64,000 nucleotides of DNA, taken from Thalassobacillus devorans MSP14. GTDB lineage: Bacteria > Bacillota > Bacilli > Bacillales > Halobacillaceae. The stretch covers positions 166,709-230,708 of the forward strand of contig NZ_KI543236.1 in assembly GCF_000496835.1 (NCBI RefSeq). Reading direction: 5' to 3'. The translations under genes were made by a program, and so were the position numbers. The notes beneath the pieces were generated by a model. The model saw only the letters and a program-made list of their open reading frames with translations. It had not been told where the DNA came from and ran no database searches. Positions 1 through 64,000 of the stretch are shown here, one piece after another; position 1 is the stretch's first letter; each line of letters begins with the position of its first letter.

Positions 1-29
1 AAAAAATGATCTTCTTGAACAGAATTTAC

Positions 30-70
30 AATCAAAAAATAAGAGAAGGGCGCTGAGTCAGCACCCTTCC
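30..70 (-). terminator. Rho-independent terminator of the DUF3267-type gene
   Basis: On the minus strand a hairpin (arms GAAGGG/CCCTTC extended by GCTGA, one mismatch, short loop; bases 45-69) is followed by a T-rich stretch at 31-44. It lies just past the stop at 81. Confidence 0.75.
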
Positions 71-80
71 TATGCTTTAT

Positions 81-629
81 TTATGAGCTTTTACGTTTGA
101 TTAATATATCATAGCCATCTTTGGCATTTTCGATGACACAGCTGCGAGGAGCCCGGATGAATTGGTTCAAGTATAGGAAATCGGAAAACGATAACCCGAT
201 ATTCACCGCTGAAAACAGAACAAAATAAGCAAAGTATCCAGGAAATACATAACTCATCGCCAAGCCTGGGAATGTGATGAATAAGGTTGGTGCCAGCGCC
301 ATGAAAATAGATGTTTTTTTAGATAATTTTGATTGACACCGGTAATCGAATGTTGGAATCAATCGTCTTCTGAATTTCCATTTCACCCTCACACGTTTGT
401 TAGCAAGCACTAAAGGCAGGATATGCATCATTCGATGAAGTGACGGCAGAAAGAAAAGAATGACCAGTAATGGAATGAATCCATGATCTTTTACATCATG
501 CGTCAGATGCAACAACGAAAAAGGCAGATACAAAACCAAAAATGCTAACAACCCTGTAAGAAAGGATGTGAGATAAATGCGATTATTACCGAAATCCTTA
601 GTGATGTTTACTGTTTTCCAGCAATTCAT
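81..629 (-). CDS. DUF3267-type integral membrane protein (YhaJ-like)
   Basis: This is a 182-residue protein of unknown function with about four hydrophobic segments (roughly residues 20-42, 48-64, 105-130 and 132-150). The composition and length resemble the DUF3267 family of putative membrane zincins. Members usually carry an HExxH motif. Here the equivalent place near residue 66 reads HRMMH, so the glutamate is replaced by arginine and peptidase activity is doubtful. A GGGGGATT Shine-Dalgarno precedes the ATG at 629. It is a single-gene unit with its own terminator at 30-70. The family assignment is from memory of sequence flavour. The membrane topology is seen directly. Confidence 0.6.
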   Translation of the reverse strand: MNCWKTVNITKDFGNNRIYLTSFLTGLLAFLVLYLPFSLLHLTHDVKDHGFIPLLVILFFLPSLHRMMHILPLVLANKRVRVKWKFRRRLIPTFDYRCQSKLSKKTSIFMALAPTLFITFPGLAMSYVFPGYFAYFVLFSAVNIGLSFSDFLYLNQFIRAPRSCVIENAKDGYDILIKRKSS

Positions 630-942
630 CTCAGAATCCCCCTTTACTACAAAAATGACTGAAACATTCGTCAGGGAATGTTTCTATGATATTTGGGGTG
701 AACCGTTATGTATTGAGTAGCACAAATGGAATAATAGTATGTTTTGATAGAAAAAGCAATAGGTTTTTACAAAAAAAATAAAAGAGTTTACAAACTGCTG
801 TGACAGTAGTTGCAGCGATCACGTATCCAACGTTTGAAACGTGAAAATCAGGTTATGGATAAAGAGATGAGAAAGCCAATATAAATGTAGGGGATAAGTT
901 TTTTTGAGAGAAACGGTAGAAGGTAGAAATGGAGAGATGATG

Positions 943-2592
943 ATGGGGAAATACACCGACATTCTTAAACGAAAAAAGCCTGATCGCACCAACGAGGATG
1001 ATCCTGTAGAAGCATTATTGGCAGCTCGTTTGAGAGAAAGACTGAGAGCTGTCGAACAAAAAAACGGTAAAGGCAGCAGGCACCATATAGCGTCAAATAT
1101 GCCCGGTATCAAAGGGGATGGTAAGCATGATGATACTTCCGGCATCCAATCATTATTAGATGAAGCGAAGAAAAAAACGAACGGAATCTCTCTTTATTTT
1201 CCTGCTGGTATATATAAGCTTACCGCAACATTAATGATTCACGAAGGGACGCGGATCGAGTGTCATCCTAAAGCAGTATTCCATAAAGTACACCATCGCG
1301 GGATGCTCAAGAATATCGAGAAAAACAGCAGTGACAATGGTTACGAAGGAAACGGCAATATTACCATTATTGGCGGAGTCTGGGATAATAATGGCCACCG
1401 TTATTTAGGAGGGACAAGTTTTGTCTTTGGTCATGCGAAGAACCTGGTGTTCAGGGACTTGACCATCAAGGATGTATCACCGGGACATGGAATGGAGATC
1501 AATTCTTCCTGTAATGTGGTAATTGATGGCTGTAAGTTTATTGGTATGGCTCCTAAAAAACGGAAGCTATATTCAGAAGCCGTCCAGTTGGATTTAATGA
1601 AAAGCAACGGAGTATTTCCCTGGAAAAAATCACACTTCGACCACACCCCCTGCCAGGATGTAATGATTACCAATTGTTATTTCGGTCCCAGTGAACGGCT
1701 GGGGAGCTGGGGGAGAGCGGTTGGATCACATTCAGCAACCGCAGATCGGTGGCATAAGCGGATTATCATAGCGAATAATATTATCAGTGCTACCTTACAG
1801 TGGGGAATACGTGCCTATTCCTGGAAAGATGTTACGATTACTGACAATATCTTCGATGGCTGCGGTGCAGGACTTTCTATCGATCCGAACTACTACGGCA
1901 AAAATGAAGTGGACAGCGAAGATATGTTTGGAAATCAAACAAATGACAGTAACCAGGTGAAAAGGGTCACGATACAGGGCAACCATTTTATCAAGCCTGG
2001 TACGCATGGCTCAGTGATGAGTATTACCGGAGACAAGCGGCATGATATGCTCGAAGTAAGTATCACCGGGAATACCATCGAAGGTTCTGCCTCAACGAAT
2101 GCAATTTTTCTTGCCCACGTGGCTCAATCAAGCCTGGCGGATAATATCATTGTGGGAGCCGGGAAGGGAATCAAGCTGACGGCAACTACAATGGTAAATG
2201 TAACAGGTAATATAATTCAATCAATTACGGAAACAGGCATTGAGGCATTCACGGGTAACCGGGACTTGACGATTGCCAATAATGCTTTGTCCCATGTCGG
2301 TGGTCACGGAATCTGGATTACCGGAAATGACACCACGAATATCAGCAATAACCGTTTGACCGGGATAGGAGCTGACTTTGAGTCAGAAAACCAAGGGATA
2401 CGTGTCACATCATCCTGTAACAGGATATCTATCATTGGTAACATCTTCAGCAATCGTGAACCGGGTTTTCAAATGTCATGCGCCATCTATACTGCTGCAT
2501 GCACTAGCAATGCTTTAGCAATAGGAAACAATGCGGCCGGGATTGGCTTGGAATTATGTGAGGGCATGTCAGCAAGTGGCAATATAGAATGA
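943..2592 (+). CDS. Right-handed parallel beta-helix protein (pectate-lyase-superfamily fold)
   Basis: A protein of about 549 residues. After a charged N-terminal tail comes a segment typical of the start of pectate-lyase-3-type beta-helices (KGDGKHDD..I..L at residues 55-70, then FPAGIYKL). Many degenerate turns of the NxITGNxI type follow (ITDNIF, IQGNHF, ITGNTI, VTGNII, ISNNRL, IIGNIF), which is a long parallel beta-helix. Such folds occur in polysaccharide lyases, epimerases and phage tailspikes. No signal peptide or membrane anchor is visible, so it looks cytoplasmic or is released by another route. The reading frame is open back to a TTG at 904. Of three ATGs in a row (937, 940, 943), 943 has the best-spaced GGAGAG. 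Substrate unknown. Confidence 0.75.
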   Translation: MGKYTDILKRKKPDRTNEDDPVEALLAARLRERLRAVEQKNGKGSRHHIASNMPGIKGDGKHDDTSGIQSLLDEAKKKTNGISLYFPAGIYKLTATLMIHEGTRIECHPKAVFHKVHHRGMLKNIEKNSSDNGYEGNGNITIIGGVWDNNGHRYLGGTSFVFGHAKNLVFRDLTIKDVSPGHGMEINSSCNVVIDGCKFIGMAPKKRKLYSEAVQLDLMKSNGVFPWKKSHFDHTPCQDVMITNCYFGPSERLGSWGRAVGSHSATADRWHKRIIIANNIISATLQWGIRAYSWKDVTITDNIFDGCGAGLSIDPNYYGKNEVDSEDMFGNQTNDSNQVKRVTIQGNHFIKPGTHGSVMSITGDKRHDMLEVSITGNTIEGSASTNAIFLAHVAQSSLADNIIVGAGKGIKLTATTMVNVTGNIIQSITETGIEAFTGNRDLTIANNALSHVGGHGIWITGNDTTNISNNRLTGIGADFESENQGIRVTSSCNRISIIGNIFSNREPGFQMSCAIYTAACTSNALAIGNNAAGIGLELCEGMSASGNIE

Positions 2593-2601
2593 GCGTGAAC
2601 G

Positions 2602-2640
2602 AGATGAATCCCTTCCCTTAAGGGGGATTCATCTTTTTTA
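2602..2640 (+). terminator. Terminator of the beta-helix gene
   Basis: A GATGAATCCC...GGGGGATTCATC hairpin followed by TTTTTTA, directly after the beta-helix stop codon and touching the 3' end of the convergent regulator gene. Confidence 0.85.
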
Positions 2641-3162
2641 TTTTACTGAAGCTTCAGGACTGGCAGGTTTCATTTCGCTGAATTTTTTAGTGATCAAACG
2701 ATGAAAGCGAATCATATCTCCCAGCCGGTTATATAGTTCCTCAATTTCTTCTATCTCACTGGGTTCTCTTATTTTGTCTACTTCATGTTCTAATGTTGAT
2801 TCGATCTGCTTCAAGGAATGTTCCTGCTGTTGAGCGGCATCCAGCCATTTTTGTATATAGGAAGTCATGAACTTTCGATACAAATTTTCGTCAGCCTGGT
2901 AAAGGTCTTTTCTTACTCCTTTTTTCCATACACGTTCGACAAGGTTCAAATCGACCAGACTTTTGATTCCATTACTCATAGCGGTTTTGCTTTTTCCTAA
3001 TGCTTTGCTCATTTCATCGAGTGTCATCGGTTCCCCGTTAAGATAGAGGGTGACAAACAAGCGGGCTTCCCCTGGTGATAATGCGAACATTTCCAGTGTC
3101 TTAGAGAATTCATGAATCACTTTGGTGTGGAGTTCTTCTAAAAATTGGGAGTTAGGAGCCAT
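2638..3162 (-). CDS. GbsR/OpcR-family MarR-type transcriptional regulator
   Basis: A 174-residue winged-helix regulator of the GbsR group. The family includes B. subtilis GbsR and OpcR, which control choline oxidation and compatible-solute import genes. The helix-turn-helix region (about residues 30-95) includes LSPGEARLFVTLYL, MTLDEMSKALGKSKTAMSNGI and LVERVWKKGVRKDLY. A coiled-coil-like C-terminus follows. The frame is open to 3240, but the ATG at 3162 has a near-perfect AAAGGAGGA and is preferred. It is divergent from the opuA-type importer, so it probably represses that operon or itself. That role is inferred from position and family. A palindrome at 3293-3308 between the two genes is a candidate operator. 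Confidence 0.85.
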   Translation of the reverse strand: MAPNSQFLEELHTKVIHEFSKTLEMFALSPGEARLFVTLYLNGEPMTLDEMSKALGKSKTAMSNGIKSLVDLNLVERVWKKGVRKDLYQADENLYRKFMTSYIQKWLDAAQQQEHSLKQIESTLEHEVDKIREPSEIEEIEELYNRLGDMIRFHRLITKKFSEMKPASPEASVK

Positions 3163-3250
3163 AAAATCCTCCTTTTTCAAATATTGACCACTTAACACGT
3201 TATAGCAAGGTGTGAAAAATTTAAAATAGCAGATGACCATGCATTTTCTT

Positions 3251-3308
3251 GAAATTTAAAGGAAAAGTACGTATTCTACGGTTTAAATTTCATACAGTTT
3301 AAACTGTA
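3251..3308. promoter_or_regulatory. Candidate operator region between gbsR-like gene and opuAA
   Basis: A perfect 16-bp palindrome (TACAGTTTAAACTGTA, 3293-3308) sits next to a second inverted pair (GAAATTTAAA at 3251-3260 and GTTTAAATTTC at 3281-3291). Both lie in the divergent intergenic region. Binding by the GbsR-like protein is an inference. Confidence 0.5.
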
Positions 3309-3343
3309 CGTTATTTTTATACTTTTTTATCTGAGTTTATTGT

Positions 3344-3373
3344 TTGTACTTTTTATTACAAGTGCGTTACAGT
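3344..3373 (+). promoter_or_regulatory. Possible sigma-A promoter of opuA operon
   Basis: TTGTAC (3344-3349), 18 bp, TACAGT (3368-3373), about 75 bp upstream of opuAA. The match is moderate, and other choices exist in this AT-rich stretch. Confidence 0.35.
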
Positions 3374-3448
3374 ATGTAGGGTGAAAGATAAGGAATGGGC
3401 AATACTAATCATAAAAATTAGACAAAAAGTTTTAGTGAGGTGAATTTC

Positions 3449-4651
3449 GTGCCCGTAATTAAAGTGAAAAATTTATCAAAAATCTTTGGTAAAAATGCCA
3501 AGCAGGCAACTAAGTTGCTTGATGAAGGGCTAACCAAAGAGGAAATACTGAAAAAGACAGGAAACACGGTAGGGGTAAACCGTGCTTCATTTGAAGTGGA
3601 AGAAGGAGAAATCTTCGTCATAATGGGTTTATCCGGAAGTGGTAAATCCACGCTTGTCCGTCTGATCAATCGTCTGATCGAACCGACAGAAGGCAGCGTC
3701 ATGATCGATGGGGAAGATTTGGCTAAAATGAACAAACAGGATTTACGAGGCGTACGGCGTGAAAAATTGAGTATGGTTTTTCAGAAGTTCGCGCTCTTCC
3801 CTCATAGGACAATTTTGCAGAATGCAGAATTCGGTCTGGAAGTACAAGGGATCGATAAAGAAGAGCGGAGTAAGCGTGCCAGGGAATCATTGGATATGGT
3901 AGGGCTTGGTGAATACATTCATCAGTTCCCATCCCAATTATCCGGGGGGATGCAGCAACGTGTCGGTCTGGCTCGTGCGTTGGCAAATGACCCGGAAGTA
4001 TTGCTCATGGATGAAGCATTCTCAGCATTGGATCCATTAATCCGTAAAGAAATGCAGGATGAACTGTTAGAGCTTCAGGATAATATGAAGAAAACCATTC
4101 TTTTCATCACACATGACCTGGACGAAGCACTTCGAATCGGCGATCGTATCGCTTTGATGAAAGACGGAAAAATCGTTCAGATTGGTACACCGGAAGAAAT
4201 CCTCGTCAACCCGGCTAACGATTATGTCGAAAAGTTCGTCGAAGATGTGGATCGCTCTAAGGTATTGGAAGCCCAGCATATTATGAAACGTCCGGAAACC
4301 GTTGATATTGAAAAACATGGTCCGCGTGCTGCTCTCGAAAGAATGCGTAAAGAAGGCCTATCCAGTATTTATGTCGTTGATAGAAAACGAAAATTATATG
4401 GCTATGTAACGGCAGATGATGTCTCTGCTGCAGCAAAACAAGATAAGAAAAATTTACATGACATACTTCATACGGATGTTCCAAAAGCAGAGATGCATAC
4501 GAGTATGCATGAAATTTTCAACATGATTCATGACTCTCCTGTGCCGATCGCAGTAGTTGAAGGTGATAAGTTGAAAGGTATCATAGTCAGGGGAGCTGTC
4601 ATTGCAGCATTAGCAGGAAGCGAGGTGTCAATCAATGGAGATCATTCCTAA
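3449..4651 (+). CDS. opuAA: Glycine betaine ABC transporter ATP-binding subunit (OpuAA/ProV)
   Basis: A 400-residue ATPase that drives uptake of glycine betaine (and probably proline betaine) for osmoprotection. It shows Walker [10 protein letters not shown], signature LSGGMQQR, Walker [13 protein letters not shown] and the H-loop ITHD. The N-terminal extension ([18 protein letters not shown]) is typical of OpuAA/ProV. Two CBS domains occupy roughly residues 275-395. In the Lactococcus OpuA system such domains sense ionic strength. The frame allows a GTG at 3440, but the GTG at 3449 has GAGGTG about 7 bp upstream and gives the usual [14 protein letters not shown] start. It overlaps opuAB by 17 bp. 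Confidence 0.95.
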
Positions 4652-5480
4652 GCTCCCTGTTGCCGAGTGGATCGACAAAGCCACAGAATGGACAACAGAT
4701 ACATTTGAGTTTTTATTTGATTTCATTAAAGAAGATTTTGGAGATTTTATCGAATTTTTCGCAGAAGACCTTTTAATGGCGATACCTATCTGGTTATTTA
4801 TCGCTGTCATTGCCGTGCTGGCATTTTTTGCGTCCGGAAAACGCTTTGGCTTGGTAGCCTTTTCCGTAGTCGGATTATGGTTTATCAGCAACCAGGAATT
4901 ATGGGAAGAGTTGATGAACACCTTCACCCTGGTCATTTTTGCCAGTCTGATTTCGGTAATCATTGGAGTGCCGTTTGGTATCTGGATGGCAAAAAGTAAG
5001 ACAGTGCAGGCTATTCTTACACCGATACTTGACTTTATGCAGACGATGCCGGCGTTCGTTTATTTGATTCCTGCAGTTGCCTTTTTCAGTATCGGGATGG
5101 TTCCAGGGGTGTTCGCATCAGTTATTTTTGCGACCCCTCCAACAGTCCGATTCACGAATTTAGGAATCCGGCAAGTCTCAAAAGATTTGATTGAAGCATC
5201 CGATTCATTTGGTACAACAGGCATGCAAAAGCTATTCAAAGTTCAGCTGCCAATGGCCAAAACAACGATAATGGCCGGTATCAACCAGACAGTCATGCTC
5301 GCACTTTCCATGGTTGTTATTGCTTCCATGATCGGTGCAAAAGGACTCGGGCAAACGGTAATTACCGGTCTACAGCGTGCGGACGTGGGTACTGGATTTG
5401 TGGCCGGTCTTGGTATTGTTATTCTTGCAATCATTATTGATCGCTTCACACAGAACTTAAATACTCAAAAGGGTCAATAA
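4635..5480 (+). CDS. opuAB: Glycine betaine ABC transporter permease (OpuAB/ProW)
   Basis: A 281-residue permease, the same length as B. subtilis OpuAB. An N-terminal amphipathic stretch (residues 1-45, rich in E, D and F) precedes about six to seven membrane helices. The EAA-type cytoplasmic loop that contacts the ATPase is visible around [19 protein letters not shown] (about residues 192-210). The start overlaps the end of opuAA, which suggests translational coupling. It is followed 73 bp later by the binding-protein gene, with a strong hairpin in between. Confidence 0.95.
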
Positions 5481-5496
5481 GGTCTGAAAGGTCGAA

Positions 5497-5518
5497 AAGA
5501 CCAGTTTCGACTGGTCTT
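5497..5518 (+). promoter_or_regulatory. UUCG-capped hairpin between opuAB and opuAC
   Basis: A perfect 9-bp stem (AAGACCAGT/ACTGGTCTT) closed by a TTCG tetraloop. There is no U-tract after it. It is likely an mRNA-stabilising or processing element that favours high opuAC expression. Confidence 0.7.
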
Positions 5519-5553
5519 CTCATAAAAAATTCTATTATAAGGGGCGAATCATT

Positions 5554-6489
5554 ATGTTTAATCTAAACTGGAAGCGGCTTGGTCTTGCTGCAGGTTTATC
5601 ATTGTCACTAGTAGCTGCGGGTTGTGGATCCGGAGAGGAAGAAAGCGGCAGCAGCAACGAAGGAAACAACGGAGATAATGGAGCACCTAATTATGGTGAA
5701 GAAATGGATTACACTATCACAGGTATTGAAGCAGGTGCTGGAGTAGTCAACGCAGCTCAAACAGCTGTAAAAGAATATGACAACCTGAGCGGCTGGGAAG
5801 TTTCAACTTCTTCAAGTGGTGCCATGGCACAGGAACTATCCAGTGCTTATGAAAATGAAGAGCCGATTGTGGTAACTGGCTGGACACCGCATTGGAAGTT
5901 TGCTAAATTTGACCTGAAATATCTTGAAGATCCAAAAAAAGTGTTCGGCGGTGAAGAAGAAATCAAAACTATGGTACGTAAAGGTTTAAAAGAAGATATG
6001 CCGAATGCCTATAAGATTTTAGATCAATTTAAATGGGAAACAGCTGACATGGAAAAGGTTATGCTTGATATCTCTGAAGGGGCTTCCCCAGAGGAAGCTG
6101 CAAAAAAATGGGTAGAAAGCAATTCTGATAAAGTAGCAGCCTGGACAAAAGGCGCAGAAAAAGTTGATGGTAAAGAAATCCAATTGGTTTATGTCAACTG
6201 GGACTCTGAAATTGCATCCACAAACGTTATTGGCCACGTCCTTAAACAACAAGGTTTCGAGGTGACCATGACTGCTCTGGATAATGGTCCGATGTGGGAA
6301 GCAGTTGCATCTGGTGAAGCAGATGGTATGGTTGCTGCATGGCTGCCAGCGACTCACGGTGCCCAGTATAAAGACCATAAGGGTGACCTTGTAGATCTTG
6401 GTGCTAACTTGACTGGTGCTAAAATCGGTCTTGTTGTTCCGAAATATATGGATGTTGATTCTATCAAAGATCTTCAACCAGCTGAATAA
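5554..6489 (+). CDS. opuAC: Glycine betaine-binding lipoprotein (OpuAC)
   Basis: A 311-residue substrate-binding lipoprotein of the betaine importer. The signal peptide ends in the lipobox VAAGC (Cys24), followed by an acidic, Ser/Gly-rich linker (about residues 25-48). The OpuAC/ProX-type domain follows, with tryptophan-containing segments (TGWTPHWKF, VYVNWDSE, AAWLPATHG) of the kind that form the aromatic cage around the quaternary amine. It is slightly longer than B. subtilis OpuAC (293) because of the linker. It is the last gene of the opuA operon and is closed by the terminator at 6502-6533. The strongly acidic surface fits a halophile. Confidence 0.95.
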   Translation: MFNLNWKRLGLAAGLSLSLVAAGCGSGEEESGSSNEGNNGDNGAPNYGEEMDYTITGIEAGAGVVNAAQTAVKEYDNLSGWEVSTSSSGAMAQELSSAYENEEPIVVTGWTPHWKFAKFDLKYLEDPKKVFGGEEEIKTMVRKGLKEDMPNAYKILDQFKWETADMEKVMLDISEGASPEEAAKKWVESNSDKVAAWTKGAEKVDGKEIQLVYVNWDSEIASTNVIGHVLKQQGFEVTMTALDNGPMWEAVASGEADGMVAAWLPATHGAQYKDHKGDLVDLGANLTGAKIGLVVPKYMDVDSIKDLQPAE

Positions 6490-6501
6490 TGCAATGTTTT
6501 T

Positions 6502-6533
6502 AACCCCGCTCTCATTAAAAGAGCGGGGTTTTT
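6502..6533 (+). terminator. Terminator of opuA operon
   Basis: AACCCCGCTC...GAGCGGGGTT hairpin followed directly by TTTTT. Confidence 0.92.
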
Positions 6534-6560
6534 GCAATAATCTGCTTCTTCCACAAAATG

Positions 6561-7206
6561 GCCGAATTGTGGAAGACTCAGTTTCAAAGTAATTTGGGTT
6601 CGTTACCGAGACAGGGGAAGGGGTGGCTGGGAAACGATTCGCTTTCCAGCTTCATCGCCTTGGGAGACACTCGCGACATAAGCAGTCCATCAACGGGAAG
6701 AAAGAACACTTCCCTTTTGCTGTTCTGCTTATGCGTGTCGTGTCTCCCAAGGCGATTACGCATTCGTTTTTTTCCTGTGGGGGAGGCTGGCAAGCCTCCT
6801 CGGTCGTTTCACGACCTGTGGGGTCTCGCCTAGCCCCTTCTCCCACGGGAGTCTCACCGTTTCCCCGCCACCTTATCCATATTTTGACGAACGAACCCTA
6901 CATTGTGAGAAGATATCTTCCACATTTTCTGCATGAAAAGCTCAATGATTCAGGACATAAGCTCTTTTCAGCTGTTAAGATGGTGGTTCCGCATATCGAT
7001 GTTTCCGTTAGTCTTACAAACGCAAGGAGGGCCGGGAAATTGCGAGACTCCGATGGGAGGATAGGACATGGTGAGATCCCGCAAGGCGGAGCCTGAGGAA
7101 GCTCACCGTCCGCCCATGGAAAGCGAGTGATTTCCCGGACCTCCAAATGCTTATCGCCATAACGGAAACAGTTTCTCTCGAAACTGAGTCTTAAGCAATT
7201 GGGAGT
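6561..7206. repeat. Composite palindromic repeat, copy 1 (orientation A-reverse, B-forward)
   Basis: About 646 bp. The inverted ends are GACTCAGTTTC (6575-6585) and GAAACTGAGTC (7180-7190). Module A (about 6590-6900) is a large palindrome with base GGGTTCGTT/AACGAACCC, a stem at about 6625-6641 and 6857-6869 (GGAAACG type), and a nested hairpin at 6648-6770. Module B (7026-7144) has GGAGGGCCGGGAAAT pairing with ATTTCCCGGACCTCC and inner GGTGAG/CTCACC. No plausible protein is encoded. The open frames are by-products of GC-rich palindromes. It lies between convergent opuAC and yhaH. Confidence 0.9.
6648..6770. repeat. Nested hairpin unit inside module A of copy 1
   Basis: About 123 bp, flanked by TTTCC at 6643-6647 and 6771-6775. 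The long arms (ATCGCCTTGGGAGACAC... and ...GTGTCTCCCAAGGCGAT, with a CATAAGCAG/CTGCTTATG segment) enclose a GGGAAG/CTTCCC inner hairpin. It is absent from module A of copy 2. Confidence 0.8.
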
Positions 7207-7236
7207 TTAAATGGCAAAGCAGCTCTGTTACGTGCG

Positions 7237-7271
7237 TAAAAAAACTCCGCTTCCATCGGGAAACGGAGTTT
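7237..7271 (-). terminator. Terminator of yhaH-like gene
   Basis: On the minus strand, AAACTCCG...CGGAGTTT followed by a run of T. Confidence 0.88.
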
Positions 7272-7283
7272 GTTGCATGTGAT

Positions 7284-7694
7284 TTATTCTTGCTTATCAG
7301 GATCTTCCATTGGTGGAGTTTGACGGGAAGTGTTTTGTTCTGATTTAGCTTTTTCTTCTAATTCTTTCAGACTTTCTTCAATTTGCTCAAGGTATTTTTG
7401 GATGTTCTTCTGGTGCGGTTCAACGGTTTTCTTCCAGCTTTCGATCGATGATTTCACATCTTCCGAAAGGTCTTTGATCAGTTCAGCGCCTTCTTTGGAA
7501 GTTTGCATGATCTGATCTTTCAGTTGCACGCCGTCATCTTTCAATTTGAATACAGTATCTTTCAGTTGTGCGCTTTTCGCTTTCGCATTTTCACGGAATT
7601 CTTTCCCTGATGTTTTCGTATTCATTAACGTGTAGGCTGCACCTGCTACTCCTCCAACAACGAAGCCTAAAAATAACGATTTACCGTTTGCCAT
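7284..7694 (-). CDS. yhaH: YtxH-family membrane-anchored protein (YhaH-like)
   Basis: A 136-residue YtxH-domain protein, a family of general-stress-type small proteins with an N-terminal glycine-rich membrane segment (LFLGFVVGGVAGAAYTLM, residues 6-23). A long charged helical or coiled-coil region of K, E, Q and D follows (residues 30-125). Molecular function is unknown. A TTG further upstream (7712) is possible, but the ATG at 7694 has AAAGGGG at good spacing. Position next to trpP and hit matches B. subtilis yhaH. It has its own terminator. Confidence 0.8.
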   Translation of the reverse strand: MANGKSLFLGFVVGGVAGAAYTLMNTKTSGKEFRENAKAKSAQLKDTVFKLKDDGVQLKDQIMQTSKEGAELIKDLSEDVKSSIESWKKTVEPHQKNIQKYLEQIEESLKELEEKAKSEQNTSRQTPPMEDPDKQE

Positions 7695-7806
7695 GAACAA
7701 AACCCCTTTCAAAACATCTTCTTGTGATTATTTTCTCTTTATATGTAAAAATGAAACCCTTTTTAACAGAATATCAGAAGTTCCCGGAATATATGTCTTT
7801 CAGTGG

Positions 7807-7838
7807 TAAAAAAACCTCCAGCCTGACAGCCAGAGGTT
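7807..7838 (-). terminator. Terminator of trpP
   Basis: Minus strand: AACCTCTGGC...GGCTGGAGGTT-type hairpin with TTTTTTT at its 3' side (7807-7813). Confidence 0.85.
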
Positions 7839-7846
7839 TAGGAATG

Positions 7847-8371
7847 TTATTGATAACTAGCGCTTAGTTGTGACCGTTTCATAATCCCCTGGGTTACAGG
7901 ATATATGACCATCATTGCAAAGGCATTGATCGCAGCTGTTGGCAGTACGATAGTAGCAAACATGACAGGGAAGCTTCCTTCCATCATACCGATGATGAAT
8001 AGAATGACGCTAAGGAAAATGGTTCCACTGACCATGGTGCCTAAAGCTGTCAACAAAGGTGCAAAAATGTTTTGTTTCACAACGTTGCGCCCTGCGATGA
8101 ATAACCCGAAGAAAGCTAATGCGGTCAACGGTTTATCAATAATGTTCGCAATCTGACCTCCAGGTACTGTTGTTGTAAGTGCAGAGATGAATCCTGTCGC
8201 CAGGGAAAGGATCATCACATATTTGATTTTAGGAAATAAAATGATTCCCAGAAACATCATCGCTAACAGCATATCAGGTCGCATCCCTAAAAAGAATGGC
8301 GGCATGATTGCATGTAAAACGGCACCGATACCAACAAGTAATGAAAGCATGACTAAAATACGAATATTCAC
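7847..8371 (-). CDS. trpP: Tryptophan transporter TrpP
   Basis: A 174-residue membrane protein with five to six hydrophobic segments, matching TrpP (formerly YhaG), the tryptophan permease of Bacillus. The start is the GTG at 8371 (NIRILVML...), preceded by AGGAGAGAG. The longer frame to 8443 has a basic extension with no ribosome site. The Shine-Dalgarno is embedded in a cluster of GAG/TAG triplets, the signature of TRAP (MtrB) translational control, which is known for B. subtilis trpP. It sits between yhaH and hit. The identification rests on the hydrophobic pattern, size, context and this leader. Confidence 0.85.
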   Translation of the reverse strand: MNIRILVMLSLLVGIGAVLHAIMPPFFLGMRPDMLLAMMFLGIILFPKIKYVMILSLATGFISALTTTVPGGQIANIIDKPLTALAFFGLFIAGRNVVKQNIFAPLLTALGTMVSGTIFLSVILFIIGMMEGSFPVMFATIVLPTAAINAFAMMVIYPVTQGIMKRSQLSASYQ

Positions 8372-8375
8372 TTTA

Positions 8376-8405
8376 CTCTCTCCTCTTCTCAACTGATCTC
8401 TTCTA
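8376..8405 (-). promoter_or_regulatory. TRAP-binding-like triplet cluster over the trpP ribosome binding site
   Basis: Reading the minus strand toward the GTG start: TAG, 2 nt, GAG, 7 nt, GAG, 2 nt, GAG, GAG and a further overlapping GAG. At least six (G/U)AG triplets run into the Shine-Dalgarno. TRAP binds tandem (G/U)AG with 2-3 nt spacers, so tryptophan-dependent blocking of translation is likely. Confidence 0.65.
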
Positions 8406-8492
8406 CATTTACTTTTCAAACGTGTCCTCATGACCGTCTGCAAAAGTATAGGTACATTATATCAAAACATTGTCCAACCGCAAAGCATCTGT

Positions 8493-8927
8493 TCAGGAAG
8501 GTATGTGCTTGTTGATTTCACCGGCGATTTTCTGAAGATCCTCCGTACTGTATTCGTCCGAATGTACTTCCCAGTTGGAACGGTATCCATCCCCCTGACC
8601 ATAACGGGGAATAAGATGGATATGTAAATGGAAAACGGATTGGTCTGCAGGTTTCTCATTGTTGTTCAATAAGTTCATCCCGATCGGCTGATACGTTTCT
8701 TTGATTGCTGCTGCCACCTGTGGTACGCGCGCAAACAACTTCCCAGCCGTTTCTGCATCTGTTTCGTAAATGTTTTTTTTGTGTGTTTTTGGAATGATAA
8801 GTGTATGCCCTTTGGTCACCTGGCTGATGTCAAGGAAAGCATAAACATCTTCATCCTCATATACTTTAGCAGAAGGGATATCACCTGCCACGATTTTGCA
8901 AAAGATACAATCTTCCTTATGGCTCAT
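8493..8927 (-). CDS. hit: HIT-family nucleotide-binding hydrolase Hit
   Basis: A 144-residue histidine-triad protein (HINT/Fhit-like fold), a presumed purine nucleotide phosphoramidase or hydrolase in the cytoplasm. Seen: the N-terminal zinc-type pair CIFC (residues 7-10), FLDISQVTKGHTLIIPK in the middle, and the triad HLHIH followed by LIPRY (about residues 101-110). The start is the ATG at 8927, with AAAGGAG 8 bp upstream. The GTG at 8936 is too close to that site. It lies upstream of, and divergent from, ecsAB, as in B. subtilis. Confidence 0.93.
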   Translation of the reverse strand: MSHKEDCIFCKIVAGDIPSAKVYEDEDVYAFLDISQVTKGHTLIIPKTHKKNIYETDAETAGKLFARVPQVAAAIKETYQPIGMNLLNNNEKPADQSVFHLHIHLIPRYGQGDGYRSNWEVHSDEYSTEDLQKIAGEINKHIPS

Positions 8928-9045
8928 CGCACTCACTCCTTTAAAATAGTTGATTGTATTGTACCATAATCCTTCTTTATGTAAGAAGTAACTGACAGAA
9001 AGGACGTGGAAATTTAATTATTCCAGTCACCTTGCAAATAGAAAA

Positions 9046-9312
9046 CAGAGCACCGAAGCCGGTACTCTGCCATAAAGGAGTGAAGCTAATAGATCGAACT
9101 TGTTGCCTACTTTCAAAAAGGGAAGCCATTCAATTTGGAAAGGCTTCCGGAATTTCGGATAGGAAACCGTTTATAAGCCTTCTGTCAACACCTCATTTGC
9201 ATGGGTAATCTGAATCTGGCTCATGAATGATCTTTCACTGACACCTCATTTCGTGGTTGAACCACTAGTTGAAATTGTCTTTGTGAAACGGGGTACTGCC
9301 TCACTCCTTACT
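9046..9312 (-). ncRNA. Candidate structured RNA between hit and ecsA
   Basis: The minus-strand sequence can fold end to end. AAGGAGTGA at its 5' end (9309-9301) pairs with TCACTCCTT at its 3' end (9083-9075). Inside are a stacked hairpin (TTTCAC/GTGAAA, GACA/TGTC, ATTTC/GAAAT, GTGGT/ACCAC), an ATGAGCC/GGCTTAT stem enclosing an ACCCAT-GCAA-ATGAGGT tetraloop hairpin, and alternative pairing of GGAAGCC with GGTTTCC or GGCTTCC. A terminator-like hairpin (CAGAGTACCG/CGGTGCTCTG, 9046-9069) with TTTTCT follows. The motif ATGAGGTGT occurs twice. No convincing promoter was found, so its status as a gene is an inference. No known family recognised. Confidence 0.45.
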
Positions 9313-9355
9313 ACGTAGTTTGGCGAAATGTGAAAAAAATATGCACAAGAATATT

Positions 9356-9384
9356 TTGGCATAGGATGTGGGGAATGGTAAAAT
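9356..9384 (+). promoter_or_regulatory. Sigma-A promoter of ecsAB
   Basis: TTGGCA (9356-9361), 17 bp, TAAAAT (9379-9384), with TGG just before the -10. It is about 35 bp upstream of the ecsA start. Confidence 0.75.
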
Positions 9385-9422
9385 TCTATAATGAAGGATT
9401 GCAATGGAGAGAGGATGGTTTT

Positions 9423-10166
9423 ATGGAACCTTTACTACATATCGAAAACCTCCATGGAGGATATACGCATAAAAATGTATTGCATGGAATTTCTTTTGAT
9501 GTCTATCCAAATGAAATCGTCGGGCTGATTGGCTTGAATGGTGCCGGTAAAAGTACGACAATCAAACATATCATCGGGATGATGCAGGCAAAAAAAGGAC
9601 AAGTAGCGGTCAACGGACAACGGTTTGAAGAAAACCCTGAAGCTTATCGTCAGCAGATGGCTTACATTCCGGAAATGCCGATACTCTATGATGAGCTGAC
9701 GTTGTACGAACACCTGCATTTAACTGCAATGGCTTATGGGATAGAAGAACAACAGTTCAAGAAGCGGCTGGAGCCGCTTTTAAAAGAATTCCGTCTGGAA
9801 AAGAAATTGAACTGGTTTCCTGTTCATTTTTCCAAGGGGATGCGACAGAAAGTGATGATCATGTGCGCCTTTTTGATCGAGCCATCTTTGTATATTGTAG
9901 ACGAGCCGTTTGTTGGTCTTGATCCGCTTGGTATCCAGTCCTATCTTCAGTTGATGGAGGAAATGAAACAGGCAGGTGCGGGTGTGTTGATGTCTACTCA
10001 CATTTTAGCGACAGCCGAACGCTACTGCGATCGTTTCGTCATTTTGCATGATGGTAAAATTCGTGCCAAAGGTACACTGGAGGAGCTTCGGGAATCGTTC
10101 CGGATGCCGGGTTCATCACTGGATGATTTATATGTCCAATTGACAAAGGAAGAGAACCATGATTGA
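9423..10166 (+). CDS. ecsA: ABC transporter ATP-binding protein EcsA
   Basis: A 247-residue ATPase of the Ecs exporter. In B. subtilis Ecs affects protein secretion, competence and regulated proteolysis by RasP. Walker A is GLNGAGKST (about residue 40), the signature is the variant FSKGMRQK, Walker B is LYIVDEPFVGLD, and the H-loop is STH. The start is the ATG at 9423 with GGAGAGG upstream. The longer open frame to 9330 includes the promoter and is rejected. Its stop overlaps the start of ecsB (ATGATTGA), so the two are coupled. Confidence 0.95.
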   Translation: MEPLLHIENLHGGYTHKNVLHGISFDVYPNEIVGLIGLNGAGKSTTIKHIIGMMQAKKGQVAVNGQRFEENPEAYRQQMAYIPEMPILYDELTLYEHLHLTAMAYGIEEQQFKKRLEPLLKEFRLEKKLNWFPVHFSKGMRQKVMIMCAFLIEPSLYIVDEPFVGLDPLGIQSYLQLMEEMKQAGAGVLMSTHILATAERYCDRFVILHDGKIRAKGTLEELRESFRMPGSSLDDLYVQLTKEENHD

Positions 10167-11373
10167 TGCAAAAGCGTTTTGGCTGAAACGGTTCAATGAA
10201 CATATCAAAGAAACAGGAAGGTACTTAAGATATATATTCAATGGTCATATCGCGGTGGCCATGATCTTTTTCATTTCTGCCCTGGCTTTCTATTATCAGC
10301 AGTGGCTTGCCGATTTACCGGAAAACTTCCCAACAGCTTTGATTGTGGGCATCGCATTTGGTTTGATTGCCAGTTATAGTCCCGTGCGAACCTTATTAAA
10401 AGAGCCCGATCTCGTGTTTCTGCTGCCGGCAGAACATCAACTGGATGACTACTTCAAACGCTGTTTATTTTACAGCTACGTCGTCCAATTATATTTGGTG
10501 TTGCTGGTGGGAGCAGCATTAGGTCCGCTCTATTTCGCGAGCTATCCGGAGCAGGGGACGAATTTTTATTTATTGATGCTGCTAGTGGTTTTGATTTTTA
10601 AAGTATGGAATATGCTCGCCAACTGGTGGATGTTGAAAGAGCGGAATGCTAACATCAGGCTTTGGGATTTATTCACCCGTATTATACTGAATATTTCCGT
10701 TTTTTACTTTTTCGCGGCTGGCGAATTGTTGTTCGCAGGTATAGTCACCGTCTTGCTGTTCGGTGTTACCATGTACAATTATACACTCGCCAGGAAAAAG
10801 CCTGGTCTCGTCTGGGATGTTCTCGTAGAAAAAGACCAGGCACGGATGCGGGCTTTCTACAGGATCGCCAATATGTTCACCGATGTCCCGCATTTAAAAA
10901 ATACGATCAAAAAGCGTCACTGGCTTGTCGGGTTGCTGGTGAAGCCCGTACCTTACAAACAATCCGAGTCGTTTGATTATCTATACCGGATTACATTTGC
11001 TCGGAGCAGCGATTATGTGGGGATGTATTTCAGACTGGTTGTCATCGGAGGACTGGCGATTTATTACGTGCCGAACGTTTGGGTGAAGATTGCATTCGCC
11101 ATTCTGTTTCTCTATCTGAGTGCTTTTCAGATGATGACGCTGTGGAATCATCACCGCACGGTTGCCTGGATGGATTTGTATCCATTGAAACAGGAATGGA
11201 GGCAGCAGGCTGTCCTGAAATGGCTGCTTATGCTGATGTTATTCCAGACATTTTTGTTCGGTCTGCTGTTCATAATTCAGTGGAATCTGCTCGGTCTTGT
11301 CCTCGTCTGGGGTGGCGGTGCGGTCTTCAGCTGGCTGTTTACCCAAAGTTATATAAAACCGAGATTGACATAA
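10159..11373 (+). CDS. ecsB: ABC transporter permease EcsB
   Basis: A 404-residue multi-spanning protein, close to B. subtilis EcsB (408). About ten hydrophobic segments are visible (e.g. residues 28-48, 55-75, 100-125, 135-155, 165-205, 285-330, 350-398), with a basic cytoplasmic loop around residues 210-265. It forms the membrane part of the Ecs transporter with EcsA. It overlaps ecsA by 8 bp and ends at the terminator at 11380-11412. In B. subtilis ecsC follows directly, but here a repeat of about 640 bp separates them. Confidence 0.93.
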   Translation: MIDAKAFWLKRFNEHIKETGRYLRYIFNGHIAVAMIFFISALAFYYQQWLADLPENFPTALIVGIAFGLIASYSPVRTLLKEPDLVFLLPAEHQLDDYFKRCLFYSYVVQLYLVLLVGAALGPLYFASYPEQGTNFYLLMLLVVLIFKVWNMLANWWMLKERNANIRLWDLFTRIILNISVFYFFAAGELLFAGIVTVLLFGVTMYNYTLARKKPGLVWDVLVEKDQARMRAFYRIANMFTDVPHLKNTIKKRHWLVGLLVKPVPYKQSESFDYLYRITFARSSDYVGMYFRLVVIGGLAIYYVPNVWVKIAFAILFLYLSAFQMMTLWNHHRTVAWMDLYPLKQEWRQQAVLKWLLMLMLFQTFLFGLLFIIQWNLLGLVLVWGGGAVFSWLFTQSYIKPRLT

Positions 11374-11379
11374 AGGAAA

Positions 11380-11412
11380 GGGGGCTTGAAAATCAAGCCT
11401 CTTTTTTCTTTT
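11380..11412 (+). terminator. Terminator after ecsB
   Basis: GGGCTTGA-AAA-TCAAGCC hairpin followed by TCTTTTTTCTTTTT. Confidence 0.85.
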
Positions 11413-11437
11413 TGGGACATTGTTGATTTTCAATAGG

Positions 11438-12074
11438 TTTATTCAACAATTGGGCCGAAAAGTCGAAGACTTGATTTCGAGATAATGTTGGAAATTAGGG
11501 GCTCCGGGAAACGATTCGCTTTCCGTGGGCGTGTGCTGAGTCTCCTCAGGCTTCGCCTTGCGGGGCCTCACCTATCACTCAGCTCCCACAGGAGTCTCAC
11601 CGTTTCCCTACGCCCTTTGCCATAAAAAACACTCGAAATCATGCTTGACGAAACCTCACTATGATAATTTTGAAAGAAGACTTTTCACTCTTTATATCCT
11701 TTATAAATGGCTCAAGATGAAGATTTCAGCTAAACACATGAAGGGTTTGTTAATTACTAAATTGGCTGGATGGGCAGGGAAATGACGAGACTCCCGCGGG
11801 AGAAGGGGCTAGGCGAGATCCCACAGGGCATAGCCCGAGGAAGCTTGCCAGGTCCCCCGCAGGAAAGAAATAAATGCGTAATCGCCTTGGGAGACACGAC
11901 ACGCATAAGCAGAACAGCAAAAGGGAAGTGTTCTTTCTTCCCGTTGATGGACTGCTTATGTCGCGAGTGTCTATGCGATGCAGCTGGAAAGCGAGTTGTT
12001 TCCCAGCCCATCCCAGTCCCATCTTGGTAACGGACCCAATTATCTTGAAACTGAGTCTTCAGCAATAGGGAGCT
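11438..12074. repeat. Composite palindromic repeat, copy 2 (orientation A-reverse, B-forward; nested unit in B)
   Basis: About 637 bp. The left end (TTATTCAAC...GGCCG, GAAGACTTG) is diverged, and the right end is GAAACTGAGTC (12047-12057). The left module (about 11500-11625: GGGAAACGATTCGC...CACCGTTTCCC) matches module A without the nested hairpin. The right module (about 11770-12020: GGCAGGGAAATGACGAGACTCC...TTTCCCAGCCC) sits in the B position and contains the nested hairpin. It lies between ecsB and ecsC on the same strand, cutting the ecs operon. Confidence 0.88.
11867..11985. repeat. Nested hairpin unit inside module B of copy 2
   Basis: About 119 bp, nearly identical to the nested units of the other copies and flanked by the direct repeat GGAAAG (11862-11867 and 11986-11991). 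Its presence in module B, not A, is the main sign that it inserted independently. Confidence 0.8.
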
Positions 12075-12192
12075 TATCTGTAAAATCAATACGGAGACTT
12101 AACAGAGATTTTTTTTAGGGGAAGGGAGTGAATTTCTTCGCCTCCAATAGTAACATAGAGTCATACAAACGGAACTTTTAGGAGAGATGCGT

Positions 12193-12906
12193 ATGTTGAC
12201 GGCTTATGAAGAGACTGTACTTAAGGAAGCGAAAAGATGGGAGAAGTCTCTCAGCAAACGAGCATCGCTGCTGCAGCGTTCCTCGAAACGGCTTCAGACC
12301 AAAATCAATCATAAAATACCGGAGCGTATCCACCGTATTGTGACGGAGAGCATCCGGAAAATGATTGAGCTTGCATTAACCAGCTCCGATTATATTGATC
12401 AAGTGGAAATATCACCAGAAGCTTCTTTCAGGGAGAGGGAAGAAATGGTACACAAACGATTGAAAAAGTATAAGCGGACCGCTGCCATGGAAGGTGCTGG
12501 TACAGGAGCAGGAGGTCTATGGCTAGGGATGGCTGACTTTCCTCTTTTACTTAGTATTAAAATGAAATTCTTGTTTGATGTCGGTCAAATATATGGCTAT
12601 GATGTCCGGGATTACAGGGAGCGGATGTACATCCTCCATGTATTCATGCTCGCTTTTTCCAGCGACAAGAAGCAAAAAGAAGTGTGGCAAATCATCTGCA
12701 ACTGGGAAGGGGAACAAGAGAAGTGGAAAGAAGTGAATTGGAAGTCGTTGCAGCTGGAATACAGGGATGCAATCGATTTTGCTAAAATGTTACAGTTGCT
12801 GCCTGGCATCGGTGCTGTAGTCGGAGCAGTAGCTAATACAAGATTGCTGGAGCAATTAGGGGAGACGGCGATGAACTGCTACCGTCTCCGATTACTCCCA
12901 AATTAA
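12193..12906 (+). CDS. ecsC: EcsC family protein
   Basis: A 237-residue protein with the EcsC domain. The glycine-rich hydrophobic segment AGTGAGGLWLGMADFPLLLS (about residues 98-117) and the basic, helical N-terminus (residues 10-55) are typical. A second hydrophobic patch lies near the C-terminus (LLPGIGAVVGAVANT). The function is unknown even in B. subtilis, where ecsC is the third gene of the ecs operon but is dispensable for Ecs function. The ATG at 12193 has TAGGAG at 8 bp. The ATG at 12187 is too close to that site. It overlaps the convergent amidohydrolase gene at its stop codon. Confidence 0.85.
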   Translation: MLTAYEETVLKEAKRWEKSLSKRASLLQRSSKRLQTKINHKIPERIHRIVTESIRKMIELALTSSDYIDQVEISPEASFREREEMVHKRLKKYKRTAAMEGAGTGAGGLWLGMADFPLLLSIKMKFLFDVGQIYGYDVRDYRERMYILHVFMLAFSSDKKQKEVWQIICNWEGEQEKWKEVNWKSLQLEYRDAIDFAKMLQLLPGIGAVVGAVANTRLLEQLGETAMNCYRLRLLPN

Positions 12907-14081
12907 GAAGGATGCTTTTCCTGATAGGAACGATACGCCTGTAACAGCGTTTTCGCCGCATGTGGGAGCGCTCTTTCATCAATATCGAATTTCGGGTGAT
13001 GGTGGGGATAAGCGTGTCCTTCAATCCTTGCTCCTGTAAAGTAAAAGGCGCCCGGTTTTTCCTGCAGATAATAAGCAAAATCCTCACCGGCCATGCTTGG
13101 TGCTGTTTCTCTGGCAGTTAAGGTTTCATCTGCTTCTGGAGCATGTTTCAGGATAAGTTCTGCTTCATCCGCATGGTTGATGACCGGGGGATAGCCTTTG
13201 TAATAATCGAATTGATAGTCTGCATCATAAGAGAGGCAGGAGGATTTGATGATCTTCTCCATCTCTTTGATGATTGTGTCCTGTACTTCCGCATCGAAGG
13301 TACGTACGGTTCCTGTCAATTTAGCGGTGTCTGCAATGACATTGAACGCTGTACCCGATTCAAATTGCGCGACGGTGACCACAGCAGTCTTTAGCGGGTC
13401 AAGACGCCGGCTGACAATCTGTTGCAAAGAGGTGACCAGCTGGGAACCAATGACCAGCGCATCCTTCGTCAAATGGGGCTGTGCTCCGTGCCCGCCTTTC
13501 CCTTTGATGATGATTTCAAATCGGTCTGCTCCTGCCATAAAGGGACCTTTTGCAGTTTCGATGGTACCAAGAGGGGTCGTAGCCCATAGGTGAGTGCCGA
13601 AAACAGCATCGACATCTTCCAATGCTCCGGTTTCGATGATCGGTTTCGCTCCACCCGGGGCGTATTCTTCTGCATGCTGATGCAAAAACACAACCGTGCC
13701 TGTCAGGTCTTTTTGATAATCTGACAGTATCCTGGCTAGCGTCAGAAGGGTGGCTGTATGACCATCATGGCCGCATGCATGCATGGCACCGTCATTTTTG
13801 GATTTATACGGTACATCATTTTCTTCCTGTATCGGCAATGCATCAAAATCTGCTCTAAGGGCGACTGTCTTCCCTGGCTTTCCACCTTCTAGCCTGGCGA
13901 TGACTCCGTTTCCGCCTACCTGCGTCTGATAAGGGATGCCGAGCTGTTCATATGTATTTGCAATGTACTTAGCTGTCTTTTCTTCTTTAAATGATACTTC
14001 TGGGTATTGGTGTAAATATCGGCGGATCTCTACCATTTCTTCGTAAGCATGGTCAATGGCGGCAAATATATCTTTCCACAT
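12903..14081 (-). CDS. yhaA: M20-family amidohydrolase (YhaA-like N-acyl-amino-acid hydrolase)
   Basis: A 392-residue M20D-type metal-dependent amidohydrolase, the family of hippurate, N-acyl-amino-acid and IAA-amino-acid hydrolases. Metal-binding motifs are ACGHDGHTATLL (about residues 100-111) and HQHAEEYAPGG (about 134-144), plus the C-terminal YPHHHPKFDID. A lid or dimerisation domain occupies about residues 180-290. GGAGGAG precedes the ATG at 14081. Its position after ecsC corresponds to B. subtilis yhaA. The substrate cannot be read from sequence. Confidence 0.9.
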   Translation of the reverse strand: MWKDIFAAIDHAYEEMVEIRRYLHQYPEVSFKEEKTAKYIANTYEQLGIPYQTQVGGNGVIARLEGGKPGKTVALRADFDALPIQEENDVPYKSKNDGAMHACGHDGHTATLLTLARILSDYQKDLTGTVVFLHQHAEEYAPGGAKPIIETGALEDVDAVFGTHLWATTPLGTIETAKGPFMAGADRFEIIIKGKGGHGAQPHLTKDALVIGSQLVTSLQQIVSRRLDPLKTAVVTVAQFESGTAFNVIADTAKLTGTVRTFDAEVQDTIIKEMEKIIKSSCLSYDADYQFDYYKGYPPVINHADEAELILKHAPEADETLTARETAPSMAGEDFAYYLQEKPGAFYFTGARIEGHAYPHHHPKFDIDERALPHAAKTLLQAYRSYQEKHPS

Positions 14082-14166
14082 CGGTTTAGCTCCTCCTCTA
14101 CATGTTTGCGTGTCCCCATTCTACCACATCCCCAGTCGTTGTCAGAATAGTTCAGCAAAAAAAGAA

Positions 14167-14200
14167 AATCGCTCTGACGGTTTTATCCGCCAGAGCGATT
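14167..14200 (-). terminator. Terminator of the ferritin-like gene
   Basis: AATCGCTCTG...CAGAGCGATT hairpin with a T-rich minus-strand 3' side (14155-14166). Confidence 0.85.
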
Positions 14201-14209
14201 GCAATCATT

Positions 14210-14644
14210 TTATGATAAACGAGGGTCTGCCAGCAGGCGTTCCATTTCTTCCATGTGCTGCGTTTCATCAGCAATCATGTCTTCCAGTTTGACGACCAGT
14301 TCGGTTAGACCAAGTTCGTCTGCCTGCTTTTTACGCGTTTCATAACGGCTGATTGTGTCTTCTTCCGACTTGCGTGCTTCTTCCAGCATTTCTTTGACAT
14401 TGGTCAATTGCTTGACTTCAGCGGGAGTAGTTGTCGGTGTTCCACCTAAAATCTTGATTTTTTCTGATAGATACAGGGCGTGTCCTTGTTCATCGGCGAT
14501 TTCACCTTCAAAAAACGGCTTCAGGACAGAATAGTATAGCCCATCTACCGTAGCTGCATTGTACGTATACATGATGGAAGCAGCATATTCATGAGCTAAA
14601 TCTTCGTTCAGTCCATCAATTAATTCTTTCATTTTTTCATCCAT
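14210..14644 (-). CDS. Ferritin-like diiron protein (bacterioferritin/Dps-type)
   Basis: A 144-residue all-helical protein with the ferritin-like pattern of carboxylates and histidines: NEDLAHEYAAS (residues 14-24), EGEIADEQGHALYL (residues 46-59; ExxxxxEQxH), EEDTISRYE (about 94-102) and DETQHMEEME (about 127-136). This spacing is that of a four-helix diiron bundle, so a role in iron storage or oxidative protection is likely. AAAGGATG precedes the ATG at 14644. It is a single gene with its own terminator. Distinguishing a Dps-like from a bacterioferritin-like protein needs an alignment. Confidence 0.8.
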   Translation of the reverse strand: MDEKMKELIDGLNEDLAHEYAASIMYTYNAATVDGLYYSVLKPFFEGEIADEQGHALYLSEKIKILGGTPTTTPAEVKQLTNVKEMLEEARKSEEDTISRYETRKKQADELGLTELVVKLEDMIADETQHMEEMERLLADPRLS

Positions 14645-14752
14645 TGATTATCATCCTTTCGATTATTCTTCATCCACAGGTAATATTCCCTGGATTGTTT
14701 TTAATAAACGTGATAGTGGGTATCGTAATGAAGAATAGAGGTGGTAGGTTTG

Positions 14753-15400
14753 TTGACGAAAAAGCAACGTTACTTTGTGGCTGCCATGGTAATCCTGGCA
14801 TTGCTGTCTGTTATCATTTTCACCGTGGAAGTGACAGGAGAAGGGAAACCGGCCATCGATCGCTGGGCGAATCAGTTCGTTGCTGATATTGAAGGATCAA
14901 GTGTCGAGACCGTTTTCCGCTGGGTGACAGAATTAGGGTCAAGCATCACCTTATATACAATAGCCATAATATTTGGCCTGATATTGTGGCTGCATTATAA
15001 AGACCTGGTGGCAGGAATTATGCTTGTGCTCGGGGTAGCAGCCGGTTATAGTGCCAACTTTGCAATCAAGCATGTGGTGGACCGGGAACGTCCACGCATA
15101 CTGGAGAGTGTGGATGGAACAGGGTTGAGTTTCCCCAGTGGGCACGCCATGGTGTCGTTGATTACTTATGGACTTTTGATTTATTTTTTAATAGGAAAAA
15201 TCAACAATACGAAAACCGCAATTTGGATGATTGCTGCAGGTGTAGTATTGATTTTATTCATCGGATTCAGTCGTTACATCCTGCGGGTACATTATTTGAC
15301 AGATGTCGTAGCTGGATTCAGCTTCGGTATCATTGTGCTGGTCATCTGGCTATCTTTCTATCATTGGCTCAAAAAAAGAAAGCAATCATCTCCGTCTTAA
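14753..15400 (+). CDS. PAP2-family membrane phosphatase
   Basis: About 215 residues with six membrane segments and the three phosphatase motifs: KHVVDRERPR (KxxxxxxRP), PSGHAM (PSGH) and SRYILRVHYLTDV (SRxxxxxHxxxD). Such enzymes hydrolyse lipid phosphates, e.g. undecaprenyl pyrophosphate or phosphatidylglycerol phosphate. The frame opens with a GTG at 14741, but AGAGGTGG sits right over it and points to the TTG at 14753 (TKKQRYF...). Placed before liaFSR, it may belong to envelope maintenance (inference). Confidence 0.88.
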   Translation: MTKKQRYFVAAMVILALLSVIIFTVEVTGEGKPAIDRWANQFVADIEGSSVETVFRWVTELGSSITLYTIAIIFGLILWLHYKDLVAGIMLVLGVAAGYSANFAIKHVVDRERPRILESVDGTGLSFPSGHAMVSLITYGLLIYFLIGKINNTKTAIWMIAAGVVLILFIGFSRYILRVHYLTDVVAGFSFGIIVLVIWLSFYHWLKKRKQSSPS

Positions 15401-15446
15401 GGCGGAGATGAAACCATCCCCCGGGGCGTTCTGTTCCGGGGATTAT
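15386..15446 (+). terminator. Tandem hairpins after the PAP2 gene
   Basis: CATCTCCG/CGGAGATG overlaps the end of the gene. It is followed by CCCCGG/CCGGGG and a T-rich ATTATTTT. Confidence 0.7.
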
Positions 15447-15487
15447 TTTGTGATAATTTAGACAGGAAGTTCGGAAAAAAGGGATTA

Positions 15488-15503
15488 TAGACGTATTTGT
15501 CTA
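15488..15503. promoter_or_regulatory. Inverted repeat in the liaF promoter region
   Basis: TAGAC-GTATTT-GTCTA, 38 bp upstream of liaF, with a related TTTAGAC further up (about 15458). It could be an operator for the LiaR-type regulator encoded downstream. This is an inference. Confidence 0.35.
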
Positions 15504-15540
15504 ATTTATAAAAAGATAGAGATAAAAAGGATGAGCGAAA

Positions 15541-16308
15541 ATGAAAAAAGGATGGCTACAATTCCTGCTTGCTTTTCTGCTGATAGCAATCGGCTTGGTA
15601 CTGGTACTTGAAAACCTTGGTGTAATCGACGAAACTATATATTTTTCCTGGGGTGTCATTATGGCGTCAGCCTTGACTATTATAGGCCTTAAGCTATGGT
15701 GGGAGAGGATTACAGGGAACGGCGGCTCCTGGATGTTCGGCTCGTTCCTGTTCATTTATGGAGCATTGGTGCTGCTGGGAGAGGCAGAGGTAATGACGTT
15801 TACTTTCGGCGATGTGGTTAGATTGTGGCCATTGCTGTTTATCTATATCGGCTTTGGAATTTTTCCTGGAGGCAATAAACCCAGGTTCCGGGTAGAAGTT
15901 GATACTGATGGCGGGGATCAAAAAGCTGCTAAAAAGAAACATAAAAAACAACACATGGGCATCGGTGACCATCAATATAATGCAGATAACTGGAAAGTAG
16001 AGCCCATGGATTTACGTAATGTGGTGGGTGACTATCATTTCGATTTTACGAAAGCTTTCATTCCTGAAGAGGATACTCCGATATCCGTGAAGGGATGGGC
16101 GGGAGATATCAAGATGCTGATGCCGGAGAACCTTGAGTTCCGTATGGAAGCATTCGTGAAAGCAGGGAATATATCCATTCTGGGGAAAAAGACAGATGGC
16201 ATCAACCGGACGGTATCATATGAAACGCCTGGCTACCGGGAAGCGACACGTAGACTGACAGTCGCTATTGAATTAAAGGCCGGCGATATACGCGTCGATC
16301 GGGTATAG
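15541..16308 (+). CDS. liaF: LiaF-like membrane modulator of envelope-stress response
   Basis: A 255-residue protein with four N-terminal membrane segments (about residues 5-25, 35-50, 60-80 and 92-110), a basic linker (residues 125-140) and the C-terminal LiaF/VraT-type beta domain (about 150-255; MDLRNVVGDYHFDF, GWAGDIKMLMP, AGDIRVDRV). LiaF holds LiaS inactive until cell-wall antibiotics or other envelope damage are sensed. GGATG precedes the ATG. It is followed 12 bp later by liaS and then liaR in one operon. No liaI or liaH homologue is adjacent. Confidence 0.9.
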   Translation: MKKGWLQFLLAFLLIAIGLVLVLENLGVIDETIYFSWGVIMASALTIIGLKLWWERITGNGGSWMFGSFLFIYGALVLLGEAEVMTFTFGDVVRLWPLLFIYIGFGIFPGGNKPRFRVEVDTDGGDQKAAKKKHKKQHMGIGDHQYNADNWKVEPMDLRNVVGDYHFDFTKAFIPEEDTPISVKGWAGDIKMLMPENLEFRMEAFVKAGNISILGKKTDGINRTVSYETPGYREATRRLTVAIELKAGDIRVDRV

Positions 16309-16320
16309 GAGTGGATTAAT

Positions 16321-17382
16321 ATGTTGAAGCGGTTGAGCAGTATCCGGTATAGCTTTATAAGATCACATTTATTCGGTTTGGTATTGAACATATTCGTCCT
16401 CCTTGCTGTGCTATTGTCCATCCATGTCTGGTTTTCACCGTCCTGGCTGTCTGCGGGCGCTATTCTGTTGTTCATAGCTGTATATATTTTGCTGGGTTTG
16501 TTTATGTCTTTTTATGCTGGCTTCCGTTCAAGTGGGGATCTGAAGGATAGAATTGACAGTTTATCTACAGTAATCACCCATCTTGCCAGAGGCAACTTCA
16601 AAACAAAGATTTTATTCAGTGAAGAAGATGAAATTGCCAGGATTGCCGGAGAATTGAATGAGCTTGGCGGAAAACTGCAGGAGCAGAAGGAGTCATTGGT
16701 AAGATTGGCGGATGAAAAAGCAGAGTTGGCAAAGAAAGCACATAGTGCTGCGACTATGGAAGAACGACATCGGCTGGCGCGCGATTTACATGATGCGGTA
16801 AGCCAGCAGTTATTTGCTTTGACCATGATGTCGCAGGCTGCGGTAAGAATGTTTGATAAAAAGCCGGAAAAAGCGAAACAGCAGATAGAAGAAATCACAT
16901 CCATGGCGCTGCAGGCTCAAACCGAGATGCGTGCATTATTATTGCACTTGCGTCCGGTGCATTTATCAGGAGAACCATTGACAACAGGGATTGAGCGACT
17001 GGTAGAGGAGTTGAAACAGAAGTGCCCCATCGATTTCCATCTTCACCTGAAAAAAATGGAGCCCTTTTCTCAAACCATTGAGGAGCATTTATTCAGGATA
17101 GTCCAGGAAGCACTCACCAATATCCTCCGTCACTCAAATGCAACAGAGGTAAATGTTACAATCAATAAGAAAAACAAGGAGCTATTTTTACATATTGGAG
17201 ATAACGGAGATGGTTTCGATACCGCTGAAAAAGAAATGATTGTTGCTTCCTATGGATTGAAAACGATGAAAGAAAGGACGGAAGAAATCGGAGGCGCATT
17301 TGCCATCCGCTCACGGGAAGGGGAAGGAACTCATATTGATATACGTGTGCCATTACGGGAAGTGAAGGGAGAGATTGGATGA
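16321..17382 (+). CDS. liaS: LiaS-like sensor histidine kinase
   Basis: A 353-residue NarX/LiaS-type intramembrane-sensing kinase. Two closely spaced membrane segments (about residues 18-36 and 44-66) are joined by a very short extracytoplasmic loop. A HAMP-like region and coiled coil follow, then the HisKA_3 motif RHRLARDLHDAVSQQL with phospho-acceptor His157. The HATPase domain has NILRHSNA and DNGDGF. It overlaps liaR by 4 bp (ATGA). Partners are the adjacent LiaF and LiaR. Confidence 0.93.
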   Translation: MLKRLSSIRYSFIRSHLFGLVLNIFVLLAVLLSIHVWFSPSWLSAGAILLFIAVYILLGLFMSFYAGFRSSGDLKDRIDSLSTVITHLARGNFKTKILFSEEDEIARIAGELNELGGKLQEQKESLVRLADEKAELAKKAHSAATMEERHRLARDLHDAVSQQLFALTMMSQAAVRMFDKKPEKAKQQIEEITSMALQAQTEMRALLLHLRPVHLSGEPLTTGIERLVEELKQKCPIDFHLHLKKMEPFSQTIEEHLFRIVQEALTNILRHSNATEVNVTINKKNKELFLHIGDNGDGFDTAEKEMIVASYGLKTMKERTEEIGGAFAIRSREGEGTHIDIRVPLREVKGEIG

Positions 17383-18014
17383 TACGGGTAGTGGTGATTG
17401 ATGATCACGATATCGTACGAAAAGGGATCATTGCATATTTAAATACCGAGGAAGAGCTCGATATCATAGGTGAAGCCTCAAGCGGCTATGAAGGAGCAGC
17501 ACTTGTGGCAGAAATGAAGCCGGATGTAGTCTTAATGGATCTGATCATGGAGAATGGGACCGGTATTGAGGCTACTGAAAAAATCATGGCCGACCATCCG
17601 GAATGCAAAGTGATTATATTGACAAGCTATTATGACGATGAAAAGGTATTTCCGGCGTTAGAAGCAGGCGCGTTCAGCTATATGCTGAAGACATCATCCG
17701 CAGATGAAATAGCGGATGCCATCAAAAAAGCATCCCAGGGCGAGAACACCATCGAACCGAAAGTAGCGAGCAAAATGATGAACCGCTTTCGGTCTTCCGA
17801 AAAGAAACCCCATGATGAGTTGACACAAAGAGAACTGGAAGTTTTGCTATGTATCGGAGAAGGAATGACAAATCAGGAAATCAGTGATTCTCTTTATATT
17901 GGTATCAAGACAGTCAAAACCCATGTCAGCAATATCCTAAGCAAACTTGGCGTTCACGACCGGACCCAGGCAGCTGTGTATGCTCATAAAAATCATTTAT
18001 TGAAAAAGATTTAA
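17379..18014 (+). CDS. liaR: LiaR-like response regulator
   Basis: A 211-residue NarL/FixJ response regulator. The receiver domain (residues 1-118) has the acidic pair DD (8-9), phospho-acceptor Asp54 in VLMDLIMENG and Lys104-equivalent MLKTSS. The LuxR-type HTH (about residues 145-205) has LTQRELEVLLCIGEGMTNQEI and KTVKTHVSNIL. It is the last gene of liaFSR, translationally coupled to liaS. Targets probably include the operon itself. Confidence 0.93.
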   Translation: MIRVVVIDDHDIVRKGIIAYLNTEEELDIIGEASSGYEGAALVAEMKPDVVLMDLIMENGTGIEATEKIMADHPECKVIILTSYYDDEKVFPALEAGAFSYMLKTSSADEIADAIKKASQGENTIEPKVASKMMNRFRSSEKKPHDELTQRELEVLLCIGEGMTNQEISDSLYIGIKTVKTHVSNILSKLGVHDRTQAAVYAHKNHLLKKI

Positions 18015-18091
18015 CTAAAAAGAAGTCGATGTCACGGGGGAACGAAAAAAAAGCTTTTACTGTAAAGTACGAATGAAATATCTAGTTAATA

Positions 18092-18128
18092 TAAAAAAGT
18101 GAGCGGGCATGAGGCCGCTCACTTTTTT
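18092..18128. terminator. Bidirectional terminator between liaR and hmoB
   Basis: AAGTGAGCGG-GCATGAGG-CCGCTCACTT with A-rich and T-rich flanks on both sides, between convergent genes. Confidence 0.9.
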
Positions 18129-18634
18129 CATTCATCTGCAAATTGCACCATCTGATACTGCGTAATATAAGCATTCCCATCAATGAAGGAAGGCTTTTTG
18201 CTGTGACTTGGTCCGGAATTCTGGTGTGCTTTTTCAAAGGACTGGGAATTCTTCCAGTCTTCAAAATCATTTTCATTTCGCCACTGAGTCAATACGACAT
18301 AGGTGTTGCCTTTTAAAGGGCGGAGAATGCGCAGCGCCTGGAAACCTTCCATTTGTTCCACGCCGCCTTTGCGGTTTTTAAAACGATCTTCGAAAACAGG
18401 ACGTCCTTCATCGCTGACAGGGATGTTGTTCATTACCACGAACCCGTCCGGCTTCATTTCACCTACAGCATCCACCGTTTCATATTCCCGGCCTTCTTCG
18501 AATATGGAGGGCTCACCTTCCTGGTAAGCAACTGTCTTGTCCTGGTCTTGCATGAAAAAGAGTGTGGTTTCTGGGTGCTTCTTATCTAGCTTTGCTAAAT
18601 AGTTTGGTGTACCATTTGTCATAGAAACTTTCAT
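18128..18634 (-). CDS. hmoB: Heme-degrading monooxygenase HmoB (YhgC-like)
   Basis: A 168-residue protein, close to B. subtilis HmoB (166). The C-terminal half (about residues 60-150) is an antibiotic-biosynthesis-monooxygenase-type domain: VVMNNIPVS, FEDRFKNRKGGVEQMEGFQ, YVVLTQWRNENDFEDW and FEKAH, the pattern of IsdG/HmoB heme oxygenases. The start at 18634 (MKVSMTNG) has AAAGGGG upstream. The ATG at 18655 lacks a ribosome site. It lies next to pbpF-hemEHY as in B. subtilis, which links heme breakdown and synthesis. No obvious Fur box was found. Confidence 0.88.
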   Translation of the reverse strand: MKVSMTNGTPNYLAKLDKKHPETTLFFMQDQDKTVAYQEGEPSIFEEGREYETVDAVGEMKPDGFVVMNNIPVSDEGRPVFEDRFKNRKGGVEQMEGFQALRILRPLKGNTYVVLTQWRNENDFEDWKNSQSFEKAHQNSGPSHSKKPSFIDGNAYITQYQMVQFADE

Positions 18635-18739
18635 TTGCACATATCCCCTTTCCATTATAAATTCAGTTTAGCAATGAAAGAATTGAAAAAACAAGTTATA
18701 GCCTCGTAAAGCAAAGATAGAAGAAAGGATGCACAAATC

Positions 18740-20923
18740 TTGAAGATATGGAATGACAACAAAAGACCACCTACCAGGATGAAACGTCTCAAGAGGAAAC
18801 GTTATAAGTGGGCAGCGATCGTCGCTCTCAGTGCAGTATTGTTAGCGGTACTGGGTTATTTGACTATCCTGTTTGGCGGGATTTTGGTTGCTGATAAAGA
18901 AAAAATTGTATTGAATGACGCTACGACAGTCGAGTTGGAAAACGGAGAAGTGATTGAGCGGATATATACCGAAAACCGTACCATGATATCCATTGATGAA
19001 GTTCCCGATCATGTCGAAGACGCTTTTATTGCCGTCGAGGACGCCCGCTTTTATGAGCATGGCGGTATTGATCCCAGGGCAATTTTCCGTGCGCTGTACA
19101 AGGACTTGATTGCGATGAAAAAGGTGGAGGGCGGCAGTACGATTACCATGCAGCTTGCCAAAAATTTATTTTTGACGAATGATAAAACGTGGATGAGAAA
19201 AACAAAAGAAGTGATGGCTGCTCTTTATTTAGAGCGTAATTATACCAAAAAAGAAATACTGGAGCTTTATTTGAACCGCATTTATTTTGGAAAAGGAATT
19301 TATGGAATCGAACAGGCCGCGCGGACATATTACAGCAAGCCTGCCTCTGAATTGACTATATCTGAAGGGGCAACGCTGGCAGGGATGCCGAAAGCTCCAA
19401 ACACGTATTCCCCGATAGATAATCCGGAAGAAGCGGTGAAACGCCGGAATGTCGTATTGAGCCGGATGCATGATGTCGGCATGATTACATCCGAACAGAT
19501 GCTGCAGCTGCAGGGCAAGACGTTAGAAGTGAATCACCAGGAACAGGAGGACCAGAAATGGTCGAATAGTTATGTGGATCTTGTGATCCGGGAAGCGGCG
19601 GCCCGCTACAATATCAGCCGTGATGAGCTGAAACGGGGAGGCTACCGCATCGTAACCGGAATGGATCCCGAAATTCAGAAAATAGCCTATGACCAGATGC
19701 AAAATGGAGAATATGCCCCTGGTTCTGTGGAGGGTGTGCAAGGAGCGTTCACGTTGATGGATGCTGACAGCGGAGCGGTCGTAGCTGCCATTGGCGGACG
19801 TGATTTTGAACATGGCGGCATGAATCGTGCGAATGTCCGGCGCGCTCCCGGCTCGACGATCAAACCGTTGTCAGTATATGGTCCTGCCATGATGGAAGCC
19901 GGGTATCATCCCTATTCCTTATTGGTGGATCGTCCAATGAAATTCGGCAAGTATCAGCCAAAGAACTATGATGATAATTACGAAGGGATCGTTTCCCTAT
20001 ACCAGGCGCTGGTCGAGTCTAAAAACGTCTCTGCCGTCTGGCTGCTTGACCAGATTGGTGTCGGCACATCCAAAGAGTACTTGAAAAAGCTCGGCCTTAA
20101 AACGAATGATAGCGGGCTTTCCCTTGCTCTCGGTGGTCTTAAGCATGGGTATACGCCAGTCCAGATGGTCGAAGCTTATCGGGCATTTGCAAGAGGCGGC
20201 AAGGCCGTTGATGCCTATACCATCAAGAAGATTGAAGATCGCAACGGTAAAGTTATAGAAGAGATGAAACCGGAAGAGAGAACTGTTTTTTCTGCTCAAG
20301 TGGCCTGGAATATCACCGAGATGCTCCAGCGAGTCGTTACCCATGGAACTGGAACAGCTGGAGATTATGGAAAAGCATTAGCCGGAAAAACAGGTACCCA
20401 GCAGCATGATTCCGTACCAGGTAAAAATAAGGACGTGTGGTTTGCCGGTTACACTCCTGAATATGTCGGCAGTGTCTGGATGGGCTATGATTCTTCAGGT
20501 AAAGAGCACTACCTGGAAGGGGGAAGCAGCTATCCGACAGCCATGATGAAGGCGATATTGACTGAAATCGATCAACAAAAAGGATTGAGTGCAAGTTTTC
20601 AAAAACCAGAGAATGTAAAAGATGTACCGCCGCCGATGAAGCTCCCTGTAATAAACGATCTAAAGGTGAATTTTGAAGTCGGAGGTGTATCGCTGGTAAG
20701 AGGAAGACTGTCCTGGACCCCTGCACAGGATGATCGGGTGGTGTATCGGATCTATCGCGATGAACCTGGAATTGATACCCGAATTGGCGAAGTGACTGGC
20801 CAGGGATCCTATACCGTGAATACGAGTGATGTGTTTAAACGAAATACCTATTATGTCGTTCCTTATAATCCACTGACAAAAATGGAGGGAGAACCTTCCA
20901 ATAAAGCAGTACTGGAATGGTAA
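18740..20923 (+). CDS. pbpF: Class A penicillin-binding protein (PbpF, PBP2C-like)
   Basis: A 727-residue bifunctional peptidoglycan synthase. A basic cytoplasmic N-terminus and one membrane anchor (about residues 22-50) are followed by a GT51 glycosyltransferase (EDARFYEHGG about residue 93, GGSTITMQLAKN about 131). The transpeptidase has STIK (Ser about 372), SKN and KTGTQQ (about 552). A fibronectin-type tail (about residues 640-727) follows. The start is a TTG at 18740 with AAAGGATG upstream. Polymerises and cross-links glycan strands on the outer membrane face. It precedes hemEHY, as in B. subtilis, where PbpF is spore-associated. Confidence 0.93.
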   Translation: MKIWNDNKRPPTRMKRLKRKRYKWAAIVALSAVLLAVLGYLTILFGGILVADKEKIVLNDATTVELENGEVIERIYTENRTMISIDEVPDHVEDAFIAVEDARFYEHGGIDPRAIFRALYKDLIAMKKVEGGSTITMQLAKNLFLTNDKTWMRKTKEVMAALYLERNYTKKEILELYLNRIYFGKGIYGIEQAARTYYSKPASELTISEGATLAGMPKAPNTYSPIDNPEEAVKRRNVVLSRMHDVGMITSEQMLQLQGKTLEVNHQEQEDQKWSNSYVDLVIREAAARYNISRDELKRGGYRIVTGMDPEIQKIAYDQMQNGEYAPGSVEGVQGAFTLMDADSGAVVAAIGGRDFEHGGMNRANVRRAPGSTIKPLSVYGPAMMEAGYHPYSLLVDRPMKFGKYQPKNYDDNYEGIVSLYQALVESKNVSAVWLLDQIGVGTSKEYLKKLGLKTNDSGLSLALGGLKHGYTPVQMVEAYRAFARGGKAVDAYTIKKIEDRNGKVIEEMKPEERTVFSAQVAWNITEMLQRVVTHGTGTAGDYGKALAGKTGTQQHDSVPGKNKDVWFAGYTPEYVGSVWMGYDSSGKEHYLEGGSSYPTAMMKAILTEIDQQKGLSASFQKPENVKDVPPPMKLPVINDLKVNFEVGGVSLVRGRLSWTPAQDDRVVYRIYRDEPGIDTRIGEVTGQGSYTVNTSDVFKRNTYYVVPYNPLTKMEGEPSNKAVLEW

Positions 20924-21102
20924 CAGCATAAAAAGTACAAAATGGTGACAAAAATCTTCAAGTACTATGTAGATAGTAAAAAAGTGTTATAGTGGAATAC
21001 GGATAAAAAGTATGATCGATGATCGAGGAAGTGGCTCAGGCGGAAGTTCGATGCTTCTGGTTGTCCCGCTTAGTTGAACATATAATAAAGGGGTTATTTC
21101 GC

Positions 21103-22140
21103 ATGACAAGACAGATCAACGATACAATTTTGAAAGCTTTCCGCGGGGAAACGACCGATTACACACCGGTCTGGTATATGCGTCAGGCAGGGCGTTCCCA
21201 GCCCGAGTACCGACAGTTGAAAGAGAAATATTCTTTGTTTGAAATCACCCATCAGCCTGAGTTGTGTGCGTATGTAACAAGGCTGCCGGTGGAACAGTAC
21301 GGCGTCGATGCAGCGATTCTTTATAAGGACATCATGTCGCCATTACCAGCGATTGGTGTCGATGTTGATATCGTGAAAGGTATTGGCCCTGTTATTGATA
21401 ACCCGATTACGTCCAAAGCGGACGTGGAGAATTTGGGCACTATCGACCCTGAATCCGACGTCCCCTACGTAATGGACACGATTCGCCTATTGACGAAAGA
21501 ACAGCTGGACGTCCCGTTGATTGGTTTCAGTGGAGCTCCATTCACACTCGCAAGTTATATGATAGAGGGTGGACCTTCGAAAAATTACAATAAAACAAAG
21601 GCATTGATGTACAGCGACTCCGAAACGTGGTTCTTATTGATGGATAAACTGGCGGATATGACGATTGATTATGTCAGAGGTCAAGTGAATGCAGGAGCGA
21701 AAGCGATCCAGATTTTCGATTCCTGGGTAGGTGCCTTGAATCAGGAAGATTACCGCACCTTCATCAAGCCTGTGATGCACCGGATTTTTTCTACGTTACA
21801 GGAAGAAGGCGTGCCATTGATTATGTTTGGTGTCGGAGCACGTCATTTGATTACAGAATGGAACGATCTGCCGGTGGATGTACTTGGGCTGGATTGGAGA
21901 ATGTCGATTACGGAAGCAAGAAATCTAGGCATAACGAAGCCGCTTCAAGGCAACCTGGACCCTTCGCTGCTGTTATCTGACTGGCATGTCATTGAGGAAC
22001 GTGCCAAACGGATCATCGAAGAGGGGAAAGAGCATCCCGCTCATATCTTCAATCTGGGACATGGGGTCACTCCGGACATCCAACCGGAAACGTTGAAACG
22101 ATTAACACAGTTGATCCATGACTATTCCAGCAAAAATTAA
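21103..22140 (+). CDS. hemE: Uroporphyrinogen decarboxylase HemE
   Basis: A 345-residue enzyme that converts uroporphyrinogen III to coproporphyrinogen III. Signature 1 ([15 protein letters not shown], residues 23-37) and signature 2 around [16 protein letters not shown] (about 142-157) are clear, as is [10 protein letters not shown] near the C-terminus. The start is the ATG at 21103 with AAAGGGG. The frame extends to 21019, but that part looks non-coding. First gene of hemE-hemH-hemY, the coproporphyrin-dependent heme route of Gram-positive bacteria. Confidence 0.97.
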
Positions 22141-22152
22141 GAGGTGAATGCA

Positions 22153-23082
22153 ATGGCTAAAAAACAGATAGGTCTCCTAGTGATGGCCTATGGAACCCCA
22201 TATAAAGAAGAAGACCTGGAACGTTACTATACACATATTCGGCGTGGCCGTAAGCCATCCGAGGAAATGCTTCAGGATTTACGGGAGCGCTATGATGCGA
22301 TTGGCGGAATTTCTCCCTTAGCCCGTATCACGGAAGATCAGGGAAAAGCGGTTGAAACCCGGCTGAACGACATGCAGGACGAGGTGGAATTCAAACTTTA
22401 CCTGGGTCTAAAACATATCGAGCCGTTTGTGGAAGAAGCGGTAGCGAACATGGCCGAAGATGGAATCAAAGAAGCCGTTTCTCTTGTACTGGCACCTCAT
22501 TACTCTACTTTCAGTGTCAAATCCTATAATGGCCGCGCCCAGGAAGAGGCGGCGAAACATGGTTTAAGCATCAAATCTGTAGAGAGCTGGTATGATAAGC
22601 CAGGATTCATCGATTATTGGAAAGAACAGATCAATGCAGTGTATGCCAACATGGATGAAGCAGAAAAGGAAAAAGCGTGCCTGATCGTTTCCGCGCACAG
22701 TCTGCCGGAAAAAATCCTGCAGGGAGGCGATCCTTATCCGGATCAATTGAAAAAAACAGCCGACTTGATTGCTGAGGCTGCCGGCATCACACAGTATGAA
22801 ATCGGCTGGCAAAGTGAAGGGAATACTCCAGATCCATGGCTTGGCCCGGACGTCCAGGATTTGACCAGAGATCTTTACCATGAAAAAGGCTATCGCTCCT
22901 TCGTCTATGCGCCGGTCGGTTTTGTATCCGATCATCTGGAAGTACTTTATGATAATGATTATGAGTGCAAAGTCGTCTGTGATGAAGTCGGTGCTAATTA
23001 CTATCGCCCTGAAATGCCGAATACCCACCCTAAGTTCATTGAAACTTTAGCTGAAGTAGTTTTGGAAAAAGTGAAAGAATAG
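22153..23082 (+). CDS. hemH: Coproporphyrin III ferrochelatase HemH/CpfC
   Basis: A 309-residue ferrochelatase that inserts iron into coproporphyrin III in the Gram-positive pathway. Seen: [10 protein letters not shown] (N-terminus), the conserved His region SAHSLPEKI (about residues 180-188; catalytic histidine) and a glutamate in [11 protein letters not shown] (about 258-268). The ATG at 22153 follows GAGGTG. The GTG at 22144 overlaps that site and is less likely. It is 12 bp after hemE and closely followed by hemY, so one operon. Confidence 0.96.
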
Positions 23083-23091
23083 GGGATGTAC

Positions 23092-24498
23092 ATGTCTGAA
23101 ACTAAACAAATTGCAGTAGTAGGCGGCGGAATCTCCGGGCTTGCAGCTGCCTACTATTTACAAAAAGAAATCAAGCATCAGGAGCTTCCTTATGAAGTGA
23201 AGCTGATAGAAGCAAGTAACAAATTAGGTGGAAAAATCCGTACCGAGCAAAGAGATGGCTTCACGATAGAGCGTGGACCTGATTCATTTCTGGCCCGGAA
23301 AAAAAGTGCTTCGGAGCTTGCTTCAGATGTAGGACTTGGAGATCAGCTTGTCCCGAATGGCACCGGCCAATCCTATATTTTAGTGAAAAACAAACTGCAT
23401 AAAATGCCAAGCGGTTCATTCATGGGAATTCCAACAAAAGTACGGCCTTTCCTTTTTTCCAGCCTATTTTCTCCTTTTGGAAAAGTGAAGGCAGCCAAAG
23501 ATTTCATAAAGTCGAAAGGGGACCCGCAGGATGATCAATCGCTCGGTCGTTTCTTCCGTGGGCGCCTGGGTGATGAGGTCGTTGAAAACTTGATTGAACC
23601 GTTGCTGTCAGGTATTTATGCCGGGGATATCGACAACTTAAGCTTGATGTCTACCTTCCCTAACTTCTATCACCTTGAGCAGGAATATGGCAGCCTGATC
23701 AAAGGCTTGAATAAAACAATGCCGAATCGTAAGCCTGCTAAAAAAGGGAAAAAACCAAGTATGTTTTTGACATTGAAGGATGGATTGGAATCTTTAGTCG
23801 ATGCCGTGGCCGATCATTTGGAAGAAGATACGGTCCGTACTAATACAGCCGTTGACCATATCGAGAAAAAAGACAGCCATTATCATATGCTCCTAAGTGA
23901 TGGTACAGTCATGAAAGCAGAATCCATCATTTTAGCTGCCCCACATTTTGCTGTGGAGCGTATGCTGAGCAAATACGATTTCATGAAGCCATTTCAGGAA
24001 ATGCCCGCAACCTCTGTTGCCAACGTAGCACTCGCTTTTGACGAATCGGCTGTCAAAAAAGACATCGATGGTACTGGTTTTGTTGTATCCCGGAATAGTG
24101 ATTTTCGGATCACTGCATGTACCTGGACACATAAAAAGTGGCCACATTCCACACCAGAAGGCAAGGTGCTGCTGCGTTGCTATGTCGGTAAACCTGATGA
24201 TCAGGAGGTCGTTGATTTATCTGATCAGGAAATCACCGATATCGTCCTGGAGGATTTGAATAAAACCATGAATATCTCCGCACAACCGGAGTTTTCCGTT
24301 ATTACACGCTGGAAAAATGCTATGCCGCAATATACGGTAGGTCACCAACAGCGACTGGAAGACATCCATCAGGCTATGGCCCAGGCGCTTCCAGGTGTAT
24401 TCCTCGCTGGAGGGTCTTATCATGGCGTTGGCGTGCCTGATTGCATCGACCAAGGTAAAGATGCGGTTGAAAACGTATTAAGCTTTTTGCAAAATTAA
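23092..24498 (+). CDS. hemY: Coproporphyrinogen III oxidase HemY/CgoX
   Basis: A 468-residue FAD-dependent oxidase that oxidises coproporphyrinogen III to coproporphyrin III in the Firmicutes heme pathway. An N-terminal dinucleotide-binding motif VVGGGISGLAAAYYL (residues 8-22), then KLGGKIRTE and ERGPDSFL, and a C-terminal FAD motif GVFLAGGSYHGVGVPDCI are visible. Two ATGs (23086, 23092) share an AGGGG. The second is better spaced. It ends the hem operon, with the terminator at 24543-24585. Confidence 0.96.
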   Translation: MSETKQIAVVGGGISGLAAAYYLQKEIKHQELPYEVKLIEASNKLGGKIRTEQRDGFTIERGPDSFLARKKSASELASDVGLGDQLVPNGTGQSYILVKNKLHKMPSGSFMGIPTKVRPFLFSSLFSPFGKVKAAKDFIKSKGDPQDDQSLGRFFRGRLGDEVVENLIEPLLSGIYAGDIDNLSLMSTFPNFYHLEQEYGSLIKGLNKTMPNRKPAKKGKKPSMFLTLKDGLESLVDAVADHLEEDTVRTNTAVDHIEKKDSHYHMLLSDGTVMKAESIILAAPHFAVERMLSKYDFMKPFQEMPATSVANVALAFDESAVKKDIDGTGFVVSRNSDFRITACTWTHKKWPHSTPEGKVLLRCYVGKPDDQEVVDLSDQEITDIVLEDLNKTMNISAQPEFSVITRWKNAMPQYTVGHQQRLEDIHQAMAQALPGVFLAGGSYHGVGVPDCIDQGKDAVENVLSFLQN

Positions 24499-24542
24499 GT
24501 GCGCTGGTACTTAGCGTAATTGTTCAAAATTAATAGTAAGTT

Positions 24543-24585
24543 AAATCGAGTATGAAGTCTCAAAGGTTTCTACTCGATTTTTTTT
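24543..24585 (+). terminator. Terminator of hemEHY, repeat-related
   Basis: AAATCGAGTA...TACTCGATTT hairpin followed by TTTTTT. The stem and much of the loop recur at 52618-52659. Confidence 0.85.
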
Positions 24586-24725
24586 GAATTTTATCGGGCA
24601 GGGACAATCAACAGTTGCAGCCACGTGGGAAGTTTTCCAATTATAGGAGAGACAGCAGCCGGCATATTTACAATCACACAGCAAATACTACAGATGACCA
24701 TCCACAAATAGAAAGAGGTTATCTT

Positions 24726-25448
24726 ATGAAAAAACTTTTAACAGGGGTAATGTCTCTGTTTTTGATGACATTTTTAATCGCCTGCGCTGCTGAAAATGAT
24801 CAGGGAATGCAGGATATGAATAATGATATGCAGCGGGTGCACTATGGCCCTGATGATGCTACTCCTGACCGGAATGAGATGCAGCGTGATGAATATCGTT
24901 TCTTTACCGGTTTTGATTTAGGTGAATACCGGACCCAGCGGGACTACAACCCGAACTGGAACGGTGGTGATACTGCTGCGCCTGACAGAGGTAATGATAA
25001 CGCACCGCAGCAAAATCAACCGCAGCCAGAACAGAAGAATCAGCCGAAGCAGAACCAGCCTCAAGGAGATATTAACAATATCCAGCGGCAGGTTGTTGAG
25101 TTGACAAACCAGGAACGAAAAAAGAATGGGTTGAAACCACTGAAAATCGATCAGGAATTGACGGAAGTTGCACAAGAAAAATCAGAGGATATGTCGGAAA
25201 ATGATTATTTTTCCCACACCTCTCCCACCTACGGAAGCCCATTTGATATGATGAAAGACTTCGGGGTCGATTATACGAGAGCGGCTGAGAATATCGCAGC
25301 CGGTCAGCAGACTCCTGAGAGTGTCGTGGATGGCTGGATGAACAGTGCCGGGCACAGGAAAAATATTTTGAATGGCCAATTGACTCATATCGGAGTCGGA
25401 TATGATAAAGATGGAAACTATTGGACCCAGATGTTTATCAGAAAATAG
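24726..25448 (+). CDS. CAP-domain (SCP/YkwD-like) lipoprotein
   Basis: A 240-residue secreted lipoprotein: signal peptide with lipobox LIAC (Cys20), an acidic then Q/N/P-rich linker (about residues 22-118), and a C-terminal CAP domain (about 120-240) with LTNQERKKNGL, FSHTSPT, GENIA-type AENIAAG and SAGHRKNIL. Bacterial CAP proteins such as YkwD and the sporulation protein SafA partner have unknown chemistry. The CAP core histidines and glutamates (SHTS, AEN, GHRKN) are present. The start is the ATG at 24726 with AAAGAGG. Terminator at 25459-25493. Confidence 0.88.
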   Translation: MKKLLTGVMSLFLMTFLIACAAENDQGMQDMNNDMQRVHYGPDDATPDRNEMQRDEYRFFTGFDLGEYRTQRDYNPNWNGGDTAAPDRGNDNAPQQNQPQPEQKNQPKQNQPQGDINNIQRQVVELTNQERKKNGLKPLKIDQELTEVAQEKSEDMSENDYFSHTSPTYGSPFDMMKDFGVDYTRAAENIAAGQQTPESVVDGWMNSAGHRKNILNGQLTHIGVGYDKDGNYWTQMFIRK

Positions 25449-25458
25449 GGTGGACTAA

Positions 25459-25493
25459 AAAGAATTCCGTTTTAATGACGGAATTCTTTTTTT
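25459..25493 (+). terminator. Terminator of CAP lipoprotein gene
   Basis: AAAGAATTCCGT...ACGGAATTC with TTTTTTT after it. Confidence 0.92.
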
Positions 25494-25545
25494 ATGGTTA
25501 TGAATTTATAAAATTTTCTTTTTGTGGATAACTTCAGTTAGTGGT

Positions 25546-25770
25546 TGTCATCCAGCTCCAGCGCCTACCCCCTCGAGGTCTTAAGTCAATCCTCTCTGTG
25601 ATTAGAAAAACTTGGCTTATCGCCAAGGGTGTATGGCGAAAGCCTTAGTTTTACTTATACTTTAAACCTTGATTAAACTTGATTTGACTAAAAGTACAAA
25701 GAACGTCACGGCGAGGCTTGTCTTAAGCTTGTCGGGGGTGAGCAAGACGCTTGCGCTTTTGTTCATACAA
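25546..25770. repeat. Bacillaceae-type dispersed intergenic repeat (AGCTCCAGCGCC...CGCTTGCGCTTTTGTTC)
   Basis: About 225 bp of non-coding sequence beginning TCCAGCTCCAGCGCCTACCC, with CCCTCGAGGTCTTAAGTCAATCC near the start and ending GTCGGGGGTGAGCAAGACGC...GCTTTTGTTC. The right end recurs at 28016-28065. Similar sequences are, from memory, common in intergenic regions of Bacillus-related genomes. Function unknown. Confidence 0.65.
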
Positions 25771-25796
25771 CATATTTGTTATAGTCCTATTAATAC

Positions 25797-25831
25797 ACAA
25801 AAAAGTGGGACAGCTATATAACAGCTGTCCC
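25797..25831 (-). terminator. Terminator of yhfH-like gene
   Basis: GGGACAGCT/AGCTGTCCC hairpin. On the minus strand it is followed by ACTTTTTTG. Confidence 0.85.
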
Positions 25832-25875
25832 GGCAGGAAGGATCTCAAAGCAAAGGGTTATTGATATAACAGCAC

Positions 25876-26004
25876 TTAGCGTGCTGGGTGATCACACTCA
25901 TCGCAAAGATTTCCGTAGCAATCCGCTTTCTCATCAATGGCATTACCGCAGCTTACACACTGTTTACGTGGTAGATTTTTAAAGAATTCAACAATACTCA
26001 TCAT
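25876..26004 (-). CDS. yhfH: YhfH-like small zinc-ribbon-type protein
   Basis: A 42-residue protein (MMSIVEFFKNLPRKQC...). Two cysteine pairs, CVSC (residues 16-19) and CxxxxxCDEC (about 29-37), suggest a single zinc site. The sequence matches the YhfH family of short Bacillus proteins of unknown function, and the place just upstream of yhfI is the same as in B. subtilis. AGGAGG precedes the ATG at 26004. The next ATG at 26001 is an alternative. Confidence 0.85.
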   Translation of the reverse strand: MMSIVEFFKNLPRKQCVSCGNAIDEKADCYGNLCDECDHPAR

Positions 26005-26135
26005 GAAGAATCGCCTCCTGAAAATGTGTTTAGAATTGGTATACCCATATTGTATTATAACAAAACTGATAAATCAATAGGCTGTTATAAAACAATGCAA
26101 AAATAGTAAAAATGTTGGTAATAGGAGGAAGGGCA

Positions 26136-26870
26136 ATGAAGATGACTGTTATCGGTTATTGGGGAGCTTATCCCGCCACAGAAAGTGCGACCTCATGCTA
26201 TTTATATGAACAAGATGGTTTCCGGTTACTGGTGGATTGTGGCAGCGGTTGTTTGTCCAGACTGCAAAAATTTATGGATCCCACCAGTCTGGATGCGGTA
26301 CTTATTTCCCACTATCATAACGATCATGTAGCAGATATTGGTGTTTTACAATATGCCTGGCTGGTACAGAATACGCTGAAAAGCACCGAAAAGAAGCTGC
26401 CCATTTACGGGCATCCTTACGATACAGGTAAGTTCGAGACTTTAAACCATCAGTATACAGAAGGAGTTCCATACGATCCGAGCCGTACCCTGGAGGTTGG
26501 ACCGTTTACGATAAATTTTCATAAAAGTAATCACCCTGTCCCTTGTTATGGCACACGAATTACAAATGGAGCAAGTCAAATTGTTTATACCGCTGATACC
26601 AGCTTTTCAAAGAGCTGGATTTCTTTTGCACATGGGGCAGACCTTCTGATTACCGATACGAATTTTTACAAAGGGATGGATGGAACAGATCCTGGACATA
26701 TGACCAGCGAGGAGGCAGGCAAACTGGCAAGTGGGGCTAGAGCGAAAGAACTGCTGCTGAGCCACCTGCCTCATTTCGGAGAGCACCGTCAATTGCTCAA
26801 AGAAGCAAGTGAAAGATACGCTGGTCCAGTCTCCCTCGCGCATGAAGGGTGGACATGGAGCTCCCATTGA
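26136..26870 (+). CDS. yhfI: Metallo-beta-lactamase-fold hydrolase (YhfI-like)
   Basis: A 244-residue metallo-beta-lactamase-fold protein. The HxHxDH metal motif is seen as SHYHNDHVADIG (about residues 59-70). Other metal ligands are in SNHPVPC (about 133), ADTSFS (about 153) and the C-terminal LAHEGW. The family resembles RNase Z-like and phosphodiesterase-like enzymes, but the substrate is unknown. The start is the ATG at 26136 with TAGGAGGAAGG. It corresponds to B. subtilis yhfI, adjacent to lplJ. Confidence 0.88.
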   Translation: MKMTVIGYWGAYPATESATSCYLYEQDGFRLLVDCGSGCLSRLQKFMDPTSLDAVLISHYHNDHVADIGVLQYAWLVQNTLKSTEKKLPIYGHPYDTGKFETLNHQYTEGVPYDPSRTLEVGPFTINFHKSNHPVPCYGTRITNGASQIVYTADTSFSKSWISFAHGADLLITDTNFYKGMDGTDPGHMTSEEAGKLASGARAKELLLSHLPHFGEHRQLLKEASERYAGPVSLAHEGWTWSSH

Positions 26871-26950
26871 TTCTGATTCCAATGAATTGTTTCTTTAGCG
26901 GGATTTCATTACAATGGAAGGTGGCAGAATAAAAAAAGGGGCTGAGTGTA

Positions 26951-27949
26951 ATGCTTTTTATCGATAATGAAGGGATTAATGACCCACGGATCAATCTCGC
27001 TATAGAAGAATATGCACTGAAAAATCTGGATATCAATGAGACATACTTACTGTTTTATATCAATAAGCCGTCGATTATCATCGGAAAGAACCAGAATACA
27101 GTGGAAGAAATCAATACCGATTATGTAGAAGAAAATGGGATCCATGTAGTTCGCCGTCTGTCTGGTGGCGGTGCAGTCTATCATGATCTCGGTAATTTGA
27201 ATTTCAGTTTCATCACAAAAGATGATGGCGACAGCTTTCATGATTTTGCTAAGTTCACAGAGCCGGTTACGGCAGCACTCAAGAAACTGGGTGTGGAAGC
27301 AGAGCTTTCCGGCCGGAACGATATCACTGTTGATGGGCGAAAAATCTCCGGGAATGCCCAGTTTTCGACACGAGGAAGAATGTTCAGCCACGGCACCCTG
27401 ATGTTCGATTCGGAAGTCGAACATGTGGTAAGATCGTTGAATGTCAAAACGGAAAAGATTAGATCCAAAGGTATCAAGTCGATTCGCAGCCGGGTTGCCA
27501 ATATTTCTGAGTACCTGGAAGACAAAATTTCGATGGACGAGTTCAAGCGCATGATCCTTCGCTATATCTTTGATGTGGAAGATATCAAAGATGTCCCGCA
27601 ATACAAACTGACAGATGAAGATTGGAAAGCAATCCATCAACTGTCCGAAGAACGCTACCAAAATTGGGAATGGAATTACGGGAAATCGCCTAAGTTCAAT
27701 ATTCAGCATACAAAGCGAATTGAGGGAGCAGGCAACTATGATGTCCGGCTGGATGTCGCAAAAGGGATCATAAAAAATGCGAAGATATACGGCGACTTTT
27801 TCGGTGTCGGCGATATCAGCGAAATCGAAGAGCGGTTAATTGAGACAAAATACGAGAAAAATGCCATCGATCAGGCGCTGACAGGTGTCGATATTCCCCA
27901 TTATCTCGGTAAAATCAGCAAAGAAGACTTTTTAAATATTATTTATTAA
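26951..27949 (+). CDS. lplJ: Lipoate-protein ligase LplJ
   Basis: A 332-residue ligase that activates free lipoate with ATP and attaches it to the E2 and GcvH proteins. The motif RRLSGGGAVYHDLGNLNFS (about residues 72-90) and the lysine in GRNDITVDGRKISGNAQ (about 121-137) are characteristic. A C-terminal accessory domain follows (about 250-332). AAAAGGGG lies upstream of the ATG. It has its own terminator at 27958-27984. It corresponds to B. subtilis lplJ (yhfJ), upstream of lcfB. Confidence 0.95.
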   Translation: MLFIDNEGINDPRINLAIEEYALKNLDINETYLLFYINKPSIIIGKNQNTVEEINTDYVEENGIHVVRRLSGGGAVYHDLGNLNFSFITKDDGDSFHDFAKFTEPVTAALKKLGVEAELSGRNDITVDGRKISGNAQFSTRGRMFSHGTLMFDSEVEHVVRSLNVKTEKIRSKGIKSIRSRVANISEYLEDKISMDEFKRMILRYIFDVEDIKDVPQYKLTDEDWKAIHQLSEERYQNWEWNYGKSPKFNIQHTKRIEGAGNYDVRLDVAKGIIKNAKIYGDFFGVGDISEIEERLIETKYEKNAIDQALTGVDIPHYLGKISKEDFLNIIY

Positions 27950-27957
27950 TAGCTTGG

Positions 27958-27984
27958 AAGACCCCTTGTGGAGGGGTCTTTTTT
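27958..27984 (+). terminator. Terminator of lplJ
   Basis: AGACCCC...GGGGTCT hairpin and TTTTT. Confidence 0.9.
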
Positions 27985-28015
27985 GACTGTCCAGGAAATT
28001 ATAAAATACAAAAAA

Positions 28016-28065
28016 CGGCACGACGGGATTTTGTCGGGGGTGAGCAGCGCTTTCGCTTTTGTTCA
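28016..28065. repeat. Partial copy of the 25.5-kb dispersed repeat
   Basis: GGCACGACGGG...GTCGGGGGTGAGCAGCGCTTTCGCTTTTGTTCAG matches the right end of the repeat at 25546-25770. The left part is missing, apart from a possible GACTGTCCAG remnant near 27986. Confidence 0.6.
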
Positions 28066-28141
28066 GTGGGATGAAGCATCCGTGGTTGCAGGAAAGTTTT
28101 CAGTATTTTATAATAAAAATGAATATTTTTTTACAATATGA

Positions 28142-28159
28142 TGAATGACTATTCATTCA
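28142..28159. promoter_or_regulatory. FadR operator upstream of lcfB
   Basis: TGAATGACTATTCATTCA matches the B. subtilis FadR (YsiA) consensus TGAATGAMTANTCATTCA at every position. It lies 26 bp upstream of the start. Long-chain acyl-CoA would be expected to relieve repression. Confidence 0.9.
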
Positions 28160-28185
28160 TTTAATAAAAAAAGGGGGAATCATGC

Positions 28186-29724
28186 TTGAATATTAGTGAT
28201 CAGTTGTCGTTGACGGCCAAGCAGCAACCGGATAAAGCAGCATACATATTCCAGGACAAAGAATCCAGCTACCGGGAATTAGAAGGAGCCGTTACGAAAT
28301 TTGCTTCCAGTCTGAAGGGGCTTGGCTATGGAAAAGGGGATCACCTGGCATTAGTGGCAGGCAACAGTCCGTATTTCATCATAGGTTTGTACGGGGCATT
28401 AAGAATCGGAGCGACCGTCATCCCGATAAATCCGATTTATACCGTTGATGAGATGAGCTACATTTTGAAAAATGGGGATGTAAAAGGTGTGATCACCATG
28501 GATGTCCTGCTTGAGAAATTTGAGCATATGGATGCTGCGGTTCCTGGAATTGAGCATTACTTTGTAGGGGAAACAGGCGGGAAACCGGATTGGCAGCAAT
28601 CTTCCCTTGGCGAAAAAATGAAATCGTTTACAAAAACGGTGGAAGCAGGCGGACTGGAATTGGACCGGCCGCAGCTGGATGATGACGAAACCGCTGTTAT
28701 TCTGTATACCTCAGGTACTACAGGGAAGCCGAAAGGAGCTATGCTTACGCACAAGAATATATATACCAATGCCAAAGATGTCGCTGATTACCTGGAGTTT
28801 ACCAGTGAAGATCGTGTGATCGCAGCGCTGCCTATGTTTCATGTGTTCTGTTTGACCGTGGCTTTGAATGGCCCTTTGATGAATGGAGGAACTGTACTGA
28901 TTGTCCCAAAGTTTTCCCCCCAGGACGTCTTCAAAATATCAAAGGAATCTCAGGCCACGGTCTTTGCAGGGGTGCCTACGATGTATAATTACCTTTTGCA
29001 GACAGGTGATGACTTGGAAGATACGTTCCAGTACAACCGACTTTGTATTTCCGGTGGCGCTTCCATGCCGGTCGCGCTCCTAAAAGCGTTTGAGAAAAAA
29101 TTCGATGTCATCGTTTCGGAAGGCTATGGATTGTCCGAGGCAAGCCCTGTCACCTGTTTCAACCCGCTTGACCGCCCAAGGAAGCCAGGTTCAATTGGAA
29201 CGAATATCAAGAATGTCGAAAACAGAGTTGTCGACGAGCTTGGCGAGGAAGTACCACCAGGAGAAGTCGGTGAGCTGGTCGTCAAAGGTCCGAATGTCAT
29301 GAAAGGCTACTATAAAATGCCAGAAGAAACATCGGTAGCAATTCAGCACGGCTGGTTATATACCGGCGACATGGCCAGAATGGATGACGAAGGCTACTTC
29401 TATATCGTCGACCGCAAGAAGGACATGATTCTGGTCGGAGGCTATAACGTCTATCCGCGTGAAGTGGAAGAAGTGTTGTATGAGCATCCAAATATTTCTG
29501 AGGTAGCAGTAGTTGGGGCACCGCACCCTGACTCCGGGGAAACGGTTATCAGCTTTATCGTTTCTGATGATCCTGATTTAAATGAAGAACAAGTGATTGA
29601 TCATTGCCGTGAACATCTCGCAAAATACAAAGTTCCCTCCAGCGTCGAATTCTTAGACGAGCTTCCTAAAAATACGACAGGCAAGATTCTTCGTAAGAAT
29701 TTGCGTGACAAAATCACACAATAA
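28186..29724 (+). CDS. lcfB: Long-chain fatty-acid-CoA ligase LcfB
   Basis: A 512-residue AMP-forming acyl-CoA synthetase. Motifs: YTSGTTGKPKGAMLTH (about residues 173-188), the FACS region GYGLSEASPV (about 313-322), WLYTGDMARMDDEGYFYIVDRKKDMI (about 391-416) and the catalytic lysine in PKNTTGKILRK near the C-terminus. It makes acyl-CoA for beta-oxidation. The start is a TTG with AAAGGGGG upstream. A FadR operator overlaps its promoter region. Corresponds to B. subtilis lcfB (yhfL). Confidence 0.95.
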   Translation: MNISDQLSLTAKQQPDKAAYIFQDKESSYRELEGAVTKFASSLKGLGYGKGDHLALVAGNSPYFIIGLYGALRIGATVIPINPIYTVDEMSYILKNGDVKGVITMDVLLEKFEHMDAAVPGIEHYFVGETGGKPDWQQSSLGEKMKSFTKTVEAGGLELDRPQLDDDETAVILYTSGTTGKPKGAMLTHKNIYTNAKDVADYLEFTSEDRVIAALPMFHVFCLTVALNGPLMNGGTVLIVPKFSPQDVFKISKESQATVFAGVPTMYNYLLQTGDDLEDTFQYNRLCISGGASMPVALLKAFEKKFDVIVSEGYGLSEASPVTCFNPLDRPRKPGSIGTNIKNVENRVVDELGEEVPPGEVGELVVKGPNVMKGYYKMPEETSVAIQHGWLYTGDMARMDDEGYFYIVDRKKDMILVGGYNVYPREVEEVLYEHPNISEVAVVGAPHPDSGETVISFIVSDDPDLNEEQVIDHCREHLAKYKVPSSVEFLDELPKNTTGKILRKNLRDKITQ

Positions 29725-29729
29725 TAAAA

Positions 29730-29760
29730 GAGGGCCCGTTAACTGTGACGGGTCCCTTTT
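29730..29760 (+). terminator. Terminator of lcfB
   Basis: GAGGGCCCGT...ACGGGTCCC-type hairpin with TTTT. Confidence 0.8.
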
Positions 29761-29802
29761 GTGTAACTCTGTTTCTTTCTATTTTTCCCCTATTGGAAGG
29801 AA

Positions 29803-30393
29803 TCAATCGACTGTACGCATGATCCGCTTAAACACTTTTTCTTTATCGAACCCTTCGCCCATGGAAAACTTCTCAATCAGATAGTTATCCTGATCAATCA
29901 AGTAAGTGAAGGAATCGTGGACAATATAATCTGTCCCGCGGTCCTGAAAACGGAAGCGGAAGGGTTCTGCAAAGGCTTTAGTATCTTTAAGTGAGCCACG
30001 CAGGAAAGTCCATCCCTCTTCTTCAGGACTGATAGCATACGTATCCATATATTTTTTAATCCGTTCCGGTGTATCGTTTTCAGGATCAATGGAGACAGAA
30101 ATGAATTCCACTTCCTTGCCATAGACACCTTCTTCTTTCAGCATTTCTCTTAAATGCATCATCCGTTGGGTAGTCAGCGGGCAGACGTCTGGACACTGGG
30201 TGTAGTAAAACTCGATTAAACGTACCTTTGGCTCCATGTTTTCAAAATCATAGCTTTCTGCTGATACCGTTTCAAGCAGAATATCTTCTGGCAGCTGAAC
30301 CCCTGAATCACGCCAAACTTCGAGATACAAGATGCCAAGGGTGATACCGATGGCAATGATTCCTGCAAACATTGCATAATATCTTTTTTTCAT
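29803..30393 (-). CDS. Sco1/SenC-family copper chaperone (BsSco/YpmQ-like)
   Basis: A 196-residue membrane-anchored thioredoxin-fold protein. The N-terminal membrane segment is at residues 7-25, and the copper/thiol motif CPDVCP has Cys67 and Cys71. The distal histidine is in VHDSFTYLID (about residue 159). Sco proteins deliver copper to the CuA centre of cytochrome oxidases. AGGGGGA precedes the ATG. It stands alone here, about 20 kb from the ba3 oxidase cluster, which has a second Sco gene at 51317. Confidence 0.92.
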   Translation of the reverse strand: MKKRYYAMFAGIIAIGITLGILYLEVWRDSGVQLPEDILLETVSAESYDFENMEPKVRLIEFYYTQCPDVCPLTTQRMMHLREMLKEEGVYGKEVEFISVSIDPENDTPERIKKYMDTYAISPEEEGWTFLRGSLKDTKAFAEPFRFRFQDRGTDYIVHDSFTYLIDQDNYLIEKFSMGEGFDKEKVFKRIMRTVD

Positions 30394-30584
30394 AATAAAT
30401 CCCCCTGCATTTACGAATAGATTATATTCTTATCATACAATGTTATAGCAGGGGATATAGGAGAAACTCGTGACGAACTGATGACAAAAGATTGAAAACT
30501 AAATTCGCAAAATATGCTTGCATTAATAATAAATTCAAATAAATATGAATTTTATGACAAAAACTAGAAATAGCGCAATCGCAT

Positions 30585-30608
30585 TTGCGGTGTACCGCAA
30601 TATTTTTT
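30585..30608 (+). terminator. Terminator-like hairpin with no evident upstream gene
   Basis: TTGCGGT-GT-ACCGCAA followed by TATTTTTT. On the plus strand no gene precedes it. Confidence 0.5.
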
Positions 30609-30639
30609 CGGTGAAGGAACACGGATGATATATTAAAAT

Positions 30640-30796
30640 AAACACATGAGTTAGTTGTTGATCACCCGATGGCGATCGACAACTGCAATGAAAAAGCTTT
30701 TCCCAAGCTTTTTCATGGATTTAATTCCCTCACTCAAAAGTTTAACCAGTCGTCTCTTGGCCAATATCCACCGTTGGATATTGGTCCTTTTTTTAT
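30640..30796 (+). ncRNA. Candidate small RNA upstream of repeat copy 3
   Basis: About 155 nt without a credible ORF. Three strong hairpins occur in order: GTTGT-GATC/GATC-ACAAC (30654-30683), a perfect 12-bp stem ATGAAAAAGCTT/AAGCTTTTTCAT with TTCCC loop (30688-30716), and an intrinsic terminator CCAATATCCA/TGGATATTGG followed by TCCTTTTTTT (30761-30793). A -10 TATATT is at 30629-30634, with a poor -35 (TTTTCG, 18 bp spacing). C-rich unpaired stretches (ATTCCCTCACTC) are typical of trans-acting Firmicutes sRNAs. No family recognised. Confidence 0.5.
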
Positions 30797-30805
30797 TCCG
30801 TTTAT

Positions 30806-31468
30806 GCTCCCTTTTATAGAATACTCAGTTTCGAGAGAAACTGTTTTCCGTTATGGTGATGGGCGTTTGGAGGTCCGGGAAATCACTCGCTTTCCATGGG
30901 TGGACGGTGAGCTTCCTCAGGCTAAAGCCTTGCGGGATCTCACCATGTCCTATCCTCCCATTGGAGTCTCGCAATTTCCCGGCCCTCCTTACGTTTATGA
31001 GAAAAACGGAAACACCTGCAAGCAGAATCAACATTATAACAGTTACAAAGAGGGCTTATTTCCTGAATCACTAGGCCTTTTCATGCAGAAAAGGTGGAAG
31101 ATATTTTCTTACAACGTAGGGTTCGTTCGTCAAAATATGAATAAGGTGGCGGGGAAACGGTGAGACTCCCGTGGGAGAAGGGGCTAGGCGAGACCCCACA
31201 GGTCGTGAAACGACCGAGGAGGCTTGCCAGCCTCCCCCACAGGAAAGAAATGAATGCGTAATCGCCTTGGGAGACACGACACGCATAAGCAGAACAGCAA
31301 AAGGGAAGTGTTCTTTCTTCCCGTTGATGGGCTGCTTATGTCGCGAGTGTCTAGGCGATGAAGCTGGAAAGCGAATCGTTTCCCAGCCCCCCTTTCCCCT
31401 GTCTCGGTAACGAACCCGAATTACTTTGAAACTGAGTCTTCCATAATCCGGTCCTTTTGTTGAATAAG
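30806..31468. repeat. Composite palindromic repeat, copy 3 (orientation B-reverse, A-forward)
   Basis: About 663 bp, the reverse complement layout of copy 1. The ends are ACTCAGTTTC near 30823-30832 and GAAACTGAGTC (31428-31438). Module B is at about 30890-30990 and module A at about 31145-31395, with the nested hairpin at 31247-31365. The module spacer contains GTAGGGTTCGTTCGTCAAAATAT, as in copies 1 and 4. It lies between the candidate sRNA and the DUF3939-type gene. Confidence 0.9.
31247..31365. repeat. Nested hairpin unit inside module A of copy 3
   Basis: About 119 bp flanked by GGAAAG at 31242-31247 and 31366-31371. Nearly identical to the nested units in copies 1, 2 and 4. Confidence 0.8.
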
Positions 31469-31510
31469 CCTCTAAGGAAATACCAACAACGCTTAACGAA
31501 GCCTTTGCAT

Positions 31511-31541
31511 AAAAAACTCCTCGATATGCTTGCGAGGAGTT
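31511..31541 (-). terminator. Terminator of DUF3939-type gene
   Basis: AACTCCTCG/CGAGGAGTT hairpin. The minus strand continues into TTTTTT. Confidence 0.88.
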
Positions 31542-31546
31542 GTGGT

Positions 31547-32020
31547 TTATTTTTTTGAGGGGGATTGATAAGTGATGAGGAACTCTTCGTCCGTGATATA
31601 AAAATTCCGGTCAGGCCGGTAAGGAAGCAGTTTCAATGTCTCGAGCTTATAATAGCTCACCCGTTTATAAGGATCGTTTTCGATAATCGGAAGTTCCTTC
31701 GTTGCTTTCATATACTGATCGACAGCACGCTGTACAGTATCAAGGTCAATGGCCAGCTGCTTTTCTTCCTCGGGAAAAATCTCATAAGTTTCCCGTGACA
31801 TATAGTAAGTTTCTATCGGAATCCCTTTCAGAAAAGGGGCGACCAAGTCATAATCAATCGTCAAGTCTTCTTTTATGATGACGCTTAGTTCGACACCTTT
31901 TGGAAGCTGGCTGGCGTAGGCATTGACCGCTTTCCGTAATTCATGGATCGAAATGCTGCGCTGTTCATAAACTTCTGTCGGCTGTGAAGAGTTTTTTGTT
32001 TTCTTCTTTTTCTTCCACAT
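31547..32020 (-). CDS. Conserved hypothetical protein (DUF3939-type)
   Basis: A 157-residue soluble protein of unknown function. A lysine-rich N-terminus (WKKKKKTK) precedes a mixed alpha/beta region (HELRKAVNAYASQLPKG, LTIDYDLVAPFLKGIP, YYMSRETYEIFPEEE, YRPDRNFYITDEEFLITYQ). The pattern resembles the DUF3939 family of Bacillus-group proteins, from memory. The start is the ATG at 32020 with AAGGAGGG. The frame is open to 32059 without a better site. It has its own terminator. Confidence 0.7.
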   Translation of the reverse strand: MWKKKKKTKNSSQPTEVYEQRSISIHELRKAVNAYASQLPKGVELSVIIKEDLTIDYDLVAPFLKGIPIETYYMSRETYEIFPEEEKQLAIDLDTVQRAVDQYMKATKELPIIENDPYKRVSYYKLETLKLLPYRPDRNFYITDEEFLITYQSPSKK

Positions 32021-32085
32021 CCAACATCCCTCCTTGTTTAGAATCCGTCCGTCATGCACACACTAACAGGGGAGGTGTGTGTAAA

Positions 32086-32229
32086 ATGGACAATGGGCAA
32101 AATCGTGATCGTGAGCTTGATATCTATACCTGTATCAACCCTGAATTTGGCTGGCCGGATGATGACTGCTGGCATGATGGCCACAGGGAAGAAATGGAGG
32201 CAAGACAGAATCCTTTAGCACAATTATAG
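32086..32229 (+). CDS. Small acidic protein of 47 residues, unknown
   Basis: A short ORF (MDNGQNRDRELDIYTCINPE...) with a strong GGGGAGGTG Shine-Dalgarno 8-9 bp before the ATG. The sequence is acidic and has two cysteines, two tryptophans (GWPDDDCWHDG) and two histidines. It lies between the divergent DUF3939-type gene and comK. Coding status rests on the ribosome site and sensible composition. No homologue is recognised. Confidence 0.6.
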   Translation: MDNGQNRDRELDIYTCINPEFGWPDDDCWHDGHREEMEARQNPLAQL

Positions 32230-32353
32230 CAGAAGGTTAAAAGTTTCCGTGATAAATTGAAAAATTTTTGTGAATAATTAGGACTTTATTCATGTTTTCT
32301 GGTACATTTAAAGGGCACGAATTATTTTCGATAATGAAAGGAAGAGAACATGA

Positions 32354-32872
32354 ATGAATCCAACAAAAAAAGGTAATTTTGAAATTACCGCCCAAACCCT
32401 GGCGCTGATCGCCACAACTAATTCTTACGGAAAAGTGACGACAGAGGTGCTCGAAACCCATTCGAGACGTGAAATTCCAGTCCATCCCAGCCGGCTTGTC
32501 GATGAAGCGTGCCGCTATTTCGCTGCAAGTCTGCCAGGACGTTTAGCTGGCACGAAACAAGTTGCCGGTTTCTCCCATAAGCCGCCGATCGTCATTTCCC
32601 AGTCGATGGGAATCTACTTCTTTCCTACTATTTCCCCAAAACGAAAGGACTGTTCCTGGATTGCCCACAGTCATATTCATTCCTTTGATAGTAACGATGG
32701 CTACAATACCGCTATCCATTTCACCAACGGGACTTCAGTTGTTGTTCCTGTTTCTCCCGGTATGATCGCCAATCAAATCCAGCGTACAGCTCAGTTCCGC
32801 TTCCTGCTGGAAAACCGTATCAAGCATTCTTCTGTGTATACTGCGGAGCAGATCGCAGAGCCTTTTGCATAA
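32354..32872 (+). CDS. comK: Competence transcription factor ComK
   Basis: A 172-residue ComK protein, shorter than B. subtilis ComK (192) mainly at the C-terminus. Conserved stretches include TLALIATTNSYGKVTTEVLE near the N-terminus and SQSMGIYFFPTISPKRKDCSWIAHSHI in the middle (about residues 85-112), and FTNGTSVVVPVS. ComK activates DNA-uptake genes by binding A/T boxes and is normally degraded via MecA-ClpCP. GAAAGGAAG precedes the ATG. The last 53 bp overlap the convergent yhjD-like gene. No clear AAAAN5TTTT box pair was found upstream. Confidence 0.92.
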   Translation: MNPTKKGNFEITAQTLALIATTNSYGKVTTEVLETHSRREIPVHPSRLVDEACRYFAASLPGRLAGTKQVAGFSHKPPIVISQSMGIYFFPTISPKRKDCSWIAHSHIHSFDSNDGYNTAIHFTNGTSVVVPVSPGMIANQIQRTAQFRFLLENRIKHSSVYTAEQIAEPFA

Positions 32873-33209
32873 GCTCATACAGGATATTTTCAACTTTTTT
32901 CCGGATTGCCGGGTTGAAATAATTGCGTTTTTCTTCATAGCCATGAGCGAGGAACAGGAATGAAGTGAAGGAATCATTTTTGCTGATCTGGACGACCTGT
33001 AGTTTTTCCCTGTCCATACGGGCGCGCAGTTCTCTGCGCTCGGTGCGGGCTTCGTATTCCATTTTTCCTAATAACTCCAAATAATGCTCCTTGATTTTAA
33101 ATTGCCCCTTTTCGATATGCCGGCGGTCCTGCTGGATGACCACAAGAGCCATCGAAAGGAATAGATAGCGGGAGGTGACCTCCAGCTCTTCTTCTTTCAA
33201 ATAGCGCAT
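32820..33209 (-). CDS. yhjD: YhjD-like conserved hypothetical protein
   Basis: A 129-residue, highly charged, mostly helical protein of unknown function. Distinctive stretches are VTSRYLFLSMALVVIQQDRR (about residues 11-30) and RKKVENILYELMQKAL (about 103-118). Its position between comK and yhjE matches B. subtilis yhjD (about 120 residues). GGAGGG precedes the ATG at 33209. Its 3' end runs 53 bp into comK on the opposite strand, so the two transcripts can base-pair. Confidence 0.8.
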   Translation of the reverse strand: MRYLKEEELEVTSRYLFLSMALVVIQQDRRHIEKGQFKIKEHYLELLGKMEYEARTERRELRARMDREKLQVVQISKNDSFTSFLFLAHGYEEKRNYFNPAIRKKVENILYELMQKALRSAPQYTQKNA

Positions 33210-33439
33210 GACATTTCCCTCCGTTGCGAACGTATGTTCTGATATAGGTATTATAGCACGAACGGAAAAAAAGTATGCAAGTTTTTTTCTGGAAAATTTG
33301 GAAGCCCGCCACTGAGGACGGTGAAATTAGGGTAAGCTATAGATGAAAGAATCCATGGCATCAATTAATAGTCAAACCGGCTTTTTTTGATTAAAATGGA
33401 ATCAGAGGAATGAATTGCACAAGCTAAGGAGCTACTTTG

Positions 33440-34087
33440 ATGTATATCTATACCCTGAATTTCGATAAATTCCAGCAAATGTATGAAAATGACAGGCTTT
33501 ATGAATATATTATGGCGCAATTGGAAAGATACGAGGCACTCGGTCCTTTGCCTGGGATCCTGCTGCCGATGTTTGAAGCTTTTTTGCCTATCCTTCCGTT
33601 AGTAATGTTTGTTTTAGCCAATTCTGTGGCTTATGGGTTGCTGAAAGGATTTCTTTACTCCTGGATTGGTTCAAGTGTCGGAGCAGTCATCGTATTTACC
33701 ATTATTCGGAGGCTCCGTAAAAAACGCTTTATGAAATACATCGCCGACCAAAAGCAGGTGAGGAAGGTAACCCGCTGGGTCGAGAGCCATGGTTTCGGTC
33801 CGTTGTTTCTATTAATGTGCTTTCCTTTTTCACCATCAGCGATCATCAATGTGGTAGCTGGATTATCTGATGTCAGCAGGCAGCAGTTCGTCCTGGCCGT
33901 GCTTTTAGGGAAATCGGTGATGATTTTTACCATAGCTTATGTCGGGGAAAGCATTACTTCCTTCGCACAGAACCCCGTAAAAACAATTGTGGTCGCGGTC
34001 TGTATCACATTATTCTGGGTGCTCGGAAAATTCCTTGAGAAGTGGCTCCAGAAAAAAGCGGAGCGGAAACGTTATCAAAACGATTAG
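33440..34087 (+). CDS. yhjE: TVP38/TMEM64-family membrane protein (YhjE-like)
   Basis: A 215-residue DedA/VTT-type membrane protein with about five hydrophobic segments. The diagnostic glycine-proline region is FGPLFLLMCFPFSPSAIINVVAGLS (about residues 116-140). The family includes B. subtilis YdjZ, YtxB and YhjE. Members are thought to act in lipid scrambling or membrane homeostasis. The ATG at 33440 has AAGGAG at 8 bp. A TTG at 33437 is the alternative. It is directly upstream of the signal peptidase gene, as in B. subtilis. Confidence 0.88.
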   Translation: MYIYTLNFDKFQQMYENDRLYEYIMAQLERYEALGPLPGILLPMFEAFLPILPLVMFVLANSVAYGLLKGFLYSWIGSSVGAVIVFTIIRRLRKKRFMKYIADQKQVRKVTRWVESHGFGPLFLLMCFPFSPSAIINVVAGLSDVSRQQFVLAVLLGKSVMIFTIAYVGESITSFAQNPVKTIVVAVCITLFWVLGKFLEKWLQKKAERKRYQND

Positions 34088-34140
34088 ACTTTGTCAAAAC
34101 AGGGTAAGATGTTGTTAGCACACACCCTGGAGGCATAGTT

Positions 34141-34683
34141 ATGAAAAAGAAGAAATTTTGGCGTGTTTTCCGTACAGTGCTGTTTGCATTATTGATAGCA
34201 TTTTTGTTCCGGAATTATCTGTTTGCCAGCTACATTGTAGACGGGGAATCAATGGAACCGACACTGTATGACGGAAACTTGTTGATGGTCAATAAAGTGA
34301 TTTACGACTGGCAGGGAATCGATCGGGAAGACGTGATCGTTTTCCATGCTAATGAAAAAGAAGATTATGTGAAGCGGGTGATCGGTGTACCGGGAGATCA
34401 CATCGAGTTCAAAAATGATACGTTGTATATAAATGGCGAAGCCCAGCCGGAAAAATATCTGGATGCGCTGCGTCCAAACGACGGAAAGCTATTCACCAAA
34501 GACTTCACATTGGAAGAAGTGACAGGGAAAAGTGAGGTTCCGGAAGGTCATTTGTTCGTAATGGGCGATAACCGCCGGGACAGCCTGGACAGTCGCTACT
34601 TCGGATTCGTTTCAATGGATAGTGTGGTCGGAAAAGTCGATGTCCGCTACTGGCCGATGTCCCAGCTGGCGATTCAGTTTTAA
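34141..34683 (+). CDS. sipV: Type I signal peptidase (SipV-like)
   Basis: A 180-residue S26A signal peptidase. One N-terminal membrane anchor (about residues 9-28) is followed by the Ser box SYIVDGESMEPTL (nucleophile about Ser38), the Lys box DYVKRVIGVPGDHIEF (catalytic Lys about 78) and the conserved VMGDNRRDSLDSRYFG (about 139-154). It cleaves signal peptides on the outer membrane face. Start ATG with CTGGAGG upstream. The position after yhjE corresponds to sipV. Confidence 0.95.
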   Translation: MKKKKFWRVFRTVLFALLIAFLFRNYLFASYIVDGESMEPTLYDGNLLMVNKVIYDWQGIDREDVIVFHANEKEDYVKRVIGVPGDHIEFKNDTLYINGEAQPEKYLDALRPNDGKLFTKDFTLEEVTGKSEVPEGHLFVMGDNRRDSLDSRYFGFVSMDSVVGKVDVRYWPMSQLAIQF

Positions 34684-34699
34684 TTGAAAAAGAGTATGC

Positions 34700-34744
34700 G
34701 AAAACCCCTGGTGGAGATATTTTCCACCAGGGTTTTCTTTTTTT
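34700..34744. terminator. Terminator between signal peptidase and MFS genes
   Basis: GAAAACCCCTGGTGGA...TCCACCAGGGTTTTC followed by TTTTTTTT on the plus strand. It lies between convergent genes. Confidence 0.9.
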
Positions 34745-34763
34745 GGGAAGCGGATGGTAATGA

Positions 34764-35912
34764 TTATGACGTGCGACTTTTTTCAGAAATCAAGCGGTAC
34801 GCAATCAAGGTTAGACAGGCAAATAAAACTGCAATGGCATACACAGCAGTTTCCAATGGTAAAAATGATGCCAGGAAAGAGCCGGCACCTGCACCGTTAA
34901 GCAGTACAAAAGAATAGATGGATAGTGCGCTGCCTCTATTTTGGATTGCCGAACTTCCAATCAGAACGATGACCATCGGAATAGTGACCGAGGTCGAAGC
35001 TATCATCATGATCGATGCCCATATCAATGTCCCTGTAGAAATTCCGACCATGGCAGGAATGAATGCGACCATCATCAGACTTAAAAACAAACATAACAGA
35101 ATAGCAGGGGACAAACGTTTTTGGATGTGACTCACGAAAAAAGCAGGGATCACTCCGATCAAACCGAGCATGCGAAATTGCTGCAGGGTCAGTGGCAGCC
35201 CTTCTGGATGCTTTTCAATAAACCATTCGAAGCTGCTGTAGAACAGCATGATGGTAAAAAGTAGAAAGAAGCTGATCAGGTAGAGTTTTTGCAAGGAAGA
35301 TTGCTTGAAAAATGATAGAATGGTAGTAAGCGAAATCGACGCTTTCCTTCTGTCTACCATGTCAGGAGGGCGTAAAGATGCGACCATCAGGACAGCACAG
35401 CTTAAGTAACAAAGGCTGAAAACGACAAATACCATTTGATAACTGTAAAAGGATCCGAAATAGCCGGAAACCAGCTGACCGAAAATTCCGGCAAACAAAA
35501 ATCCGGTATTGATCATGGCGATGACAAAGGACTGCCGGGATCCTGAGAATTGTTTAAAGGTAAAGCTGAAGGCGGGCGGTGCAAAGCTTGCTGCTAAAAA
35601 CCCCTGCACTGCCCGCAGAAACAACAGCATACCAAAAGAATCGGTCAAAGCAATGATTCCTGTCACAGCCATGACAGCAGCCATACCAATCTGCAGAATG
35701 CGGGCATTGGAATAGATATCGGAAAGGATGCCGAAGCATAATAGGCCGACTGCATAGCAAATGATGAACAACGTGCTGGTCAGAGAAGTCCAGGCCGGAC
35801 TGGTTCCAAAATGTTCAGCGAGAGCAGGATGGAGCGGGAGCATGGTATACAGGTTGCTTGCGATGAATATTCCGGAAGCTATCAGAACCATCGCCTGGGA
35901 GGCTTGCTTCAT
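34764..35912 (-). CDS. Major facilitator superfamily transporter
   Basis: A 382-residue MFS protein with about twelve membrane segments. It carries a modified loop 2-3 motif (CFGILSDIYSNARIL, about residues 60-74), and the FLRAVQGFLAASFAPPAF stretch in TM4 is typical of drug or metabolite exporters of the AraJ/DHA type. AGAGGATG precedes the ATG. The substrate cannot be inferred. It is divergent from addBA and convergent with the signal peptidase gene. Confidence 0.88.
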   Translation of the reverse strand: MKQASQAMVLIASGIFIASNLYTMLPLHPALAEHFGTSPAWTSLTSTLFIICYAVGLLCFGILSDIYSNARILQIGMAAVMAVTGIIALTDSFGMLLFLRAVQGFLAASFAPPAFSFTFKQFSGSRQSFVIAMINTGFLFAGIFGQLVSGYFGSFYSYQMVFVVFSLCYLSCAVLMVASLRPPDMVDRRKASISLTTILSFFKQSSLQKLYLISFFLLFTIMLFYSSFEWFIEKHPEGLPLTLQQFRMLGLIGVIPAFFVSHIQKRLSPAILLCLFLSLMMVAFIPAMVGISTGTLIWASIMMIASTSVTIPMVIVLIGSSAIQNRGSALSIYSFVLLNGAGAGSFLASFLPLETAVYAIAVLFACLTLIAYRLISEKSRTS

Positions 35913-35997
35913 AGCGGGTCATCCTCTCGTTGCGATAATATAATTCACGATATGTAATGGAGACCACAGTGTGCATGAAGAAGGAGGAAACCGATCG

Positions 35998-38900
35998 ATG
36001 GGTATCCGATTCATACTTGGACGGTCTGGTGCTGGAAAAAGCTCCGCCGTCATGGAAGAAATAGAAGCAAAGCTAAAAGAGGATCCAAAAGGACCGCCAC
36101 TCATCTATCTCGTACCCGACCAGATGACGTTCCAGCAGGAGTACGCCCTGTTGAAAAGAGACGGTATTGAAGGGTCGATCCGGGCCCAGGTGTTCAGCTT
36201 TTCAAGGCTGGCCTGGCGGGTACTTCAGGAGACGGGTGGGAATACCCGGAAGTACATAAGCTCGACGGGGATTCAGATGATGCTCCGGAAAATCACCGAA
36301 GAACGGACATCTGATTGGCTGGTGTTCCAAAAAGCAATCGAGAAACAGGGGTTCATGGAACAACTGGAAGGGATGATTACGGAGTTCAAACGGTACCGGA
36401 TTACGCCGGAGGTACTACATGAGCAAATGACAGCAATCGATCAATATACACACCAGTATGCCAGTGAAATCGCGCTTCGTAACAAGCTCGAGGATCTCAG
36501 CTATATTTATGACCGGCTCGATCATGCGCTCCGCGATCAGTATATGGACGGGGAGGATCAACTGCAGATGCTGGCAGATAAAATCCCTACCGCACGCTTC
36601 CTGGATGGAGCGGAGATTTATATCGATGGTTTCCATAGTTTCACGCCCCAGGAAATCATGGTCATCGAAGCGCTGTTGAAGCGGACGAAGTGTGTCCATG
36701 TGGCACTGACTTTAGACAAGCCTTCATCAGGAGATCGCCCGGAGCTGGATTTGTTTCACGAGTCCGGAGAAACCTACGAAACTTTGGCTGCGATGGCAGA
36801 AGAGCAAGGGATAGGATTCGATGGAACGACCATCTTAGATAACAAGCAGGGCCGGTTTGAGAACCGCCCGCACTTTTTGCATATGGAGCGGTATTTTGAT
36901 GAGCGGCCGGCTCCTCCCTATGAAGGGGAAGCACCGATTCAGATTGCCGAAGCGGTCCATCCACGGGCAGAAGTCGAAGGTGTCGCACAGGAAATTCTCC
37001 GTTTAGTCCGTGATGAAGGGTACCGTTATAAAGACCTGGCTATCCTGATGCGTGAACCCGAGACATACCACGACTTGATTACGACCGTTTTCAAAGATTA
37101 TGAGATACCTGTATTCCTGGATGAAAAACGGACCATGCTTAACCATCCGTTGATTGAATTGATTCGCTCGGGTCTGGATGTCGTCGAAGGAAACTGGCGC
37201 TATGACGCGGTTTTTCGTTTGTTGAAAAGCGGATTCAGTCTTGCAGATGACAAGCGGTATCCGCTCGATGAGGATGCTATTGATGAACTCGAGAATTATG
37301 TGCTCGAATATGGAATCCGTTCCCGTGAGCGCTGGTGCAGTGACGAACCATGGGTATACCAGCGGTTCCGCGGCTTTGACCAGGCATCCCAGACTGACGA
37401 GGAACGTGAGAAACAGACTCGTATTAATCGGTACCGCCACCAAGTGACGAAGATTCTCGAAACCTTCGATGAAGGATTGAGAGAAGCAAAAACGATCGGG
37501 GAAAAGTGCCGGGTCATCTATCTCTGGTTAGAAGCAATGGACGTACCTGGGCAGTTGGAAGCATGGCGGGATGATTTTGATGCCGCTGGTGCACTGGAAC
37601 GTGGTCGTGAACAGGAGCAGGTGTGGGACGCTGTCCTGCAATTGCTCGATGAAGTCGTCGAGATGGCAGGCGAAGAAAAAATGTCCCTGCAGGTGTTCCG
37701 CAATACCATGGAAAGCGGATTGGAATCCTTAAAGTTTTCTCATGTGCCGCCCAGCATGGACCATGTCATTGTCGGCACAGTGGATCGGTCGAGGATTTCC
37801 GGTATCAAAGCGGCATTTTTACTGGGAGTGACCGAAGGAATCTGGCCGATGAAGCCATCAGGGGATGGGATGATCAGTGAAGAAGAGCGTGATTTACTTG
37901 CTACCCACGGCCTGAGGCTGGCTGATGGCAGCAAACGACAGCTTCTGGATGACCGCTTCTACGTATACCTGGCAATGACGATGCCACGGGACAGGTTATG
38001 GATCAGCTACCCGCTCAGTAATGAAGAGGGGAAATCAAAGACACCTTCCCCGATTGTCCGCAGAGTGGAGGAGCTATTTCCGTGCTGTCAGGATCATATC
38101 CTGCTGCAAGATCCGGATGACCTGGAAGATGCCGATCGTTTCATCACGACAAAGACGAAGACGAGGGGGGCGCTCACGGCACAGCTTTCCCGCTATTTGA
38201 AAGGTTACAGTATGCGTCCGGTCTGGTGGGATGTCTTCAATTGGTATGTACGTAACGAGCAAAAAGGCGGGCTGACCAATCGGATTCTCGAGAGTCTCTT
38301 TTATCAGAACAAGCCAGTGAACCTCAGCAAACAGACGACCGGGCAGCTGTACCCGAAACAGGTGAAAGCAAGTGTCTCCAGGCTTGAGATGCATAACCGC
38401 TGTTCTTACCAGCACTTTGCGAGGTATAGCCTGCAGCTGGAAGAACGGAAGACCTATAAGCTGGATGCCCCTGATATTGGCCAGTTATTCCATGAAGCAT
38501 TGAAAAAAATCACCGAATGGATTCAGGGGGAAGGAAAAGACTTCTCCCAGCTGGATAAACAGGCAAGTACGCAGTATGCCTCCCGGGCAGTCCAGGAATT
38601 GGCGCCGATTTTACAGCATCAAATCCTTCACAGCTCGAACCGCTATCAGTATTTGCAGCATAAATTACAGAATGTCATTGCCCGCGCGGCATTCGTATTG
38701 AGTGAGCAGGCGCGAAACTCGAAGTTTTCACCAGTTGGAATGGAGCTGGGCTTCGGTCCGAAAGAGCAGCTTCCTCCGCTTACGCTCGATTTACCGAATG
38801 GTTTTGAATTGATGCTGCGAGGACGCATCGACCGAGTCGATAAAGCACTCAATCAGGATGATCTGTTCCTTCGTATCATCGATTATAAATCAAGTGCCAA

Positions 38901-39498
38901 AGGGTTAAATTTGATTGAAGTCTATTATGGGCTGGCGCTTCAGATGCTGTCCTACCTGGACGTTGTACTTACTTATGCCGAGCAGTGGCTTGGTGCCAAA
39001 GCATCGCCTGCAGGGGTATTGTACTTCCATGTCCATAACCCGATGATTTCCGGTAAGCAGAAAATCGATGATAAAAAAATCGAAGATGAGATTTTAAAGA
39101 AATTCAAGATGCAGGGCTTGTTGTTGGAAAATCAACAGATTGTTCAAATGATGGATACAAGTCTTGAGAAAGGCACCAGCAACATGGTTCCCGCTGGACT
39201 GACTGCGAAAGGCGGCTTTTATAAAAGTTCCAAAACGGCGGACTTAGATATGTTCGAACGTCTCCAGGGCTACATTCGCGACGTCATGGTCCAGGCCGGT
39301 ACAATGATCACCAATGGAGAAGTGAAGCTCAATCCCTACCAGCATGGTCAGCAGGCCGCTTGTACATTCTGTCCGTTCCGTTCAGTCTGCCAGTTCGATC
39401 CGACCCTGGAAGAGAACAGCTTCCGCAAGCTGCAGGATATGAAAGATGAGGAAGTCTTAGAGCGGATTGCCAAACAGGAAAGAGAGGGGGATGTCTGA
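35998..39498 (+). CDS. addB: Helicase-exonuclease AddAB subunit AddB
   Basis: A 1166-residue subunit of the AddAB enzyme, which processes double-strand ends and recognises Chi. The length equals that of B. subtilis AddB. An N-terminal Walker-A-like GRSGAGKSS (residues 8-16) is followed by an inactivated helicase-like part. The C-terminal RecB-type nuclease has the IIDYKSSAKG motif (about 960). The Fe-S cluster cysteines are in HNRCSYQHF (about 800) and CTFCPFRSVC (about 1122-1131). The start is the ATG at 35998 with AGGAGG. Its stop overlaps the addA start. Confidence 0.97.
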   Translation: MGIRFILGRSGAGKSSAVMEEIEAKLKEDPKGPPLIYLVPDQMTFQQEYALLKRDGIEGSIRAQVFSFSRLAWRVLQETGGNTRKYISSTGIQMMLRKITEERTSDWLVFQKAIEKQGFMEQLEGMITEFKRYRITPEVLHEQMTAIDQYTHQYASEIALRNKLEDLSYIYDRLDHALRDQYMDGEDQLQMLADKIPTARFLDGAEIYIDGFHSFTPQEIMVIEALLKRTKCVHVALTLDKPSSGDRPELDLFHESGETYETLAAMAEEQGIGFDGTTILDNKQGRFENRPHFLHMERYFDERPAPPYEGEAPIQIAEAVHPRAEVEGVAQEILRLVRDEGYRYKDLAILMREPETYHDLITTVFKDYEIPVFLDEKRTMLNHPLIELIRSGLDVVEGNWRYDAVFRLLKSGFSLADDKRYPLDEDAIDELENYVLEYGIRSRERWCSDEPWVYQRFRGFDQASQTDEEREKQTRINRYRHQVTKILETFDEGLREAKTIGEKCRVIYLWLEAMDVPGQLEAWRDDFDAAGALERGREQEQVWDAVLQLLDEVVEMAGEEKMSLQVFRNTMESGLESLKFSHVPPSMDHVIVGTVDRSRISGIKAAFLLGVTEGIWPMKPSGDGMISEEERDLLATHGLRLADGSKRQLLDDRFYVYLAMTMPRDRLWISYPLSNEEGKSKTPSPIVRRVEELFPCCQDHILLQDPDDLEDADRFITTKTKTRGALTAQLSRYLKGYSMRPVWWDVFNWYVRNEQKGGLTNRILESLFYQNKPVNLSKQTTGQLYPKQVKASVSRLEMHNRCSYQHFARYSLQLEERKTYKLDAPDIGQLFHEALKKITEWIQGEGKDFSQLDKQASTQYASRAVQELAPILQHQILHSSNRYQYLQHKLQNVIARAAFVLSEQARNSKFSPVGMELGFGPKEQLPPLTLDLPNGFELMLRGRIDRVDKALNQDDLFLRIIDYKSSAKGLNLIEVYYGLALQMLSYLDVVLTYAEQWLGAKASPAGVLYFHVHNPMISGKQKIDDKKIEDEILKKFKMQGLLLENQQIVQMMDTSLEKGTSNMVPAGLTAKGGFYKSSKTADLDMFERLQGYIRDVMVQAGTMITNGEVKLNPYQHGQQAACTFCPFRSVCQFDPTLEENSFRKLQDMKDEEVLERIAKQEREGDV

Positions 39499-42400
39499 TG
39501 GTACGCTGGACAAAAGAACAAGAACGTGCAATCCATACGAGCGGCAGGGATGTCCTTGTCTCAGCAGCGGCAGGCTCAGGTAAGACCGCTGTTTTGGTTG
39601 AACGGATCATCCAGAAACTACTGCATCCGACAGACCCGGTCGATATCGATTCGCTGCTTGTCGTGACCTTCACCAATGCGGCAGCGCAGGAAATGAGGAG
39701 CCGTGTCGGGCTCGCGCTAAGTAAAGCGCTGGAAGAGAATCCTGGCTCCAGCCATCTGAAAAAACAATTGTCACTTTTGCAGACAGCATCTATTTCCACG
39801 CTGCACTCCTTCTGTATGGAGGTGGTGCGCCGGTATGCTTATTTGCTTGATATCGATCCTAACTTCCGGATTGCTGATGATATCGAAGCCGACCTCCTGC
39901 AGCAGGAAGTACTGGAAGAATTGTTTGAGGACTGGTATGGCAAAGAGGGAGAAGAGAGGGATGTGTTTTTTGCTGTCGTCGATCGTTTTTCTAATGACCG
40001 CAGTGACCTCGAGGTAGAATCATTGATTATTGACCTCTATACTTTTGCGATGCAGAACCCATCTCCTGAAGCGTGGCTGGATCAGATGGCGGAGATGTAT
40101 GGTGTAGATGAAAACACGGAGGAAGCAGACCTGCCATGGCTGAGAATGTTAAAGCGGGAAGTAGCCAGCCAGCTAGACGCCATACTGGTGGAAGCGGAGA
40201 AAGCGCTGGAAGTTACCAGGGAAGCGGATGGGCCATATCACTATGCCGATACGATCGACGCAGATATAGCCATGGTCCAGGAAGCGAAAGGACTTGCCGC
40301 TATTTCATGGACAGAGCTGCAAACATTCATGCAGACGAGCAAGTTCGCACGTCTGTCGGGCAAAAAAGCGGACTGCGATGAAGCAAAGAAGGAACAGGTG
40401 AAAGCGATACGGGATAGCTATAAGAAGCGCTGGAATGATATGGCGGGGGAATGGTTCACCCGTTCACTGACCGGTCACCTGGATGATATGAAAGAACTGC
40501 ACCCGGTCATTGTGCAACTGGTGAAATTGGTTAGAGATTTCCGAGATCGCTACACCCGCTTGAAACGGGAAAAAGCGATAGTCGATTTTTCTGACCTGGA
40601 ACATTATTGTCTGGATGTGTTGCGTGATGACTCCTCGACTGCAGACAACCTGGTGCCATCAAATGTCGCATTTGATTTTCAGGAAAAATTCTCGGAAGTG
40701 CTGGTTGATGAGTATCAGGATACAAACCTGGTCCAGGAAACACTCTTACTGCTTTTAACAGGCGGAGACCGGGGAGGAAATCTGTTTATGGTCGGTGATG
40801 TGAAACAAAGCATTTACCGTTTCCGCCATGCCGAACCGACGTTGTTTTTGAATAAGTATCAGCAGTTCAAATATGACAACCATCCCGGTGAGCGGATCGA
40901 CCTGGCCCGTAACTTCAGGAGCCGGAAGCAGGTACTGGCTGCGACGAACTATATTTTCCGCCAGATACTGGATGAGGAAGTCGGCGAGATGAATTATGAA
41001 CCGGACGCTGAGCTGATCTACAGTAATACGATATATGATGAACTCACTTCTTCTGATACCGATGCCGAGTTACTGGTCATTGACCGGGAAGCCGATGAAG
41101 AACAGCCGGCAGGAGAAGGCGAGGATTATCGTGATTTAGAAAAGGCCCAGCTCGAAGCGCGTGCATACGGCCAGATGATCAAAACGTGGATTGGACAATA
41201 TGAACAGGAGCCGTTGCAAGTCATCGACAAAGAGACGGAATTCCAGCGTCCTGTCCAATACCGCGATATCGTGATTTTGATGCGTTCCATGACATGGGCA
41301 CCTACCATTGTCGATGAATTGAAGCAGCAGGGGATTCCGGTTTATGCCGAACTTTCCTCCGGCTATTTTGAAGCGATTGAAATTAAAATCATGCTCAGTC
41401 TATTGAAAGTGATCGATAACCCCCAGCAGGACATTCCGCTCGCTTCCGTTCTCCATTCGCCGATTGTCGGGCTGAATGAAGAGCAGCTGGCACAGATCAG
41501 GCTGGCAAAACAGCGGTCTACCTATTATGAAGCGATGAAGGTATTCAGCGGCGATCAGGAAATACAAGAGAAGATTGATCGTTTCCTGGACCAGCTGCAT
41601 TCCTGGCGGGTCCGTGCGCGACAGGGTGCGTTATCCGAGCTGATTTGGGAAATTTACCGGGAAACGGGTTACTACGACTTCGTCGGCGGGATTCCAGGTG
41701 GACGACAGAGGCAGGCTAACTTGCGGGCTTTGTATGATCGTGCCCGTTCCTATGAAGCTACCTCTTTCCGCGGTTTGTTCCGTTTCTTACGGTTCATTGA
41801 GCGGATCGAAGAACGAGGTGATGATCTCGGTGCGGCCCGTGCCCTCGGGGAACAGGAGGATGTCGTCCGGATCATGACGATTCACAAAAGTAAAGGACTT
41901 GAATTTCCTGTCGTCATTCTTGGCGGCATGGATAAACAATTCAATCAGCAGGACCTCCGCTCTAAGTATTTACTCCATAAAGACTATGGGTTTGGGACGC
42001 GGTATATCAATCCCGAGAAACGGATCATGTATCCCACGCTTGCTTACCATGCTTTGAAGCGGGAGAAATTGCGCGAATTGCTGGCAGAAGAAATGCGCGT
42101 CTTATATGTAGCATTGACGAGAGCGAAAGAGAAGCTTGTCATGGTCGGCAATGTGGCGTCATTTGAGAAAAAACAGGAAAAGTGGCTGGAGTTCCTCGAG
42201 CATCCGAGCTGGGTACTTCCACCGCATTACCGGCTTGAATCGAAAAGTTATTTAGATTGGGTCGGTCCTGCCCTGGTCCGTCACCATAAAACCGAACCAT
42301 TGCGCCATCCAGATGTCGAAGTCAAAACGTCAGAAGAGATCTGGCAGGATGATTCAGAATGGCGGGTGGAAATAAAGCACGGCAGTGCCTATAACCAGCT

Positions 42401-43217
42401 GGATGAATTGGAAAAAAATCGTGATGAACGGCTGCAGGAGGCCGTATATCAATGGATACAGGTCGATGGCAATGAAGAAGCTGAAAGAGTCGACAAGCGA
42501 TTGAATTTCCAATATGCCTACCGCCAGGCAGCAAATTCACGGGCTAAGCAATCGGTGACCGAGCTGAAGCGGCAGCGCGAAGAACTGGATGAATACAGCA
42601 GTAATGATATCGTGCTTCCGTTCAAAGCACCGATCATCAAGCGCCCGCGTTTCATGCAGGAAGAGCAGGAGCTGACGGCTGCTGAACGCGGTACAGCCAT
42701 GCATACTGTCATGCAGCATTTGCCGTTCACCCGGAAATATAGTAAAGCAGAAGTCCGTGAATTTGTCCTTGGTTTAGTAGAACGGGAAGTGCTTCGCCCC
42801 GAAGAGGCGGATGTAATCGATACAGCAGCCGTCTCGTCATTTTTTGATACAAATATCGGTGAGTTTGTACTACAGGCGGAACATTTGGAAAAGGAAGTGC
42901 CATTCAGTCTGACGCTTCCTGCTCATCAGGTGTACCGCAATTGGGAAGGCGAAACCGAAGAGCAAGTATTCGTCCAAGGGGTCATCGACTGTGTTGTACC
43001 CTATGATGATGGCTGGCTGATTCTCGATTATAAAACGGATTCAATTAACGATGAAGTTACGGAAGAGCTGAAACAGAAGCTTGCAAGCCGCTATGAGGTA
43101 CAGCTTAGTTTGTATCAGACAGCGCTGGAAAAGATATGGAAAGAAGCTGTTGTGAAAAAGTGTCTTTACTTTTTTGATGGCCCATTGCTGCTGACAACGG
43201 AGTTAGAAGAAGATTGA
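39498..43217 (+). CDS. addA: Helicase-exonuclease AddAB subunit AddA
   Basis: A 1239-residue UvrD/RecB-type helicase-nuclease. Motif I AAAGSGKTAVL (residues 23-33), TFTNAAAQEMRSR, DEYQDTN (motif II), ARNFRSRKQV (motif IV), TIHKSKGLEFPVVIL (motif V) and VALTRAKEKL (motif VI) are all present. The C-terminal nuclease motif is ILDYKTDSI (about 1180). It works with AddB in recombinational repair. ATG overlaps the addB TGA. The sbcD-sbcC pair that follows addA in B. subtilis is absent here, and yisB follows directly. Confidence 0.97.
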   Translation: MVRWTKEQERAIHTSGRDVLVSAAAGSGKTAVLVERIIQKLLHPTDPVDIDSLLVVTFTNAAAQEMRSRVGLALSKALEENPGSSHLKKQLSLLQTASISTLHSFCMEVVRRYAYLLDIDPNFRIADDIEADLLQQEVLEELFEDWYGKEGEERDVFFAVVDRFSNDRSDLEVESLIIDLYTFAMQNPSPEAWLDQMAEMYGVDENTEEADLPWLRMLKREVASQLDAILVEAEKALEVTREADGPYHYADTIDADIAMVQEAKGLAAISWTELQTFMQTSKFARLSGKKADCDEAKKEQVKAIRDSYKKRWNDMAGEWFTRSLTGHLDDMKELHPVIVQLVKLVRDFRDRYTRLKREKAIVDFSDLEHYCLDVLRDDSSTADNLVPSNVAFDFQEKFSEVLVDEYQDTNLVQETLLLLLTGGDRGGNLFMVGDVKQSIYRFRHAEPTLFLNKYQQFKYDNHPGERIDLARNFRSRKQVLAATNYIFRQILDEEVGEMNYEPDAELIYSNTIYDELTSSDTDAELLVIDREADEEQPAGEGEDYRDLEKAQLEARAYGQMIKTWIGQYEQEPLQVIDKETEFQRPVQYRDIVILMRSMTWAPTIVDELKQQGIPVYAELSSGYFEAIEIKIMLSLLKVIDNPQQDIPLASVLHSPIVGLNEEQLAQIRLAKQRSTYYEAMKVFSGDQEIQEKIDRFLDQLHSWRVRARQGALSELIWEIYRETGYYDFVGGIPGGRQRQANLRALYDRARSYEATSFRGLFRFLRFIERIEERGDDLGAARALGEQEDVVRIMTIHKSKGLEFPVVILGGMDKQFNQQDLRSKYLLHKDYGFGTRYINPEKRIMYPTLAYHALKREKLRELLAEEMRVLYVALTRAKEKLVMVGNVASFEKKQEKWLEFLEHPSWVLPPHYRLESKSYLDWVGPALVRHHKTEPLRHPDVEVKTSEEIWQDDSEWRVEIKHGSAYNQLDELEKNRDERLQEAVYQWIQVDGNEEAERVDKRLNFQYAYRQAANSRAKQSVTELKRQREELDEYSSNDIVLPFKAPIIKRPRFMQEEQELTAAERGTAMHTVMQHLPFTRKYSKAEVREFVLGLVEREVLRPEEADVIDTAAVSSFFDTNIGEFVLQAEHLEKEVPFSLTLPAHQVYRNWEGETEEQVFVQGVIDCVVPYDDGWLILDYKTDSINDEVTEELKQKLASRYEVQLSLYQTALEKIWKEAVVKKCLYFFDGPLLLTTELEED

Positions 43218-43519
43218 ATGAACGCATCCATGATGAGATGTGTGATTTATGCTTAAGGTCACCGGTGTTGACGACAGTGCACCATCTGATTCCTAAAGAG
43301 TACGGAGGTGCAGATGGACCGACGGCACAACTATGCAGTGCCTGCCACCGGCAGATCCATGCTCTGTTCACTAATGAAGAGCTGGCAGGATTTTACCATA
43401 CGGTGGAGCGGCTTGCAGATCATCCGGATATGGCAAAGTATTTGCGCTGGGTGAAAAAGCAGGACCCCCAAAAGAAGATTACTACCAGGAAATCACATCG
43501 AAGGCGAAATCAGCGATGA
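43214..43519 (+). CDS. yisB: HNH-type zinc protein YisB
   Basis: A 101-residue protein with a cysteine-histidine pattern of HNH-like zinc folds: CDLC (about residues 10-13), TTVHHLIPKEYGG (about 20-32) and LCSACHRQIHALF (about 41-53). B. subtilis YisB is similar and of unknown function. The family link to HNH endonucleases suggests nucleic acid cleavage, unproven. The start is a TTG at 43214 overlapping the addA stop (TTGA), so it is probably translationally coupled to addA. The basic C-terminus (TTRKSHRRRNQR) would suit nucleic acid binding. Confidence 0.75.
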   Translation: MNERIHDEMCDLCLRSPVLTTVHHLIPKEYGGADGPTAQLCSACHRQIHALFTNEELAGFYHTVERLADHPDMAKYLRWVKKQDPQKKITTRKSHRRRNQR

Positions 43520-43620
43520 AGCCGGAGGCTCGGTCATATAATTGCTTTTCATATGAGCAAAGATATTATTTCGTTCGTACATGATGGAAAATGATCGTTA
43601 CTTTTAATAGGTACACCAAA

Positions 43621-43660
43621 AAGAAAGACGCTGCAGTCAGTACTTGCAGCGTTTTTCTTT
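43621..43660. terminator. Bidirectional terminator between addBA-yisB and gerP operon
   Basis: AAAGACGCTGCA...TTGCAGCGTTTTTCTTT, with A-rich left and T-rich right flanks. Confidence 0.88.
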
Positions 43661-43877
43661 ATGCATTACCAGCAACGTTCTGGTCGTTGACGTCAGGGTC
43701 AAACGGATTAGTCGAACTGAATCCGTTGTTCGTATTGATGAAGTCCCCGGTATTCAAAGCACCGGAGCCGGCATTTGTTTTGGATGAGCTTTTCGGGGCC
43801 AAGTAAAAGGCATCACCGAAATTAATGACCCCACCGCCAACACTATTTATTTTAATGGGGCCGACAATGGATGGCAT
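43659..43877 (-). CDS. gerPF: Spore germination protein GerPF
   Basis: A 72-residue GerPA/GerPF-type protein (MPSIVGPIKINSVGGG, NFGDAFYLAPKSSSKTNAG). GerP proteins act in the inner spore coat and let germinants reach the inner-membrane receptors. A glycine/serine/asparagine-rich composition and lack of a signal peptide are as expected. It is the last gene of the six-gene operon and ends in the terminator shared with yisB. A GGAGGGG-type site lies upstream of the ATG. Confidence 0.95.
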   Translation of the reverse strand: MPSIVGPIKINSVGGGVINFGDAFYLAPKSSSKTNAGSGALNTGDFINTNNGFSSTNPFDPDVNDQNVAGNA

Positions 43878-43904
43878 CTTACCCCTCCTTCAATAGGCTT
43901 TCAT

Positions 43905-44297
43905 TTAGTCTATGCTGAAATCTTCTTCCTGTTCGTCTTGGATGATGCGGAAATGCTTGACCCGCGATTCTGCTTCCAGGATACCAAGGCTGCCGACTTG
44001 AATCATAGAAGAAGTGGAAACCCCGTTGATTCGTACACTTTCCACGTTGATCGTCGGGTTATGGTGGTAATGAATATCTTCCACAGTATCAGTAGAAGGA
44101 AGACGTTTGAATTGTCTCGTGAATATTGGATAGTCCTCATATTTGTAGCGTCCTTCCTCAAACCAGGCACCTTCTTTCTGAACGGCTAAAACCCTTGCGA
44201 ACGGTGTGGCACGCCAGCTGTCTCCAATCACAAAGCTCGATCCATAAACCACATCAGAAACTTTGATGTTATCCAAGGTGACAAGCCGTTTATTCAT
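43905..44297 (-). CDS. gerPE: Spore germination protein GerPE
   Basis: A 130-residue GerPE protein (KRLVTLDNIKVSDVVYGSSFVIGD; VRINGVSTSSMIQVGSLGILEAESR). It contains the ISSS/VFxIGD-like element also seen in the GerPA, GerPB and GerPD proteins. The ATG at 44297 lies within the 3' end of gerPD (8-bp overlap), so translation is coupled. The frame remains open to 44333 but has no better start. Inner-coat protein required for germinant permeation. Confidence 0.93.
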   Translation of the reverse strand: MNKRLVTLDNIKVSDVVYGSSFVIGDSWRATPFARVLAVQKEGAWFEEGRYKYEDYPIFTRQFKRLPSTDTVEDIHYHHNPTINVESVRINGVSTSSMIQVGSLGILEAESRVKHFRIIQDEQEEDFSID

Positions 44298-44514
44298 CCT
44301 CGTCCGTCTCCACAACAGACGCCGCGGTGTCACCGGATACGCTGCTACCTAAAGGAACGAATGGACCGATAATAAGGGATTCAGCGGGAGTGTCAAAGTA
44401 TGAGTTCAAGCGGATTTGTTCATTATCCCCGATTAAAAATACAGACGAGGAGGTTATGCCGGCGATTTCTACATTGCCGACGTTCAGCCCCCAGTTATGA
44501 ACGATAAAAGCCAT
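44290..44514 (-). CDS. gerPD: Spore germination protein GerPD
   Basis: A 74-residue GerPD protein (FIVHNWGLNVGNVEIAGITSSSVFLIGD). It is longer than the B. subtilis protein (about 58) because of an acidic C-terminal tail ending ETDEDE. Overlaps gerPC at its start (1 bp) and gerPE at its end. Part of the gerP operon. Confidence 0.93.
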   Translation of the reverse strand: MAFIVHNWGLNVGNVEIAGITSSSVFLIGDNEQIRLNSYFDTPAESLIIGPFVPLGSSVSGDTAASVVETDEDE

Positions 44515-45080
44515 CAGGCATCTTCTCCTTTAGATTGATTAAGGAATTGGGCAATAGAATGTTCGACTTCTGACTTGATTAGGTGAACAATCTTTTCCGG
44601 ATCCGGTTTTGGATCCTGTTTTTCATGATGGGCAATACGGGCAGGTAATTGCTTTCGGATATCCTGGATGATGCTCTGTTCTTTTTGATGATCCATGGCT
44701 ACCTCATTATTAGCTGCCAGACTTCGGATTATGGCTCCGCCCTGATTCATCAAGTAGTGATCAAGCTCCTCTAAAACCTGTTGGTTGGCAGGTTTTGGAG
44801 CGGAGGGAGGCACAGGCTGTTGCTGTCCCCACAGAGAAGCATCATCAATTTTACTTAATTCCTGTGGCGTCAAGCCGATATGAAGTGTTCCTTCCAAGGT
44901 CTCTATTTTCAATTGGTCGAAATTATATTCTATTTTTTCAATCACTGTCCTGGGTTGATCGGAATGGTTTTGTTCCAGTGTTTCCAGTTTTTGATGAAGA
45001 GCTTTGATCTCCTGTTGTTGTGCCTGCAGCTGCTTCATCATCTGCTCCATATATTGCTGCCAGGAACCATAATAATTCAT
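44514..45080 (-). CDS. gerPC: Spore germination protein GerPC
   Basis: A 188-residue GerPC protein with a glutamine-rich coiled coil near the N-terminus (about residues 8-40; MEQMMKQLQAQQQEIKALHQKLETLEQ is the heptad region) followed by KIETLEGTLHIGLTP (about 60-75). The start is the ATG at 45080 with GGGGGTGAGAGG. The GTG at 45089 is an alternative. A gap of about 80 bp separates it from gerPB, unlike the other junctions. Confidence 0.93.
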   Translation of the reverse strand: MNYYGSWQQYMEQMMKQLQAQQQEIKALHQKLETLEQNHSDQPRTVIEKIEYNFDQLKIETLEGTLHIGLTPQELSKIDDASLWGQQQPVPPSAPKPANQQVLEELDHYLMNQGGAIIRSLAANNEVAMDHQKEQSIIQDIRKQLPARIAHHEKQDPKPDPEKIVHLIKSEVEHSIAQFLNQSKGEDA

Positions 45081-45163
45081 CCCTCTCACCCCCGTTAAAA
45101 TTAGGCTATATCACTACTTTATGCAAAAAGCCCATAGGCGTGCGTAGCGTTCAGGTAATTCGT

Positions 45164-45394
45164 TCAGCTGGGAGCAGACAATGGCACTAATGGACCTCCG
45201 CCCTTGCCGATAGTCGTTATATCCCCTTCAAAGGGCTCAGCAGGTGGGGCAGGTTCCGTGAATCCCCCGGTATTGTATAGTTCAGAGCGCGACTGGATCG
45301 ATCCGGCGCTTCCGATTTGCACGACGGATGAGTTGGAGACAGCTTCAATTTTAAGCATGTTGATACAAATGGATTGATGGATAGTAATGCTCAT
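45164..45394 (-). CDS. gerPB: Spore germination protein GerPB
   Basis: A 76-residue GerPB protein (MSITIHQSICINMLKIEAVSNSSVVQIGSAG). It shows the repeated VSNSSVxQIG motif of the family and a proline/glycine-rich tail. AGGAGG precedes the ATG. Second gene of the operon, 19 bp after gerPA. Confidence 0.94.
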   Translation of the reverse strand: MSITIHQSICINMLKIEAVSNSSVVQIGSAGSIQSRSELYNTGGFTEPAPPAEPFEGDITTIGKGGGPLVPLSAPS

Positions 45395-45413
45395 AACTAT
45401 TTCCTCCTAGTTG

Positions 45414-45623
45414 TTACTTGGGCTGGTCTGTGACATCTCTGTCATTGACATAAGTGACCGAGCGGCCTAAATCGATACGTATACCGTCACCTGAATTGAA
45501 TGAACCTCCGCCGGCAAACGTTTTTGCCGAGCTGGTGGGAGCGATGGTGAAGACATCACCAATATTGAAAATGCTGGATGACGAGATGGAAATTACTTTT
45601 ACGGCTCCAACTTGAGCTGGCAT
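45414..45623 (-). CDS. gerPA: Spore germination protein GerPA
   Basis: A 69-residue GerPA protein (MPAQVGAVKVISISSS, FNIGDVFTIAPTSSAKT). It is a paralogue of GerPF in the same operon. A strong AAAGGAGG precedes the ATG. In B. subtilis the operon is transcribed in the mother cell by sigma-K late in sporulation. A sigma-K promoter could not be assigned with confidence here. First gene of gerPA-gerPF. Confidence 0.95.
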   Translation of the reverse strand: MPAQVGAVKVISISSSSIFNIGDVFTIAPTSSAKTFAGGGSFNSGDGIRIDLGRSVTYVNDRDVTDQPK

Positions 45624-45720
45624 GGTTTTCCTCCTTTTTTTGTATGTACCTAATTTATTCCGTTATCATCTATCAACTTTTCATCCAAACAAGTAAAATA
45701 AAGATAAAGGAGGGGGATGA

Positions 45721-46905
45721 ATGAAGGACACTGGAACACCATTACGGGAAGCTGAGCGCTTGGAATGGATAGATGCTGCACGTGGTTTAGCGATATTTGG
45801 CATTTTCATGGTCAACGTCCCCGCTTTCAATGCGCCTTATTTTCTGTATGGCGGTGAAGAGGTCTATTGGCCATCTGCCACAAGTCACTCCATCCAGATG
45901 ATCATCGATATATTTTTTCAGGCAAGTTTTTATACCTTATTTTCATTTTTATTTGGATTTGGAATAGAAATGATGAGAGAGCGCCTGGCTGTTAAAGGAT
46001 TTAATGAAAAACGAGTGATCGGACGCAGACTGATGATATTGATCGGCTTCGGTCTCATTCATGCTTTCCTGATATGGCACGGCGATATATTACTATCATA
46101 TGGGCTGATCGGGTTATTGTTATTATTCTTCTTGAATCGAAGCAGTAAAACATTGCTGGCCTGGGGATTCGCCCTGCTTTTATTTTTCACCAGCTTTTTT
46201 ACTTTCAGCTTATATAGTATGGGACCTGACTACGGCGGCTGGGTCAATGAGTCTGCAATCGAACAGGCGAAAGCAAACTATGGCGGTGGGTCGCTTCTTG
46301 ATATTTGGTCACAGAACTGGAATGACTGGTATTACACCAATGCGCCGATGAACTGGCCATTTCTGATTATGAGCCTGTTGCCGATGTTTTTGTTCGGCAT
46401 GTATGTTGCCCGGAAAAAATGGCTCCATCAGCCGGCAGCACACCAGGCTGCTTTATTTTCGCTTTGGGTCGTTACATTACTTTTATTTTTAGGATTCAAG
46501 GCGGTACCGTATTTCTTTGACAACCCGGCCTGGTTCCAAATGATGCAGGATAATATCGGGGGGAGCGCTTCAGCTATCTTCTATGTTGTCAGTGTGACGT
46601 TGCTTTATCAACGTTCTTTTGGAAAAAGGGCGCTGCACGGGCTTAGTTATGTCGGAAGATTGTCCCTATCCAACTACATTCTGCAATCGCTGTTTTCATT
46701 CTTGCTGTTTTATTCAATAGGTTTCGGGCTGTATGGGCAAGTGCCGCCGCTCTGGAGCGTGATAATTGTAATATTCTTTTACATTGTACAAATCAGCCTC
46801 AGTAAATGGTGGCTGAACACTTACCAGTTCGGTCCGCTAGAATGGCTGTGGCGGACATTGACCTATGGTAAAAAGCAGTCGATACGGAGAAGGCAGGAGG
46901 GATAA
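45721..46905 (+). CDS. DUF418-family membrane protein (YeiB/YxaH-like)
   Basis: A 394-residue multi-spanning protein with about ten membrane segments. The N-terminal RLEWIDAARGLAIFGIFMVN (residues 13-32) resembles acyltransferase-3/OpgC-like families, and the C-terminal DUF418 part includes YVGRLSLSNYILQSL (about 317-331) and PLEWLWRTLTYG (about 370-381). Function unknown. GGAGGGGG precedes the ATG. It is followed after 2 bp by a DUF2157 gene and then a GDYXXLXY gene, forming a three-gene membrane-protein operon. Confidence 0.85.
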   Translation: MKDTGTPLREAERLEWIDAARGLAIFGIFMVNVPAFNAPYFLYGGEEVYWPSATSHSIQMIIDIFFQASFYTLFSFLFGFGIEMMRERLAVKGFNEKRVIGRRLMILIGFGLIHAFLIWHGDILLSYGLIGLLLLFFLNRSSKTLLAWGFALLLFFTSFFTFSLYSMGPDYGGWVNESAIEQAKANYGGGSLLDIWSQNWNDWYYTNAPMNWPFLIMSLLPMFLFGMYVARKKWLHQPAAHQAALFSLWVVTLLLFLGFKAVPYFFDNPAWFQMMQDNIGGSASAIFYVVSVTLLYQRSFGKRALHGLSYVGRLSLSNYILQSLFSFLLFYSIGFGLYGQVPPLWSVIIVIFFYIVQISLSKWWLNTYQFGPLEWLWRTLTYGKKQSIRRRQEG

Positions 46906-46907
46906 GT

Positions 46908-48107
46908 ATGAACCGGCATCAACTTAAAAATGAAGGAAGCAAGTGGGTGGAAAAAGGGATCATTGAGCGTCAGCAATTGGATGACATTATGGCACTGTAT
47001 CCAAAACGAAGTCAAAAGCCGATTCTGTTGACGTTGGCGGCAATTTTTATCGGGCTCGGTTTTTTAAGCTTCATCGCTTCCAATTGGGGAGTAATTCCGG
47101 ATATTGCCCGCATGGCTATTATCATTATAGCTATGACCAGCTTTTACTTTGCGGGAGATAAGGTGTACCGGACACGTTCAGAAACGGTCGGGATTAGTCT
47201 GCTGCTCATCGCAGTTTTGATTTTCGGGTCTGGTATTTTCCTGACAGGACAGATGTACAATTACACCTCGTTCAGCGCCTTTCCGTTCTTCGTATGGGCA
47301 CTGGCTGCTTTGCTGGTTTTTGCGATTTATGATGAGCGAACTTTATTCGTGGCAGCGATAGTAATTACCACCATTGGTCAAGTCTATAGTGCCGGCAATT
47401 TTTCTGAATTCAACCTGCTGCTGGGGTTGTTATTCGTGTCCGGATTCAGCTACTATGTCTACCATCGTGCTGATTGGCTGTATGCGACATTGTTTACACT
47501 CAGTTATATACTACAGGCTGTCATCCTGGCCTTTGTGGAACATCATTCTTACCATTGGCTCCTGGTTTATTTTCTGGCATTATACCTTCTCGGCATCCTG
47601 GTATCTAAGCAGGCACTTAAGATACCATTTACAAAACTTAGTATCGCCACTATGTTTATACTGGTAATCTGGCAAGTCTTCTTTTTAGATATGGAGTTCT
47701 TTACGGAATCGCTTGGCGGGGAGTTCTTCTTCCTGACTATCTGGGTGGTGTTATCGTTAAGTGTTATGGTTCTGTTATGGAAAAGAAATCATTTGATTTT
47801 TCTGCTTAATCTGGTTTTGTTCCTCCCGGTATTTTACCTTGAGACAGGTTCTATGGTCGCATTAATTCTCCTGTTCATCTATTCGCTGGGATGGCTGCTT
47901 CGGGGCTATCAATCTGAGAACTCAGGTATTGTCACCAAAGGCACGGTGGCGTTTGTTATCAGTACTGTTGTCGCTTATGCCCAGCTTGCCTGGGATTTCA
48001 TGGATAAGTCATTATTTTTCTTCATCGGTGGCATTTTGCTGTTCCTCTTAAGCTTCTTCCTGGAAAGAAAGCGCCGAAATCTATCAAAAAGGGGGCGGAT
48101 CGTATGA
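46908..48107 (+). CDS. DUF2157-family membrane protein
   Basis: A 399-residue protein. The N-terminal soluble segment (GSKWVEKGIIERQQLDDIMALY, about residues 10-31) followed by about twelve hydrophobic helices is the DUF2157 layout. Function unknown. It is commonly paired with GDYXXLXY proteins, as here, where the next ORF overlaps by 4 bp (ATGA). GGAGGG precedes the ATG. Confidence 0.85.
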   Translation: MNRHQLKNEGSKWVEKGIIERQQLDDIMALYPKRSQKPILLTLAAIFIGLGFLSFIASNWGVIPDIARMAIIIIAMTSFYFAGDKVYRTRSETVGISLLLIAVLIFGSGIFLTGQMYNYTSFSAFPFFVWALAALLVFAIYDERTLFVAAIVITTIGQVYSAGNFSEFNLLLGLLFVSGFSYYVYHRADWLYATLFTLSYILQAVILAFVEHHSYHWLLVYFLALYLLGILVSKQALKIPFTKLSIATMFILVIWQVFFLDMEFFTESLGGEFFFLTIWVVLSLSVMVLLWKRNHLIFLLNLVLFLPVFYLETGSMVALILLFIYSLGWLLRGYQSENSGIVTKGTVAFVISTVVAYAQLAWDFMDKSLFFFIGGILLFLLSFFLERKRRNLSKRGRIV

Positions 48108-48604
48108 AGCGTTTCGCCTTTTACGGAGTCGTGTTACTACAAGTTCTGTTTTTAACAGGCATGTCAATCTCTTATTACGCTATGGATGCATTTGGTCAGA
48201 CAATCAAGCTGGAAACTGCTCCTGTCGATCCAAGGGATATATTTTATGGGGACTATGTCATTTTGAACTATGAAATCGAAAGAATAGATGAAGAAAAATG
48301 GTCTGGAGGCATTCCGGAATATGGCGAGGCAGTCTATATTCTTTTAGAAGAATCGGATAATGGTGTCTTTCAAGTTGTGACTGCTTCCCGCGATAAAATG
48401 GAAACAGAGGCTGATCAGGTCCGCATGAGGGGGAAGTACCAATGGCATAATGAAGGCCAGTCTGTCCATCAGGTAACCTACGGCATCAATCGTTATTATG
48501 TCGAGGAAAATACCGGGGGAAAATATGAGCAGCAAAGAGACGATATGGTAGTTGAAGTGGTTGTGGCTCCCTGGGGGCAAAAAAAGATTGTTAGTATCAA
48601 GTGA
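48104..48604 (+). CDS. GDYXXLXY-domain membrane-anchored protein
   Basis: A 166-residue protein with one N-terminal membrane segment (residues 5-26) and an extracytoplasmic domain. The family-naming motif appears as GDYVILNY (about residues 49-56), preceded by VDPRDIFY. It is translationally coupled to the DUF2157 gene. Function unknown. The pair may form one membrane complex (inference from the constant linkage). Confidence 0.87.
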   Translation: MKRFAFYGVVLLQVLFLTGMSISYYAMDAFGQTIKLETAPVDPRDIFYGDYVILNYEIERIDEEKWSGGIPEYGEAVYILLEESDNGVFQVVTASRDKMETEADQVRMRGKYQWHNEGQSVHQVTYGINRYYVEENTGGKYEQQRDDMVVEVVVAPWGQKKIVSIK

Positions 48605-48743
48605 CATCTGATATTTTCATTTGAGAAGGATAGGTTTAAATACAAAATTAAATCAGCCGTGTTTTTAAACCCATAATTGTGTATGGAAATAACGGAGTAT
48701 GTTGTCTGTGGCTTTAAGAACCACAGGTGAATGAAATTTTCAC

Positions 48744-48772
48744 GCCTGGATTAATAAAATCCAGGCTTTTTT
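48744..48772 (+). terminator. Terminator after the GDYXXLXY gene
   Basis: GCCTGGAT-TAATAAA-ATCCAGGC followed by TTTTTT. A further hairpin CTGTGG/CCACAG lies at 48707-48726. Confidence 0.88.
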
Positions 48773-48856
48773 ACGTGTACAAAAAGATGGTGGCAGCTTG
48801 ATAAGTTTGACAACTTTGTTACAGTAGAAACATTTTTAACCAATAATCCTGTTTGG

Positions 48857-48872
48857 TGTGATTTATTTCACT
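48857..48872. promoter_or_regulatory. CRP/FNR-type palindrome upstream of the ba3 oxidase operon
   Basis: TGTGA-TTTATT-TCACT fits the B. subtilis Fnr consensus TGTGA-N6-TCACT exactly. It is 59 bp before the first ORF of the oxidase cluster, so oxygen-responsive control is plausible. The remaining 48773-48930 stretch is AT-rich with no other clear feature apart from a possible TTGACA near 48813. Confidence 0.6.
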
Positions 48873-48930
48873 TAGTTAATAACCATTCTCAATTATTATG
48901 GAATTAACAAAAAGTTAGGGGGGATTCAAA

Positions 48931-49077
48931 ATGGCGGAATCAAATGTGAAGCAGAACGAGGAAGTGGTGGAAGAGAGTTCTACGATTAAAGGAACGATAT
49001 TCTCGGTGGCTGTGGTAGGGGGAGTCATACTTGTTACGTATCTTCTGATTTACGGATTGTATATGACCAGAATATAG
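48931..49077 (+). CDS. ba3-type cytochrome oxidase subunit IIa (small subunit)
   Basis: A 48-residue protein (MAESNVKQNEEVVEES...) with one membrane helix (about residues 23-43) after an acidic, polar N-terminus. Its place directly before subunit II and its single helix match subunit IIa (CoxIIa/CbaD type) of ba3 oxidases. AGGGGGG precedes the ATG. It is 11 bp upstream of the subunit II gene. Confidence 0.8.
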   Translation: MAESNVKQNEEVVEESSTIKGTIFSVAVVGGVILVTYLLIYGLYMTRI

Positions 49078-49088
49078 GAGGGAAGAAC

Positions 49089-49550
49089 ATGCATAAAGCA
49101 GAAAAAGTTTGGCTGACGTTGAGTTTTGGAATGATTATCGGGTTCATGCTGATTACTGGCTACCAGGCGTTCGCGAAAGATATGGGGCCGCCGAGCTACG
49201 GGGAACGGATCGATCCGCAAAAAGTGGATGAGACCGCTCCATTCGATAACCCTGGCGTAACACAAATTGGTGAAAATGAATATGAAGTGGTCATGACGCT
49301 GCAGGTTTTCAGTTTTACCCCAAATAAAATTGAAATTCCGGCTGGATCTACCGTTCATTTCACGATGACTTCGAAGGATGTGACGCACGGGTTCCAGGTA
49401 GCTGGTACCAATATCAACGCGATGGTGATGCCCGGTTACATTTCGAAAATAACACAAAAATTTGATAAGCCTGGTGAGTACCTTGTTCTTTGCAACGAAT
49501 ATTGCGGTGCCGGCCACCAGATGATGAGTACAACAATTACAGTTAAGTAA
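49089..49550 (+). CDS. cbaB: ba3-type cytochrome oxidase subunit II (CuA)
   Basis: A 153-residue subunit II of the short ba3 type. One N-terminal membrane helix (about residues 7-28) precedes a cupredoxin domain. The CuA ligands are all visible: His100 (VTHGF), Cys135, Cys139, His143 and Met146 in CNEYCGAGHQMM. The intact CuA site indicates a cytochrome c or cupredoxin donor rather than quinol. GGAGG precedes the ATG. Second gene of the cluster. Confidence 0.94.
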   Translation: MHKAEKVWLTLSFGMIIGFMLITGYQAFAKDMGPPSYGERIDPQKVDETAPFDNPGVTQIGENEYEVVMTLQVFSFTPNKIEIPAGSTVHFTMTSKDVTHGFQVAGTNINAMVMPGYISKITQKFDKPGEYLVLCNEYCGAGHQMMSTTITVK

Positions 49551-49563
49551 AGGGGGGAACGAG

Positions 49564-51243
49564 ATGGAAGCATTAAAAAGTTATGATTGGAAAGATAAAG
49601 CCAACAAAGCGCTTGGAATCAGCCAGGAAGATGCCAGAATAACTAAATCATATTTGTCTGTCGCATTCATCGCCATTTTATTTGGAGGTCTTCTCGGACT
49701 GCTGCAAGGGATGAACAGAGCCGGAATTCTCGAATTGCCTGTATGGGCAAACTACTATAAAGTATTGACAGCCCACGGGCTATTATTAGTTGTCGTCTTA
49801 TCAGCATTCTTCACGATTGGTTACTTTTATGCAGGGTTATCTCATACGTTGGGAGGGCTGCTTCCAAAAGTACGGAAAATGGCATGGATCGGGTTCTGGA
49901 TGAAAATCTTCGGATTCGTACTCGCTGTCATCCCGGTTTTACAAGGTGACGCCTCTGTCATGTATACCTTCTATCCACCGATGGCGGCAGCCCCGATGTT
50001 CTACATTGGCCTCGTCTTTATTGTATTGGGTGTCTGGATGCTTGCGTTCGGTGCGTTCATCAACGTGGCTAATTGGAGGAAAAATCACAAAGGACAGCAC
50101 ATTCCGATTTTTTCCTTTTTTGCTACCGGTGTATTCGTGTTATTATTCTTCGGCAGCCTACCGGTTGCGATTGAAGTATTTTACATTATTCCGTGGGCGT
50201 TCGGCTGGATCGAAACGATCAATGTGATGGTTTCAAGAACGCTGTTCTGGGCATTCGGCCACACTTTAGTAAACATCTGGTATTTGACCGCGATTTCTGC
50301 CTGGTATGTATTCATTCCGAAAATCATCGGCGGGAAACGCTGGAGCGATTTATTGACACGTGTGGTTGTTATTGCCTTAGTCATCATGAATATTACAGGC
50401 GGTTTCCATCACCAGATTGTTGACCCTGGCATTTCAGAATCTGTTAAATATATGCACGTGTTTATGAGTCTCGCGATCGGTTTCCCTTCCTTGATGACCG
50501 CCTATGCGATGTTCGCAGTTTTCGAAAAGACAGCACGGAAAAAAGGCGGAAAAGGACTGGTAGGGTGGTATAAAAAGATGCCTTGGGGAGACGTCCGTTT
50601 CCTTGCACCGTTCATCGCAATGGCTGCTTTCATCCCGGCCGGTGCGGGCGGGATCGTCCAAAGCACAAATCAATTGAACCAGGTTGTCCATAACTCGATG
50701 TGGGTAGTCGGTCATTTCCATTTGACCTTGGGGATGACAGTCGTGATGACATTTTTTGGAGTCAGCTACTGGCTTGTACCTTATGTGTCCGGGCGAGTTT
50801 TGACCCCGAAAATCAATAAACTCGGCATTATCCAAACCATCGTCTGGACGGTAGGAATGGTGTTGATGTCAGGAGCAATGCACTGGGTGGGACTGTTAGG
50901 GTCACCTAGAAGAACTTCTTATTCCACCTATTTTGATAATGCTACTGCCTTAAGCTGGGATCCGTACTTGTTTTTCCTCGCGATCGGTGGGACTTTGTTG
51001 ATGATCGGTGTGCTGCTTCAAGTTTATGCTGTATTCTATATGATGTTCTTTGCACCGAAAGGCGAAACCGAGTTTCCAATGGCGGAAGAGGAAGAAGATG
51101 CTACACCGACACCTATGTGGACAGAACGTTGGGGTCTCTGGATCGTCCTCATGCTTACCTTAGTTAGCATGGCCTATGTGATTCCATTAGTCGACTTTAT
51201 CGTCAACGCGCCGCCAGGTTCCCCCCCATTCAAAACCTGGTAA
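49564..51243 (+). CDS. cbaA: ba3-type cytochrome oxidase subunit I
   Basis: A 559-residue heme-copper oxidase subunit I of the B (ba3) family with about 13 membrane helices. Ligands seen: AHGLLLVV (heme His, about residue 70), GHTLVNIWYL (CuB His with the downstream Tyr, about 235), HHQIVDPG (CuB histidines, about 283) and HFHLTLG (heme histidines, about 385). Terminal oxidase reducing O2 to water. AAAGGGGGG precedes the ATG. It follows subunit II by 13 bp. Confidence 0.95.
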   Translation: MEALKSYDWKDKANKALGISQEDARITKSYLSVAFIAILFGGLLGLLQGMNRAGILELPVWANYYKVLTAHGLLLVVVLSAFFTIGYFYAGLSHTLGGLLPKVRKMAWIGFWMKIFGFVLAVIPVLQGDASVMYTFYPPMAAAPMFYIGLVFIVLGVWMLAFGAFINVANWRKNHKGQHIPIFSFFATGVFVLLFFGSLPVAIEVFYIIPWAFGWIETINVMVSRTLFWAFGHTLVNIWYLTAISAWYVFIPKIIGGKRWSDLLTRVVVIALVIMNITGGFHHQIVDPGISESVKYMHVFMSLAIGFPSLMTAYAMFAVFEKTARKKGGKGLVGWYKKMPWGDVRFLAPFIAMAAFIPAGAGGIVQSTNQLNQVVHNSMWVVGHFHLTLGMTVVMTFFGVSYWLVPYVSGRVLTPKINKLGIIQTIVWTVGMVLMSGAMHWVGLLGSPRRTSYSTYFDNATALSWDPYLFFLAIGGTLLMIGVLLQVYAVFYMMFFAPKGETEFPMAEEEEDATPTPMWTERWGLWIVLMLTLVSMAYVIPLVDFIVNAPPGSPPFKTW

Positions 51244-51316
51244 ATGACAAAAGAAGGGAGCAGGCTTTGGGGAAGCATTGCTCTCTTTCTTTTTAATTGA
51301 TAACTAGGAAGTGATC

Positions 51317-51952
51317 ATGATGGTCAACAAAAATAAAACCCTTCTATCTTATTTTGTGATTGCTGTCTTCGGACTGGTCCTGCTTTATCTCGGAACCGAT
51401 GGTTTCACAGCATATACATCGGAAAAGGCAAGGGTCAACCAGCTGAAAGAAGAAACACCAATGTTCCCTGAGGTGACATTGGAAGATCATGCGGGCCGGG
51501 TTTATCCTTTTTCCGAGTTTGAAGGGAAATATGTATTCATCACATTTTTTTATTCCATGTGCGGCACAGTGTGCCCGGAGCTTGAGAAAAATATGGCTGA
51601 AGTCTATGAGATGCTGCCGGAGGACGTGGTTGAAGAAGGCATTCAGTTCTTAAGTATCAGCTTCGACCCGGAACGTGACACTCCGGAGGTGCTGGACACG
51701 TACCGGGAGTGGCTCGGAAGTGATGGAGAGACGTGGCGGATGGCTCGAATTCCGGACCAGAAGGAACTGGATGAGCTGCTCGATCGCTTCGGTGTCATCG
51801 TCATACCTGATGAATACGGCAACTTTGCCCATAACTCTGCTTTTTATCTTGTTGATCCCGACGGACGGCTGGTGGAAGTGATGGATTATCAGGAAACAAG
51901 AGAAGCGGCGGCTACTGTAATGGAAATTATGGAGGAGGGCGAAGAGAAATGA
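51317..51952 (+). CDS. Sco1/SenC-family oxidase assembly protein
   Basis: About 211 residues. An N-terminal membrane anchor (about residues 8-26) precedes a thioredoxin-fold domain with the copper motif CGTVCPE (Cys about 76 and 80) and a distal histidine in NFAHNSAFYL. It probably loads copper into the CuA site of the adjacent ba3 oxidase. Candidate starts are GTG 51311, ATG 51317 and ATG 51320. AGGAAG favours one of the two ATGs. The stop overlaps the next start by 4 bp. A second Sco gene is at 29803. Confidence 0.9.
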   Translation: MMVNKNKTLLSYFVIAVFGLVLLYLGTDGFTAYTSEKARVNQLKEETPMFPEVTLEDHAGRVYPFSEFEGKYVFITFFYSMCGTVCPELEKNMAEVYEMLPEDVVEEGIQFLSISFDPERDTPEVLDTYREWLGSDGETWRMARIPDQKELDELLDRFGVIVIPDEYGNFAHNSAFYLVDPDGRLVEVMDYQETREAAATVMEIMEEGEEK

Positions 51953-52506
51953 AGGGCATCTATTATGTAGTAATACTTTATATTTTTCTCATGCTGCCCC
52001 CTGTTGCCAATTTGATGGAGTCGGTGATGATTATCCACATGCATATGCAAATGACTTTGTTTGCGGCAATCGGCTTCTTACTCGCCCCCGGTATGATAAG
52101 AAAATTCCCGCGCTTTTTTGAAGAGTGGAATCCTAATGGTATTCCAGGGTTACTGCTTTTCGTTCTGGTTATTGTCTATTGGACACTGCCAAGGTCGATG
52201 GATGAAGCGTTGAACCTATGGTATATAGAATTGTTCAAGTTCATTTCTTTGCCTTTCCTGGCAGGGGTCCCGCTGCGTGACAGCTGGAAAAAGCTTAAAT
52301 CATCCTGGAAAAATGGCCTTATTATCTTTTTTACACTTTTATTTATAGTGATGGGATGGTTATATATTTGGTCTCCGAACCAATTATGCAACAATTATCT
52401 GCTGATTGACCAAATTACATTAGGCTGGGGATTTCTATTGACTGCGGTTTGTATGATTATTTATCTGGCTTACAGTTATATTACAGACTTAGCAGAAAAT
52501 ATATAG
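51949..52506 (+). CDS. Integral membrane protein linked to ba3 oxidase
   Basis: A 185-residue protein with about six hydrophobic segments. A methionine/histidine cluster (IIHMHMQMTLF, about residues 28-38) inside the first half could bind copper. Coupling to the Sco gene (ATGA) and the CtaG-like size of its helical core suggest an oxidase assembly or copper-handling role, which is inference. No family is recognised with certainty. It ends the cluster and is followed by hairpins at 52523-52544 and 52618-52659. Confidence 0.7.
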   Translation: MKGIYYVVILYIFLMLPPVANLMESVMIIHMHMQMTLFAAIGFLLAPGMIRKFPRFFEEWNPNGIPGLLLFVLVIVYWTLPRSMDEALNLWYIELFKFISLPFLAGVPLRDSWKKLKSSWKNGLIIFFTLLFIVMGWLYIWSPNQLCNNYLLIDQITLGWGFLLTAVCMIIYLAYSYITDLAENI

Positions 52507-52522
52507 GTTTTTGTATAATAGC

Positions 52523-52544
52523 CCTGGCAGTAACTTCTGCCAGG
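52523..52544 (+). terminator. Hairpin after the oxidase cluster
   Basis: CCTGGCAG-TAACTT-CTGCCAGG stem directly after the last stop. It has no long T-run, so it may be a weak terminator or an mRNA end stabiliser. Confidence 0.5.
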
Positions 52545-52617
52545 AAACCAGTAGCTTTCCTGGTAACTCAAAGAAAGTAGTTCCAATAACGTCAAGAATT
52601 TATATAAATGGCAGGAT

Positions 52618-52659
52618 AAATCGAGGATGAAATCTCCATGGTTTTATACTCGATTTTTT
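52618..52659 (+). terminator. Terminator, repeat-related to the hemY terminator
   Basis: AAATCGAG...CTCGATTT hairpin followed by TTTTTA. Stem and loop resemble 24543-24585 closely. Confidence 0.75.
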
Positions 52660-52800
52660 ATTGATAGATGGGGTTTGATCGTATGTGCATTAACGCTCTT
52701 GATAACGTGAGGCTGGGATAATCAGACTATTTGAAAGGGTATAAAATCAAATGAAAGCTTTGCTATATATTCAGACATGAGAAAAGCACCATATTGGCAG

Positions 52801-52993
52801 GCGATACTTAAACTGAGCGATACGCAGATATATCGTTTATGGTTATAAGCGATATGAAAGCTTAGATAGGTATAAGGTAGAGGACAGTTGGAAAGCTTTG
52901 TTAACAAATAATAATCTAATAGACTCAATTTTCTTACAAGTCATATCGTTTATTAATTTGTCTTGCAAATTCGACAAAAAACCTTCATATTAT
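52801..52993 (+). promoter_or_regulatory. Operator-rich leader of the MerR-like gene
   Basis: GCGATA occurs at 52801, 52817 and 52849, with TATCGTTTAT-GGTT-ATAAGCGATA forming a 10-4-10 inverted repeat (52831-52854, one mismatch). TATCGTTTATT recurs at 52945. A -35 TTGCAA (52963-52968) with CATATT or TATTAT near 52986-52993 is a candidate promoter. The stretch 52660-52800 holds nothing recognisable. Confidence 0.5.
52955..52971. promoter_or_regulatory. 17-bp palindrome shared with the mdxE promoter
   Basis: AATTTG-TCTTG-CAAATT, identical to 60210-60226. In both places it contains the presumed -35 TTGCAA. Confidence 0.5.
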
Positions 52994-53015
52994 TAATTAG
53001 ATAAGGAGGGCCGAT

Positions 53016-53726
53016 ATGCGACACGATATACAACCGAATGAACGAGCTTATACAACGAAAGAAGTGGCCGAGGAAGTAGGTATAGCTACCCCCACTGTCC
53101 GAAAGTACGGCCAAATATTAGAACGTAATGGATATGAGTTTTTCAAGGATGGCGATCGGCGTATTTTCGTGAAAACTGATGTTGATGCGCTTATAGCGAT
53201 ACGCGATACGGACAAACCTCTGAACGAAATAACAAAAGAACTGGTACAGTTGCAGAAAGAGCGTTTAGAAACCCCTCCTGAAACAGAGGTGGCGGCACCC
53301 GGTACATATGACCATTCACTCCAGGACCCCGAGCAGTTGAAGGATTTTATGAGGGCTTTAGCCAGTGAACTTGCAGCTGCCCGAGAAATGAACGTCCAGT
53401 TATCTAACGATATGGCTCAGCTGAAAACCACGGTTTCCCGCCTCCAGCAAGATCACCACGTGATAAGTTCAGGAGTTGGAAACTCTGCCCAGAAGACACA
53501 GGCCAAACTGGAAAAATTGAAGGAACAGCAAGAGAATCATTATGAAACCTTGCTTGAACAAGAAAGGCAAAGAAGTGAAATGCTGCAGCAGGAATTACAA
53601 AACATGCGTGCAGAGCAAAAAAAAGAATGGCAGATGCAAAATGATTTTAATAAACGGTTAGAACAAACTGTTCAACAAAAACCTCAAGGAATTTTTGGAA
53701 AGCTCTTTGCCATTTTTCGGGAATAA
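53016..53726 (+). CDS. MerR-like HTH and coiled-coil protein (DUF3967-type)
   Basis: A 236-residue protein. The N-terminal MerR-like winged helix (about residues 12-70: YTTKEVAEEVGIATPTVRKY, ILERNGYEFFKDGDRRIF) is followed by a linker and a long glutamine/glutamate-rich coiled coil (about 120-225), ending GIFGKLFAIFRE, a possible amphipathic helix. The arrangement resembles DUF3967 proteins, which are frequent on Bacillus plasmids and phages, and superficially RacA. Function unknown. DNA binding plus self-association is likely. AAGGAGGG precedes the ATG. It stands alone with an operator-rich 5' region and is followed by repeat copy 4. It has no counterpart at this place in B. subtilis. Confidence 0.75.
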   Translation: MRHDIQPNERAYTTKEVAEEVGIATPTVRKYGQILERNGYEFFKDGDRRIFVKTDVDALIAIRDTDKPLNEITKELVQLQKERLETPPETEVAAPGTYDHSLQDPEQLKDFMRALASELAAAREMNVQLSNDMAQLKTTVSRLQQDHHVISSGVGNSAQKTQAKLEKLKEQQENHYETLLEQERQRSEMLQQELQNMRAEQKKEWQMQNDFNKRLEQTVQQKPQGIFGKLFAIFRE

Positions 53727-53770
53727 ATTCATTTTGCGAGAGCCTTTGACATTTTAATAAGCCAAGTCGA

Positions 53771-53806
53771 AGGGAGTTTATCTGTCAAAGATACACTCCT
53801 TTTTTA
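53771..53806 (+). terminator. Terminator of MerR-like gene
   Basis: GGGAGTTTATCT...AGATACACTCC hairpin followed by TTTTTT. Confidence 0.75.
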
Positions 53807-53837
53807 ATGCACTCTCATTAAATCTCTTGCAGTTAAC

Positions 53838-54494
53838 GCTCCCTTTAATGGAAGACTCAGTTTCGAGAGAAACTGTTTCCGTTACGGTAGATAATCTCTG
53901 GAGGGCCGGGAAATCACTCGCTTTCCATGGGGGTACGGTGAGCTTCCTCAGGCTCCGCCTTGCGGGATCTCACCATGTCCTATCCTCCCATAGGAGTCTC
54001 GCAATTTCCCGGCCCTCCTTGCATTTGTAAGACTAACGGAAACATCGATATGCGGAACCACCATCTTAACAGCTGAAAAGAGCTTATGTCCTGAATCATT
54101 GAGCTTTTCATGCAGAAAATGTGGAAGATATCTTCTCACAACGTAGGGTTCGTTCGTCAAAATATGGATAAGGTGGCGGGGAAACGGTGAGACTCCCGTG
54201 GGAGAAGGGGCTAGGCGAGACCCCACAGGTCGTGAAACGGCCGAGGAGGCTTGCCAGCCTCCCCCACAGGAAAAAAACGAATGCGTAATCGCCTTGGGAG
54301 ACACGACACGCATAAGCAGAACAGCAAAAGGGAAGTGTTCTTTCTTCCCGTTGATGGACTGCTTATGTCGCGAGTGTCTAGGCGATGAAGCTGGAAAGCG
54401 AATCGTTTTCCAGCCACCCTTTCGCCTGTCTCGGTAACGAACCCAAATTACTTTGAAGCTGAGTCTTCCACAATTCGGCCATATAATTGAATAA
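53838..54494. repeat. Composite palindromic repeat, copy 4 (orientation B-reverse, A-forward)
   Basis: About 657 bp with the same layout as copy 3. The ends are GACTCAGTTTC (53854-53864) and GAAGCTGAGTC (54455-54465). Module B is at about 53902-54022 and module A at about 54172-54415, with the nested hairpin at 54274-54392. It is the closest in sequence to copy 1 (inverted). It lies between the convergent MerR-like gene and rocD. Confidence 0.9.
54274..54392. repeat. Nested hairpin unit inside module A of copy 4
   Basis: About 119 bp, flanked by GGAAA at 54269-54273 and 54393-54397. Arms and inner hairpin as in the other copies. Confidence 0.8.
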
Positions 54495-54510
54495 GTTACT
54501 TATAAGTAAA

Positions 54511-54545
54511 AATGAGCCTGGCGAATATTCGCCAGGCTCATTTTC
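54511..54545 (-). terminator. Terminator of rocD
   Basis: AATGAGCCTGGCGA-ATAT-TCGCCAGGCTCATT hairpin. The minus strand continues TTTTAC. Confidence 0.92.
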
Positions 54546-54546
54546 A

Positions 54547-55740
54547 TTAAGATAATACTTCCTTGATTTGATCGATCGCCCATTCTAAATCCTTACGATT
54601 AATAATCAGAGGAGGGGCGAAACGGATGACGTTTTCATGTGTCTCTTTGCAAAGGAGGCCTTTCTCCTTCAGTTTTTCACAATAGCTTCGTGCAGGTTCG
54701 GTAAGTTCGACTCCGATGAATAAACCTTTTCCGCGTACTTCCTTGATGATCGGATTATTGATTTTTTTCAATTCTCCCATCATCAAGTTGCCTAATTCAA
54801 GAGAGCGGTCTGCCAGTTTTTCATCTTCCAGCACTTCCAGGGAAGCGAGAGATACTGCGCAAGCCAGTGGGTTTCCTCCGAATGTAGAGCCATGGGATCC
54901 AGGGTTGAAGACACCCAGGATTTCACGGTTAGCTACTACAGTGGAAATCGGGAACACACCGCCGCCAAGTGCTTTACCTAAAATCAACATGTCAGGTGTT
55001 ACGTCTTCCCAGTCGCAGGCGAACATTTTGCCGGTCCGGGCCAGTCCTGCCTGGATTTCATCAGCGATGAACAAAACATTGTTTTCTTTACAAACTTCGG
55101 ATGCTTCTTTCAAGAAACCTTCTGGAGGGATGACGATTCCAGCCTCTCCCTGGATCGGTTCAATTAAGAATCCTGCTGTATTCTCAGTGATGGCCTCTTT
55201 GAGCGCATCGATATCCCCGTATGGAACTAATTTGATGCCTGGCAGCATTGGACCAAAGCCACGCTGATATTCTTCTTCAGAAGATAAGGAAACAGCAGTC
55301 ATCGTACGGCCATGGAAGTTACCGGTACAGGCGATGATTTCTGCCTGGTTATCGGCGACCCCTTTGACATCATAAGCCCAGCGACGTGCTGCCTTAATCG
55401 CTGTCTCGACCGCTTCAGCTCCCGTATTCATCGGGAGTGCCATTTCTTTATTGGTGAGCTTGCAAATCTTTTCATACCATGGTCCGAGTTGATCATTGTG
55501 GAAGGCGCGTGACGTCAGGGTCACACGGTCTGCTTGGTTTTTTAATGCTTCAATGATTCGTGGATGGCGATGGCCCTGGTTGACAGCCGAGTAAGCGCTG
55601 AGCATGTCCATGTAGCGGTTACCTTCAGGATCTTCTACCCAAACACCCTCCGCTTTTTCTACCACAATCGGAAGCGGGTGATAGTTTTTTGCGCCGAATT
55701 CCTGCGTTTGGTCGATGATTTCTTGACTAGTTCTTGTCAT
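54547..55740 (-). CDS. rocD: Ornithine aminotransferase RocD
   Basis: A 397-residue class III PLP aminotransferase that converts ornithine and 2-oxoglutarate to glutamate semialdehyde and glutamate in arginine breakdown or proline synthesis. Seen: [13 protein letters not shown] (about residues 41-53), NTGAEAVE (about 101-108), [11 protein letters not shown] (about 225-235) and the PLP lysine in [10 protein letters not shown] (about 250-259). The ATG at 55740 has TGGAGGG. The frame runs to 55773 without a better start. It could supply proline as an osmolyte in a halophile (inference). A single gene with its own terminator. Confidence 0.95.
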
Positions 55741-55899
55741 TCTATCCCTCCATATCAATTCAAAAATCTTCATCCATTATAACAGGTTTCAGACTAATTT
55801 TCTCTCTAGTCTAAAAATTCCCCTGAAAGGTTTTATTAGGATAAATTTGTGTAAACATGGTACTATAACGGTAGATTGATAGCAAAAGGAGGAAGTTTA

Positions 55900-56259
55900 G
55901 TGGCACACTTACATATCACCTCATGGGTGATAACATTAGCGTTATTGATTCTGGTCTTGACATTTTCCCGTGCGGGGAATGCGAAAGCTGCTAAAATTAC
56001 ACACATGATTATGCGGTTGCTCTATTTACTTATTTTATACTCTGGTGGCAGTCTGTTCGCTTCCTATGCTGACATCGGGATACTGGTCATCGTAAAAATG
56101 CTGGTCGGTCTTTGGGCGATTGCAGCGATTGAAATGGTGGCAATCAAGGTCTCTAAGGCCCAGCCTGCTTCCAGTTGGTGGACACAGCTCTTGATTGCTT
56201 TTGCAATAGCATTGATTCTAGGTTTTGGGATTATGCCATTAGGCATTCTCCCAGCATAA
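55900..56259 (+). CDS. yisL: YisL-like membrane protein (DUF1516)
   Basis: A 119-residue protein with four membrane segments (about residues 7-22, 35-52, 58-78 and 92-112). It matches the YisL/DUF1516 family in size, hydrophobic pattern and position upstream of asnO. Function unknown. The start is a GTG at 55900 (AHLHITSWVITL) with AAAGGAGGAAG upstream. The in-frame ATT before it has no ribosome site. Confidence 0.85.
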   Translation: MAHLHITSWVITLALLILVLTFSRAGNAKAAKITHMIMRLLYLLILYSGGSLFASYADIGILVIVKMLVGLWAIAAIEMVAIKVSKAQPASSWWTQLLIAFAIALILGFGIMPLGILPA

Positions 56260-56270
56260 TTACAGATGGA

Positions 56271-56301
56271 ATGTCCGGTCATTATGACCGGGCATTTTTT
56301 T
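56271..56301 (+). terminator. Terminator of yisL
   Basis: ATGTCCGGTCAT/ATGACCGGGCAT hairpin followed by TTTTTT. Confidence 0.85.
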
Positions 56302-56374
56302 ATTCATATGGCCAGGTACTCGTACATATACTAGTTTATCTTTTTTCAGCTACAAAGAAGGAGTGGCTCGATAT

Positions 56375-58222
56375 ATGTGCGGAATTGTCGGTTGGACGGA
56401 TTTTCGGAAAGACTTGAGTTGTGCTTATGATACGATAGCTGCCATGGCAGCGACATTGGAGCACCGCGGGCCTGATGAAGGGACCCAATGGCTGGGCCGG
56501 CACACAGCGTTCGGGCATCAACGGCTGATTGTCATTGACCCTGCCGGCGGCCGTCAGCCAATGACGCGAAAAGTCGGGGACAAGTGCTTTACGCTATGCT
56601 ATAACGGAGAATTATATAATACAGAAGATTTAAGAACGGTATTGCATCAAAAAGGCTGGACGTTCCGATCCCATTCTGACACGGAAGTGTTATTGACCAG
56701 TTATATGGAATGGGGCGAGTCATGCGTCAACCATTTGAATGGGATATTCGCATTTGCTGTTTGGGATGATGCGGAACAAAAGTTATTTCTGGCACGGGAC
56801 CGGCTTGGGGTCAAACCGTTGTTTTATATGGAGTCAGATGGAGGATTGCTATTCGGCTCTGAAATCAAAGCACTGCTCGCCCATCCGAAAGTTGCTGCGG
56901 AAATGGATACTACTGGACTCCATGAACTGCTGGCATTAGGACCGTCCCGGACACCAGGATGCGGTGTTTTCAGGGGCGTCCATGATTTACGTGCAGGTCA
57001 TTTTGCTACTTTTACCAGGGAACAAGGGCTGAAAATAAAGCGTTACTGGAATGTGGAAAGTAAACCTCATGAAGACAGCCTAGATGTAACCGTGGAAAAG
57101 GTGCGGGAACTTTTTCTTGATGCAGTGGATCGGCAATTGGTTTCCGATGTCCCGCTTGGAACATTTTTATCAGGAGGGGTCGATTCCAGTGCCATCACCG
57201 CGATTGCAGCAGAGCAATATCGCAAACAGGGAAAAGGAGCGCTTGATACGTTTTCAATCGATTTTGAAGGTAATGACAAACATTTCAAAGCCAATGCCTT
57301 TCAACCCGCAAGCGATAAAGACTTTATTGCCTTAATTCAAAAGGAGCATGGCACAAACCATCAAAGTTGTATTGCCGATAATGAAGAATTAGTGCGCCTT
57401 CTGAAAAAAGCGACCGTATTACGGGACCTGCCCGGGATGGCGGATGTCGATTCGTCACTGCTTTGGTTCAGCGAAGAAGTGAAGAAAAAAGTGACCGTTG
57501 GTTTATCAGGAGAATGCGCTGATGAAATTTTCGGTGGATATCCGTGGTTTTACAGGCAAGAGGAATTGGAACGGGAAGGCTTCCCATGGATCCGCTCGCT
57601 GAACCTTAGAAACGGGCTGCTCAATAAGGAGTGGCAGCAAAAACTGGATGTGAAAGGGTATATGCTGGCCCGCTATCAGGAGACAGTCGATGAAATGCCG
57701 AAGCTTTCAGGCGAGTCGGCGGTAGAGGAAAAGCGCAGGCAGATGTTTTATTTGAATATGCACTGGTTCATGCAGACACTGCTTGACCGCAAAGACCGGA
57801 TGACCATGGGAGCGAGTCTGGAGGTTCGTGTTCCATTCAGTGATCATCATCTAGTCGAGTATGTCTGGAATGTCCCATGGGAGATGAAGCACTTGGATGG
57901 GAAAGAAAAAGGACTGCTTCGGAAGGCATTGGAAGGGATACTGCCTGATGAGGTGTTGTACCGGAAGAAAAACCCCTATCCGAAAACCCATAACCCGGTA
58001 TACACCAATGCGGTAGTGGCCTGGATGAATGAAATACTCGTTGATAAGCAGGCACCGATTTTCGATTTGTTTGACCGGAACGAGCTGCGTAATCTCGCTG
58101 ATACGAAAGGGCAGGCGATTGATGCTCCCTGGTTCGGCCAGCTGATGACAGGGCCGCAGTTACTTGCCCATCTTTGCCAGATCAACTATTGGCTCGAACA
58201 CTATCAAGTTTCGATAAAATAA
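56375..58222 (+). CDS. asnO: Asparagine synthetase (glutamine-hydrolysing) AsnO
   Basis: A 615-residue class II glutamine amidotransferase, near the B. subtilis AsnO length (614). The N-terminal nucleophile follows the initiator (MCGIVGW, Cys2), with RGPDEGTQW and YNGELYN in the glutaminase half. The synthetase half has the pyrophosphate loop SGGVDSSAI (about residues 265-273) and GECADEIFGGYPWF. AAGGAG precedes the ATG at 56375. The GTG at 56363 is too close to it. In B. subtilis AsnO is needed for sporulation. Shares a terminator with the convergent neopullulanase. Confidence 0.95.
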   Translation: MCGIVGWTDFRKDLSCAYDTIAAMAATLEHRGPDEGTQWLGRHTAFGHQRLIVIDPAGGRQPMTRKVGDKCFTLCYNGELYNTEDLRTVLHQKGWTFRSHSDTEVLLTSYMEWGESCVNHLNGIFAFAVWDDAEQKLFLARDRLGVKPLFYMESDGGLLFGSEIKALLAHPKVAAEMDTTGLHELLALGPSRTPGCGVFRGVHDLRAGHFATFTREQGLKIKRYWNVESKPHEDSLDVTVEKVRELFLDAVDRQLVSDVPLGTFLSGGVDSSAITAIAAEQYRKQGKGALDTFSIDFEGNDKHFKANAFQPASDKDFIALIQKEHGTNHQSCIADNEELVRLLKKATVLRDLPGMADVDSSLLWFSEEVKKKVTVGLSGECADEIFGGYPWFYRQEELEREGFPWIRSLNLRNGLLNKEWQQKLDVKGYMLARYQETVDEMPKLSGESAVEEKRRQMFYLNMHWFMQTLLDRKDRMTMGASLEVRVPFSDHHLVEYVWNVPWEMKHLDGKEKGLLRKALEGILPDEVLYRKKNPYPKTHNPVYTNAVVAWMNEILVDKQAPIFDLFDRNELRNLADTKGQAIDAPWFGQLMTGPQLLAHLCQINYWLEHYQVSIK

Positions 58223-58223
58223 C

Positions 58224-58254
58224 AAAAAGGACCGGTGATATCCGGTCCTTTTTG
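58224..58254. terminator. Bidirectional terminator between asnO and neopullulanase
   Basis: AAAAAGGACCGG-TGATAT-CCGGTCCTTTTT, symmetric A and T runs. Confidence 0.92.
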
Positions 58255-58278
58255 TATGGGGGGAGGAGCCTTCTATTT

Positions 58279-60084
<1,806 letters not shown>

Positions 60085-60152
60085 TTATAGACTAAAAGTA
60101 GACAAAAGTAATCAGAAAGTCAATGGAAACATACAGGGTTCATACGTTATCA

Positions 60153-60166
60153 TGTAAGCGCTATCT
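60153..60166. promoter_or_regulatory. Possible cre site
   Basis: TGTAAGCGCTATCT fits TGWAANCGNTNWCA with one mismatch (last base). Confidence 0.5.
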
Positions 60167-60209
60167 TAACCTAAATAAAAGAAATCTATGTAATTTGTTA
60201 AAAGTAGTA

Positions 60210-60226
60210 AATTTGTCTTGCAAATT
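60210..60226. promoter_or_regulatory. 17-bp palindrome shared with the MerR-like gene promoter
   Basis: AATTTG-TCTTG-CAAATT, identical to 52955-52971, covering the -35 of the mdxE promoter. Confidence 0.5.
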
Positions 60227-60245
60227 AATTCAGCTTTTGTATAAT
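60218..60245 (+). promoter_or_regulatory. Sigma-A promoter of mdxEFG
   Basis: TTGCAA (60218-60223), 16 bp, TATAAT (60240-60245). Expected transcription start near 60252, just before the two cre/LacI-type boxes. Confidence 0.7.
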
Positions 60246-60260
60246 AGAAATCAAGATATG

Positions 60261-60299
60261 TGCAATCGTTTTCATTAAATTGCGTTGAAATCGATTACA
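60261..60299. promoter_or_regulatory. Two cre/LacI-type operators downstream of the mdxE promoter
   Basis: TGCAATCGTTTTCA (60261-60274; one mismatch to the CcpA cre) and TGAAATCGATTACA (60286-60299; full match to TGWAANCGNTNWCA). Position after the -10 favours repression by CcpA and/or a maltose-specific LacI regulator. Confidence 0.75.
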
Positions 60300-60336
60300 T
60301 GATCTTGCACTAATATACCTTTGGGAGGTCAATACA

Positions 60337-61641
60337 ATGAAGAAATGGTTAGGTATGTTGTTCGCCGCACTATTAATGATCGGTGCACTTGCTGCCTGTG
60401 GTCCTGATGAAAGTGGACAAGAATCAGAAGGGAACGCAGATAGCGGAGATACTACAGAAACTGAAGGCAATACAGAAGGTGAAATGCCGGAGAAGCCTGA
60501 AAAACTTACTGTCTGGATGAACGCAGAAGAGAAACAGGAAGAAGCGTTAAAAACGATCACAGATAAATACACAGAAGAAAAAGGCATTGAGGTGGAGATC
60601 ATTCCAATCTCTATGTTGGACCAAATTGAAAAGCTGGATGTAGAAGGACCTGCCGGGAATGGCCCGGATATCATTTTCCAGCCGCATGACCGTATCGGTG
60701 ATCTTGTACTTAAAGGTCTTGTAGACCCTGTGAATCTTGGAGATAAAAAAGACGAATACACAGAAACTGCTATCGATGCTGTCACATATGAAGGTGACGT
60801 GTGGGGCTACCCTGCAGTTACAGAAACCTATGCATTATTTTACAACAAGTCTTTAGTGGAAGAAGCTCCTAAAACAATGGAAGACTTGATGGCTATTGCT
60901 GAAAGAGATACCAAAAAAGGAGAAGACAAGTATGGATTCCTGATGGAAGGTGCTAACTTCTACTTCACTTACCCATTCTTCTCCGGATATGGTGCTTATG
61001 TTTTCGGTAATGAAAATGGTAATTATGACATTGATGACATCGGATTGAACAACGAAGGCGCTGTCAAAGGTGGCAAGTTGATCCAATCCTGGTTTGAAAA
61101 CGGATATATTCCGCAGGACTTGACGCCGGACATCATGAACGGGTTAGTCAAAGAAGGAAAGGTTTCTACAGTAATCAATGGACCTTGGATGGTGCGTGAA
61201 TACCAGGAGGCCCTTGGTGACGACCTGGCAGCTGCTCCGCTTCCAAAGCTTGAAAATGGCAAAAACCCTAAATCTTTTGTAGGTGTGAAATCTTACATGC
61301 TTTCCTATTACTCTGAAAACAAAGAGTGGGCGGAAGACTTGATGGCATTCATCACAAATAGTGAAAACGCGATGACATACTATGACATGGCTGGTGAAAT
61401 GCCTGCGCGTAAAGATTCTATCGAAGACCCGGCAATCGCGGATGATGAAATCATGTCCGCTTTCGCTGAACAGGCGACTTATGGCGAGCCAATGCCTGGT
61501 ATCCCTGCAATGCAGCAAGTTTGGGAACCAATCAACAATGCACTTACATTTATCTCAAAAGGTGAGCCTGTAGACGAAGTACTTGATGAAGCGGTTCAAA
61601 TCATCAAGGATAACATCGCAGCTTCAGGTGCCGGACAATAA
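60337..61641 (+). CDS. mdxE: Maltodextrin-binding lipoprotein MdxE
   Basis: A 434-residue extracellular solute-binding protein of family 1. The signal peptide ends in the lipobox LAAC (Cys21). An acidic E/G/T linker (about residues 22-60) precedes the MalE-type fold: LTVWMNAEEKQ, GPDIIFQPHDRIG, YGYPAVTETYALFYNKSLV-type hinge region, and FVGVKSYMLS. It binds maltose and maltodextrins outside the membrane. The extra acidic linker suits a halophile. GGGAGG precedes the ATG. First gene of mdxEFG. The downstream hairpin at 61681 may raise its level over the permeases. Confidence 0.93.
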   Translation: MKKWLGMLFAALLMIGALAACGPDESGQESEGNADSGDTTETEGNTEGEMPEKPEKLTVWMNAEEKQEEALKTITDKYTEEKGIEVEIIPISMLDQIEKLDVEGPAGNGPDIIFQPHDRIGDLVLKGLVDPVNLGDKKDEYTETAIDAVTYEGDVWGYPAVTETYALFYNKSLVEEAPKTMEDLMAIAERDTKKGEDKYGFLMEGANFYFTYPFFSGYGAYVFGNENGNYDIDDIGLNNEGAVKGGKLIQSWFENGYIPQDLTPDIMNGLVKEGKVSTVINGPWMVREYQEALGDDLAAAPLPKLENGKNPKSFVGVKSYMLSYYSENKEWAEDLMAFITNSENAMTYYDMAGEMPARKDSIEDPAIADDEIMSAFAEQATYGEPMPGIPAMQQVWEPINNALTFISKGEPVDEVLDEAVQIIKDNIAASGAGQ

Positions 61642-61680
61642 ATAGAGAAAAAAGCTCATGCAATTAAGAGCGAAATGGGG

Positions 61681-61705
61681 GATGGAAGGCGGACCGCCTT
61701 CCATC
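61681..61705 (+). promoter_or_regulatory. Strong hairpin between mdxE and mdxF
   Basis: GATGGAAGGC-GGACC-GCCTTCCATC, a perfect 10-bp stem, followed by TGCCATTTTT. Probably a leaky terminator or 3' stabiliser that keeps binding-protein mRNA in excess. Confidence 0.65.
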
Positions 61706-61833
61706 TGCCATTTTTATACACTAAGAAAGTTTAACTTTGTTAAATGATTAGAGAATAAGAAAAGACTTGGGCTTTCACCATATGTACTTCGAAAAGCCAG
61801 GTTTTTCTAATCATCACCGGGGAGGACATTATT

Positions 61834-63132
61834 ATGGCAAAGGATGATAAAAAAGCAGCATTTGACATCAAACAACCCCGCAATATTGCTACTTTATTAT
61901 CTGTTTTCGTTCCAGGACTGGGACAAATGTTTAACCGCCGATTCTTTAAAGGCATACTTTTATTCGTCATTGCTGTCTCTTTTTTAATGGCATTTTGGGA
62001 TTATATCGATATCGGAATCTGGGGACTCTTCACATTAGGTACGATTCCCAGGGAACATCATTCCATCCAGTTATTGATACAGGGCTTTATATCGGTAGTG
62101 GTGCTTTTCTTTGGAATCGCTATATATATTTTCAATGTTAAAGATGCTCGTAATGATGCAATTGCTAGAGAAGCCGGAAGACCGAATCCGACATTTTTCA
62201 AAGCGATGCAGGATTTCTACGATCGTGGATTTCCATATTTCATGATCCTGCCGGGCTTTATCATGTTGATTTTCGTAGTAGTACTGCCACTGGCGTTCAT
62301 GGTCTCGCTGGCCTTCACCAACTACAATCAATATAATTCACCTCCACGAAAACTGTTGGACTGGGTCGGGTTTGAGAATTTCGTCAACCTGGTGAACGTG
62401 GATATTTGGCAGGATACATTCCTGAATGTCTTCACTTGGACGATTGTTTGGACAGTAGTAGCGACCACATTGCAGATTGTTCTTGGTCTGTTTCTGGCTT
62501 TGCTCGTCAACGACAAACGTATCAAGTTCAAGCGTACGATCCGCACCGTACTTATTTTGCCATGGGCGGTACCGGCTTTTGTATCAATTTTGATTTTCTC
62601 AGCATTATTCAATCCAACGTTCGGTGCGATCAACCGTGATATCCTCAGCCAATTCGGGATGATGATCCCTTGGCTGTCAGATCCATTTTGGGCTAAGGTC
62701 GCCCTGATCATGATTCAGACATGGCTTGGCTTCCCGTTCGTATTCGCTTTGTTCACAGGTGTATTGCAAAGTGTGCCGGCGGATATGTACGAAGCGGCGG
62801 ATGTTGATGGAGGAACACGATTCCAGAAGTTCCGCTTCATCACACTGCCGCACATCCTATTTGCCACAGCACCACTTCTGATCATGCAATATGCTCAGAA
62901 TTTCAATAACTTCAATATTATTTATCTCTTCAACGAAGGGAACCCCGCTGTCCGGGGCCAGTCTGCTGGCGGTACAGATATCCTGATTTCCTGGGTATAT
63001 AAACTGACATTTGAAACTAATAACTATAATATGGCTGCAGCTATCACGATCATAATGGGATTGGTAATCTCAATTTTTGCATTCTATCAATTCCGTAAAA
63101 CGGCTGCATTTAAAGAGGAGGGACGTTACTGA
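61834..63132 (+). CDS. mdxF: Maltodextrin ABC transporter permease MdxF (MalF-like)
   Basis: A 432-residue MalF-type permease with about eight membrane segments. The N-terminal pair (about residues 22-70 and 82-105) is the MalF-specific extension. The EAA loop that contacts the ATPase is YEAADVDGGTRFQKFRFITLP (about residues 319-339). GGGGAGG precedes the ATG. Its stop overlaps the mdxG start by one base (TGATG). The ATPase (MsmX type) is encoded elsewhere, as in B. subtilis. Confidence 0.95.
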   Translation: MAKDDKKAAFDIKQPRNIATLLSVFVPGLGQMFNRRFFKGILLFVIAVSFLMAFWDYIDIGIWGLFTLGTIPREHHSIQLLIQGFISVVVLFFGIAIYIFNVKDARNDAIAREAGRPNPTFFKAMQDFYDRGFPYFMILPGFIMLIFVVVLPLAFMVSLAFTNYNQYNSPPRKLLDWVGFENFVNLVNVDIWQDTFLNVFTWTIVWTVVATTLQIVLGLFLALLVNDKRIKFKRTIRTVLILPWAVPAFVSILIFSALFNPTFGAINRDILSQFGMMIPWLSDPFWAKVALIMIQTWLGFPFVFALFTGVLQSVPADMYEAADVDGGTRFQKFRFITLPHILFATAPLLIMQYAQNFNNFNIIYLFNEGNPAVRGQSAGGTDILISWVYKLTFETNNYNMAAAITIIMGLVISIFAFYQFRKTAAFKEEGRY

Positions 63133-63980
63133 TGGCGATGAATAAAAAAACGAAGTCAAGGATTGAGGTAACGTTCATATATTTATTTTTAGCAGTGATG
63201 TTTGTATTGATTGCTTACCCATTGCTGTGGACAGTAATGATGAGTATAAACCCTGGCACGAATATGCTGGTTACGAAATTGCTACCGGAAAACCCGACAC
63301 TGGAGCATTATAAATGGTTGTTCACTGACCCGGGAAGTGACTATGTCATCTGGTATAAGAATAGTCTGCTGGTAGCATTCGCCAATGCGATCGGTTCCGT
63401 GATTCTGACATCATTAGTCGCTTATGCATTTTCCCGTTATAAGTTCATCGGTAAAAAGTATGGGTTGTATATGTTCCTGTTACTGCAAATGTTCCCGGCT
63501 TTAATGGGGATGGTTGCATTATACATCCTGCTAAGTACAATTGGATTGATCGATTCCTTAGCAGGTCTGACCCTGATTTATCTTGGAGGACAGATTCCAT
63601 TCAACGCCTGGCTGGTGAAAGGGTACTTTGATACCATTCCGAAAGAGCTGGATGAAGCCGCGAAAATGGATGGAGCCGGCCACTTGAAAATTTTCTGGAC
63701 CATCATGCTTCCTTTGGCTAAACCGATTCTTGCCGTTGTAGCGCTTTTTAACTTCATGGCTCCGTTCATGGACTTCCTGCTGCCGCGGATTGTGTTGACC
63801 AGTCCGGAGAAGTATACACTCGCTCTCGGTTTATTTAATTTCATCAATGATCAGTTTTCTAATAACTTTACTCGTTTCTCTGCAGGAGCAATTCTGATCG
63901 CTGTGCCGATTGCACTTGTATTCTTATTACTGCAGCGTTATTTGATTTCAGGATTGACATCTGGAGCTACCAAAGGATAA
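63132..63980 (+). CDS. mdxG: Maltodextrin ABC transporter permease MdxG (MalG-like)
   Basis: A 282-residue MalG-type permease with six membrane segments. The EAA loop is ELDEAAKMDGAGHLKIFWTIMLP (about residues 173-195). Forms the channel with MdxF. The start at 63132 overlaps the mdxF stop, and the next ATG at 63138 is possible. The gene is complete, ending 20 bp before the window edge. What follows is outside the window. Confidence 0.95.
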   Translation: MAMNKKTKSRIEVTFIYLFLAVMFVLIAYPLLWTVMMSINPGTNMLVTKLLPENPTLEHYKWLFTDPGSDYVIWYKNSLLVAFANAIGSVILTSLVAYAFSRYKFIGKKYGLYMFLLLQMFPALMGMVALYILLSTIGLIDSLAGLTLIYLGGQIPFNAWLVKGYFDTIPKELDEAAKMDGAGHLKIFWTIMLPLAKPILAVVALFNFMAPFMDFLLPRIVLTSPEKYTLALGLFNFINDQFSNNFTRFSAGAILIAVPIALVFLLLQRYLISGLTSGATKG

Positions 63981-64000
63981 TAGGAAATGGACATTTAATT

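Follow-up and report, generated by a model that had tools for sequence, protein, structure and literature searches.

A candidate forespore RNA with tandem modules in the hit-ecsA gap of Thalassobacillus devorans and its relatives

In titrator RNAs such as CsrB and RsmZ a short binding motif recurs along one stable RNA, and the sites of CsrB are A(N)GGA sequences in hairpin loops. For the small RNAs (sRNAs) of the forespore, to our knowledge, almost no mechanism is understood. The closest described system is Bvs196 of Bacillus velezensis PEBA20, a 294-nt sRNA from the 490-bp hinT-ecsA gap that was detected by Northern blot (PMC9147052). According to the accessible text of that report, Bvs196 is forespore-specific and under the control of sigma-F and mainly sigma-G, and its deletion lowered the sporulation frequency and the resistance to heat and UV and raised the resistance to formaldehyde. 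The same text describes the stems as conserved and the loops as variable, reports conservation in 253 Bacillus genomes, and gives the pairing regions as 74-131 for spo0A and 109-124 for sspN-tlp (PMC9147052); no mention of a repeated module was found in it. CsfG (S547) is likewise a forespore-expressed independent transcript under sigma-F/G, as the RNA treated here would be, judging from its sequence. The available part of PMC8216469 reports that CsfG has C-rich regions like RoxS and FsrA. The assignment of S547 conflicts between the accessible texts, being CsfG in PMC8216469 and a Bvs196 homolog in PMC9147052. The Bvs196 paper is cited in PMC12456014, and no ecsA, hit or S547 was found in the part of its text that was available.

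The window analysed here is a stretch of 64,000 nt from Thalassobacillus devorans MSP14. Its hit-ecsA gap contains a candidate RNA gene of about 270 nt on the minus strand (9312-9040), which looks like an autonomous RNA gene with a sigma-F/G-type promoter, a closing stem, two modules and an intrinsic terminator (Table 1). The earlier note, made from the letters alone, had listed an end-to-end stem, a ATGAGGTGT repeat, a GCAA hairpin, a GGAAGCC stem and a terminator on this strand, and all of them are present in their places. It had also called the region highly structured, which holds: the folding energy of the minus strand, -99 kcal/mol, was not equalled by any of 100 shuffles (mean -70.6, z -5.28), and folding of the plus strand is weaker (z -2.48). 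The "four-part hairpin" and "competing stems" of that note are folds that one sequence could possibly adopt. Open reading frames of 31-58 aa overlap the RNA region.

Table 1. Features in and around the candidate RNA gene (window coordinates).
Feature	Position	Strand	Remark
hit (HIT-domain protein)	8493..8936	-	PF01230; same strand as the RNA, downstream past the terminator
Predicted intrinsic terminator hairpin + TTTTCT	9040..9071	-	by pattern
Closing stem 3' arm GCTTCACTCCTT	9075..9086	-	pairs with AAGGAGTGAGGC
GGAAGCC/GGCTTCC stem-loop	9121..9150	-	present in L001-L005 (same genus)
Unit 2 AAATGAGGTGTTGACAGAAGGC	9177..9198	-	pattern scan
CAT-GCAA-ATG hairpin	9194..9203	-	only 3 bp; unit 2 begins with its 3' arm
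Unit 1 AAATGAGGTGTCAGTGAAAGAT	9230..9251	-	pattern scan (1 mismatch) and family profile
Small hairpin GTGG-TTCAA-CCAC	9253..9265	-	immediately upstream of unit 1
Closing stem 5' arm AAGGAGTGAGGC	9298..9309	-	pairs with GCTTCACTCCTT
Sigma-F/sigma-G-type promoter GCATA-N17-CAAACTA	9316..9344	-	11/12 consensus match
Sigma-70-like site	9356-9384	+	ecsA direction, back to back with the RNA promoter
ecsA (ABC transporter ATPase)	9423..10166	+	PF00005; divergent from the RNA
ecsB	10159..11373	+	PF05975

The promoter was scored against the sigma-F/G consensus. Transcription would be expected to start at about 9309-9312, coinciding with the 5' arm of the closing stem. Of 93 loci, 63 have a promoter match of 11-12, as do 52 of 465 shuffles, in a set that includes loci picked for the module and without correction for relatedness. 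The terminator scan alone proves nothing, as it gave 2 terminator-like sites in 2.5 kb against 2.3 in shuffles, and sigma-70-like sites are common by chance (8 found in 2.5 kb, 5.7 expected). The window genome has sigG above the family cut-off.

BLAST located the RNA in 4 of 4 genomes of the same genus, always at hit-ecsA. The module was recognised from weak BLAST matches in G044 and G059, which clustered on the ATGAGGTGT repeats at hit-ecsA. The two copies of ATGAGGTGT in the window, spaced 53 nt apart within units 1 and 2, are by their letters the core of a module that is kept in many genera. Its consensus is AAAUGRGGUGUYURYNAAAGRY, about 24 nt, numbered A(-1)AAUGRGGUGU(9) Y10 U R Y N A A A G R Y; in the first module statistics the search pattern had fixed some of the core letters, and the later profile was trained on those units. 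A cut-off of 15 bits was used for the profile, for which 610 shuffles gave a 95th percentile of 4.8 and a maximum of 14.6, while the best short gap scored -1.4 and the best antisense strand 14.4 bits. Gaps carry 1 to 8 modules; most relatives have at least two, and three is the commonest number. In L116 (8 modules), L042 (6), L166 and L174 (4 each) the whole RNA has apparently been duplicated in tandem.

EcsB is present in 199 of 199 genomes of the order, and hit-ecsA regions were collected through EcsB (60 by coordinates and 30 loci) and through EcsA (the best 80 of 571 relatives, which were named). The 60 regions form a hand-chosen sample, mostly of genera not already covered. Regions with no divergent hit-ecsA pair in reach were dropped (18 of 90 EcsB-picked, unscored, and 7 of 80 EcsA-picked, 4 of which carry the module). 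Because L031-L060 had been chosen for holding the module, rates were taken from the EcsB- and EcsA-picked loci alone. Among the EcsB-picked loci 72 had a divergent pair and 52 were positive, all 52 falling among the 55 gaps of >=400 nt and none among the 17 of <300 nt. The EcsA-picked loci gave 73 with a pair and 36 positive, namely 36 of 38 gaps of >=400 nt and 0 of 35 of <300 nt. Pooled, the 144 distinct gaps carry the module in 88 of 93 of >=400 nt and in 0 of 51 of <300 nt, the two sets sharing one genome and holding four further near-identical pairs across them. Only L102, L120, L132, L170 and L221 are long gaps without the module. Long gaps are thus nearly all positive and short ones never, so the gap usually holds the RNA or is short.

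Positive loci among those named belong to B. siamensis, B. atrophaeus, B. safensis, Priestia, Neobacillus, Peribacillus, Mesobacillus, Cytobacillus, Sutcliffiella, Sediminibacillus, Virgibacillus, Pontibacillus yanchengensis, Oceanobacillus, Aquibacillus, Paraliobacillus and Terribacillus. Named loci without the module at hit-ecsA include those of Listeria, Enterococcus, Streptococcus, Isobaculum, Planococcus, Sporosarcina, Lysinibacillus, Ureibacillus, Halobacillus, Jeotgalibacillus, Domibacillus and B. badius. Listeria, Enterococcus and Streptococcus do not sporulate, and the module is found in 0 of their 7 loci. Lysinibacillus, Sporosarcina and Halobacillus do sporulate; the RNA is absent at hit-ecsA in many sporulating lineages and is therefore dispensable for sporulation. 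Of 50 genomes checked for sigG, 49 scored above the cut-off, among them all 30 that had been picked for the RNA at hit-ecsA. Of the 20 without it there, 19 have sigG above the cut-off and one just below, and these 20 include G143, which has a moved copy of the RNA. Since sigG is near-universal with or without the RNA, this test does not discriminate within the order.

The RNA was also sought away from the gap. Pattern AATGAGGTGTYNNYRRAAGRC matches in 24 of 199 genomes of the order (reversed control 0 of 199), and every match adjoins ecsB or shares its locus with hit and ecsA, apart from those at L041 and at L046 (G089), the latter with three modules on a separate contig. Pattern AAATGRGGTGTYNRYNNMAG matches in 20 of 38 same-order genomes and, elsewhere in the class, in 7 of 360 (reversed control 1 of 398). 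In 18 of the 20 (all but G446 and G526) the place of EcsB was known or the locus was inspected, and there the matches lie beside ecsB, except those at L234 and L249. The match at L234 is inside a coding sequence that we take to be relA-like. The moved RNA at L249 (G143, about 1300-1760) reads as complete, with two modules, a promoter-like sequence, a closing stem and a terminator; it adjoins sspH (PF08141), a small acid-soluble spore protein gene, and the hit-ecsA gap of that genome is short. A second moved copy, at L041 (G121, around 1522), has one module with a promoter-like sequence and a terminator. Outside the order, 6 of the 7 matching genomes have a single strong site, the one at L255 apparently in a coding sequence. 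The locus L251, from a sigG-bearing genome of another order (G235), has two modules, a closing stem and a terminator between ecsA and hit, and among 26 genomes around G235 matches occur only in G235 and in G078, a genome of the window's order. No plasmid matched the window RNA or the related B. siamensis stretch (L151), and 8 stretches in viral contigs, with one module each, were taken as chance.

The conservation of pairing, whose absence in relatives the earlier note had named among the grounds for rejecting the RNA, is found in the closing stem, which keeps pairing while its sequence differs widely on both sides. Examples of arms that pair with quite different letters are GGGAGACGUUG/CAACGUCUCCC, GGAUGAACUGUCC/GGACAGUUCAUCC and UGAAGAUCGAGGAUG/CAUCCUCGAUCUUCA. 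Across the 93 loci the cognate arms pair better than non-cognate arms (mean 23.8 vs 20.4, p 1.5e-15, relatedness not corrected for and module-picked loci included). The median of the cognate arms is attained by 20% of non-cognate pairings, and in some loci the best helix lies elsewhere. With its letters so different among relatives, the reading of the ends as Shine-Dalgarno and anti-Shine-Dalgarno sequences, proposed earlier, is not needed. The mean folding energy of 82 RNAs (82 of the 93 loci, the rest being mostly too long) is -96.0 kcal/mol against -76.9 when the flanks were shuffled with the modules fixed, and 97.6% are more stable, the flank shuffles being simple and not dinucleotide shuffles.

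The fold of the interior is less certain. RNAalifold on 11 diverged relatives gave only 9 pairs, and on 13 Neobacillus-like sequences 52 pairs, 6 of them changed on both sides. Hairpins akin to the small GTGG/CCAC hairpin of the window also occur in L005, L193 and L202. Module letters formed no better helix with the cognate downstream flank than with non-cognate ones, although a subset of loci shows GUGUYU/ARACGC between the two, and duplexes of the module core with the flank on either side had only a marginal gain in energy over shuffles. In a later and narrower test, prompted by inspection of the sequences, CATTT/TCATT was found to be enriched about five-fold upstream of modules (CATTT 0.202 vs 0.043; reversed control 0.044 vs 0.042). 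CATTT/TCATT is the complement of AAATG/AATGA, and G is rare upstream of modules. This points to a short hairpin (UCAUU...AAUGA) leading into the module in part of the copies. Module positions -2 and 10 co-vary, G occurring with C and other bases with U. Among 146 matched copy pairs there are 14 concordant double changes, 0 discordant ones, and 11 and 13 single changes, though identity within the 14 concordant pairs is only 50-63%, so that they are "sister" copies in a loose sense. Either a base pair or a tertiary contact could underlie the coupling. In L161, L173, L061 and their relatives a further conserved CUUUAUAAGUUGNGAAACAUAUAAAG hairpin and an element RGGGGAUGGUY...UUGAAC lie between modules; the element possibly pairs with the preceding module. 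A pairing of the module with RGGGGAUGG in the Neobacillus-like alignment is not claimed, its support being mostly wobble changes.

The RNA of the window is almost certainly an ortholog of Bvs196, because B. siamensis (L151) has a 491-bp gap with a 294-nt stretch holding three modules. B. velezensis is here represented by B. siamensis, which belongs to the same species group. The three modules lie at 26, 143 and 202 of the 294-nt stretch, which starts with GAAGG and ends with the T-run of the terminator; this start was set by the 294-nt length, and the module numbering relative to that of the paper depends on it. The window RNA resembles Bvs196 in its place in the hit (hinT)-ecsA gap, its sigma-F/G promoter (by consensus), its terminator (by pattern), its similar length and the modules that it shares with L151. 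It differs in having 2 modules, about 270 nt, and another closing stem and interior; a closing stem as such is shared, being present in L001 as well as in L040 and L153, which are similar Bacillus loci. If the numbering of the paper starts where assumed, the published pairing regions fall between modules 1 and 2 (26, 143), and the conserved parts are therefore not explained by them. The most conserved parts of Bvs196 thus become visible, and they are seemingly not those proposed to pair with mRNAs. The Rfam search that had been proposed was run: Rfam 15 gave no family match at the gathering score, in the whole window or in 11 family loci, and three weak matches to the RNA region at E<=10, far below gathering scores, were taken as chance. 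No description of the module or of a wider family was found in the open-licence literature searched, which is not proof of absence. The RNA is thus more widely conserved than the one description found of it. New here are the tandem module and the breadth of its occurrence, in Virgibacillus, Priestia, Neobacillus, Oceanobacillus, others and one genome of another order.

The earlier proposal of a non-coding RNA is backed by this conservation, by the covarying closing stem, by the promoter- and terminator-like ends and by the correspondence with the detected Bvs196. The best explanation, which we hold with slightly more belief than doubt, is an autonomous forespore RNA orthologous to Bvs196 whose modules are repeated binding sites for a putative partner. 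The locus would be transcribed in the forespore, under sigma-G and to a lesser degree sigma-F, into a terminated non-coding RNA some 270 nt long. The long closing stem would hold the two RNA ends together, the interior would present copies of the near-invariant module, often after the possible short hairpin, and each module would bind one copy of the forespore partner. The RNA would behave like Bvs196 and act as a multi-site platform, a scaffold or titrator supporting spore quality, a role suggested by the deletion phenotype of Bvs196. The modules read as binding sites because they are near-invariant repeats in a sealed RNA with a forespore promoter and are kept where the RNA has moved. The repeated-motif design of CsrB and RsmZ serves as a model, although the module consensus, unlike CsrB, is without A(N)GGA, and the single AGGAG of the window, in the 5' arm, is within the closing stem. 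A protein titrator should share its motif with mRNAs; in the genomes scanned by pattern the strict module has no second recurrent site and occurs in few other places, which counts against a titrator. Antisense action may exist in addition to the role of the modules. A broader and more tentative reading, which in our estimate falls somewhat short of an even chance, is an order-wide class of forespore RNAs whose conserved function would lie in the tandem modules, each binding one copy of a dedicated forespore partner, either a protein or, by way of its anti-Shine-Dalgarno, the 30S subunit; the RNA would be a multi-site scaffold or a store deposited in the spore and not an antisense regulator.

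That the RNA is instead, as proposed for Bvs196, a trans-acting antisense sRNA pairing with spo0A, sspN-tlp and other mRNAs, with modules that are merely structural, is unlikely. The accessible text of PMC9147052 reports a Kd of 3.57 uM for spo0A by microscale thermophoresis, effects of the paired bases on affinity, and the deletion phenotypes in B. velezensis; this affinity, however, is micromolar and was obtained in vitro. In 19 of 20 genomes the antisense pattern ACACYTCATTT is more frequent than the reversed control, in counts that include the RNA's own modules and with composition uncontrolled. Given the assumed numbering start, though, the pairing regions lie between the modules and outside the most conserved parts, and the modules would be left without a role. 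It is more doubtful still that the modules are anti-Shine-Dalgarno decoys that catch 30S subunits and damp translation or store ribosomes in the maturing spore. Their core GRGGUG (its letters partly fixed by the search pattern) is the exact complement of CACCUC at the 16S 3' end, its variable base (A or G) being able to pair with U in either form, and a related element, a Shine-Dalgarno-like run followed by NUG, was seen by eye in at least 16 members. The match, however, is only 6 nt while AAAU and AAAGR are strongly conserved too, and the hexamer is predicted to be no more accessible than with shuffled flanks (0.227 vs 0.235, p 0.83, in the 82 RNAs). The sequence GGATCACCTCCTTTCT of the 16S 3' end was found in 5 of 10 genomes but not in the other 5, including the window's own, probably owing to incomplete rRNA in the assemblies; RF00177 detected no 16S in the window genome.

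The earlier note had also offered a cis element for hit or ecsA. A regulatory leader of hit, possibly a switch, would suit an RNA that is terminator-ended and directly upstream on the same strand, but it is very improbable: the RNA has promoter- and terminator-like ends of its own and runs opposite to ecsA, it is found away from hit with both kinds of end in G143 (L249) and G121 (L041), short gaps retain hit without it, and it is a forespore-type promoter that is conserved. Least credible of all is a dual-function RNA in which peptides of about 7-20 codons would begin at RGGGGAUG-N-NUG elements. At least 16 members, by eye, have AUG, GUG or UUG at a fixed place after the Shine-Dalgarno-like run; yet the peptides look unrelated across lineages, with lengths that by impression are roughly chance-like for AT-rich sequence, one such element forms its own hairpin (GGUU/AACC), and no clear copy was seen in the window RNA. 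These tiny reading frames were weighed and then set aside. For repeated binding sites, the preferred reading, the module is sharply defined, so that its partner can be tested for by pull-down and the published antisense role by module mutants.

The genes next to the gap have themselves been connected with sporulation. The available text of a transposon screen in B. subtilis reports that ecsA and ecsB mutants are sporulation-defective, and both genes adjoin the RNA-bearing gap (PMC4703394). In the window, a 5.1-kb stretch with a trpP-like gene, hit, the RNA and ecsAB is flanked by an inverted repeat of 120 nt that is 97% complementary (6665-6784 and 11853-11972). A dispersed repeat element is likely, because the translations of reading frames at about 7014-7160 and 11485-11625 also look alike.
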